From an uncultured Lachnospiraceae bacterium (lineage in GTDB: Bacteria; Bacillota; Clostridia; Lachnospirales; Lachnospiraceae): a stretch of 33,713 bases of DNA. Below the pieces are notes generated by a model, which did no database searches, had not been told where the DNA came from, and saw only the letters and a program-made list of their open reading frames with translations. Shown here piece by piece: positions 1 through 33,713 of this stretch. The stretch lies in the NCBI GenBank assembly GCA_947630085.1, contig CANRGP010000018.1, forward strand, positions 1-33,713. The letters are read 5' to 3'. A program made the translations under genes and the position numbers. Every line of letters begins with the position of its first letter. Position 1 is the stretch's first letter.

Positions 1-92
1 ATACGCGCCGGGGCATGACTCGCACCTCCGGACATACGCGCCGAGGCATGACTCGCACCTCCGGACATACGCGCCGGGGCGGCACGCACTTC
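1..92. repeat. 33-bp tandem repeat, two full copies plus a diverged third
   Basis: Units begin at 1, 34 and 67 with ATACGCGCC; copies 1 and 2 differ at one base (GGGG versus GAGG). The third copy keeps the first 14 bases and then diverges into the arm of the hairpin that follows. The array begins at the window edge, so its true length is unknown. The unit is a multiple of three, but I see no convincing reading frame with a start and ribosome binding site through it. Confidence 0.9.
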
Positions 93-109
93 CGTGCGGC
101 CGCCCCGGC
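73..109. repeat. Strong GC stem-loop at the end of the 33-bp array
   Basis: The sequence folds as GCCGGGGCGGC(A)CGCAC, loop TTCC, then GTGCGGCCGCCCCGGC, a 16-bp stem with one bulged A. There is no U-run on either side, so it is not a classical intrinsic terminator. It may still end or protect the leftward fructokinase transcript, or an upstream transcript outside the window. Confidence 0.75.
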
Positions 110-177
110 ATTCCGTATCTTCCGTATTTGCAGTTTCGGATCCTGTATCTGACATCCGGGCAGTCTGCCTCCGCCCG

Positions 178-261
178 TCTCTGTTCTGCTTTCACACATC
201 TCTGTCCTGCTTTCGCCCGCCTCTGTCCTGCCTCCGCCTCGTCCCTCCTGTCTCCGTCGCC
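178..261. repeat. Degenerate 21-bp tandem repeat downstream of fructokinase
   Basis: About three to four imperfect 21-bp units of the form TCTCTGTCCTGCTTTCGCCCG lie back to back in the non-coding stretch after the fructokinase stop. The plus-strand ORFs across it lack a ribosome binding site and are composition artefacts. Apart from this repeat and the array before it, I see nothing in 110-279. Confidence 0.6.
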
Positions 262-279
262 GGGCGCCGGACCCGCGGA

Positions 280-1218
280 TCAGCCCGCGATCTCGTCGAG
301 CGTGGGCATAGCCGGGATCGCTCCGTGACGGCTTGTCGTAATGCTCGCAGCGCGATTGGCGAACGCCAGGATCCTTTCCAATTTGCCCACCTCCGGAGCA
401 GCGGGGTCCGAAAGGGCCGACAGCTGGGAAAGAGCCGCTCCAAAGAACGTGTCCCCCGCCCCGTTTGTATCTCCTACCTTGCAGGGAACACCGGGGATCC
501 GCCCGGTATTCCTGCCCATGCGGTAAAAGGCCCCTTTTGCCCCGAGAGTGACCAGGACAAGGCGGATCCCGTAGCGGGCCAGCTCCGCCGTCCCCTCCTC
601 CAGATCCCCGCTTCCTCCGAGAAGCGCCAGCTCCTCGTCGGATACCTTGATCACATCCGCCAGCTCAAGCGGCTCCCTCATGCGGGCCACAGCGGTCTTC
701 TCATCCGGCCACAGAGCCGGGCGGTAGTTCGGATCATAGCTTATAATTGCGCCCAGATCCTTTGCCCTCTTTACCGCGTACAGGGTCGCTTCTCTCTCCG
801 GCTCCGCGGTAAGGCTCACACTTCCGAAATGAAGGATCCTGGTATCTCTCAGCAGATTCTCCGGAACATCGTCGATACCCAGGTTCACATCGGCCCCCGG
901 GTTCCGGTAAAAGGCGAACTGCCTTTCGCCTCCCGCATCCACCGATACAACGGCCAGCGTGGTGCGGAGGAGCGGATCCGTCACGAGTCCCGATATGTCC
1001 ACTCCGTTCTTCCGAAGACATTCCCGGAGCATATCCCCAAAGCTGTCATTTCCGACCTTTCCGATAAACGCGGTCTTCGCCCCCAGCCTGGAGGCCGCCA
1101 CCGCCAGATTCGCCGGCGCTCCTCCCGGATTGGCGTCATAGCAGGGGATCCCCTGCCCGTTTATTCCGCTCTGCGTCAGGTCAACCAGTATCTCACCAAT
1201 AGCCGTAATGTCCGTCAT
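280..1218 (-). CDS. scrK: Fructokinase, PfkB/ribokinase family
   Basis: This cytoplasmic sugar kinase probably phosphorylates fructose released by the GH32 invertase encoded in the same locus. It shows the N-terminal PfkB signature NPGGAPANLAVAASRLG, followed by GKVGNDSFG, and the C-terminal catalytic motif DTNGAGDTFFGAAL with the ATP-site GAGD. Its 312 residues match the usual family length. The ORF track begins at a GTG (1227) that overlaps the yesL stop by 4 bp. I prefer the ATG at 1218, because it begins MTDITAIGEILVDLT as family members usually do and has GGAG eight bases upstream. It is the last gene of the leftward arm. The substrate is inferred from context; other PfkB sugars are possible. 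Confidence 0.9.
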   Translation of the reverse strand: MTDITAIGEILVDLTQSGINGQGIPCYDANPGGAPANLAVAASRLGAKTAFIGKVGNDSFGDMLRECLRKNGVDISGLVTDPLLRTTLAVVSVDAGGERQFAFYRNPGADVNLGIDDVPENLLRDTRILHFGSVSLTAEPEREATLYAVKRAKDLGAIISYDPNYRPALWPDEKTAVARMREPLELADVIKVSDEELALLGGSGDLEEGTAELARYGIRLVLVTLGAKGAFYRMGRNTGRIPGVPCKVGDTNGAGDTFFGAALSQLSALSDPAAPEVGKLERILAFANRAASITTSRHGAIPAMPTLDEIAG

Positions 1219-1223
1219 ATCAT

Positions 1224-1979
1224 TCACTCCAATCCTTTCTCCTTGATCTGTTCTTCCACGCGAAAAGCCTCATTCAGCCTGTCATACAGCAGAAAAAGCG
1301 ATACGAACATAATATACCATACTCCCAGGAACGGGACTAGAAAAGCCGACCAGGGAAGCAGAAGGACGGTGACCGTCCACCAGACCATCTGCAGAAGAGA
1401 AGCCCCCAGGACCCGCAGGGGATATTTGAGGATAAACAAAATGCAGTTTTTAAGCTGCAGGGACGGTCTCTGCTCAAACAGGACGGTCTGCGGCCACCAC
1501 ACCGAATAAACCATCAGGACCAGGAGGCAGGAGGCGGCCAGAAGGGCCACGTTTCCGGCGCTCACCGTGCCGGTGCGCCACATTACCATTCCCGAGAAGA
1601 GAAGGAATCCTAGGAAGACTCCGCCTGTCGCCCCGGGAAGCAGGCTGCTTCGCCAGTTCTGCTTCATGGATCTGACAAAAGCGAACCAGAACCAGATCTC
1701 GGAATCGCGCATCCTCCGCAGCAGGAAGTCATACATGGCGGCGATCCCCCAGGAGGCGATCATGCCTCCCAGGGCGGCGGCGGGGATCAGGACCAGAAGG
1801 CTCCCGCAAAGCAGCGCATATCCGACTCCCAGCGCATAGGGGATACACAGTCCCAGCGTGATGAAATCCATCAGGATCATCTGCTTGAAATCCCGTTCCA
1901 GAAGTTCACGGTAGCGGGCAAAGCCATACCGTCTCCCCGGCGGGAGCCGGCTGTCGTCGTCCGGGAAAAAAAGTCCCAT
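1224..1979 (-). CDS. YesL-like (DUF624) membrane protein
   Basis: This is a 251-residue integral membrane protein with about five hydrophobic segments, resembling the YesL/DUF624 family. That family is repeatedly encoded beside Lpl/Ytc-type sugar ABC transporters, as here, but its molecular role is not established. The N-terminus reads MGLFFPDDDSRLPPGRR, followed by a charged stretch (YRELLERDFKQM) and the first helix. The stop overlaps the upstream GTG of the fructokinase by 4 bp, and it starts 3 bp after the stop of the preceding lipoprotein gene, so the arm is translationally coupled. A transporter accessory or sensory role is inference only. Confidence 0.75.
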   Translation of the reverse strand: MGLFFPDDDSRLPPGRRYGFARYRELLERDFKQMILMDFITLGLCIPYALGVGYALLCGSLLVLIPAAALGGMIASWGIAAMYDFLLRRMRDSEIWFWFAFVRSMKQNWRSSLLPGATGGVFLGFLLFSGMVMWRTGTVSAGNVALLAASCLLVLMVYSVWWPQTVLFEQRPSLQLKNCILFILKYPLRVLGASLLQMVWWTVTVLLLPWSAFLVPFLGVWYIMFVSLFLLYDRLNEAFRVEEQIKEKGLE

Positions 1980-1982
1980 ATC

Positions 1983-2585
1983 TCACTCCTCCTCTCCCGC
2001 GTAATGGAGCCCCGAAAGAAATTTTTCCAGAAGCGCGGACGGCTCTTCGTCGCCTTCTTCACGGAAAAGAAGCTCCGCGCAGACCGCCGTATCCCCGTAT
2101 GTGCCGAAAGCCGCCGCTCCACGGGTATACGGGTTATCCTCTCCGCTCTCCAGAAGCGGAAGGATCCTGTACGTCTTTCCGGCACAGACAACGGAAGCGG
2201 AATCGCCGCAGCGGTAATTTTCCTCCTCGCGCAGCTGCCAGTCCTCAATCTGTGCTTTCGCTCTGTCCTCGTCCCCGCTCCGGCTGATGAGAAGCCAGAT
2301 CTGCGCGTCATACAGAACGGCGTCCTCGCCGTCCGCATTTTCGATGCTCTCCCCTTCGCCCCGCGTCCATGTCACATAATACAGGCCCGATGCGCCGAGC
2401 ACATCTTTATTTTCGCTGACAGCAAAGCCCTCTATGGGTTCCACAGCCAGCACATCTCCTACCGCGGTCCACTCTTCATTCCATTCCACGGAGCCTTTCC
2501 CGTCCGGGGCGCTGCATCCGCCCAGGATCGCGGTCAAAAGGAGGAAAAGCGGAAGCATTCTGAGTATGTAACGTTTCATTTTCAT
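1983..2585 (-). CDS. Lipoprotein of unknown function in the sucrose locus
   Basis: I do not recognise the family. The 200-residue product starts MKMKRYILRM, has a hydrophobic signal segment and a lipobox ending ILGGC (Cys24), so it is probably anchored outside the membrane. The mature part is acidic, with no catalytic motif I can identify. The ATG at 2585 was chosen over the track start (2630) because it overlaps the upstream stop as ATGA and places the signal peptide at the N-terminus. It lies between a one-helix membrane protein and a YesL-like protein, suggesting the three act together at the envelope beside the sugar transporter. Confidence 0.75.
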   Translation of the reverse strand: MKMKRYILRMLPLFLLLTAILGGCSAPDGKGSVEWNEEWTAVGDVLAVEPIEGFAVSENKDVLGASGLYYVTWTRGEGESIENADGEDAVLYDAQIWLLISRSGDEDRAKAQIEDWQLREEENYRCGDSASVVCAGKTYRILPLLESGEDNPYTRGAAAFGTYGDTAVCAELLFREEGDEEPSALLEKFLSGLHYAGEEE

Positions 2586-3319
2586 GGCAGCACAGCCCCT
2601 TCCGTCAGTTTTTTCCACAGGCGTTCGCACGCCTGCCTGTTCGCATCATCCTTCTCATCGACAAATCCCCGTCTCCCCAGGTAAAGCCCCTCTACCAGGC
2701 TGCTGTTCTCTCCCGTCCGCCTTTGCCCGAAGATCTCGCTGGTATACTCTCCCAGCTCCATTTCCGAAAGAACCGGGCAGGAAGACCAGAGATATGCCTT
2801 GTCGGAGACGTCATAATCTCCGTCCTCCGGCAGATGTCCGTCCGGTCCCGCCAGGACCTGGTAAGCCAGCTGCAGTCTGCGGGGATCGTCGGTCAGGAAA
2901 AAATAGCTTTCGCCGGAAGTAATGTCCGCCGCCAGGGTCACGCTGGCCGCGGCTCCGTATTCCGCGCTCTGCAGATCATCCGGAGAGCCTGTGATATAAG
3001 AGCGGATCTCCACCGTCACACTGCCGTCCCCGTTCACGTCCTCCCCGAAAGCGGCAAGTCCTTTTTCCAGCGCCTCGACCGTGCTGTCAGGCAGCGGATA
3101 TTCCGCCACATAAGCTACCAGATAATCCGGTTTTATTTTTCCTATCCCCAGCGCGTTCCACAAGATCCCGCCCACGATCAATACGGCCGTAACGCCTGCC
3201 GCGATCCAGAGCTTATTGTAATAGAACCAGTTGGCCGCTTTTTCCTTGGGTGTGAGCGGCGGAGGCGGCGGGGCCGGTTTCACATCCCGGCACTGCCATT
3301 TCATATACTCGCTTGCCAT
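2582..3319 (-). CDS. Membrane-anchored protein of unknown function in the sucrose locus
   Basis: The family is not recognised. The 245-residue product has a proline-rich cytoplasmic stretch (PAPPPPPLTPKEK, about residues 15-27), one transmembrane helix at about 37-58 and a presumably extracellular domain of roughly 185 residues. Near residue 94 it carries DVNGDGSVTVE, which looks like a dockerin/EF-hand calcium loop, though only one copy is visible. The start at 3319 has AAGGAG seven bases upstream, 11 codons after the track start. The gene follows the LacI-type regulator by 4 bp and overlaps the next lipoprotein start by 4 bp, so the genes are one unit. Confidence 0.75.
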   Translation of the reverse strand: MASEYMKWQCRDVKPAPPPPPLTPKEKAANWFYYNKLWIAAGVTAVLIVGGILWNALGIGKIKPDYLVAYVAEYPLPDSTVEALEKGLAAFGEDVNGDGSVTVEIRSYITGSPDDLQSAEYGAAASVTLAADITSGESYFFLTDDPRRLQLAYQVLAGPDGHLPEDGDYDVSDKAYLWSSCPVLSEMELGEYTSEIFGQRRTGENSSLVEGLYLGRRGFVDEKDDANRQACERLWKKLTEGAVLP

Positions 3320-3323
3320 ATCG

Positions 3324-4313
3324 TTACTCCTTCGTTGTGCCGCCGCAGGCATAATGCACCGGAAGGCATATCAGGGACGGCGCGCTGGTCTGTCCCTTTT
3401 CCAGGACCAGATTCACACAGGTCTCGGCGATCTCGTCCAGCGGCTGGACGATCGTGGAACAGAACAGATCCAGATCTCCGAAGCTCCTCACGCCGTCAAA
3501 GCCGATCAGCTGCACGTCCTCCGGAACCCGGACGCCCATTTTCCGCAGAGATCCCAGGATCTGATAGGCCAGGGTATCGGTAACGCAGAAGATCCCGTCG
3601 AAGTCCAGCTTTCCTTCATGGAAGTGCTCGTTCAGAAAATCTTCAAACGCGGAATACGGAGTGCCGTCATCCACGATCTTCAGCGTATACGGAACATCCA
3701 TAGCCTCGCAGGCGCTGATAAAGCCTTCCTTTCTCTTATTGGGTTCATTGGTCAGGCGGGAACCGATCCTCATAAACGCCAGGCTCCGGCATCCGTTCTC
3801 CACCAGCTTCTCGGCCGCCATACGTCCTCCGCCATAATTGTCAGAGGCCACGCAGGGAATATGGGCCCCGAAATACCGGTCGATGGACACCAGCGGCAGA
3901 TTCTCGGAAACCTTGAGGTCCGGGTTATAGGACAGGCAGATGATCCCGTCCACCTTCTGCTGCTCGGCAAGGATCACATACTCCTGCTCCTGGGTGGGGT
4001 CATAGTCCGTAGCATAAAGAAGCATCCGGTGCCGCCTGGCCGTAAGGGCTTTGTTGATGCAGTTCACCAGCTTTGCGAAAAACGGACTGATAAGATTGGG
4101 AACCATAACGGCCACCGTAAAGGTCTTGTTGGTCTTTAAGCCCTTGGCGTAGCTGTTCACCCGATAATTCAGCTTGGCGACCGCCTCCTCCACCCTTACC
4201 CTGTAGCTCTCCCCTACGGGAATGCCGTTGATGACCTTTGATACGGTCCCCAGCGCCACTCCGGCCTCGCGGGCCACGTCCTTCATAGTAGGGGCAGAAT
4301 TGATCTCAGACAT
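3324..4313 (-). CDS. LacI/GalR-family transcriptional regulator
   Basis: The 329-residue protein has the LacI helix-turn-helix at about residues 9-30 (MKDVAREAGVALGTVSKVING), the hinge region and a periplasmic-binding-protein-like effector domain (VAVMVPNLISPFFAKLVNCI, then FDGIFCVTDTLAYQILGSL and VQLIGFDGV). The start has GAGGTGAAG just upstream. It probably represses the divergent transporter genes and its own arm in response to a sucrose-derived ligand; that role is inferred from position between the two arms. Candidate operators with TGAAACGTT lie in the shared upstream region. It could instead sense a different glycan, since ligand specificity is not readable here. Confidence 0.92.
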   Translation of the reverse strand: MSEINSAPTMKDVAREAGVALGTVSKVINGIPVGESYRVRVEEAVAKLNYRVNSYAKGLKTNKTFTVAVMVPNLISPFFAKLVNCINKALTARRHRMLLYATDYDPTQEQEYVILAEQQKVDGIICLSYNPDLKVSENLPLVSIDRYFGAHIPCVASDNYGGGRMAAEKLVENGCRSLAFMRIGSRLTNEPNKRKEGFISACEAMDVPYTLKIVDDGTPYSAFEDFLNEHFHEGKLDFDGIFCVTDTLAYQILGSLRKMGVRVPEDVQLIGFDGVRSFGDLDLFCSTIVQPLDEIAETCVNLVLEKGQTSAPSLICLPVHYACGGTTKE

Positions 4314-4378
4314 TCACTTCACCTCGTTCATTCTCTTCTCACAGGCCACGCTCCCCTGTGAAATGAAATACGCGCACG

Positions 4379-4390
4379 ATTTCATGAAAT
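4379..4390. promoter_or_regulatory. Perfect 12-bp palindrome at the regulator transcription start
   Basis: ATTTCATGAAAT reads identically on both strands and sits directly downstream of the -10 of the regulator's promoter. That position would suit autorepression. Its centre (CATG) differs from the ACGT centre of the other two candidate operators, so it may bind another factor. Confidence 0.4.
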
Positions 4391-4391
4391 G

Positions 4392-4420
4392 AGTGTAGCA
4401 TATTTCACCGCATTTGTAAA
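4392..4420 (-). promoter_or_regulatory. Promoter of the LacI-type regulator and leftward arm
   Basis: On the minus strand TTTACA (-35, 5 of 6 to consensus), a 17-bp spacer and TACACT (-10, 4 of 6) lie about 80 bp upstream of the regulator start codon. Confidence 0.65.
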
Positions 4421-4437
4421 GAGGTTTTGTCATTTTT

Positions 4438-4454
4438 TATGAAACGTTTTCGCT
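4438..4454. promoter_or_regulatory. Candidate LacI-family operator 1
   Basis: TATGAAACGTTTTCGCT contains TGAAAC-GTTTTC, close to the CG-centred palindromes bound by LacI-family proteins. It lies between the two divergent promoters. It also partly resembles a CcpA cre site, so catabolite control is an alternative. Confidence 0.5.
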
Positions 4455-4547
4455 CTGAGAGGGTCGTTATATTGCACAATTACTGTTGACTTTTTTGTGC
4501 AATCTGTCAAAATATCAGATTTGCACAAAAAGTTTTCCAAATAATGA

Positions 4548-4577
4548 TTGACTTGACCGGGCATTATGTGCTATTGT
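4548..4577 (+). promoter_or_regulatory. Promoter of the sugar ABC transporter genes
   Basis: TTGACT (-35), an 18-bp spacer and TATTGT (-10) predict transcription starting near 4584, giving a leader of about 150 bases before the first permease. A second TTGACT upstream near 4486 lacks a good -10. Confidence 0.55.
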
Positions 4578-4588
4578 TTATGTGTTCA

Positions 4589-4605
4589 GGAAATAACGTT
4601 TCACG
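4589..4605. promoter_or_regulatory. Candidate LacI-family operator 2
   Basis: AACGTTTCA at 4595-4603 is the inverted form of the TGAAACGTT found in operator 1, placed just after the predicted start of the transporter transcript. This is a typical position for steric repression. Confidence 0.5.
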
Positions 4606-4713
4606 CAAAGCAGCCTTTTCTCCGGTACAGGCCGGTGACCCGGCCGGAGGAAGGAGGCACAACCCGGAACCGAAGGGGATTTTCCCATTTCCCCGGAGGT
4701 TACTTTAATCATT
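4604..4713 (+). other. Leader of the ABC transporter transcript with two small stem-loops
   Basis: The 5' leader contains GGCCGG-TGAC-CCGGCC and a second fold pairing GGGGA with TTCCCC, the latter just before a GGAGG. No long U-run follows, so I do not call a terminator. The significance is unknown. Confidence 0.35.
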
Positions 4714-4734
4714 ATGAAGGAGGGAGTTTTCAGC

Positions 4735-5694
4735 GTGACTAATCCATCAGCAATTACCAAACAGCGCGGCGCCGGTCCCGGCTCGCCCGCTCCCCACGGC
4801 AAGACCCTGGGAAAACGAATCATTCAGTCATGGCAGCTTTACCTTTTGCTTCTGGTCCCTGTCGTGATCACGATCATTTACAAGTACATACCCATGTACG
4901 GCATACAGATCGCCTTCCGCGATTATGTGCCCAGCAGAGGATTTTTCGGCAGCGAATGGGTAGGGCTGGAATGGTTTGAGCGTTTTTTCACCGCCCCCAC
5001 GTTCAAGCGGATGATTGTTAATACGGTGAAGCTGAGCCTGTACGGCCTGCTCTGGAGCTTTCCGATGCCGATCATCCTGGCGCTTGCCATCAACCAGCTC
5101 CGCTTCAAGCGTTTTAAGCGCGTGGTGCAGACCGTTCTCTATGCGCCCCACTTTATCTCAATCATGGTGGTCTGCGGTATGCTTCGCATCTTTCTCTCCC
5201 CCTACGGCGGACTGATCAATCTGCTTCTGGGCGGACAGCATATCGACTTTATGACCGACCCGGGATATTTCCGTACCATCTATATCGCCTCAGGGATCTG
5301 GCAGGACGCAGGATGGGGAACCATCATCTATCTGGCCACGCTCTCCGCGGTGGATCCCGGGCTGTACGAAGCAGCCAAGATCGACGGTGCCTCCCTGTTC
5401 CAGCGCATCAAGAGCATCGACATCCCCATGCTGGTCCCCATGATCGTTCTCCAGCTCATCATGAGCGCGGGCGGCATCATGAGCGTAGGCTTTGAAAAGG
5501 TCTTCCTGCTTCAGACTCAGCTGAACAAGGCGACAAGCGACGTGATCGCGGTCTACGTTTACGAACAGGGTATCGTAAATCACGCATACAGCTACTCTAC
5601 GGCAATCGGCCTGTTCAACACGGTCATCAACATCATCCTGCTGCTGGTCGTCAACAAGATCGCCAAAAAAGCGGCTGACGTGAGCTTTGTATAG
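4735..5694 (+). CDS. Sugar ABC transporter permease 1 (CUT1, LplB/YteP type)
   Basis: This inner-membrane subunit of a carbohydrate importer has about six transmembrane helices and the permease EAA loop EAAKIDGASLFQRIKSIDIPML, which docks the ATPase. It matches the LplB-type subfamily (YLLLLVPVVITIIYKYIPMYGIQIAFRDY). I prefer the GTG at 4735, because AAGGAGGGAG precedes it at a good distance, whereas the track ATG at 4714 overlaps that same Shine-Dalgarno. It is followed by permease 2 after 11 bp and by the binding-protein gene. No ATPase gene occurs here, so a shared MsmX-type ATPase is inferred. Confidence 0.9.
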   Translation: MTNPSAITKQRGAGPGSPAPHGKTLGKRIIQSWQLYLLLLVPVVITIIYKYIPMYGIQIAFRDYVPSRGFFGSEWVGLEWFERFFTAPTFKRMIVNTVKLSLYGLLWSFPMPIILALAINQLRFKRFKRVVQTVLYAPHFISIMVVCGMLRIFLSPYGGLINLLLGGQHIDFMTDPGYFRTIYIASGIWQDAGWGTIIYLATLSAVDPGLYEAAKIDGASLFQRIKSIDIPMLVPMIVLQLIMSAGGIMSVGFEKVFLLQTQLNKATSDVIAVYVYEQGIVNHAYSYSTAIGLFNTVINIILLLVVNKIAKKAADVSFV

Positions 5695-5705
5695 GAGGTG
5701 ACGGC

Positions 5706-6596
5706 ATGAAAGCAAAAGCAAAAACCCTCGGACTCTCCGACAGAGTCAGCGACATTATCCTGGTGGTCCTGTGTTCCCTGATCCTTCTGATCGTCGCCTA
5801 TCCGCTTTATTATGTGCTGGTAGCCTCGGTCTCCAACCCCTATGACGTATACGCGGGCAAGACCTTCCTCTTCCCCAGCCAGTTTACGCTGGAGGGATAT
5901 GCTTCGGTGTTCTCCGACCCTCAGATCTTCAACGGGCTCAAGAACTCCATTATCTACACGGTGATCGGGACCGTTTTTTCCGTGGTCATGGTATACTGCG
6001 TCGCATTCCCGCTCAGCCGAAAGGATCTGCCCGGACGCAAATGGATCAGTATCTTTTTCATCATTACCATGTACTTCGGCGGCGGTCTGATCCCCACCTA
6101 TCTGGTCGTCCGCGATACCGGCCTTCTGAACAATATGTGGGCCCTGTTCCTTCCCGGCGGCGTTGCGATGGGAAATGTAATCCTTGTGCGGAACTTCTTT
6201 GAGAACAACATCCCCAACGAGCTGATGGAGGCCGCCAAGATCGACGGTGCGGACAACATGACGGTCTTCCTGCGGGTCATCATCCCCTTAAGCCGTCCCA
6301 TCATGGCAGTTATGGTGGTGTTCTCCATGGTTGCCTTCTGGAACGACTGGTTCACCGCCCTGATCTATCTGAAGCCCGAGCAGGCGCCGCTTCCCCTGGT
6401 ACTCAGAAGCCTGCTCATCGCGAGCTCGGCTTCCAAGGAGGCAGTGACCGACGTAGGATACGCGGAGCTGAACCGCATCACGGAAATGATCAAGTTCTCC
6501 TCGATCATCGTAGCGGCGGCCCCGATGCTCATCATCTATCCGTTTGTCCAGAAATACTTTGAGCAGGGCTTTATGAGCGGAGCCGTAAAAGGCTGA
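5706..6596 (+). CDS. Sugar ABC transporter permease 2 (CUT1, LplC/YtcP type)
   Basis: This 296-residue partner permease has about six helices and its own EAA loop, EAAKIDGADNMTVFLRVIIPLS. Typical subfamily segments include YPLYYVLVASVSNPYDVYAGK and MYFGGGLIPTYLVVRDTGLLNN. A strong AGGAGGTGA precedes the ATG. It pairs with permease 1 to form the membrane channel for the sugar captured by the downstream lipoprotein. Sucrose or short fructans are the likely substrates, from the neighbouring invertase and fructokinase. Confidence 0.92.
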   Translation: MKAKAKTLGLSDRVSDIILVVLCSLILLIVAYPLYYVLVASVSNPYDVYAGKTFLFPSQFTLEGYASVFSDPQIFNGLKNSIIYTVIGTVFSVVMVYCVAFPLSRKDLPGRKWISIFFIITMYFGGGLIPTYLVVRDTGLLNNMWALFLPGGVAMGNVILVRNFFENNIPNELMEAAKIDGADNMTVFLRVIIPLSRPIMAVMVVFSMVAFWNDWFTALIYLKPEQAPLPLVLRSLLIASSASKEAVTDVGYAELNRITEMIKFSSIIVAAAPMLIIYPFVQKYFEQGFMSGAVKG

Positions 6597-6647
6597 TCCG
6601 CAGTCCGTTTCCCGAATGTTATTCATCAAAATAAGGAGAGAATAAAA

Positions 6648-8300
6648 ATGAAAAAGACTACGACGGCAACGATCAAAAAAACAGCAGGCATCGCGGCTGC
6701 CCTTCTCCTCGCGGCATCCTCCGTTACCGGATGCGGCGGAGGCGGAGCCGCCACACGCGGTGATGAAAACCAGACCGACTTCCTTCTGGTAGGAGGAATG
6801 TCCGTTTTAAGCGGCGGTTACGATTCCAATCCGGTCCTGACGCAGCTCGCGGAAAATGCGGGCGTCACCATCGAATGGGATACCATGTCCGACTCACTGA
6901 GCGAGCGCGTAGGCGTTCTCATCGGCGGCCAGCAGCTTCCGGACGCTTTCATCGCCGTGGGCTTCAGCCAGTTCGATATTACCAGCTACGGTGAGGACGG
7001 CACCTTCATCGATCTGACAGACTACCTGACCCCCGAGATCATGCCTAACCTCTGCAAGATCCTGGATGAGTATCCCGAGATCCGTTCGGCCATCACAATG
7101 TCCGACGGCAAGATCTACGGCCTTCCCTCGGGAGAGATGATGGGAACCGCGGCGGTAGGATCCGAGGAAAACTTCTCGATCTACGCGGTACCGGAATTCT
7201 CCATGATCAACAAGACCTGGCTGGATGAGCTGGGGCTCGATGTGCCGACCAACCTGACCGAGCTTCATGACGCTCTGGTCGCCTTCAAAGAAAACGATAT
7301 GGCCACCCGCAACGGCAATGCCGCCGGATCCACCATTCCCATGTCCACCGGTTACGACCAGTGGTGCTGGGGCCAGGAAATATTCTACTCCGGCTTCGGC
7401 TTCACCAACTTCACCAGCGACGTCTGCTTTGACCTGCTGGTGGATCCCGACGGAAGCGTCGAGTTTGTGAGTGCTTCCGACAAATACCGGGACGCCGTCT
7501 CCTATTTCCATGACTGGTATGAGGAAGGGCTTATGGATCTGGAAATGTTCTCCCAGGATACCAACCAGCTGATCGCCAAGTGTTCGGCGGGGCGTGTCGG
7601 TGTCACCACCTGGTGGGAAAAGGAAGAGATCCTCGGGGATTACGCCGACGATTATGTGTTCCTTCCGCCGCTCAAAGGGCCTGAGGGAACAAAATATGCC
7701 GATACCTGCGGTCTGAATCTGCGTGCGGCCCCGCCCATCACCTCCGGCAACCTCAACATCACCAGCGCCTGCGGAAATCCCGAAGCCCTGCTGAAATATT
7801 TTGACCAGTGGTATGACGGAGAAACGGTCATGCAGCTGCAGTACGGCCCCATCGGCATATATTTTACCGAAAAGGATGAAAACGGCGTCTGGAAATCCAT
7901 CACGGACGAGGAAGCCCGCGAGAAGTTCGGAAAGAGTTCCGGAGAGCTGAAGGGTCTCTATGAGGTCTACGGACCGCGTCTGGTTCTTCCGGAATACTAC
8001 AACAGCGTTTTCTATATGGAAGACCGCGCCACCGAGCGTCTGGAGTACCTGGTCAACGACTGGATCCCCTATGCGGAGAACAAGCTCACCTATCCCAACG
8101 ACGTGACATTCACCTCCGACGAGCTGGATACCATCGACCGCTACAAGGCCGATTTCTCCAGCCAGGTAGCCGAATATGAGGGAACCTGGATCAAGAACGG
8201 CGGACCCACCGATGAGGAGTGGAACAGCTATCTGTCCATGCTGAAGGACAACTGCGGAATGGACCGTCTGCTCGCCGTCTACCAGGATGCCTACGACTGA
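6648..8300 (+). CDS. Sugar ABC transporter substrate-binding lipoprotein (LplA/YtcQ type)
   Basis: The 550-residue product has a lysine-rich signal peptide (MKKTTTATIKKTAG), a hydrophobic core and a lipobox ending SVTGC, followed by a glycine-rich linker. This predicts a lipid-anchored extracellular binding protein of the large Lpl/Ytc subfamily. Segments such as FIDLTDYL, DGKIYGLP and INKTWLDELGLDVPTNLTELHDALVAFK are typical of family 1 solute-binding proteins. AAGGAGAG lies just upstream. It should deliver sucrose or fructo-oligosaccharides to the two permeases encoded before it. Ligand assignment rests on context. Confidence 0.92.
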   Translation: MKKTTTATIKKTAGIAAALLLAASSVTGCGGGGAATRGDENQTDFLLVGGMSVLSGGYDSNPVLTQLAENAGVTIEWDTMSDSLSERVGVLIGGQQLPDAFIAVGFSQFDITSYGEDGTFIDLTDYLTPEIMPNLCKILDEYPEIRSAITMSDGKIYGLPSGEMMGTAAVGSEENFSIYAVPEFSMINKTWLDELGLDVPTNLTELHDALVAFKENDMATRNGNAAGSTIPMSTGYDQWCWGQEIFYSGFGFTNFTSDVCFDLLVDPDGSVEFVSASDKYRDAVSYFHDWYEEGLMDLEMFSQDTNQLIAKCSAGRVGVTTWWEKEEILGDYADDYVFLPPLKGPEGTKYADTCGLNLRAAPPITSGNLNITSACGNPEALLKYFDQWYDGETVMQLQYGPIGIYFTEKDENGVWKSITDEEAREKFGKSSGELKGLYEVYGPRLVLPEYYNSVFYMEDRATERLEYLVNDWIPYAENKLTYPNDVTFTSDELDTIDRYKADFSSQVAEYEGTWIKNGGPTDEEWNSYLSMLKDNCGMDRLLAVYQDAYD

Positions 8301-8324
8301 TATACGGCCGCATCCAAATAGATT

Positions 8325-8353
8325 TTGACAAATCTGACGGAAATCGTTATTAT
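8325..8353 (+). promoter_or_regulatory. Strong internal promoter of the invertase gene
   Basis: TTGACA, an exact 17-bp spacer and TATTAT follow the binding-protein stop by 25 bp. This gives the invertase its own transcript, besides any read-through. It also shows that the track start at 8325 cannot be the true protein start on this transcript. Confidence 0.75.
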
Positions 8354-8359
8354 GATGTC

Positions 8360-8382
8360 GGGGCCGAAGGATCTTCAGCCCC
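8360..8382 (+). other. 5' leader stem-loop of the invertase transcript
   Basis: GGGGC-C-GAAG, loop GAT, CTTC-A-GCCCC forms a 9-bp stem with one mismatch, placed at the predicted transcription start. No U-run follows. It may stabilise the 5' end of the message or overlap a binding site. Confidence 0.5.
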
Positions 8383-8420
8383 GGCATCACATCATTCCAA
8401 TGCTTGAGGGAGGCAGCTTC

Positions 8421-9908
8421 ATGACCAGTGAGACTCTTCAAAAAGCCCGCGAATACGAAGAACGGTTCGGGGTCTATATTCAGCCGCAGGAGCGGCCGGC
8501 TTTCCACCTTTCCACGCGCGTAGGCTGGATGAATGATCCCAACGGTTTTTCCTTTTACAGGGGAAAATACCATCTCTTCTATCAATACCACCCTTATTCC
8601 ACCAAATGGGGGCCCATGCACTGGGGCCACGCGGTAAGCGACGATCTTATCCGGTGGGAATATCTTCCCGCGGCGCTGGCCCCGGACCAGCCCTATGACG
8701 ATGCCGGCTGTTTTTCCGGATCCGCCCTGGAACTTCCCGACGGCTCCCAGCTCATAATGTATACGGGAGTCCGCAGCCTTCTCAACGAAGACGGGACCCG
8801 GAGCGATCTGCAGACCCAATGCCTCGCGGTAGGGGACGGGCTGGATTATGAAAAGTACCGCTTCAATCCGGTGCTCTCCGAGGACGACCTTCCCCGGGGG
8901 TTCAGCCGGACCGATTTCCGCGACCCCAAGATGTTTAAAAATCCCGACGGGACCTACGGATGCGTCGTAGGGTGCCGCACGGACGACGACAGCGGAGCCA
9001 TCCTGCTTTTTGAGAGCAGCGACGGATTCAGCTGGCATTTCTCCACCGTTCTCGACAGATGCTACAATGAATTTGGGAAAATGTGGGAATGCCCCGATTT
9101 TTTTGAACTGGGCAGGAAGCGCGTCATCATGTGCAGTCCGCAGGACATGAGCGCCCTGGGACTGGAATTTCACAATGGGAACGGGACCATGTTCCTGATA
9201 GGCGATTATAATGAAACCACCCGCACGTTTCGCCGGGAAACCGTGCAGGCGGTAGATTACGGTCTTGATTTTTACGCTCCTCAGAGTACCCTCACGCCCG
9301 ACGGCCGGAGGATCATCGTAGGGTGGATGCAGAACTGGGATACCTGTGTCAGTCAGCCTGCTTCCGTCAAATGGTTCGGACAGATGACTCTGCCAAGAGA
9401 GCTGTCCGTTCGGGACGGGCGGATCGTGCAGGCACCCGTGCGGGAGCTGGACGGATTCCACAGCCGGCGGATCTCCTATTCCGATATCCCTGTCCGGGAG
9501 GAGACCACGCTTCGGGGAGTATACGGACGCACCATCGACATGACTGTAACCGTAAAGCCCCTTCCCGGCGAGTGCTATACGCAGTTCCGGATGAAGGTCG
9601 CCGCGGGAAGCCAGCACTACACCTCGGTCACCTATACTCCTCAGACCTCCACGCTCCGGGTCAGCCGGGACCATTCGGGCTCCAACCGGGACTTCGTCCA
9701 TGTCCGCGAATGCCTGGTGAGGGACCGGGGAGGATGCCTGAAGCTGCGCATCATCCTAGACCGCTACAGCGCCGAGATCTTCGTGAACGACGGAGAGCAG
9801 GTCCTGACTCTCACCTTCTATACCGCTCTCTCCGCGGACGGGATTTCTTTCCAGTGCCACGGCAAAGCCGCCCATATCAGCGTGGAAAAATACGATATCA
9901 TACTCTAA
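8421..9908 (+). CDS. scrB: GH32 beta-fructofuranosidase (sucrose/fructan hydrolase)
   Basis: This enzyme hydrolyses terminal beta-fructosyl bonds of sucrose or short fructans. The catalytic triad is visible: WMNDPNG with nucleophile Asp39, FRDPK with the transition-state Asp, and ECPD with the general acid Glu. An N-terminal five-bladed propeller is followed by a beta-sandwich domain (LRIILDRYSAEIFVNDGE). There is no signal peptide, so it acts in the cytoplasm on imported sugar. The ATG at 8421 (495 residues) has GAGGGAGG upstream; the 32 extra codons in the track lie in promoter and leader. Its stop overlaps that of the convergent amidase gene by 4 bp. Confidence 0.93.
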   Translation: MTSETLQKAREYEERFGVYIQPQERPAFHLSTRVGWMNDPNGFSFYRGKYHLFYQYHPYSTKWGPMHWGHAVSDDLIRWEYLPAALAPDQPYDDAGCFSGSALELPDGSQLIMYTGVRSLLNEDGTRSDLQTQCLAVGDGLDYEKYRFNPVLSEDDLPRGFSRTDFRDPKMFKNPDGTYGCVVGCRTDDDSGAILLFESSDGFSWHFSTVLDRCYNEFGKMWECPDFFELGRKRVIMCSPQDMSALGLEFHNGNGTMFLIGDYNETTRTFRRETVQAVDYGLDFYAPQSTLTPDGRRIIVGWMQNWDTCVSQPASVKWFGQMTLPRELSVRDGRIVQAPVRELDGFHSRRISYSDIPVREETTLRGVYGRTIDMTVTVKPLPGECYTQFRMKVAAGSQHYTSVTYTPQTSTLRVSRDHSGSNRDFVHVRECLVRDRGGCLKLRIILDRYSAEIFVNDGEQVLTLTFYTALSADGISFQCHGKAAHISVEKYDIIL

Positions 9909-11131
9909 TTTCCGAAGTAATTGTTTACGCCCGCAAGCAGGCCGTCTGCCAGGACGTCCAGATGGGACCCGGAATAATCGGATACCCTGTCTCCCAGCTC
10001 AATGTCAACGGAGGGGATCGTGGAGTACGAGGTCTGCGTCAGATCCATCTCCATGGCTCCGTTGGAAAAGATCTTGACCCCCGCGCCCTTCAGGCCGGCG
10101 ATCAGGCTCTCGCCCAGTGCATTGTGCAGCTGCCAGTGGCTCTTCACCGGCTCCATGTTCCGATACGTGGAATTGCTGGGGACGCTCATGAAAAAGGCGC
10201 CCTTATCCGTAGTAGTGGAATCCCAGTGGAGCGCGATATGGCAGTCGGCCACGTTGTTGGCGATAACCGTCCTCGCGATATTGTCAAGCTGCACATCGTC
10301 GCTTTCCCGGATCATCAGCACATCATATCCGGCTGCCAGGAGCTTTTCCTTGAGCCGCAGAGCCAGTGCCAGCGTCACGCTGGCCTCCGGGGTCCCGTCG
10401 GTGAATGTGGTCCCGCTGGAAACGGCCGTGGCCCGGGTCGCTCCCGCCGCGGTGCTTCCCCCCGTCACCTTTTCGGTTCCGTCCGGGTGGCACTGCGTGG
10501 TCACCGAGCTTCCCCCTCTGGTTCCGTGTCCCGCGTTGACGCACACCGTGATCCCCCTGCGGTTTTGCGCGCCCGTCCGGTAAAGGACGGCCGCCCCGGA
10601 ATTGATCTTGGAAAACTCGGCATACTGCCAGGCGGAGTTAAGGCGCACCTCTCCCGCGACAGGCTCCGGTTCCGTCTCCGGCTCTTCCGTGGAAACGAAC
10701 TGCGAAGAAATATAGCACTCGGTCCCGTCATAAACGATGCGGCTCCACTGCTCTCCGATCCCTGTTCTCTTTACGGATTCTCCCCGTGTGAGTACGGTCA
10801 CCACCTCGCTCTCGGTAGAGGCGGATCGGCGCACATTCACCTTATCTCCCGTCACATAGACCGTATCGTCCGCGTCGTCAAAAACCGGCGCCGTCTCGGC
10901 GGGTTCCGTATTCTCCAAAGCCGTCTCGGCCGACGGTTCCTCCGGCGCGGAGGTCTCCGCCGCACCGGGCCCGCCGCTGATATCGATCAGGCCGGGCTGT
11001 TCCTGGACGCCTGTGGTCTCACCGTTCTGAGCCGCATTGATCTCAATGGGCTCGTGCCTTCCCCGGCATCCCGTCACCATGACCAGTGTCAGAAGCATGA
11101 CCGCTGCTTTTAAAAGATTCCTGTTTTTCAT
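9905..11131 (-). CDS. SH3-domain N-acetylmuramoyl-L-alanine amidase lipoprotein
   Basis: This 408-residue predicted cell-wall hydrolase would cut the amide bond between muramic acid and the stem peptide. It has a signal peptide with lipobox VTGC (Cys22), a Thr/Glu-rich linker, a bacterial SH3 domain at about 90-148 (VTGDKVNVRRSASTESEVV) and a C-terminal amidase_3 domain. Zinc ligands are visible as NAGHG (His202), TPEASV (Glu249) and LHWD (His302). AAAGGGG precedes the ATG. It lies about 100 bp after mnmA on the same strand and may be co-transcribed. It is convergent with the invertase, with overlapping stops. Confidence 0.85.
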   Translation of the reverse strand: MKNRNLLKAAVMLLTLVMVTGCRGRHEPIEINAAQNGETTGVQEQPGLIDISGGPGAAETSAPEEPSAETALENTEPAETAPVFDDADDTVYVTGDKVNVRRSASTESEVVTVLTRGESVKRTGIGEQWSRIVYDGTECYISSQFVSTEEPETEPEPVAGEVRLNSAWQYAEFSKINSGAAVLYRTGAQNRRGITVCVNAGHGTRGGSSVTTQCHPDGTEKVTGGSTAAGATRATAVSSGTTFTDGTPEASVTLALALRLKEKLLAAGYDVLMIRESDDVQLDNIARTVIANNVADCHIALHWDSTTTDKGAFFMSVPSNSTYRNMEPVKSHWQLHNALGESLIAGLKGAGVKIFSNGAMEMDLTQTSYSTIPSVDIELGDRVSDYSGSHLDVLADGLLAGVNNYFGN

Positions 11132-11234
11132 ATTTTTCCCCTTTCGCCGGCTGCGCGCCTGTTCTCATTACGTCAGTACGCAGGAATGTGTGCCTGCGGC
11201 GCGTCTTCTGCATGGTAAGCGAAAACGCATTTCC

Positions 11235-12332
11235 TCATACCGCGAGCGTGCCGGACGCGTCGATGACGCCCCCGCCCAGACAGTATCCGTCCTCGTAAAA
11301 GACCACGGCCTGTCCCGGCGTAACCGCTCTCTGCGGATCCGCAAAACGGACATCCACCCGGTCCTCGCCTGCTTCCCTGATGGTACAGGGGGCGCCTTTA
11401 TGCGAGTATCGGATCTTTGCCGTCACGTTTCTCTCCTCTCCATGTAACCCGTCTATTGCCATCCAGTTAATATGGTTACAGGTTAAATGGTCCGAAAAAA
11501 CATCATCGGCGTCCCCGATGACCACTTCATCGGACTCCGGGCGTATCTCCGTCACAAAGACCGGACGCCCCATGGGCAGATTCAGCCCCTTCCGCTGACC
11601 CACCGTGTAGTGCGTGATCCCCTTATGCCGCCCCAGGATCCTTCCGCCGGCATCGACGAAATTGCCCGGAGGGGGAACCTGCTTCCTGTTCCTCTCTATG
11701 AATCCCGCATAATCATGATCCGGGATAAAACAGATCTCCTGGCTGTCCGGCTTGTGGGCGACCGCTATTCCGATCTCCTCCGCGATCTGCCGGATCTGTT
11801 CCTTCCGGTATTCCCCCACCGGCATGAGCGTATGGGCAAGCTGTTCCTGCGTCAGATTATACAGCGCATACGTCTGATCCTTCCGGTCGGTCACGGAATT
11901 CCGGACGGCGTATCTTCCGTTCGCGAGACGCTCGATCCGGGCATAGTGGCCCGTGGCGATGTAATCGGCGCCGATCTCCCGGCTCCGGCTGAGAAGCGAT
12001 TCCCATTTGACAAAGCGGTTGCAGGCGATACACGGGTTCGGGGTGCGTCCCCGGACGTACTCGTCGACGAAATAGTCGATGACCTTCGTTCTGAACTCCT
12101 CCCGAAAATTCATTACATAGTGGGGAATGTTCAGCTTCCAGGCCACTCTCCTGGCGTCCTCGACGGCGCTCAGTCCGCAGCAGCCGTCTTCCGCCCGGCC
12201 GCTCTCCTCGTCCTGCCAGATCTGCATGGTGACACCCACCACGTCATATCCCTGCTTCAGGAGCAGCCAGGCGGCCACCGAAGAATCCACGCCGCCGGAC
12301 ATCCCGACGACTACTCGTTCTTTTCTTCTCAT
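11235..12332 (-). CDS. mnmA: tRNA-specific 2-thiouridylase MnmA
   Basis: MnmA installs the 2-thio group on U34 of Lys, Glu and Gln tRNAs using sulfur from a cysteine desulfurase. The ATP-pyrophosphatase P-loop GMSGGVDSSVA lies at the N-terminus. The two catalytic cysteines occur in NPCIACNRF and SQEICFIPD, and the C-terminal beta-barrel includes HYTVGQRKGL. The 365-residue length is normal. The ATG at 12332 begins MRRKERVVVGMSGG; the track start five codons earlier has poor spacing. It is third after iscS and iscU in the same direction, fitting a sulfur-transfer operon. Confidence 0.95.
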   Translation of the reverse strand: MRRKERVVVGMSGGVDSSVAAWLLLKQGYDVVGVTMQIWQDEESGRAEDGCCGLSAVEDARRVAWKLNIPHYVMNFREEFRTKVIDYFVDEYVRGRTPNPCIACNRFVKWESLLSRSREIGADYIATGHYARIERLANGRYAVRNSVTDRKDQTYALYNLTQEQLAHTLMPVGEYRKEQIRQIAEEIGIAVAHKPDSQEICFIPDHDYAGFIERNRKQVPPPGNFVDAGGRILGRHKGITHYTVGQRKGLNLPMGRPVFVTEIRPESDEVVIGDADDVFSDHLTCNHINWMAIDGLHGEERNVTAKIRYSHKGAPCTIREAGEDRVDVRFADPQRAVTPGQAVVFYEDGYCLGGGVIDASGTLAV

Positions 12333-12389
12333 ATCAAGTCCCCGCATCTTCCGGCGTTCCGGTCACCGCGTCCCTGTCTGCGCGCCGCA

Positions 12390-12827
12390 TCAGTATTCTT
12401 CTTCTTCCTCGCCCTCGCTGATGTCGGACTTCGGTTTCTTCAGTCCCTCGATCTCGATCCCGTTCTTCTGGGCATAATCCCAGAGAGCCGCGTGTATCGC
12501 CTCCTCCGCAAGGAGCGAGCAGTGCACCTTCACCGGAGGAAGTCCGTCCAGAGCCTCCATGACCGCTTTATTGGTGACCTCAAGCGCCTCCTGAACGGTC
12601 TTTCCCTTCACCATGGTCGTCGCCATACTGCTGGTGGCCACCGCGGCCCCGCAGCCGAAGGTCTTGAACTTTACGTCCTGTATCACCTGGTTCTCGTCAA
12701 TATCCAGATACATCCTCATGATATCGCCGCATTTGGCGTTCCCAACCGTTCCCATTCCGCTGGGATTCTCAATTTCACCCACATTTCTCGGGTTCTGGAA
12801 ATGATCCATTACTTTCTCTGAATACAT
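12390..12827 (-). CDS. iscU: Fe-S cluster assembly scaffold IscU/NifU-like
   Basis: This scaffold builds [2Fe-2S]/[4Fe-4S] clusters from sulfur supplied by IscS. The 145-residue product begins MYSEKVMDHFQNPRNVGEIE, typical for the family. It has the three conserved cysteines Cys33 (KCGD, with Asp35), Cys59 (FGCGAA) and Cys103 (VHCSLLAEEAI). The acidic tail EGEEEEEY is an addition seen in Clostridia NifU-like proteins. AAAGGAAGAAG precedes the ATG at 12827, 24 codons inside the track ORF. It lies between iscS and mnmA. Confidence 0.93.
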   Translation of the reverse strand: MYSEKVMDHFQNPRNVGEIENPSGMGTVGNAKCGDIMRMYLDIDENQVIQDVKFKTFGCGAAVATSSMATTMVKGKTVQEALEVTNKAVMEALDGLPPVKVHCSLLAEEAIHAALWDYAQKNGIEIEGLKKPKSDISEGEEEEEY

Positions 12828-12870
12828 GGTAGCTTCTTCCTTTCCTTTCCGTTGTGGTCGGCACCCGTCC

Positions 12871-12891
12871 GGATATGCACCCGGCATATCC
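12871..12891 (-). other. Perfect 8-bp stem-loop between iscS and iscU
   Basis: GGATATGC, loop ACCCG, GCATATCC sits in the 84-bp gap between the iscS stop and the iscU start, a little upstream of the iscU Shine-Dalgarno. There is no U-run. It may set mRNA stability or the relative dose of IscU to IscS. Confidence 0.5.
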
Positions 12892-12911
12892 GCGGTCATC
12901 CGCGCTTTTAT

Positions 12912-14096
12912 TTATCTTCCGTTTTTCTTCACAAAGTCCTCATACAGCGGCGACATACTGCGAAGTCTCGCCACAATGGCTTTGATCGTGTCCACCACGA
13001 AGTCCATCTGCTCCTTTGTATTTTCTTCGCTGAGCGTCAGCCGAAGGGAGCCGTGGGCAATCTCATGGGGAAGCCCGATCGCCAGGAGCACATGGGACGG
13101 GTCCAGGGAACCGGAGGTGCAGGCAGAGCCGCTCGACCCGCAGATCCCTTCCATATCCAGCATGATCAGCATGGATTCTCCCTCAACAAACTGAAAAGCA
13201 AAGTTGGCATTATTGCTGAGACGGTTAACCGGATGGCCGTTCAGCCGGACATAGGGAATCTCCTTCATGACGCGCCCGATCAGGTAATCGCGCAGCTCCC
13301 TCTCCTTGTCCGCTCTCTCCCGGAGATCGGCCATTGCCATCTCCACCGCCTTGCCAAGCCCCGCGATGGCGGGTACGTTCTCCGTGCCGCCCCTGCGCTT
13401 GCGCTCCTGCGCGCCTCCGTGCATGAAGGAGCGGTTCTTGACCCCGGTGCGGATGTAGAGAAAGCCGATGCCCTTCGGTCCGTTCAGCTTGTGCCCGCTG
13501 GCACTGAGCATATCGATGTTGTACTCATTCACGTCGATCGGCACATGGGCATATGCCTGAACCGCGTCTGTGTGGAACAGGATGCCGTGCTCTCTGGCAA
13601 TCTGGCCGATCTCCCGGATGGGCTGGATGGTCCCGATCTCATTGTTGGCAAACATGATGGAAATCAGGATCGTGTCCGGCCGTATCGCCTTCTTCAGTTC
13701 GTCCAGCTTTACCGTACCGAATTCATCCACGTCCAGATACGTAACCTCAAAGCCCCTCTTCTCCAGGTATTCACAGGTATGCAGAACCGCGTGATGCTCG
13801 ATCCTGCTTGTAATAATATGCTTCCCCTTCTCCTGATAAGCCTCCGCAGCCGCCTTGATGGCCCAGTTGTCGGATTCGGTTCCGCCGGATGTGAAATATA
13901 TCTCGTTGGCCTTGGCGCCAAGGGATTCTGCTATGGTCTCCCTCGCTTGGGCGATCGCCTGCTTGCAGGGAGTAGAAAACTCGTACACCGAGGATGGGTT
14001 TCCGTAATGCTCGGTGAAATACGGCAGCATGGCCTGGACCACTTCCGGTCTGGTTTTTGTCGTCGCCGCATTATCCAAATAAATCAACTGCTTCAT
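12912..14096 (-). CDS. iscS: Cysteine desulfurase IscS/NifS
   Basis: This PLP enzyme takes sulfur from cysteine as an enzyme-bound persulfide and passes it to IscU and MnmA. The 394-residue product begins MKQLIYLDNAATTKTRPEVV. It has the PLP-site segments IEHHAVLHTCEYL and SASGHKLNGPKG (lysine) and the active-site loop GSSGSACTSGSLDPSHVL with the catalytic cysteine. The track start lies 111 codons upstream, inside the promoter region. The ATG at 14096, with AAGGCGG upstream, is clearly better. The gene heads an iscS-iscU-mnmA operon; the usual neighbour iscR is absent. Confidence 0.95.
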   Translation of the reverse strand: MKQLIYLDNAATTKTRPEVVQAMLPYFTEHYGNPSSVYEFSTPCKQAIAQARETIAESLGAKANEIYFTSGGTESDNWAIKAAAEAYQEKGKHIITSRIEHHAVLHTCEYLEKRGFEVTYLDVDEFGTVKLDELKKAIRPDTILISIMFANNEIGTIQPIREIGQIAREHGILFHTDAVQAYAHVPIDVNEYNIDMLSASGHKLNGPKGIGFLYIRTGVKNRSFMHGGAQERKRRGGTENVPAIAGLGKAVEMAMADLRERADKERELRDYLIGRVMKEIPYVRLNGHPVNRLSNNANFAFQFVEGESMLIMLDMEGICGSSGSACTSGSLDPSHVLLAIGLPHEIAHGSLRLTLSEENTKEQMDFVVDTIKAIVARLRSMSPLYEDFVKKNGR

Positions 14097-14150
14097 CTGT
14101 GTAATCCGCCTTTCCGTAGTATGAATGCAGAACATTTCACCTACCTTTCT

Positions 14151-14178
14151 ATTATATATAATATTCCTAGTATTGCAA
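14151..14178 (-). promoter_or_regulatory. iscS operon promoter
   Basis: On the minus strand TTGCAA (-35), a 16-bp spacer and a perfect TATAAT (-10) lie about 55 bp upstream of the iscS start. The -35 sits within the inverted repeat described next, so a bound protein would block polymerase. Confidence 0.65.
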
Positions 14179-14185
14179 TAGGAAT
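14163..14185. promoter_or_regulatory. Inverted-repeat operator over the iscS promoter
   Basis: Perfect 7-bp arms ATTCCTA and TAGGAAT are separated by 9 bp and cover the -35 and part of the spacer. An Rrf2-family regulator such as IscR or CymR is the natural candidate in Clostridia, but none is encoded in this window. Confidence 0.55.
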
Positions 14186-14276
14186 TCTTTATTTTTTTTA
14201 AAACCGATATTGTTCTACCGCGGCGGCCCGCCTCATAGCATAAAATGAATCTGCTTGCGGGGGCGTTCACCCGTCT

Positions 14277-15824
14277 ATGACCGATTTTTTCAAAAAACAC
14301 ACCCTGATCACCGGAACGCTTCTCCTGACCGCCACCGGTTTTATAACAAGGGTCCTGGGGTTCTTCTACCGGATCTTTCTCTCCCGCACCATCGGGGCGG
14401 AGGGTCTCGGACTTTATAATATGGTACATCCCATCTACGGCATCTGCTTCGCCGTCTGTGCCGGTTCCATCCAGACGGCCATATCCCGATGCGTGGCCTC
14501 CGATACCGCCCGGGGAAAAATGATCTTCCGGACGGGGCTGTGCATCTCTTTAACGGTCGGGTGCGCCCTGGCCTTCCTGATCTGCCGTTTTTCCGGCCCT
14601 CTGGCCTCCCTGGTCCTCATGGAGGAGCAGTGTGCCCCCCTTCTTCCCGTCATTGCCGTCTCCGTCCCGTTTTCCGCCGTTCACGCCTGCATCAACGGCT
14701 ATTACTACGGGATCCAGAAAACGCGGGTCCCCGCTCTGGCGCAGATAGCGGAGCAGCTGATCCGCATGGGGGCCGTTTTTCTGATCGCCGACATTCTCAC
14801 GCAGCGGGGAGAAGCCGTCACTGTCGGGCTTGCCGTCGTCGGACACCTGATCGGAGAGATCGCCTCCTGCCTGTATACCGCCTTCTGCTTTACATTCCTG
14901 TCCGGGGGAGACCCCGAGGCGTCAGCGCGTCCGAAGAAAAGCCGTTTCAGCCTGGCGGCCTTCGCCTCTCTTGCGTCCCCGCTCATGTCTATGGCCATTC
15001 CCCTCATGGGGACGCGCCTGGTCATCAATGTCCTCTCCACCGCGGAATCCATCTGGATCCCCAACCGGCTCGAGGCATACGGCCTGACGGCCTCCCAGGC
15101 GTTCAGTATCTACGGCGTCCTGACCGGAATGTCCATGCCGTTTATTCTTTTTCCCTCCGCCATCACCAACTCCATGGCGGTTCTCCTTCTCCCCACGGTG
15201 GCGGAGGCCCAGTCCGGAGGGCAGAAGGAGCGGATCGCCCAGACCGTCTCCATGTCCCTGCGCTACAGCCTGTATATGGGGATCCTCTGCGTCGGCGTGT
15301 TCACTCTGTTCGGAGACGTTCTGGGAACCAGCGTCTTTCATAATGCGTCGGCCGGAACCTTTATGCAGATCCTGGCCTGGCTGTGTCCCTTCCTCTATCT
15401 CTCCACCACCACGGGCAGCATCCTGAACGGGCTCGGAAAGACCAGAACCACCTTCCTGCAGAGCGCCGCGGCCCTGATTCTCCGGATCCTGTTCGTTTTT
15501 GTGGGGATCCCCCGCTTCGGGATCACCGCGTATCTGTGGGGAATGCTGGTGTCCGAGATCTTCCTGGCATATCTCCATCTCCGCTCCCTGTCTCATGCCG
15601 CGGTTTTCTCCTGGAACGTGTGGGAAATGGTCCTCCGCCCCGCCCTTTATCTGGCGCTCTCCGTCGGCGTACTGTTCTTCCTGCGCGGGGCGTTTTCGGC
15701 TCTTTCTCTTCCGCTCCGCATTTCTCCGTTTATGCTCACGGCCCTTCAGGCCGCCTTCCTCTCCGCCGTCTACGGCGGGCTTCTCCTTCTGACGCATCTT
15801 GCCAGGCGGGAGCCGGCAGGATAA
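14277..15824 (+). CDS. spoVB: SpoVB-like polysaccharide flippase (MATE/MOP superfamily)
   Basis: The 515-residue protein has about 14 transmembrane helices and belongs to the MurJ/SpoVB flippase group. It probably flips lipid-linked glycan precursors across the membrane during spore cortex synthesis. The N-terminus ITGTLLLTATGFITRVLGFFYRIFLSRTIGAEGLGLYNM is characteristic of SpoVB; later segments include YGIQKTRVPALAQIAEQLIRM and GSILNGLGKTRTTFLQSA. It is divergent from iscS and transcribed alone, ending at a strong terminator shared with the convergent opp operon. No convincing promoter was found; CATAAAAT near 14239 is only a possible sporulation-sigma -10. Confidence 0.88.
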   Translation: MTDFFKKHTLITGTLLLTATGFITRVLGFFYRIFLSRTIGAEGLGLYNMVHPIYGICFAVCAGSIQTAISRCVASDTARGKMIFRTGLCISLTVGCALAFLICRFSGPLASLVLMEEQCAPLLPVIAVSVPFSAVHACINGYYYGIQKTRVPALAQIAEQLIRMGAVFLIADILTQRGEAVTVGLAVVGHLIGEIASCLYTAFCFTFLSGGDPEASARPKKSRFSLAAFASLASPLMSMAIPLMGTRLVINVLSTAESIWIPNRLEAYGLTASQAFSIYGVLTGMSMPFILFPSAITNSMAVLLLPTVAEAQSGGQKERIAQTVSMSLRYSLYMGILCVGVFTLFGDVLGTSVFHNASAGTFMQILAWLCPFLYLSTTTGSILNGLGKTRTTFLQSAAALILRILFVFVGIPRFGITAYLWGMLVSEIFLAYLHLRSLSHAAVFSWNVWEMVLRPALYLALSVGVLFFLRGAFSALSLPLRISPFMLTALQAAFLSAVYGGLLLLTHLARREPAG

Positions 15825-15844
15825 AACGGTCCGGGAAAACCAAA

Positions 15845-15901
15845 GAGGGCGTTCCGGGCCGCGGCTTTCACAGTCCGCGGTCCGGAGCGCCCTCCGTTTT
15901 T
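15845..15901 (+). terminator. Strong intrinsic terminator, probably bidirectional
   Basis: A stem of about 20 bp (18 matched) runs from GAGGGCG to CGCCCTC around a 10-base loop, followed by CCGTTTTT on the plus strand. On the minus strand the same stem is followed by TTTGGTTTT. It can therefore end both spoVB and the opp operon, whose stops are convergent here. Confidence 0.9.
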
Positions 15902-15912
15902 CCTGCGTTCGC

Positions 15913-16863
15913 TCAGTTTCCGAGCTCCTTCCGGTATCCTTCCAGTTCTTTCCAGTTGGCAAGTACAAAATGTCCTTCCTCCGCCCGGCACCAGGACGGC
16001 TTATCCTCGCTGTAATCGTGGCAGGACGGATCATAGACCAGGAGCTTCTTATTGCGCTCCACGATAGGATCCGGCTGCGGAATAGCGGAAAGCAGCGCTT
16101 TGGTGTAGGGATGGAGCGGATGTGCAAAAAGCGTCTCGCTCTCGGCCAGCTCCACGATCTTTCCCTTATGGATCACGGCGATCCGGTCACAGATAAAGCG
16201 GACCACCGAAAGGTCATGGGCGATGAACAGATAGGTGAGGCCGTACTCCTTCTGCAGAGACGACAAAAGGTTCAGCACCTGCGCGCGGATGGAAACGTCC
16301 AGGGCCGATATGGGTTCATCGGCCACGATGAACTTGGGATTCAGGATCAGCGCCCTGGCAATCCCGATCCTCTGGCGCTGCCCGCCCGAAAATTCATGCG
16401 GAAACCGGCTTGAAAATTCCGTCAGAAGGCCCACGTCCAGAAGAGCCTTGTCCACCAGCTCGCGCCGCTCCTCCTCGCTCACATGGCGTCCCGGGGCATA
16501 AAGGCCCTCGGCCACGATATAGCCGACCTTTGCGCGCTCATTTAAGGAATCCATGGGATCCTGGAAGATCATCTGGACATCCCGGGTCACCTGGCGGTCA
16601 TCCGCCGTAGACAGACGGCCGGAGATGCGTTTTCCGTCGAGACGGATCTCACCGGAGGCCAGGGGATTGGCACGTATGATGGCACGGCCTATGGTGGTCT
16701 TTCCGGAACCGGATTCGCCTACCAGGCCGAACGTTTCGCCCTGATAAATATCAAACGAAACATCATCGACCGCCACAAACGGACGACGCTTTTTGCCGAA
16801 ATGGACGCTGATGTGATCCACCTCCAGCATCTTTTTTCGCGTATCAGCCGCTTTCTCAGCCAT
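15913..16863 (-). CDS. oppF: Oligopeptide ABC transporter ATP-binding protein OppF
   Basis: This cytoplasmic ATPase powers peptide import together with OppD. Walker A is [13 protein letters not shown], the signature is [15 protein letters not shown], Walker B is [14 protein letters not shown] and the switch histidine lies in [10 protein letters not shown]. The 316-residue length and C-terminal segment [15 protein letters not shown] match the Firmicutes OppF type. Its start overlaps the end of oppD by 8 bp. It is the last gene of oppABCDF and ends just before a strong terminator. Confidence 0.93.
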
Positions 16864-18037
16864 TGGAGATCACCTCCCCGCTCTTTTCCGGCTTATCGCC
16901 GAGTATCGGACGGCCGGTTTCCCCGGCCATATCCTCGTCCGTCAGATGCTGCGCGGCGCCAGTTGCCATCGCACTCTCCGCGGCGGCCTTCGCCACCAGA
17001 TCCTTTCCGCGCTCCCGGAGCGCCAGGATGTGTTCCGGCGGATCCGTCTTCGGCGCCCGCGGGTCCAGAAGCCAGGTCCGCGCACTGTGAGTGGTTGTGA
17101 CCGCAAACATCGGAGGCCGTTTTACATAGTCGATCTTCAGCGCTTTCGGGTTCCTGGGTGCAAATGCGTCGCCACGCACCTCCCGGAACAGGTTCGGGGG
17201 CGTCCCCTCGATGGAGTAAAGAGGCTCTCCTTTGACTCCCAGCTGGGGAAGGCTTGACAGAAGGGCCCAGGTATACGGATGGCGCGGGTCGTAAAAGACC
17301 TCGTCGCTGGTCCCGACCTCCACGATCTCGCCCGCGTACATGACCGCGATGCGGTCCGCCACATTGGCGACGACGCCTAGGTCGTGGGTGCTGTAGATCG
17401 TCGTCACATTATATTTCTTCTGCATCTGCCGGATCAGATTCAGGATCTGAGCCTGGATCGTCACGTCCAGAGCCGTCGTGGGCTCATCGCAGATCAGGAT
17501 CTCAGGGCGGCAGGCCATAGCAATGGCAATGACCACTCTCTGGCGCATCCCGCCGGAAAATTCATGGGGGTACTGCTTCGCGCGGCGCTGGGGATCGGAG
17601 ATCCCTACCTCCTCCAATATACCGTATACGGCCTTCCTCGCGTCGGCCCCTTTCAGCCCCTGGTGGAGCTTCACCGCCTCCTCGATCTGCCATCCCACGG
17701 TCTTGAGAGGGTTCAGGCTGGTCATCGGATCCTGAAGTACCATGGCGATCCTGCTTCCCCGGATGTTCTTCCAGTCCGCGTCCGTTTTCAGCAGGGTCAG
17801 GTCCTTTCCGTCATATTCGATGCTTCCGCTCTCCACATATCCGTTCCGGTCATTTAAGCCCATCAGGCACTTGACGAACACGCTCTTTCCGGAGCCGGAT
17901 TCCCCGACAATGGCCAGGCTCTCGCCCGGATATACATCCAGGGAGATGTCGCGAAGAGCGTGGAGCACCTGGCCCCGAAGAGTGAATTTAAAATTCAGGT
18001 CGCGGACGGAAAGCAGGGGCTCTGTATATTTTCTCAT
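16856..18037 (-). CDS. oppD: Oligopeptide ABC transporter ATP-binding protein OppD
   Basis: This second ATPase of the peptide importer has Walker [13 protein letters not shown], signature [14 protein letters not shown], Walker [15 protein letters not shown] and a C-terminal oligo_HPY region. In many OppD/DppD proteins that region has four cysteines for a 4Fe-4S cluster. Here the positions read [15 protein letters not shown] and later ARTWLLD, with no cysteine, so no cluster is expected. The C-terminus is long (393 residues) with an Ala/Glu-rich tail. It follows oppC by 15 bp. Confidence 0.93.
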
Positions 18038-18052
18038 CCCGTATGCCCTCCT

Positions 18053-19081
18053 TTATACATGATTCTTCGGATCGGCGGCATCCGCAAAGGAGTTGCCGAC
18101 AATGTACATGGAAATCGTAATGAGCGCCAGGACCGCCGTGGGGAACAGCAGCTGGTAGCGCAGGGATGCCTGGCTCATGAGGGCGCGGCCCGCCTGCACA
18201 AGGTTTCCCAGGGACGGGATATCCGTGGGGAGCCCGATGCCGATGTATGTGACGAACACCTCGTTGCCGATGGCGGACGGAACCGCCAGGGAGACCCGCA
18301 GGGCAATGACCGACACCAGATACGGAAGCAGGTTCCGGGTGATGATCCTGAACGTGCCGATCCCCAGGGTCCTGGACGCCAGGTTGTAATCGCGGTCGCG
18401 GATGATCACGATCTGGTTGCGGATGAAGCGTGCCATCCCCAGCCATCCGGTCAGGCAGAGCGCGAATATAATGGTCCCAACACCGGGTCTCATCACATAG
18501 GATACCAGGATCAGCACCAGCGTCTGGGGAACGTTGTCAAAGATATTGTAGATCTCCGTAAACAGTCCGTCCAGCTTCCTTACATATCCCCAGAGGGTTC
18601 CGATCAGGGCTCCGAACAGGGCCTCAAAGCAGGCGACGGCAAAGCCGATCCCCAGAGAAGTCCTGGTCCCTGCCCAGGTCCTTGCCCACAGGTCCTGCCC
18701 TATGGCATTCGTCCCGAACCAGAACTCTCCGTCCGGCAGACGGTTGATGTACTGCCTGCCGCTCACCGGATCGTTATAGATCGTCTTGGGATCGTGCTGT
18801 CCCGGCAGAAACGGCTGGATAAAAGTAAAGAGCAGAACGAAAACGATCACGCACAGGAAGAACACGGCCGTCTTGTTCTTAAAGAACGCGCGGAATGTCG
18901 CTCCCCAGTAAGAATAATTGGAATACCCGCCTCTCTCCGCCGACGCGCGGTCAAAATCAGCAGGGACAAACAGTTCGTCTTCGGGAAGGTCCCCGTATGC
19001 TCCCGCCGGATCCAGCTTCTCCTCCATATGCCTGGTCAGCGCCTCTTCGAGCTCCCGCTCCTTCATGCCTCGAAACGTCAT
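18053..19081 (-). CDS. oppC: Oligopeptide ABC transporter permease OppC
   Basis: This 342-residue inner-membrane subunit begins with a cytoplasmic segment of about 75 residues, then the first helix (FFLCVIVFVLLFTFIQPFL) and five more. The segment DPVSGRQYINRLPDGEFWFGTNAIGQDLWART is typical of OppC/DppC, and the BPD_transp_1 domain carries the EAA-like loop around ASRTLGIGTFRIITRNLLP. Its ATG overlaps the oppB stop by one base, so the two are translationally coupled. It pairs with OppB to form the translocation path. Confidence 0.93.
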   Translation of the reverse strand: MTFRGMKERELEEALTRHMEEKLDPAGAYGDLPEDELFVPADFDRASAERGGYSNYSYWGATFRAFFKNKTAVFFLCVIVFVLLFTFIQPFLPGQHDPKTIYNDPVSGRQYINRLPDGEFWFGTNAIGQDLWARTWAGTRTSLGIGFAVACFEALFGALIGTLWGYVRKLDGLFTEIYNIFDNVPQTLVLILVSYVMRPGVGTIIFALCLTGWLGMARFIRNQIVIIRDRDYNLASRTLGIGTFRIITRNLLPYLVSVIALRVSLAVPSAIGNEVFVTYIGIGLPTDIPSLGNLVQAGRALMSQASLRYQLLFPTAVLALITISMYIVGNSFADAADPKNHV

Positions 19082-20031
19082 CAGCGCGCACCTTCTTTCT
19101 TGACAAAACTGATGCGTGGGTCTGCCAGCGCCATTGCCAGATCGCCGAACAGAAGACCAAGCACCGATACCGCCGAATAGATCAGCACCAGGGCCTGGAC
19201 CATGGTGTTGTCCTGTCTCTTGATGACCTCGATCAGCAGGCCGCCCATCCCGGGAATCGAATACAGGCTTTCCACATACAGCGAACCCATGAGCGTCAGC
19301 AGGATCGAGTTGGGAATGTACTGGACCAGCGGCACCACCGCGTTGCGGAATATGTGTCTGCGGCTGATCTTTCCCGAGGAAACGCCCTTTGCCCGCGCCA
19401 GACGGATATAGTCCTTGTTTGCCTCATCCACCATATATCTGCGCAGCCACATGGCATAATATGCAATGTTTCCGATAGCCAGGGAAAACACCGGCAGGAT
19501 CCATGTCCGCGGATCGTTCTCTTTAAACAGCATGGATACTCCCAGAAGATTGCTTCCGTAAAGCTGGATAAGGAGATGGTAGACCGCCGACGGAACCGCC
19601 TGTACGATCACAATAATCACCGTTCCGAACCTGTCCCAGAACTTCAGCCGGGTTCGTGTGGAGCGGGCCATCAGGATGCCGAGGGACATCCCTGCCACAA
19701 GCGACACTCCGAGGCTGAGAAGCCCGAGCTTAATGGATACGGGGGCTTTGTCCGCCACGATCTTGGCGATGGGATACCCTTCACGGAACTTGTTCGAGGT
19801 CCCGAGGTCCCCCTGGAAAACCTGGCTCAGATAGTTCCAGATCTGGACGGGCATGGGCCGTGTCAGCCCCAGTCTCGTCAGTCCTGCCTGGATCTGGGCC
19901 TCCGTCAGCTTGTCCATATTGTTGAAATAGCCCTCGATGGGCATCTGCCGGAGCAGGATGAATACAATGCTTATAACGACCAGCAGGGTAAAGCACGCAT
20001 GAAGTACGCGCTTTATTATGTATTTTACCAA
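19081..20031 (-). CDS. oppB: Oligopeptide ABC transporter permease OppB
   Basis: This first permease of the peptide importer starts VKYIIKRVLHACFTLLVVISIVFILLRQMP, the typical OppB first helix. The EAA-like loop is DYIRLARAKGVSSGKISRRHIFRNAVVPL. The track ORF runs to 20286, but the added 85 residues cover an intergenic stem-loop region and lack a signal. A TTG at 20031 with AAGGAGG eight bases upstream gives 316 residues, the normal length. Two large stem-loops separate it from oppA. Confidence 0.9.
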   Translation of the reverse strand: MVKYIIKRVLHACFTLLVVISIVFILLRQMPIEGYFNNMDKLTEAQIQAGLTRLGLTRPMPVQIWNYLSQVFQGDLGTSNKFREGYPIAKIVADKAPVSIKLGLLSLGVSLVAGMSLGILMARSTRTRLKFWDRFGTVIIVIVQAVPSAVYHLLIQLYGSNLLGVSMLFKENDPRTWILPVFSLAIGNIAYYAMWLRRYMVDEANKDYIRLARAKGVSSGKISRRHIFRNAVVPLVQYIPNSILLTLMGSLYVESLYSIPGMGGLLIEVIKRQDNTMVQALVLIYSAVSVLGLLFGDLAMALADPRISFVKKEGAR

Positions 20032-20070
20032 TAGTAGATCCTCCTTCCCCCGGCTGTCCTGGCTCCGGGA

Positions 20071-20134
20071 TATACGGATTTGCCGGGTAACCCGTGCGGC
20101 GCGCGCTCCACAGGCGATCCGGCAAATCCATATG
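20071..20134 (-). other. Intercistronic stem-loop A, proximal to oppB
   Basis: GGATTTGCCGG pairs perfectly with CCGGCAAATCC around a 32-base GC-rich loop, and the stem extends through an ATA/TAT flank. It ends about 40 bases before the oppB start. No U-run follows, so full termination is unlikely. Confidence 0.7.
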
Positions 20135-20137
20135 GAC

Positions 20138-20199
20138 GGGGGCGTCCCAAAACATTTCGGCTGTTCTGTCACAGACGGCTTCTGTTTCGGGACACCCCG
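20138..20199 (-). other. Intercistronic stem-loop B, proximal to oppA
   Basis: The arms GGGGTGTCCCGAAACA and TGTTTTGGGACGCCCC (minus strand) pair over 16 bp with two G-U-compatible positions. The 28-base loop can itself pair GTCTGT with ACAGA. It lies about 30 bp after the oppA stop. Such structures often protect the upstream binding-protein message. Confidence 0.7.
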
Positions 20200-20230
20200 C
20201 GCAAAATCAATCTGCGGTTTCAGAAGAAGA

Positions 20231-22252
20231 TCAGTCGGCAGCGGAAGACGAGCGCTCCTCTTCCCACTTCTCGTATGCCTCCTCAAACTCCTCCATGCTC
20301 ATGGAAGTATCGTAAAGCTTCTGGTACTTATAGCGGTACTGAGACACGCCGAACGGCGAGTATTCGCCCTCAAGCGGATTCAGGTTGGAAATGCTGTAGG
20401 TGCTCCCCTGGGAAATGCTGTAGGGAACCACAATGGCATTTTCGATCAGCAGGGCCTCCGCCTTGGCAAAGGCGTTGTAGCGGTCAGTGTCGTTCTCATA
20501 GATCTCGGCCGCGCCCCGGATCTCCTCGCCGCCTTCCTCCTTCAGGCCCTTCTCGACGGCTGCCTTGGTCCCGTATACAAGCTCATACCACTGGGCAAAC
20601 AGGGCCTTCGTCTCCGGATCCTCGCTCTTGTCCCAGAAGCCGTAGCTGTTGTCCAGTCCGAACGGCTCGGTCCAGGTCTGCGGGTCTGCATAGTCGGCTC
20701 CCCAGTTCGTGCTCATGAACGCATATTTTCCGCTGCGGCGGACGGCAGTAAGGAATGAGGTTTCCGGTCCTGCCTCGATGATGATATCAATGAAATCCGT
20801 TCCCAGAACGTTCTCGATCTGCTGCTCCACAAGCTGGCACTCATCATCCATTCCGGAGGAGGTGGGGTTGTAGCTCATAAGGACCTTGATCGGGAACGTA
20901 ACTCCCTCGGCCTCCAGCTCCTCGCGGGCCTTGTCGCGGTAAGCCACAGCGGCGTCGGCGTCAAAGCTGTCCCCGTCGGTATAGGGCTTTAAAGGCTCAA
21001 ACTGGGTGTAATCCACTCCGTCTCCCAAAACGAAATCTGCCGGCGTAATGGTGTTGTTGATGTAGCGTTCCGGAGCAAACGGATCATGAGCCATAAATGC
21101 ACGGACGCGGTCCATGGACGCCATAACGGCCTTGCGGAAGTTCAGATTGTTGACCGCTTTTCTCCAGTTCTCCGGCTCATATATCTCGTCGAACTGCGGG
21201 TCAAAGTTGAAGGAATAAAAGTAGCTGTAGGAATTGTCGATGCGGCCCCCGTGGATCAGGCTGCCCGTCGTCTCATCGGCAAGCATACTGTCAAGCAGAT
21301 TGGTATCGACGGTGGCGTTGTCGATCTCGCCGTCCAGGTACATCTTCACCTCGATGCTGGCCGCCTCCGCGTTGTAGGTCTGGCGGATCTCGTCAATGTA
21401 TACGTTCCCGGCATCCCAGTAGGTCGGATTCTTGGTCAGGACCCTCTCCTGCTGCGGCTCATAAGAGGAAAGTATGTACGCGCCGCAATACAGAAGGCTC
21501 TCATTGTCCAGGCCGAACTGGCTCCCCTGTTCCTCAAGGAAGGGGCCGTACACCGGCATGAACGCCGTATATGCCAGGGCGCTCAGGAAGAAGGAGCAGG
21601 GCTGCTCCAGCGTGAACACCAACGTGGAATCGTCCACCGCCTTTACGCCGATGCTGTCCGGATCTACGGGATCCACCGGTTCAATGGGATTGCCCTCATC
21701 GTCCACGGCGTTCACATCGCCCTCCTCAAAACCGTATGTCTCACAGTCGAGAAGGTATGCGGTATAGTCATAATACGCGTTCGCGTTGACCACAACGGAG
21801 CCGTTGCTGTACATATACTGGTTGTCGGAAGCGTTGCGGGCATCATTGACATAATGTGCCGTAGATACCCAGTCGTTGGCCGTCACGTCGGCGACCTCAT
21901 TGCCGTCCTTGTCCACCCACTTGACGCCGGGGCGGATGTGGAACGTCCACTCCGTCATATCGTCGTTATGCTCCCAGCTCTCCGCAAGGGCCGGAAGCAG
22001 ATTGCCGTAGCGGTCATATTCCACAAGGTTGTCTACCACATTGGCTCCGATCGACCAGTTGTTGGTCAGACCTGTGGTCAGATAATTCAGCGTAGTCACC
22101 TCGCTGGCATACAGGGTCCGATATACTACCGCGTCGGCCGTATCGCTGTTCCCTCCCTCCTGCGGGGCCTGTCCCGAACCGCCGCAGGCAGTAGCGCTGA
22201 GCACCATCGCCCCTGCCAGAAGAAGCGCCGCCAGTCTCTTGTTCTTGCACAT
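20231..22252 (-). CDS. oppA: Oligopeptide-binding lipoprotein OppA
   Basis: This lipid-anchored extracellular receptor of the peptide importer is a family 5 solute-binding protein of 673 residues, somewhat longer than classical OppA. The signal peptide MCKNKRLAALLLAGAMVLS leads to a lipobox ending ATAC. Typical segments are YRTLYASEVTTLNYL, NLVEYDRYGNLLPALAESWE and WTFHIRPGVKWVDKDG. I chose the ATG at 22252, which has AAGGAGG nine bases upstream; the track start and the ATG at 22261 overlap or precede that site. It is first in oppABCDF, with a strong promoter and a leader of about 180 bases. Its substrate could be peptides or a related compound. Confidence 0.93.
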   Translation of the reverse strand: MCKNKRLAALLLAGAMVLSATACGGSGQAPQEGGNSDTADAVVYRTLYASEVTTLNYLTTGLTNNWSIGANVVDNLVEYDRYGNLLPALAESWEHNDDMTEWTFHIRPGVKWVDKDGNEVADVTANDWVSTAHYVNDARNASDNQYMYSNGSVVVNANAYYDYTAYLLDCETYGFEEGDVNAVDDEGNPIEPVDPVDPDSIGVKAVDDSTLVFTLEQPCSFFLSALAYTAFMPVYGPFLEEQGSQFGLDNESLLYCGAYILSSYEPQQERVLTKNPTYWDAGNVYIDEIRQTYNAEAASIEVKMYLDGEIDNATVDTNLLDSMLADETTGSLIHGGRIDNSYSYFYSFNFDPQFDEIYEPENWRKAVNNLNFRKAVMASMDRVRAFMAHDPFAPERYINNTITPADFVLGDGVDYTQFEPLKPYTDGDSFDADAAVAYRDKAREELEAEGVTFPIKVLMSYNPTSSGMDDECQLVEQQIENVLGTDFIDIIIEAGPETSFLTAVRRSGKYAFMSTNWGADYADPQTWTEPFGLDNSYGFWDKSEDPETKALFAQWYELVYGTKAAVEKGLKEEGGEEIRGAAEIYENDTDRYNAFAKAEALLIENAIVVPYSISQGSTYSISNLNPLEGEYSPFGVSQYRYKYQKLYDTSMSMEEFEEAYEKWEEERSSSAAD

Positions 22253-22438
22253 AGTTCTCATCCTCCTTTTTATTCTGATAACTGCCCGGACCTTCGGATG
22301 CCCGAATATACAAAAGGGCAAACATCCTGCATCCCTTTATGCGTGGTCTGTTTGCTCCGGCAGTCCGATTCCGCCTGTTCCCCGGAAGATACCCTTCTCT
22401 ATCCCGCAGGACAGGCAAATTTGCAATTACAATTAAGT

Positions 22439-22467
22439 TTTATACCAGATTTCAGGCAATTTGTCAA
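22439..22467 (-). promoter_or_regulatory. Promoter of the opp operon
   Basis: TTGACA, an exact 17-bp spacer and TATAAA on the minus strand predict transcription near 22431. That leaves a leader of about 180 bases before oppA. The leader can pair GGATGC with GCATCC, but matches no riboswitch class I recognise. Confidence 0.8.
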
Positions 22468-22496
22468 TAAATCCGGAGAAATCCGGAAAATAATCT

Positions 22497-22522
22497 GCGC
22501 CCGGCAGTGTTCTGCCGGGCGC
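22497..22522 (-). terminator. Terminator-like hairpin after yebC
   Basis: A perfect 11-bp stem GCGCCCGGCAG/CTGCCGGGCGC with a 4-base loop lies 16 bp after the yebC stop. On the minus strand it is followed by AGATTATTTTCC, a modest U-rich tail. It lies upstream of the opp promoter and would insulate it. Confidence 0.75.
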
Positions 22523-22537
22523 TCCGATCCGTATGTC

Positions 22538-23266
22538 CTATTCGTCCCAGTTGTGATAGACGCCCTGGACATCGTCGTCTTCCTCCAGGATATCCAGGAT
22601 CCGGTTCAGCTTCTTGACCGTCTCCTCGTCGGAAACCTCCACCCAGGTCTGCGGGATCATGGTCACCTCCGCCTCAAGCATGGGGAGACCCGCGGCCTCA
22701 AGAGCTTCCCGCACGGTGCTGAAATCATCAGGGGCGGTATAGATCTCATAGCTTTCCTCCTCCTCGGAGAAATCCTCCGCTCCCGCGTCAAGAGCCGCCA
22801 TCATCAGCTCGTCCGCGTCCATCTCACATTCTTCCTTATCGATAATGATCTGGCCCTTCTTGTCAAACAGATAGGAGACGCTTCCCTGGGCGCCCACGTT
22901 TCCGCCGCCCTTGGTAAAGGCCGCGCGCACATTTGCCGCGGTACGGTTCTTATTGTCGGTCAGCGTGTCCACGATGATCGCCACTCCGCCGGGGCCGTAC
23001 CCCTCATAGGTCAGGCTCTCGTAATTGACGGATCCCGCGTCGCCGGCAGCTTTCTTAATACCCCTGTCAATGGTATCGTTGGGCATATTGTTGGCCTTCG
23101 CCTTCGCGATGGCGTCGCGCAGCTTGGAATTGCTGGCCGGGTCGGCGCCGCCCTCCTTGACCGCCACGGCGATCTCACGTCCTATGATCGTAAAAATCTT
23201 CCCCTTGGCGGCATCGTTCTTCTCTTTCTTTCTTTTGATATTTGAAAACTTTGAATGTCCGGACAT
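22538..23266 (-). CDS. yebC: YebC/PmpR (TACO1-like) family protein
   Basis: The 242-residue product matches the YebC family throughout: [23 protein letters not shown] at the N-terminus, then [22 protein letters not shown] and [17 protein letters not shown]. Family members act as DNA-binding regulators or as translation factors that help ribosomes through difficult motifs; the sequence does not tell which applies. Length is normal and AAAGGAG precedes the ATG. It has its own promoter and terminator, so it is probably monocistronic. Confidence 0.95.
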
Positions 23267-23325
23267 AACAACACTCCTTTACTCTTCTACTTTCATTTCC
23301 GTATCCGGTTTTTCGCATCTGTACT

Positions 23326-23354
23326 ATCTTAACACCGATCGGCCGATCTGGCAA
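23326..23354 (-). promoter_or_regulatory. yebC promoter with a palindromic spacer
   Basis: TTGCCA, a 17-bp spacer and TAAGAT lie about 65 bp upstream of yebC. Twelve of the spacer bases are the perfect palindrome GATCGGCCGATC (23337-23348), which would be well placed as an operator. Confidence 0.5.
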
Positions 23355-23359
23355 GCGGT

Positions 23360-24745
23360 TCATTCCGGATCGTTCTCCGCTTCTTCTTTTTCCCCCGCCT
23401 CCCGCGGAAGGGGCACGGCCTTCACGGTCCGGATGATCTTGCTCTCCATGCTCTCGATCTCGAACCGGTAGCCCAGGGCGTCCACCTGCGGCTTCTCGTC
23501 CTCCCTGGGTATGCGGTTGAGCCGGGAAATCAGGAACCCGTTGATGGTGTCGAAGCTGTCAAGATCCTCCTCCGGGAAGCGGATCCCCAGCGCTTCGCCG
23601 ACCTGGTCAAGAGGGGCCATTCCGCTGATGAGGAAGCCGCCGTCCGTCTCGGTGATATATTCCTCCTCCTCGTCATCGTATTCATCCAGGATGTTCCCCA
23701 CGATCTCCTCCAGAATGTCCTCCATGGTAACGATGCCGGAGGTCTGGCCGTATTCATCCACCACCACGGCCATATGGACCTTCCGGGACTGCATCTCCTT
23801 GAACAGGGAATCCAGTCTCCGCGTCTCGGGAATAAAATGCGCCTCCCGCAGAAGACCAGGAATGCTTCCTACCGGCTGGGCCAGCCGCCCCTGCTTCTCG
23901 GCAAAGATCATGGCGTCCTTCATGTGGAGGATCCCGATGATGTCGTCCACATCCCTGCGGTACACCGGATACCGGGAGTTCGTACCTTCGGTCAGGATAA
24001 AATCAATGGCGTCCTTCAGAGACATCTCCGCGTCGATGGCCACCAGGTTTTTGCGATGCGTCATGATGTCTCCCGCATCCTTATCTCCCATCTGGAAAAT
24101 ATTGGTGATCATCTCCGCTTCACTGGCTTCCAGAACTCCCTGCTCATGGCCTTCATTGACCATGGACATGATATCCTCCTCCGTCACATTATCGCCGTCC
24201 ATATCCATATCCGTCCTCAGAAGTCTGAGGATCCCTCTGGCGATGAACGTATTCGCCGTGCTCAGCGGCGTGAGGAGGAACATGACCGCGCCGACCGCCG
24301 GGTACAGCCTCCGGCACCATGCCTCGGGCTTCCTGGCCGCATACCGTTTGGGAATGATGATCCCCAGCGCCACGGTAACAATCAGCAGCAGCGCCGCGGT
24401 AACGGCGACCACGGCCGCGATCCTGCACCATATGCCGAAATCCCGGGCGGCAGACACCCCCGGAAGCCACCGGGCGGCGAGCCTTCGCCCAAGCCCGGCC
24501 AGCACACAGGCCCCGACCGCCATTCCCGACCCGTGAACCACCAGCTGGATGGTATTGATAAACTTTGCCGGGCGCTCCGCGACCGCGAGGAGCTTTGCGG
24601 CTCTTTTGTCTCCTTCCTGCGCCTCTTTCTCAAGAGCCGCCGTATTTATGTTCTGAATTGCCGCTCCGAAACCAAAAAATATCGCCTCCAGGATCAACAG
24701 GATCAAATACACCATGATACCGTATGGAGGATAGCCGTCGTCCAT
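23360..24745 (-). CDS. HlyC/CorC-family membrane protein with CNNM, CBS and CorC_HlyC domains
   Basis: The 461-residue protein has an N-terminal CNNM/DUF21 membrane domain of about four helices (first helix IMVYLILLILEAIFFGFGAAIQ). A CBS pair follows (DIMTHRKNLVAIDAEMSLKDAIDFI and MAVVVDEYGQTSGIVTMEDILEEIVGNILDE), then the C-terminal CorC_HlyC domain. Relatives are linked to magnesium or cobalt handling; older 'hemolysin' labels are misleading. The ATG at 24745 was chosen over the TTG of the track (24784), which lies close to the promoter. It is monocistronic, divergent from the aldo/keto reductase. The exact transported ion is not shown. Confidence 0.88.
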   Translation of the reverse strand: MDDGYPPYGIMVYLILLILEAIFFGFGAAIQNINTAALEKEAQEGDKRAAKLLAVAERPAKFINTIQLVVHGSGMAVGACVLAGLGRRLAARWLPGVSAARDFGIWCRIAAVVAVTAALLLIVTVALGIIIPKRYAARKPEAWCRRLYPAVGAVMFLLTPLSTANTFIARGILRLLRTDMDMDGDNVTEEDIMSMVNEGHEQGVLEASEAEMITNIFQMGDKDAGDIMTHRKNLVAIDAEMSLKDAIDFILTEGTNSRYPVYRRDVDDIIGILHMKDAMIFAEKQGRLAQPVGSIPGLLREAHFIPETRRLDSLFKEMQSRKVHMAVVVDEYGQTSGIVTMEDILEEIVGNILDEYDDEEEEYITETDGGFLISGMAPLDQVGEALGIRFPEEDLDSFDTINGFLISRLNRIPREDEKPQVDALGYRFEIESMESKIIRTVKAVPLPREAGEKEEAENDPE

Positions 24746-24799
24746 GAAACTTCTCTTTCTCCTTCTTTCAAGATTCTTTTGCAAAAACCGTTATGGCCT

Positions 24800-24828
24800 A
24801 TTATATCAAATATCACCGGATTCGTCAA
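24800..24828 (-). promoter_or_regulatory. Promoter of the HlyC/CorC-family gene
   Basis: TTGACG, an exact 17-bp spacer and TATAAT on the minus strand lie about 55 bp upstream of the chosen start codon. Confidence 0.75.
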
Positions 24829-24909
24829 CGACCGGCTCCGGCAGGATGCGCCGCCGTTTCTCCGTGAAATCCAAAATCGGATCACACAGCGGATCTTATT
24901 TTGAAAATT

Positions 24910-24931
24910 AAGAAGCTGCGCTTCTTTTTTT
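24910..24931 (+). terminator. Orphan intrinsic-terminator-like hairpin
   Basis: AAGAAGC, loop TGC, GCTTCTT with a run of seven T reads as a terminator on the plus strand. Yet no plus-strand gene precedes it: the next gene upstream is on the minus strand. It may mark a small transcript, the end of a lost gene or a regulatory leader. Confidence 0.5.
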
Positions 24932-24959
24932 ATGCTCTTTTGCTGTAAAAATGGTGTGG

Positions 24960-24985
24960 CGATTGAATCGCGCAAGCAGTATAAT
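24960..24985 (+). promoter_or_regulatory. Possible promoter element of the aldo/keto reductase
   Basis: A perfect -10 TATAAT (24980-24985) is preceded by the dyad CGATTGAATCG and lacks a consensus -35 at 17 bp. A perfect -10 beside a dyad suggests an activator-dependent promoter. Confidence 0.4.
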
Positions 24986-24995
24986 GTACATATGA

Positions 24996-25121
24996 GTTTT
25001 CCTCGGCTGCCCGGATTCTGCCATCGGAGAGGGACTTGTTATTCTCGGCAGCACCGCGCAGAACGACCGCGGCAGCGCCAAAGAGAGCGTGACGAAACGG
25101 CTGTCCGACAGCGGGTATTAA
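24996..25121 (+). pseudogene. Remnant of a protein C-terminus, flavodoxin-like
   Basis: After an in-frame stop, 41 codons read VFLGCPDSAIGEGLVILGST and continue to RLSDSGY and a TAA, with no start or ribosome binding site. The sequence looks like the last part of a flavodoxin-family protein, although that assignment is from memory and weak. It lies in the leader between the -10 and the aldo/keto reductase start. The remaining non-coding sequence in 24829-25170 shows only the hairpin and dyad listed separately. Confidence 0.4.
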
Positions 25122-25170
25122 AAGCATACATTGAAGAAATAAAGATAAAAGTCATGAAGGAGGAAAAACA

Positions 25171-26286
25171 ATGTCTGATTATTTTGGCAAGGAAACGCCG
25201 AAGCTGGGCTTCGGGCTGATGAGGCTCCCCAGGAAGGTACTGAGCACCGACATCGAACAGGTCAAAAAGATGGTCGATCTCTTTATGGAGGCGGGATTTA
25301 CATACTTTGACACCGCCTTTGTGTACGGCACCTCGGAACAGGACATCAAAAAGGCGCTGGTGGACCACTACCCGCGGGATTCCTATACCCTCGCCACCAA
25401 GCTCAACGCCTTTCTGATGTGCCACAACGAAAAGAGCGCCAAGGAACAGTTTTATAAGAGCCTGGAGCGCACCGGCGCGGGGTATTTTGATTATTATCTG
25501 CTGCACGCTCTCATGGCAAACAACTATGCAAAGTACGACAAGTACCACATCTGGGACTTTGTGAAGGAGCGCAAGGCGGAGGGACTGATCCGTCATTTCG
25601 GGTTCTCCTTCCACGCGGGCCCGGAGCTTCTGGACAAGCTGCTCACCGAGCACCCGGAGGTAGATTTCGTCCAGCTTCAGATCAACTACGCCGACTGGAA
25701 CAACCCTGGAGTGAATTCCCGCTTAAACTATGAGGTGGCGAGAAAGCACGGCAAATCCATCGTTGTGATGGAGCCGGTGAAGGGCGGCAAGCTGGCCGAC
25801 CCGCCGAAGGAAGTAAAAAAGCTGTTCCATGACTACGCCCCGGATATGTCCCCGGCATCCTGGGCGATCCGCTTTGTGGCGTCCCTGGACGGCATTATCA
25901 CGGTGCTTTCGGGAATGTCCAGCGTCGCTCAGATGGAAGATAACCTCTCCTACATGAAGAACTTCCAGCCGCTGAACGCCGAGGAACAGAAGATCATCCG
26001 CGAGGCGCAGAAAATCCTCGGAAACTCCGCAGAGATCCCCTGCACTGCCTGCCACTACTGCACGGACGGCTGCCCGAAACAGATTCCCATTCCCGACATC
26101 TTCGCTGCCGCAAACTTACAGCTCGGCAGCGGCCAGACAGCCGAGGCGCGGGAACGCTGCGCGGCTATCCCGGAGGGACACCGTGCCTCCGACTGTATCG
26201 AATGCAAACAATGTGAGCTTGCCTGCCCGCAGCATTTGAAGATCACGGACTTTTTGAAGCAGTGCGCCCAGATGTTGGAGCAGTAA
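25171..26286 (+). CDS. Aldo/keto reductase with C-terminal two-cluster ferredoxin domain
   Basis: The 371-residue cytoplasmic oxidoreductase has an aldo/keto reductase barrel with the catalytic tetrad visible as FDTAFVYG (Asp, Tyr), ATKLN (Lys) and YYLLHAL (His). A C-terminal ferredoxin-like domain carries two 4Fe-4S motifs, CTACHYCTDGCP and CIECKQCELACP. This architecture is common in gut Clostridia; the electron partner and substrate are not known. AAGGAGG lies seven bases before the ATG. Truncated redox-gene remnants flank it on both sides, suggesting it survives from a larger cluster with flavodoxin partners. A 53-codon flavodoxin-like remnant continues in the same frame after its stop. 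Confidence 0.92.
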   Translation: MSDYFGKETPKLGFGLMRLPRKVLSTDIEQVKKMVDLFMEAGFTYFDTAFVYGTSEQDIKKALVDHYPRDSYTLATKLNAFLMCHNEKSAKEQFYKSLERTGAGYFDYYLLHALMANNYAKYDKYHIWDFVKERKAEGLIRHFGFSFHAGPELLDKLLTEHPEVDFVQLQINYADWNNPGVNSRLNYEVARKHGKSIVVMEPVKGGKLADPPKEVKKLFHDYAPDMSPASWAIRFVASLDGIITVLSGMSSVAQMEDNLSYMKNFQPLNAEEQKIIREAQKILGNSAEIPCTACHYCTDGCPKQIPIPDIFAAANLQLGSGQTAEARERCAAIPEGHRASDCIECKQCELACPQHLKITDFLKQCAQMLEQ

Positions 26287-26448
26287 AGGACGACAGCCTA
26301 TGAGAAAAATCCCGGTGCTGCCTGCCCCCGTCCGGAGCTGACGGCGCGGGTGGAGAACATGGACGAAGGGCTTGCCGTGAGCGGCGGCAACGCCGTGACC
26401 TGCGGCCGGGAACTTGAAAAATGGGTGAAGAAAATCGGTTTGAAATAG
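26287..26448 (+). pseudogene. Flavodoxin-like C-terminal remnant, in frame after the reductase stop
   Basis: Reading on in frame after the TAA gives 53 codons ending VENMDEGLAVSGGNAV, then ELEKWVKKIGLK and a TAG. The final part resembles flavodoxin C-termini (GLAVSG..., terminal amphipathic helix). There is no separate start codon with a ribosome binding site, so this looks like the surviving end of a deleted gene. Stop-codon read-through would add it to the reductase, but nothing shows that this happens. Confidence 0.5.
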
Positions 26449-26553
26449 GAGGGAGAAGAAACCAAACAGGCATGCCTTTCGGCGCTCCGCATGGGCTATC
26501 GTCACATTGACACCGCCCACGCATACCAGAATGAGCGAGGCTTTTCCGACTGA
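26449..26553 (+). pseudogene. Fragment of a second aldo/keto reductase (N-terminal part)
   Basis: Codons for ETKQACLSALRMGYRHIDTA and HAYQNERG carry the conserved aldo/keto reductase signature with the catalytic Asp and Tyr, of the 2,5-diketogluconate reductase type. The frame then hits FSD and a TGA. A Shine-Dalgarno-like GGAGGGAG lies just upstream, but the ATG and first roughly 25 residues are missing and everything after the signature is deleted. Confidence 0.75.
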
Positions 26554-26594
26554 GCCCCGGCAGACTGAATCAAACCATGCGGACAGGAGCAGAG

Positions 26595-26708
26595 ATGAAA
26601 GCTAAAAAGATCATAAAGATCATTATAGACACGGCTATGCTCATTCTTCTGCCCCTGCTCATGGCGTATTCTTTCAGCGATAAGCGATCGCATTCGGATA
26701 TCGGATGA
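26595..26708 (+). pseudogene. Truncated DUF4405-like membrane protein
   Basis: A 37-codon ORF with GGAGCAGAG upstream reads MKAKKIIKIIIDTAMLILLP and LLMAYSF, then ends early in SDIG. This resembles the first helix of DUF4405-type cytochrome-like membrane proteins, where a conserved His-Glu normally follows; here SHSDIG replaces it. It could be expressed as a tiny membrane peptide, but truncation is the simpler reading. Confidence 0.5.
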
Positions 26709-26744
26709 GCTGATGAAGTAATCCAGCCTCTCTTCTCCGCTCCT

Positions 26745-27113
26745 TCAGTTTTCATATTCAGAGCCGTATGTAGGCAGCTCAAGACTTACCTTCAGAGCGC
26801 AGTCCACCTTTTTCAGCAGATCGTCGTCGATGTGGCAGATCTTTTCCTTCAGCCTCTGTTTATCAATGGTCCGAAGCTGCTCCAAAAGGATCACCGAATC
26901 CTTTACCATATCGCATTTCCGGGTATCCAGCTCCACATGGGTCGGCAGCTTGGCCTTGTTCATCCGCGAAGTGATGGCGGCACAGATCACCGTAGGACTG
27001 TGCCTGTTTCCCACATTGTTCTGTATAATAAGTACCGGCCTGACGCCTCCCTGTTCGGAGCCGATCACCGGCCTGAGGTCCGCATAATAAATGTCTCCCC
27101 GCCTGATAATCAT
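26745..27113 (-). CDS. mazF: MazF/PemK-family endoribonuclease toxin
   Basis: The 122-residue product begins [33 protein letters not shown] and contains [18 protein letters not shown] and [13 protein letters not shown], the standard EndoA/MazF fold markers. The family cuts mRNA at short sequence motifs. The ATG at 27113 has GGAGAG upstream; the track GTG three codons earlier is badly spaced. In Bacillus the gene follows alr and an antitoxin gene. Here alr is next upstream, but a terminator lies between and no antitoxin ORF is present in the 262-bp gap. An antitoxin encoded elsewhere, or none, must be considered. Confidence 0.92.
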
Positions 27114-27374
27114 ACATCTCACTCTCCGTCCGTCATATTTCGTTCATGTGACTAGTATTTACTGTTTTTCTTCCACATATTCACAACAGTCCCATGATTA
27201 TAATATGATGCGGACATCAAAAAGTCATGCGGCGGATGCGCGGAGGATGCGCAAAGCGCAAAACGGCCGCTCCGTCACAGGGAGCGGCCCTCCGCCTCAG
27301 GCAGAATCTTCACGCAAAATCCTTATGCAAAATCTTCACACAAAGTCTTCACGCAAAATCTCCATGCAAAGTCT
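27114..27374 (-). other. Gap between alr and mazF: repeat, terminator and no antitoxin
   Basis: This gap holds most of the 13-bp repeat, the alr terminator and an AT-rich stretch with TATAAT at about 27200 on the minus strand that may serve mazF. The longest minus-strand ATG frames I can read here are under ten codons. No antitoxin-like HTH or RHH sequence is visible. Confidence 0.6.
27265..27289 (-). terminator. Intrinsic terminator after alr
   Basis: GGCCGCTCC pairs with GGAGCGGCC around a 7-base loop. On the minus strand GTTTTGCGCTTT follows, a short U-rich tail. It separates the rex-acpS-nnrDE-alr transcript from mazF. Confidence 0.75.
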
Positions 27375-27396
27375 TTATGCAAAATCTTCATACGGA
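27306..27396. repeat. 13-bp tandem repeat spanning the alr 3' end
   Basis: Seven consecutive units of 13 bp, of the form ATCTTCACGCAAA on the plus strand, occupy this stretch. The last one and a half units code for the final residues and the stop of alanine racemase; the others lie after the stop. Because 13 is not a multiple of three, unit gain or loss inside the gene would shift the frame. Confidence 0.9.
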
Positions 27397-28556
27397 TCGT
27401 CAAAATAATCCTTCGTGCCGATCACGTTTCCGTCACATACGTACACCCTGGGCACACGCTTGCCGATGTCGCAGACGATCTCATAGTGGAAGCCTCCGCA
27501 CAGCCTGGCCAGGTCCTCCACAAGAATACATTCGTTTCCGTCCCTGCCGATGAGCGTCACCTCATCCTCCTCACGCACGCCGGGAATGTCCGTCACATCC
27601 ACCATAAACTGGTCCATGCAGATCCTCCCCAGGATCGGAGCCCTCTTCCCGTGGATCAGGACATATCCCTTTCCCGAAAGGTTCCTGGGATATCCGTCTC
27701 CGTAACCTACCGGCACGGTTGCAACCTTTGTAACCCTATCAGTCACAAAAGTACCTCCGTAGCTGATTTCTTCGCCGGTTCCGATCTCCTTTACATAGGT
27801 TACGCGGCTCAGAAGGGACATGGCGGGCCAAAGAGGAACACGGCTTTTATCCACCTCGTCGGAGGGGTACATCCCATAGATGGAGATGCCGGCCCTCACC
27901 ATATCGTAATGTGTTCCCGGCATATCCAGGATCCCGGCACTGTTGGATATGTGCCGGACGGGAACCGTCAGCCCTCTTGCCCGCGCCATCTCCAGAAAAT
28001 CCGCATAGCGCTTCATCTGCCGGCGGGCAGAGGTCTTATCCGATTCATCCGCCCGGGACAGATGGGTAAAGATCCCCTCCACAAAGATCCCGGGAAGTTC
28101 GCCGATCGCCGCCGCCAGCTCCGCCCCTTCGGGGCCGCAGCTCATGCCGATCCGGTTCATGCCCGTATCCACCGCCAGATGGATCATGGCCGTCTTTCCC
28201 ATTCCGACCGCGGCAGAAGAAAGAAGCTGCGCCTGCTCCATGGTAAAAACGGAAGGGCGGATCCCGTTTTTGATCAGGCGCCCGTAATCGTCCGGATGGG
28301 TAACCCCCAGGATCAGGATCGGTTTCTCCGTCCCGTGTCTCTGGAGATTGCGCGCCTCCTCAATGGTCGCGACGGCATAGCCCGACACATACGGTTCGAT
28401 GGCCTGTGCGACCGGCACCGCGCCGTGCCCGTACCCGTCGGTCTTCACCACCCCCATGATCTTTACATCATCCTCCAGCGCGGCTCTCATGGAGCTCATA
28501 TTCCGTTTCACCGCGTCGAGATCAATCCTCGCATATACTCTCGTATACTGACGCAT
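27375..28556 (-). CDS. alr: Alanine racemase
   Basis: This PLP enzyme interconverts L- and D-alanine for peptidoglycan. The PLP-lysine region reads VKIMGVVKTDGYGHGAVPVA, and the second catalytic segment ISYGGTFVTDRVTKVATVPVGYGDGYPR carries the conserved tyrosine region. ILGRICMDQFMVDVTDI is also diagnostic. Length is 393, within the family range, ending PYEDFA. GGGAGGGAA precedes the ATG, 22 bp after the nnrDE stop. The last codons lie in a 13-bp tandem repeat, so the C-terminus may vary between strains. Confidence 0.95.
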   Translation of the reverse strand: MRQYTRVYARIDLDAVKRNMSSMRAALEDDVKIMGVVKTDGYGHGAVPVAQAIEPYVSGYAVATIEEARNLQRHGTEKPILILGVTHPDDYGRLIKNGIRPSVFTMEQAQLLSSAAVGMGKTAMIHLAVDTGMNRIGMSCGPEGAELAAAIGELPGIFVEGIFTHLSRADESDKTSARRQMKRYADFLEMARARGLTVPVRHISNSAGILDMPGTHYDMVRAGISIYGMYPSDEVDKSRVPLWPAMSLLSRVTYVKEIGTGEEISYGGTFVTDRVTKVATVPVGYGDGYPRNLSGKGYVLIHGKRAPILGRICMDQFMVDVTDIPGVREEDEVTLIGRDGNECILVEDLARLCGGFHYEIVCDIGKRVPRVYVCDGNVIGTKDYFDDPYEDFA

Positions 28557-28578
28557 CGGTCATTCCCTCCCAGGCAAT

Positions 28579-30156
28579 CTATTTTGCGCCGCAGTCAGGC
28601 AGCGGGATCCTTCCCACCTGATCCGCAAGCTCTCTTGCGAGCATCCCGTATGCCCCCTGCCTCCTGCGCACCGCGTCCCCGGCGAGTCCGTGCAGATATA
28701 CGCCGAGGGTGCCGGCATCCCACGGCTCCAGCCCCTGGGCGAGGAGCCCGGCGATGACCCCGGTAAGCACATCCCCGGAGCCGGCCTTCGCCATACAGCT
28801 GTTTCCGCTTCCATTCACATAACACTGCCCGTCCCTGCCGCTGACCACGGTCACCGCGTCTTTAAGCACGCAGACGATCCCATGGCGGCTGCTGTAGTCG
28901 GCGGCAGCCGCCGCCGGCTCCTTCTTGATATCCTCAGCCGAAATGCCTGTCAGCCGGGACATTTCCCCCACATGAGGCGTGACGATAATATTCTCCGTAA
29001 AATATTGAGTCAGCTCCGGATGGCGGGCCGTGACGTTCAGGCCGTCCGCGTCCAGAACGACCGGCACATAGGCGCTTGTCAGGAATCCCCGGACCAGCTC
29101 GAACGTTCCTTCCCCCTGGCCGATGCCCGGCCCCAGGACGATCACGTCCGCCCACGCACATTCTCTCTCGATCGCTTTCCGGAACGCCTCCGGATCCTCC
29201 CGGGCATCCTCCGGCCGGTACGCGGCAAGGATCGCCTCCGGCAAAAGCTGCTGCATCCTGTCCCGGTTCTCCTCCGCCGTCATGATCTTTACCAGGCCGG
29301 CCCCCATACGGTAGGCGGCCAGGGCGCTCAGATAAGCGGCTCCGCCCATGTCGGCGCTTCCCGCCGCCACCAGCACCTTCCCGAAGGTTCCCTTGTTCCC
29401 GCTTTCCGGCCTTTTGGGGATCCGCTTCAGATCCTCCCCGTCATACGTCACGGCGGGGATCTCCTCCCCGATATGTCCGTGGCTGTCTGCCGGAAAGCCG
29501 ATATCCCACAGCTTCAGTTCCCCGCAGTATTCCTTTCCCGGATAAAAAGCGCTCCCCAGCTTCCGGTAACCGAAGGTCACCGTCACATCGGCCCTGACGG
29601 CTTCCCCCATGACCTGCCCGTGATCGCTGTGGATCCCCGACGGCATATCCACCGCCACCACGCGCTTCGCACCCGCGCCGTTTATCATGCGGACCGCCTC
29701 GCGGTACTGTCCCTCCACGGGTCTCCAAAGGCCCACCCCGAAAATGGCGTCGATGATAATGTCATATTTCCCGGGAATGAAATCCTTCCATTCCACCAGA
29801 TCCATGCCCAGCTTCTCGGCGATCCGGCACTGCAGGCAAAACTCCTCGGACTGCCTTTGCCTGTCCCCGGCTATAACCGCTATAACCCTGTAACCTCTAT
29901 TATGCAGTATCCTGGCCGCGGCGATGCCGTCGGCCCCGTTGTTTCCCGTTCCGCAAACCGCGCAGATCCGGACAGCTTTCGCGTTTTCCGAAGCTTCCGC
30001 TCCCTGCCCGGCGCACAGCTCCCCGGCCAGCGCCTCCACCGTACCGGCCACTCCAAGGGCCGCACGCTCCATCAGGACTGCCGCGGGGATCCCGATCTCC
30101 TTCATGGCATACCGGTCGATCATCTTCATCTGGCCGCCGGTCATCAGATATTTCAT
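28579..30156 (-). CDS. nnrD: Bifunctional NAD(P)HX epimerase/dehydratase
   Basis: This metabolite-repair enzyme rescues hydrated NADH and NADPH. The N-terminal YjeF_N epimerase half contains CGTGNNGADGIAAARILHNRGY and VVAVDMPSGIHSD. The C-terminal ADP-dependent dehydratase half contains VLVAAGSADMGGAAYLSALAAYRMGAGL, VVLDADGLN and the catalytic NSCMAKAGSGDVLTGVIAGLL. The 525 residues suit the fused form. Its start overlaps the acpS stop by 4 bp, and it is followed closely by alr, so rex, acpS, nnrDE and alr form one operon. Confidence 0.95.
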   Translation of the reverse strand: MKYLMTGGQMKMIDRYAMKEIGIPAAVLMERAALGVAGTVEALAGELCAGQGAEASENAKAVRICAVCGTGNNGADGIAAARILHNRGYRVIAVIAGDRQRQSEEFCLQCRIAEKLGMDLVEWKDFIPGKYDIIIDAIFGVGLWRPVEGQYREAVRMINGAGAKRVVAVDMPSGIHSDHGQVMGEAVRADVTVTFGYRKLGSAFYPGKEYCGELKLWDIGFPADSHGHIGEEIPAVTYDGEDLKRIPKRPESGNKGTFGKVLVAAGSADMGGAAYLSALAAYRMGAGLVKIMTAEENRDRMQQLLPEAILAAYRPEDAREDPEAFRKAIERECAWADVIVLGPGIGQGEGTFELVRGFLTSAYVPVVLDADGLNVTARHPELTQYFTENIIVTPHVGEMSRLTGISAEDIKKEPAAAAADYSSRHGIVCVLKDAVTVVSGRDGQCYVNGSGNSCMAKAGSGDVLTGVIAGLLAQGLEPWDAGTLGVYLHGLAGDAVRRRQGAYGMLARELADQVGRIPLPDCGAK

Positions 30157-30527
30157 ACCTCTCCCCCTTCCGACTCCGCCACTGCAAATGCTGCCGCCAG
30201 GTCCGCCGTATCCGTGATCGAAACAAAGACGGAAGCAACGCCGCGTTCCCTGGCCGCCTCCTTCGCCGGGCCGTGCAGATTCACATAGGGCTTCCCGAGC
30301 GGATCCCTAAGCACCTCGATATCCTTCGGAAAAAATCCGCGGAACCCCGTCCCCAGTGCTTTCGCCACCGCCTCCTTCACAGCAAAATCGCCGGCTAGAC
30401 GGGAAACCCTGTCCCCCGACTGCCGGCGCTCCTCATCCGTATAGACGTGGGTGAGAAAAGCCTGCCTTTCACAGGCCCTTTTCACACGGCCGATCTCCAC
30501 CATATCCGTACCCACACCGACGATCAT
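30153..30527 (-). CDS. acpS: Holo-[acyl-carrier-protein] synthase
   Basis: AcpS attaches the 4'-phosphopantetheine arm from coenzyme A to acyl carrier protein. The 124-residue product has the metal-binding Asp8 in MIVGVGTDMVEIGRV and Glu52 in FAVKEAVAKALGTGFRG, the two family hallmarks. It overlaps the stop of rex and the start of nnrDE by 4 bp each, indicating translational coupling in a compact operon. Confidence 0.95.
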   Translation of the reverse strand: MIVGVGTDMVEIGRVKRACERQAFLTHVYTDEERRQSGDRVSRLAGDFAVKEAVAKALGTGFRGFFPKDIEVLRDPLGKPYVNLHGPAKEAARERGVASVFVSITDTADLAAAFAVAESEGGEV

Positions 30528-31192
30528 GATTCTTCCATGCCTCCAGTCCGCTTGTGTTTTCCGTCCCGCTTGCTGCAGAACAGATACGAAAGGCGCATCA
30601 GGCTCTCCGAAAGATGCACGTTCTCAACCACCACATCATCCGGAACCGTCAGATCGATATGCGCAAAATTCCAGATTGCCTTGACTCCGGCCGCTACCAG
30701 CCGGTCCGCCACGGCGGGAGCCTGCGTTTTGGGAATCGTAAGGGCTGCGATCTGCACGTCGTTGTCCCGGATAAAATCCTCCAGCTCTTCCATGCCCCGT
30801 ATCCGGATCCCGCGCACCGTGCTTCCGATCAGCTCCCTGTCCACGTCGAACATTCCGTTGACCACGAATCCTCTGCGCTCAAAATTGCCGTAATTGGCGA
30901 TGGCCTGGCCCAGATTCCCGGAGCCGATGATGATAAGGCTGTGTCTGCGGTCCAGCCCCAGTATCTTCCCGATCTCCTCGTAGAGATACTCTACATTATA
31001 TCCGTATCCCTGCTGTCCGAATCCGCCGAAATTATTCAGGTCCTGGCGGATCTGAGAGGCCGTGACCTTCATCCTCTTGCTGAGTTCCCCGGAGGATATC
31101 CTCTCGACTCCCTCCTCCAGAAGCTCATCCAGATAGCGATAATATCTCGGAAGCCTGGTGATGACTGCTTTTGATATCTCCTTGCGTTCCAC
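30524..31192 (-). CDS. rex: Redox-sensing transcriptional repressor Rex
   Basis: Rex senses the NADH/NAD+ ratio and represses fermentation genes. The 222-residue product has an N-terminal winged helix (ITRLPRYYRYLDELLEEG, then SSGELSKRMKVTASQIRQDLNNFGGFGQQGYGY) and a Rossmann domain with IIIGSGNLGQAIANY around residues 87-101. It is first in an operon with acpS, nnrDE and alr, so NAD(P)HX repair is co-expressed with the NADH sensor. A consensus promoter lies upstream; I saw no clear Rex operator at that promoter. Confidence 0.96.
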   Translation of the reverse strand: MERKEISKAVITRLPRYYRYLDELLEEGVERISSGELSKRMKVTASQIRQDLNNFGGFGQQGYGYNVEYLYEEIGKILGLDRRHSLIIIGSGNLGQAIANYGNFERRGFVVNGMFDVDRELIGSTVRGIRIRGMEELEDFIRDNDVQIAALTIPKTQAPAVADRLVAAGVKAIWNFAHIDLTVPDDVVVENVHLSESLMRLSYLFCSKRDGKHKRTGGMEES

Positions 31193-31224
31193 GCCGCCCC
31201 ATCCTTTCTGTCCGGGTTTCTTTT

Positions 31225-31253
31225 ATTATACCGGTCCGGAAAATAATTGTCAA
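31225..31253 (-). promoter_or_regulatory. Consensus promoter of the rex operon
   Basis: A perfect TTGACA, an exact 17-bp spacer and a perfect TATAAT lie about 35 bp upstream of the rex start. This separates rex from the ktr genes before it. The spacer contains CCGGACCGG next to the -10. Confidence 0.9.
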
Positions 31254-31286
31254 ACTCCTGACCGGACGTTTCTGAGGATCCGTCCG

Positions 31287-31940
31287 CTATGAAATCTTTT
31301 TCAGCAGATCGTCCACGATCTCCGGACGTCCCACGACCATCAGATGCTCGTCCGAGCGGATCACATAATCGGCAGGCGGCATCAGGTTGGTCCGCCCGTT
31401 CCATTTGATCCCCAGCACCAGCACATGGTAACGATTCCGGATATCGGATTCCCTCAGGCTTTTTCCCACCCATTCCGCGAGCGGCGGGATCTCGTATATG
31501 GAAAATTCGTCGGAAACCTCGATATAGTCAAAAACATGGTTGGCGCTGTAGCGGACCGCCGTCTTCTCCGCGATGTCCCGGTCCGGATAGACCACGTCGT
31601 CCGCCCCGTTGCGCAGAAGAAACTTGGCCTGTATGTCCCGGCTGGCCTGGCTGACCACCTTCTTTGCCCCATTTTCCTTCAGCAGGCTCGTGATCTCCAG
31701 ACTGCTCTGAAAGTTGGAGCTGATGCAGACGAAGCACACGTCAAAGTTGGAGACGCCCAGGCTTTCCAGCACGACAGGATTGGTACAGTCGCCGATCTTG
31801 GCGCTGACGACGAGCGGAAGCATCTCCTCCATGTTTTCCTCCACGATATCCACCAGCATGATCTGGTTGCCCAGCTCCGCCATTTTCCTGCAAAGATGGC
31901 GGCCGAATTTTCCGCTTCCGATGATCAAAATCGATTTCAT
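31287..31940 (-). CDS. Potassium channel regulatory subunit KtrA/TrkA (RCK)
   Basis: This cytoplasmic gating subunit binds a nucleotide and opens the membrane partner encoded just upstream. The RCK_N Rossmann motif is ILIIGSGKFGRHLCRKMAELG, with the acidic ligand strand MLVDI and GDCTNP, followed by an RCK_C domain (YIEVSDEFSIYEIPPLAEWVGKSLRE). Length of 217 residues is normal for single-RCK KtrA/C. I chose the ATG at 31940, with AAAGGTGA upstream; the track GTG two codons earlier leaves no spacing. It follows ktrB by 31 bp. Confidence 0.92.
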   Translation of the reverse strand: MKSILIIGSGKFGRHLCRKMAELGNQIMLVDIVEENMEEMLPLVVSAKIGDCTNPVVLESLGVSNFDVCFVCISSNFQSSLEITSLLKENGAKKVVSQASRDIQAKFLLRNGADDVVYPDRDIAEKTAVRYSANHVFDYIEVSDEFSIYEIPPLAEWVGKSLRESDIRNRYHVLVLGIKWNGRTNLMPPADYVIRSDEHLMVVGRPEIVDDLLKKIS

Positions 31941-31971
31941 ATCCACTCACCTTTCCCGGGGGTCTGCCCCG

Positions 31972-33357
31972 TCAGCCAATGTTCACCGTTTCTGCCGGGT
32001 TCTGCACCGGAACCACACGTTTTTTCTCTGTAAATGCCAGCGCGAACGACATACTTCCCAGCCGGCCGCAGTACATCAGGAATATGATGATCACTCTTGA
32101 CGCCGGAAGAAGCTGCCGCGTGATGCCCGTAGAGATCCCTACGGTGCTGATCGCCGAGAATGTTTCAAAAAGAATGTCTCCCATGGAAAACGGCTGGATC
32201 AGCATGATCAGGATCGCGGCCCCCAGCGCCAGCGTGGCATTGATGGCGACCACCGCCGACGCGCGGCGGACGTCCGATTCCTCGATCCGGCGTCCGAATG
32301 CATTGACGCTGTACGTCCTGCCCAAAAGGGCGCGGATGTGGAGGAAAAGAACCACGACGCTGGTCGTCTTGATTCCTCCCGCCGTAGAGCCGGGGCTGCC
32401 TCCGATAAACATCAGGATCAGCATGACAAGCTTGCTCCCGTCCGTCATGGCCGCCGAATCCGTGGTATTAAAGCCAGCCGTTCTGGCCGTGACCGAGCTG
32501 AACAGCGAAGACCATATCGCGCCCTGCGCCGACATATCCGCGAACAGATTGTTTCTCTCGAAGAGCCAGAAAAGAGCGGCTCCTCCCAGGATCAGAACGG
32601 CTGTGGAAACCAGAACGATCTTCGTCTGAAGGAGGTATTTGCGGAAATGGAGCCGGTGCTCGCTGATATCGTCCCAAACGATAAAGCCGATGCCTCCGAT
32701 CACGATGAGCCCCATGATCACCACATTCACCAGCCAGTCGTCGTAATAGGAGACAAGAGAGTTATAGGGGGCCTGGTGCCCCATCAGATCGAAGCCCGCG
32801 TTGCAGAAGGCCGATATAGAGTGATAGATCCCATAGTAGAGCCCTCTCCAGAAGCCGTACTGGGGAACAAAGCGAAACGCCAGAAGAAGCGCTCCCGCTC
32901 CCTCAAAGACCGCCGTTCCTATAACGATCTTTTTGGCAAGCCGGACCACGCCTCCGATCTGAAGCGCGCTGCTGCTCTCCTGCATCAGTCCCCGCTGCTT
33001 CAGTCCGATGCGGCGTCTCAGCACGATGGAGAAAAACACACCGATGGTGACAAAACCCAAACCTCCGATCTGGATCAGCAGCAGGATCACCAGCTGTCCG
33101 AACAGCGACCACTGTGTCCAGGTATCCCGGACCACAAGCCCTGTGACGCAGGATGCACTGGTGGAGGTAAAAAGACAATCGAGAAACGCCGTCCAGTGTC
33201 CGTCCCTGGAGGAGACAGGAAGCATCAGAAGAAGCGTTCCCGTCAGGATCAATAGGAAAAAGCCGACGGCGATATACTGGGTCTGCGAAAGCGAAGGCCG
33301 TATCCCGCGCTTTCCGGCGCGGCCAAACTCTCTGTTCTCCCATTTTCTGCCGCTCAT
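31972..33357 (-). CDS. Potassium uptake membrane subunit KtrB/TrkH
   Basis: This membrane subunit imports K+ through four pseudo-repeated pore loops. The filter loops can be read as SASCVTGLVV, AFCNAGFDL, TARTAGFNTTD and ISTVGISTGIT, each with its key glycine. The gating loop GGSPGSTAGGIKTTS is typical of KtrB. The ATG at 33357 has GGGGAGGTAG upstream and gives 461 residues. The track start (33528) lies inside the preceding ABC permease gene and adds a shadow segment. It lies 24 bp after that permease. Confidence 0.93.
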   Translation of the reverse strand: MSGRKWENREFGRAGKRGIRPSLSQTQYIAVGFFLLILTGTLLLMLPVSSRDGHWTAFLDCLFTSTSASCVTGLVVRDTWTQWSLFGQLVILLLIQIGGLGFVTIGVFFSIVLRRRIGLKQRGLMQESSSALQIGGVVRLAKKIVIGTAVFEGAGALLLAFRFVPQYGFWRGLYYGIYHSISAFCNAGFDLMGHQAPYNSLVSYYDDWLVNVVIMGLIVIGGIGFIVWDDISEHRLHFRKYLLQTKIVLVSTAVLILGGAALFWLFERNNLFADMSAQGAIWSSLFSSVTARTAGFNTTDSAAMTDGSKLVMLILMFIGGSPGSTAGGIKTTSVVVLFLHIRALLGRTYSVNAFGRRIEESDVRRASAVVAINATLALGAAILIMLIQPFSMGDILFETFSAISTVGISTGITRQLLPASRVIIIFLMYCGRLGSMSFALAFTEKKRVVPVQNPAETVNIG

Positions 33358-33380
33358 CTTTTCTACCTCCCCTCCCCGCT

Positions 33381-33713
33381 TCATTTCGTCTGCCTTCGGG
33401 TACCTGCCGCCCGTATGACGGCGCCTGCCGCTCCGAATAAAAGGAATGCCGCAAGATCCGCCAGGACCACGCTGGCGCCCGCAGGCGTGGAGATCCCATA
33501 AGACAGGGTCATTCCCACGATAAAACACACAACTGACAGGACGGCGGACGACAGGACCACTCCCCGGAAGCTTTTAAAGATCTGCATGGAGGTCAGCGCC
33601 GGGAAAATGATCAGGCTGGATATCAGCATGGCTCCCATCATCCGCATCCCCAGCACGATCGTGACCGCCGTAAGCACCGCGATCATCACATTGTACAGGG
33701 AAACCCGGACACC
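33381..33713 (-). CDS. Metal ABC transporter permease (ZnuB/MntB type), 3' part
   Basis: The frame is open to the window edge, so this is the C-terminal part of a gene starting outside. About 110 residues are visible: VRVSLYNVMIAVLTAVTIVLGMRMMGAMLISSLIIFPALTS is characteristic of ABC-3 family permeases for zinc or manganese. Two more helices and a short basic tail follow. The track start at 33689 is an internal GTG. Which metal is carried cannot be told without the binding protein, which lies outside. Confidence 0.85.
   Translation of the reverse strand, partial: GVRVSLYNVMIAVLTAVTIVLGMRMMGAMLISSLIIFPALTSMQIFKSFRGVVLSSAVLSVVCFIVGMTLSYGISTPAGASVVLADLAAFLLFGAAGAVIRAAGTRRQTK

Follow-up and report, generated by a model that had tools for sequence, protein, structure and literature searches.

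Two adjoining stem-loops, which we call HP1 and HP2, are encoded between oppA and oppB in the window, the whole 33,713-nt stretch of DNA from an uncultured Lachnospiraceae bacterium that was analyzed here. The element that they form acts at the RNA level and is evolutionarily constrained, as seen in the covariation of HP2 and its bias toward the mRNA strand. We lean modestly toward the explanation that the tandem hairpins set the ratio of OppA to OppBCDF, chiefly by stabilizing oppA mRNA after cleavage. Stabilization after cleavage is the likeliest mechanism, with weak termination as its main rival.

The oppA-oppB gap and its hairpins

Profile searches and reading of the sequence identified an oppABCDF operon on the minus strand (Table 1). 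The N terminus of OppA is lipoprotein-like. The oppA gene starts with ATG at 22252, preceded by AAAAGGAGG, and oppB starts with TTG at 20028, with the ribosome site GGAAGGAGG immediately 5' of it. The genes are tightly spaced down to 15913, and the oppA-oppB gap is the sole long gap within the operon. A consensus scan detected no sigma-70-like promoter in this gap, and the idea of an internal promoter there was set aside on that basis. The putative, near-consensus oppA promoter was found by eye and is absent from the scanner's list, as the scanner required T at the last -10 position. It comes right after a terminator (GCGCCCGGCAGAACACTGCCGGGCGC AGATTATTTT, 22497-22522, minus strand) that lies 3' of a yebC-like gene.

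Table 1. Features of the opp operon in the window
Feature	Positions	Strand	Description
oppA promoter (putative)	22439..22467	minus	TTGACA, 17 nt, TATAAA; inspection by eye
oppA	20231..22252	minus	family-5 solute-binding protein; PF00496, 186 bits
oppA-oppB intergenic region	20029..20230	minus	202 nt
HP1	20139..20198	minus	arms 20198-20183 with 20154-20139
HP2	20072..20133	minus	outer helix, 3x3 internal loop, inner helix
oppB	19081..20028	minus	permease; PF00528; Opp3B/OppB are top NCBIfam relatives, below cut-off
oppC	18053..19081	minus	permease; profile matches
oppD	16856..18037	minus	ATPase; profile matches
oppF	15913..16863	minus	ATPase; profile matches
Operon-end terminator after oppF	15830..15903 (limits approximate)	minus	U-rich tail; sequence and terminator-type score

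As RNA, HP1 has 16 pairs, two of them G-U, and folds at -36.1 kcal/mol (z -7.0) around a 28-nt loop in which any inner hairpin is weak at most. HP2, 43 nt upstream of the oppB start, folds at -38.4 kcal/mol (z -5.9). Its outer helix joins 20133-20119 to 20086-20072 in 15 pairs, one of them G-U, and the inner helix beyond the internal loop joins 20115-20109 to 20096-20090 in 7 pairs. The original prediction of two adjoining stem-loops between oppA and oppB is thus borne out on the mRNA strand: the 11-bp perfect stem that it described (GGATTTGCCGG/CCGGCAAATCC) is contained in the outer helix of HP2, and the further hairpin that it placed inside a loop is the inner helix of HP2. That the hairpins fill almost the whole gap was an overstatement, as they cover 127 of its 202 nt.

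Folding of the gap on the mRNA strand, proposed earlier as a check, agreed with this picture. The 195-nt piece that was folded reached -99.5 kcal/mol, compared to -68.7 +/- 4.9 kcal/mol for shuffles (z -6.3), and 0 of 200 shuffles folded as well. The plus-strand fold was weaker (-83.9 kcal/mol, z -4.1), a difference explained by several pairs that can form as G-U on the mRNA strand only. At about -0.51 per nucleotide, the folding energy of this piece lies beyond the 1st percentile (-0.425) of a crudely called set of 78 same-strand gaps from this genome, while its z-score falls merely in the lower tail of that set (5th percentile -5.5). In the window fold, UCUUCUUCU, located after the oppA stop, also paired with the oppB ribosome site. 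This pairing was missing in the closest relatives on inspection and probably arose by chance.

Conservation of the hairpins in relatives

For 80 relatives of oppB, we gathered the gap upstream of each, along with genus-level loci. The genome's closest named relatives in the search were uncultured Lachnospiraceae assemblies of the "Lapin" (rabbit) series. The window's HP2 could be aligned with that of its closest relatives and of Gemmiger and Faecalibacterium. Covariation, the second check proposed, was strong for HP2 across the 12 distinct sequences tested: 94.1% of cells were paired, compared to 35-49% when the partner was slid by 1-3 columns, a measure that is favored by the structure having been derived from some of the aligned sequences. 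Both sides had changed in 11 of the 24 pairs; these double changes are less exposed to that circularity, and several are common to one clade and so are not independent events. None of 500 shuffles reached the HP2 covariation score, and RNAalifold recovered this helix, in which it counted ten compensatory pairs. The loop-proximal C-G, U-A, and G-C pairs of the inner helix are invariant, and length and sequence both vary freely in the apical loops. An HP2 covariance model gave the window 68.8 bits when run on the mRNA strand, compared to 49.1 bits on the other.

HP2 is also specific to this place. Among 26 genomes of the genus, strong matches to the HP2 model occurred in exactly the nine with a close oppB, at one place each, with most of these sequences, or identical ones, having been in the training alignment. 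One genome left out of that alignment (G021, locus L031) scored 68 bits, and a more distant, Gemmiger-labeled locus (L053) scored 36.5 bits. Across 291 genomes of the class, strict filters left zero matches beyond the window's own genome, indicating that the HP2 family is either narrow or under-sampled. We found no second DNA copy of the gap in its own genome (79% complete) and no copy above chance in 60 relatives. The gap had zero Rfam matches at the gathering score, and a permissive Rfam search gave only a chance-level match on the plus strand. Two weak HP2-model matches, L141:3193 among overlapping ORFs and one in L164 between converging genes (terminator-like), were taken as chance, given ORF contexts without oppB.

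Strong hairpins extend far beyond HP2 itself. Counting the window's own, 69 of 77 homologous gaps fold at z < -3 (median -5.3). Many Oscillospiraceae relatives carry at least two strong hairpins of unrelated sequence in the same gap, including two families, A2 (CGGAGCC...) and A3 (GCGGAACC...), in which 93.8% and 95.4% of cells are paired and 5 and 9 pairs, respectively, have changed on both sides. A single hairpin is common in more distant relatives (among L096-L119). HP1 keeps its place in relatives, and its sequence cannot be aligned outside close clades. What has been kept over the long term is strong hairpins between oppA and oppB rather than any single sequence.

Several gaps differed in their architecture. 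In eight (L065, L067, L069, L072, L077, L078, L081, and L084), single mismatches interrupt the second hairpin at a fixed, nearly constant spacing, with U-U after 8 pairs and G-G after 6 more. Such mismatches might reduce the cutting of long helices by RNase III, but unbroken helices of at least 18 pairs in other relatives show that the pattern is not general. The gaps of L095 and L103 are unusually long (492 and 338 nt) and contain seven strong hairpins each, which look as if they had accumulated. In L061, L062, and L068, the gap is only 57 nt and lacks a strong hairpin, indicating that some lineages can do without the element. Within the window's own genome, several other binding-protein genes are followed by a strong hairpin (e.g., L121, L122, L145, L148, L150, and L154), based on rough gene calls.

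OppB of the window's Lachnospiraceae clade is 78-80% identical to the Gemmiger-type OppB of another order (L046-L053), and its identity to the other Lachnospiraceae listed is lower (68-73%). These identities and the HP2 that the two groups have in common suggest that the operon may have been transferred along with its hairpins.

Candidate mechanisms: stabilization and termination

The mechanism we infer, from cleavage through stabilization to the resulting protein ratio, would run as follows. Transcription of the operon probably begins at the promoter upstream of oppA, and the long transcript would then be cut or decay from its oppBCDF part. The very stable HP1 and HP2 would block 3'-to-5' exonucleases, so that the oppA segment would outlast the rest. 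HP2 may additionally protect an oppBCDF segment at its 5' end, and a minor fraction of transcripts may end at HP1 or HP2. Consistent with stabilization are the fold and its strand bias, the covariation of HP2, the hairpins in homologous gaps and after other binding-protein genes of the genome, the separate Oscillospiraceae families, the U-poor tails described below, and a gap with no promoter-like site.

This arrangement has a counterpart in E. coli, where work attributed to Newbury in 1987 (cited in PMC4423207) reportedly found that hairpins between malE and malF left the upstream mRNA more stable. There, too, a binding-protein gene comes first and strong hairpins precede the permease gene. 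The malE-malF hairpins are repetitive REP sequences, whereas the element in the window is single-copy and specific to the oppA-oppB gap.

Precedents also come from the Clostridia. In eight cellulolytic species, stem-loops were predicted for 87.3% of the long gaps that follow a 5' binding-protein gene. Stem-loops at this position in clostridial ABC importers raise the binding-protein transcript over that of the translocator, and reporters showed that they reduce downstream expression (PMC9045158). The window shares this layout, with a 5' binding-protein gene followed on the same strand by a permease gene across a gap of >50 bp. Both of its hairpins fall below -10 kcal/mol, at -36.1 and -38.4, which puts them in the strongest part of the range reported there (-38.3 to -10.1 kcal/mol). 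Further similarities are the long stems, the low-U tails, the bacterial class, and the lack of sequence conservation between operons. However, only single stem-loops were described in that study, whereas the window has two in tandem, and HP2, unlike the published stem-loops, shows clade-wide sequence and pair covariation. In R. cellulolyticum cip-cel, transcripts are processed with stem-loop-dependent stability, and abundance tracks the stability of the stem-loop (PMC4423207); selective RNA processing and stabilization have likewise been predicted for operons that include ABC transporters (PMC8219983). Like these, the window has a stable stem-loop inside an operon, on the 3' side of the gene expected in excess, with function expected from its energy. 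Processing sites were mapped in cip-cel, whereas cleavage in the window is a prediction. The window element thus belongs to an already documented type and is distinguished by its tandem arrangement and conserved HP2 family.

The earlier proposal that the hairpins are a processing or stability element giving an excess of OppA is therefore upheld in part. The genes, covariation, strand bias, and published precedent all favor it, but the published clostridial cases depend at least in part on premature termination, and many relatives (e.g., Gemmiger) carry more terminator-like versions. Possible, though clearly less probable, is that HP1 and HP2 are partial intrinsic terminators, at one or both of which polymerase stops in many rounds, so that oppA mRNA would be abundant and full-length transcripts fewer. 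Ruminiclostridium binding-protein stem-loops, some followed by few U, do terminate, with efficiencies of 20.7-96.1% (PMC9045158). Termination was measured in those cases, whereas the window is known from sequence and sits at the low end of U content. HP1 is followed by CGUCCAUAU, with 3 U in nine bases, and the full HP2 stem by AUCCCGGAG (from 20071), with 1-2 U according to the stem end chosen, so neither is followed directly by a U-rich tract. Within the gap, the highest terminator-type score was -8.6, compared to +34.5 for the operon-end terminator, on a scale for which converging genes gave too noisy a calibration to be usable. Moreover, a three-U tail in R. cellulolyticum gave only 9-33% termination, and removing the U tail abolished it (PMC9045158). 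Based on these tails and scores, strong termination in the window is unlikely and weak, low-U termination is possible; the U-poor tails would instead favor stability.

The gaps of Gemmiger, Subdoligranulum, and Faecalibacterium (L046-L052) look different. There, AAAACCGC on the 5' side of HP1 pairs with GCGGUUUU on its 3' side (L049 has a shifted AAACCGC version), forming an extended, terminator-like HP1. In Gemmiger, UUUU lies at the base of this extended hairpin and terminator scores reach about +26 to +46, which argues for termination in these relatives. Because the 3' arm of the extended HP1 doubles as the 5' arm of HP2, the two pairings are mutually exclusive. Still, HP2 could not be a classical antiterminator in the Gemmiger gaps, as its 3' arm would be made after the UUUU. 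Termination and stabilization may therefore have been traded between lineages.

A bolder extension, which we consider rather improbable, is that HP2 represents an undescribed structured RNA family restricted to the oppA-oppB junctions of one Lachnospiraceae clade and of Gemmiger and Faecalibacterium, forming a two-outcome device with HP1. Here, UGCGGUUUU would either pair with the upstream AAAACCGCA, closing the extended HP1 terminator as seen in Gemmiger, or, on read-through, become the 5' arm of HP2 and protect the transcript. In the window, only the protective half of this device would remain, its terminator half having been lost.

Poorer still are the prospects of a regulated element controlling oppBCDF, such as a riboswitch, a protein-binding site, or a small-RNA source. 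The same operon is under small-RNA control in Vibrio cholerae, where OppZ and Rho lower OppBCDF while OppA is not lowered (PMC7398697). This is the outcome proposed for the window, but OppZ is a trans-acting small RNA from the operon's 3' end that works through Rho-dependent termination, a different mechanism. The invariant loop-proximal pairs of HP2 would suit such an element, but the freely varying apical loops and zero Rfam matches would not, and the use of unrelated hairpin sequences at this position in other families speaks against a specific ligand. A riboswitch in particular found no support. Finally, a mobile, REP- or MITE-like palindromic repeat inserted between the genes, which the hairpins recall through their likeness to malE-malF, is highly improbable given the lack of a second copy in the 79% complete genome, the single strong place in each of the nine genomes with a close oppB, and G-U pairs that favor the mRNA strand.

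Taken alone, stabilization of oppA mRNA by hairpins in the window would be ordinary, documented biology. How operons make many binding proteins and few channels is only partly understood. The oppA-oppB gaps form a natural series with the same place and task, in which hairpins have been swapped wholesale between families and U tails range from poor to strong. This series could be used to separate termination from stabilization.
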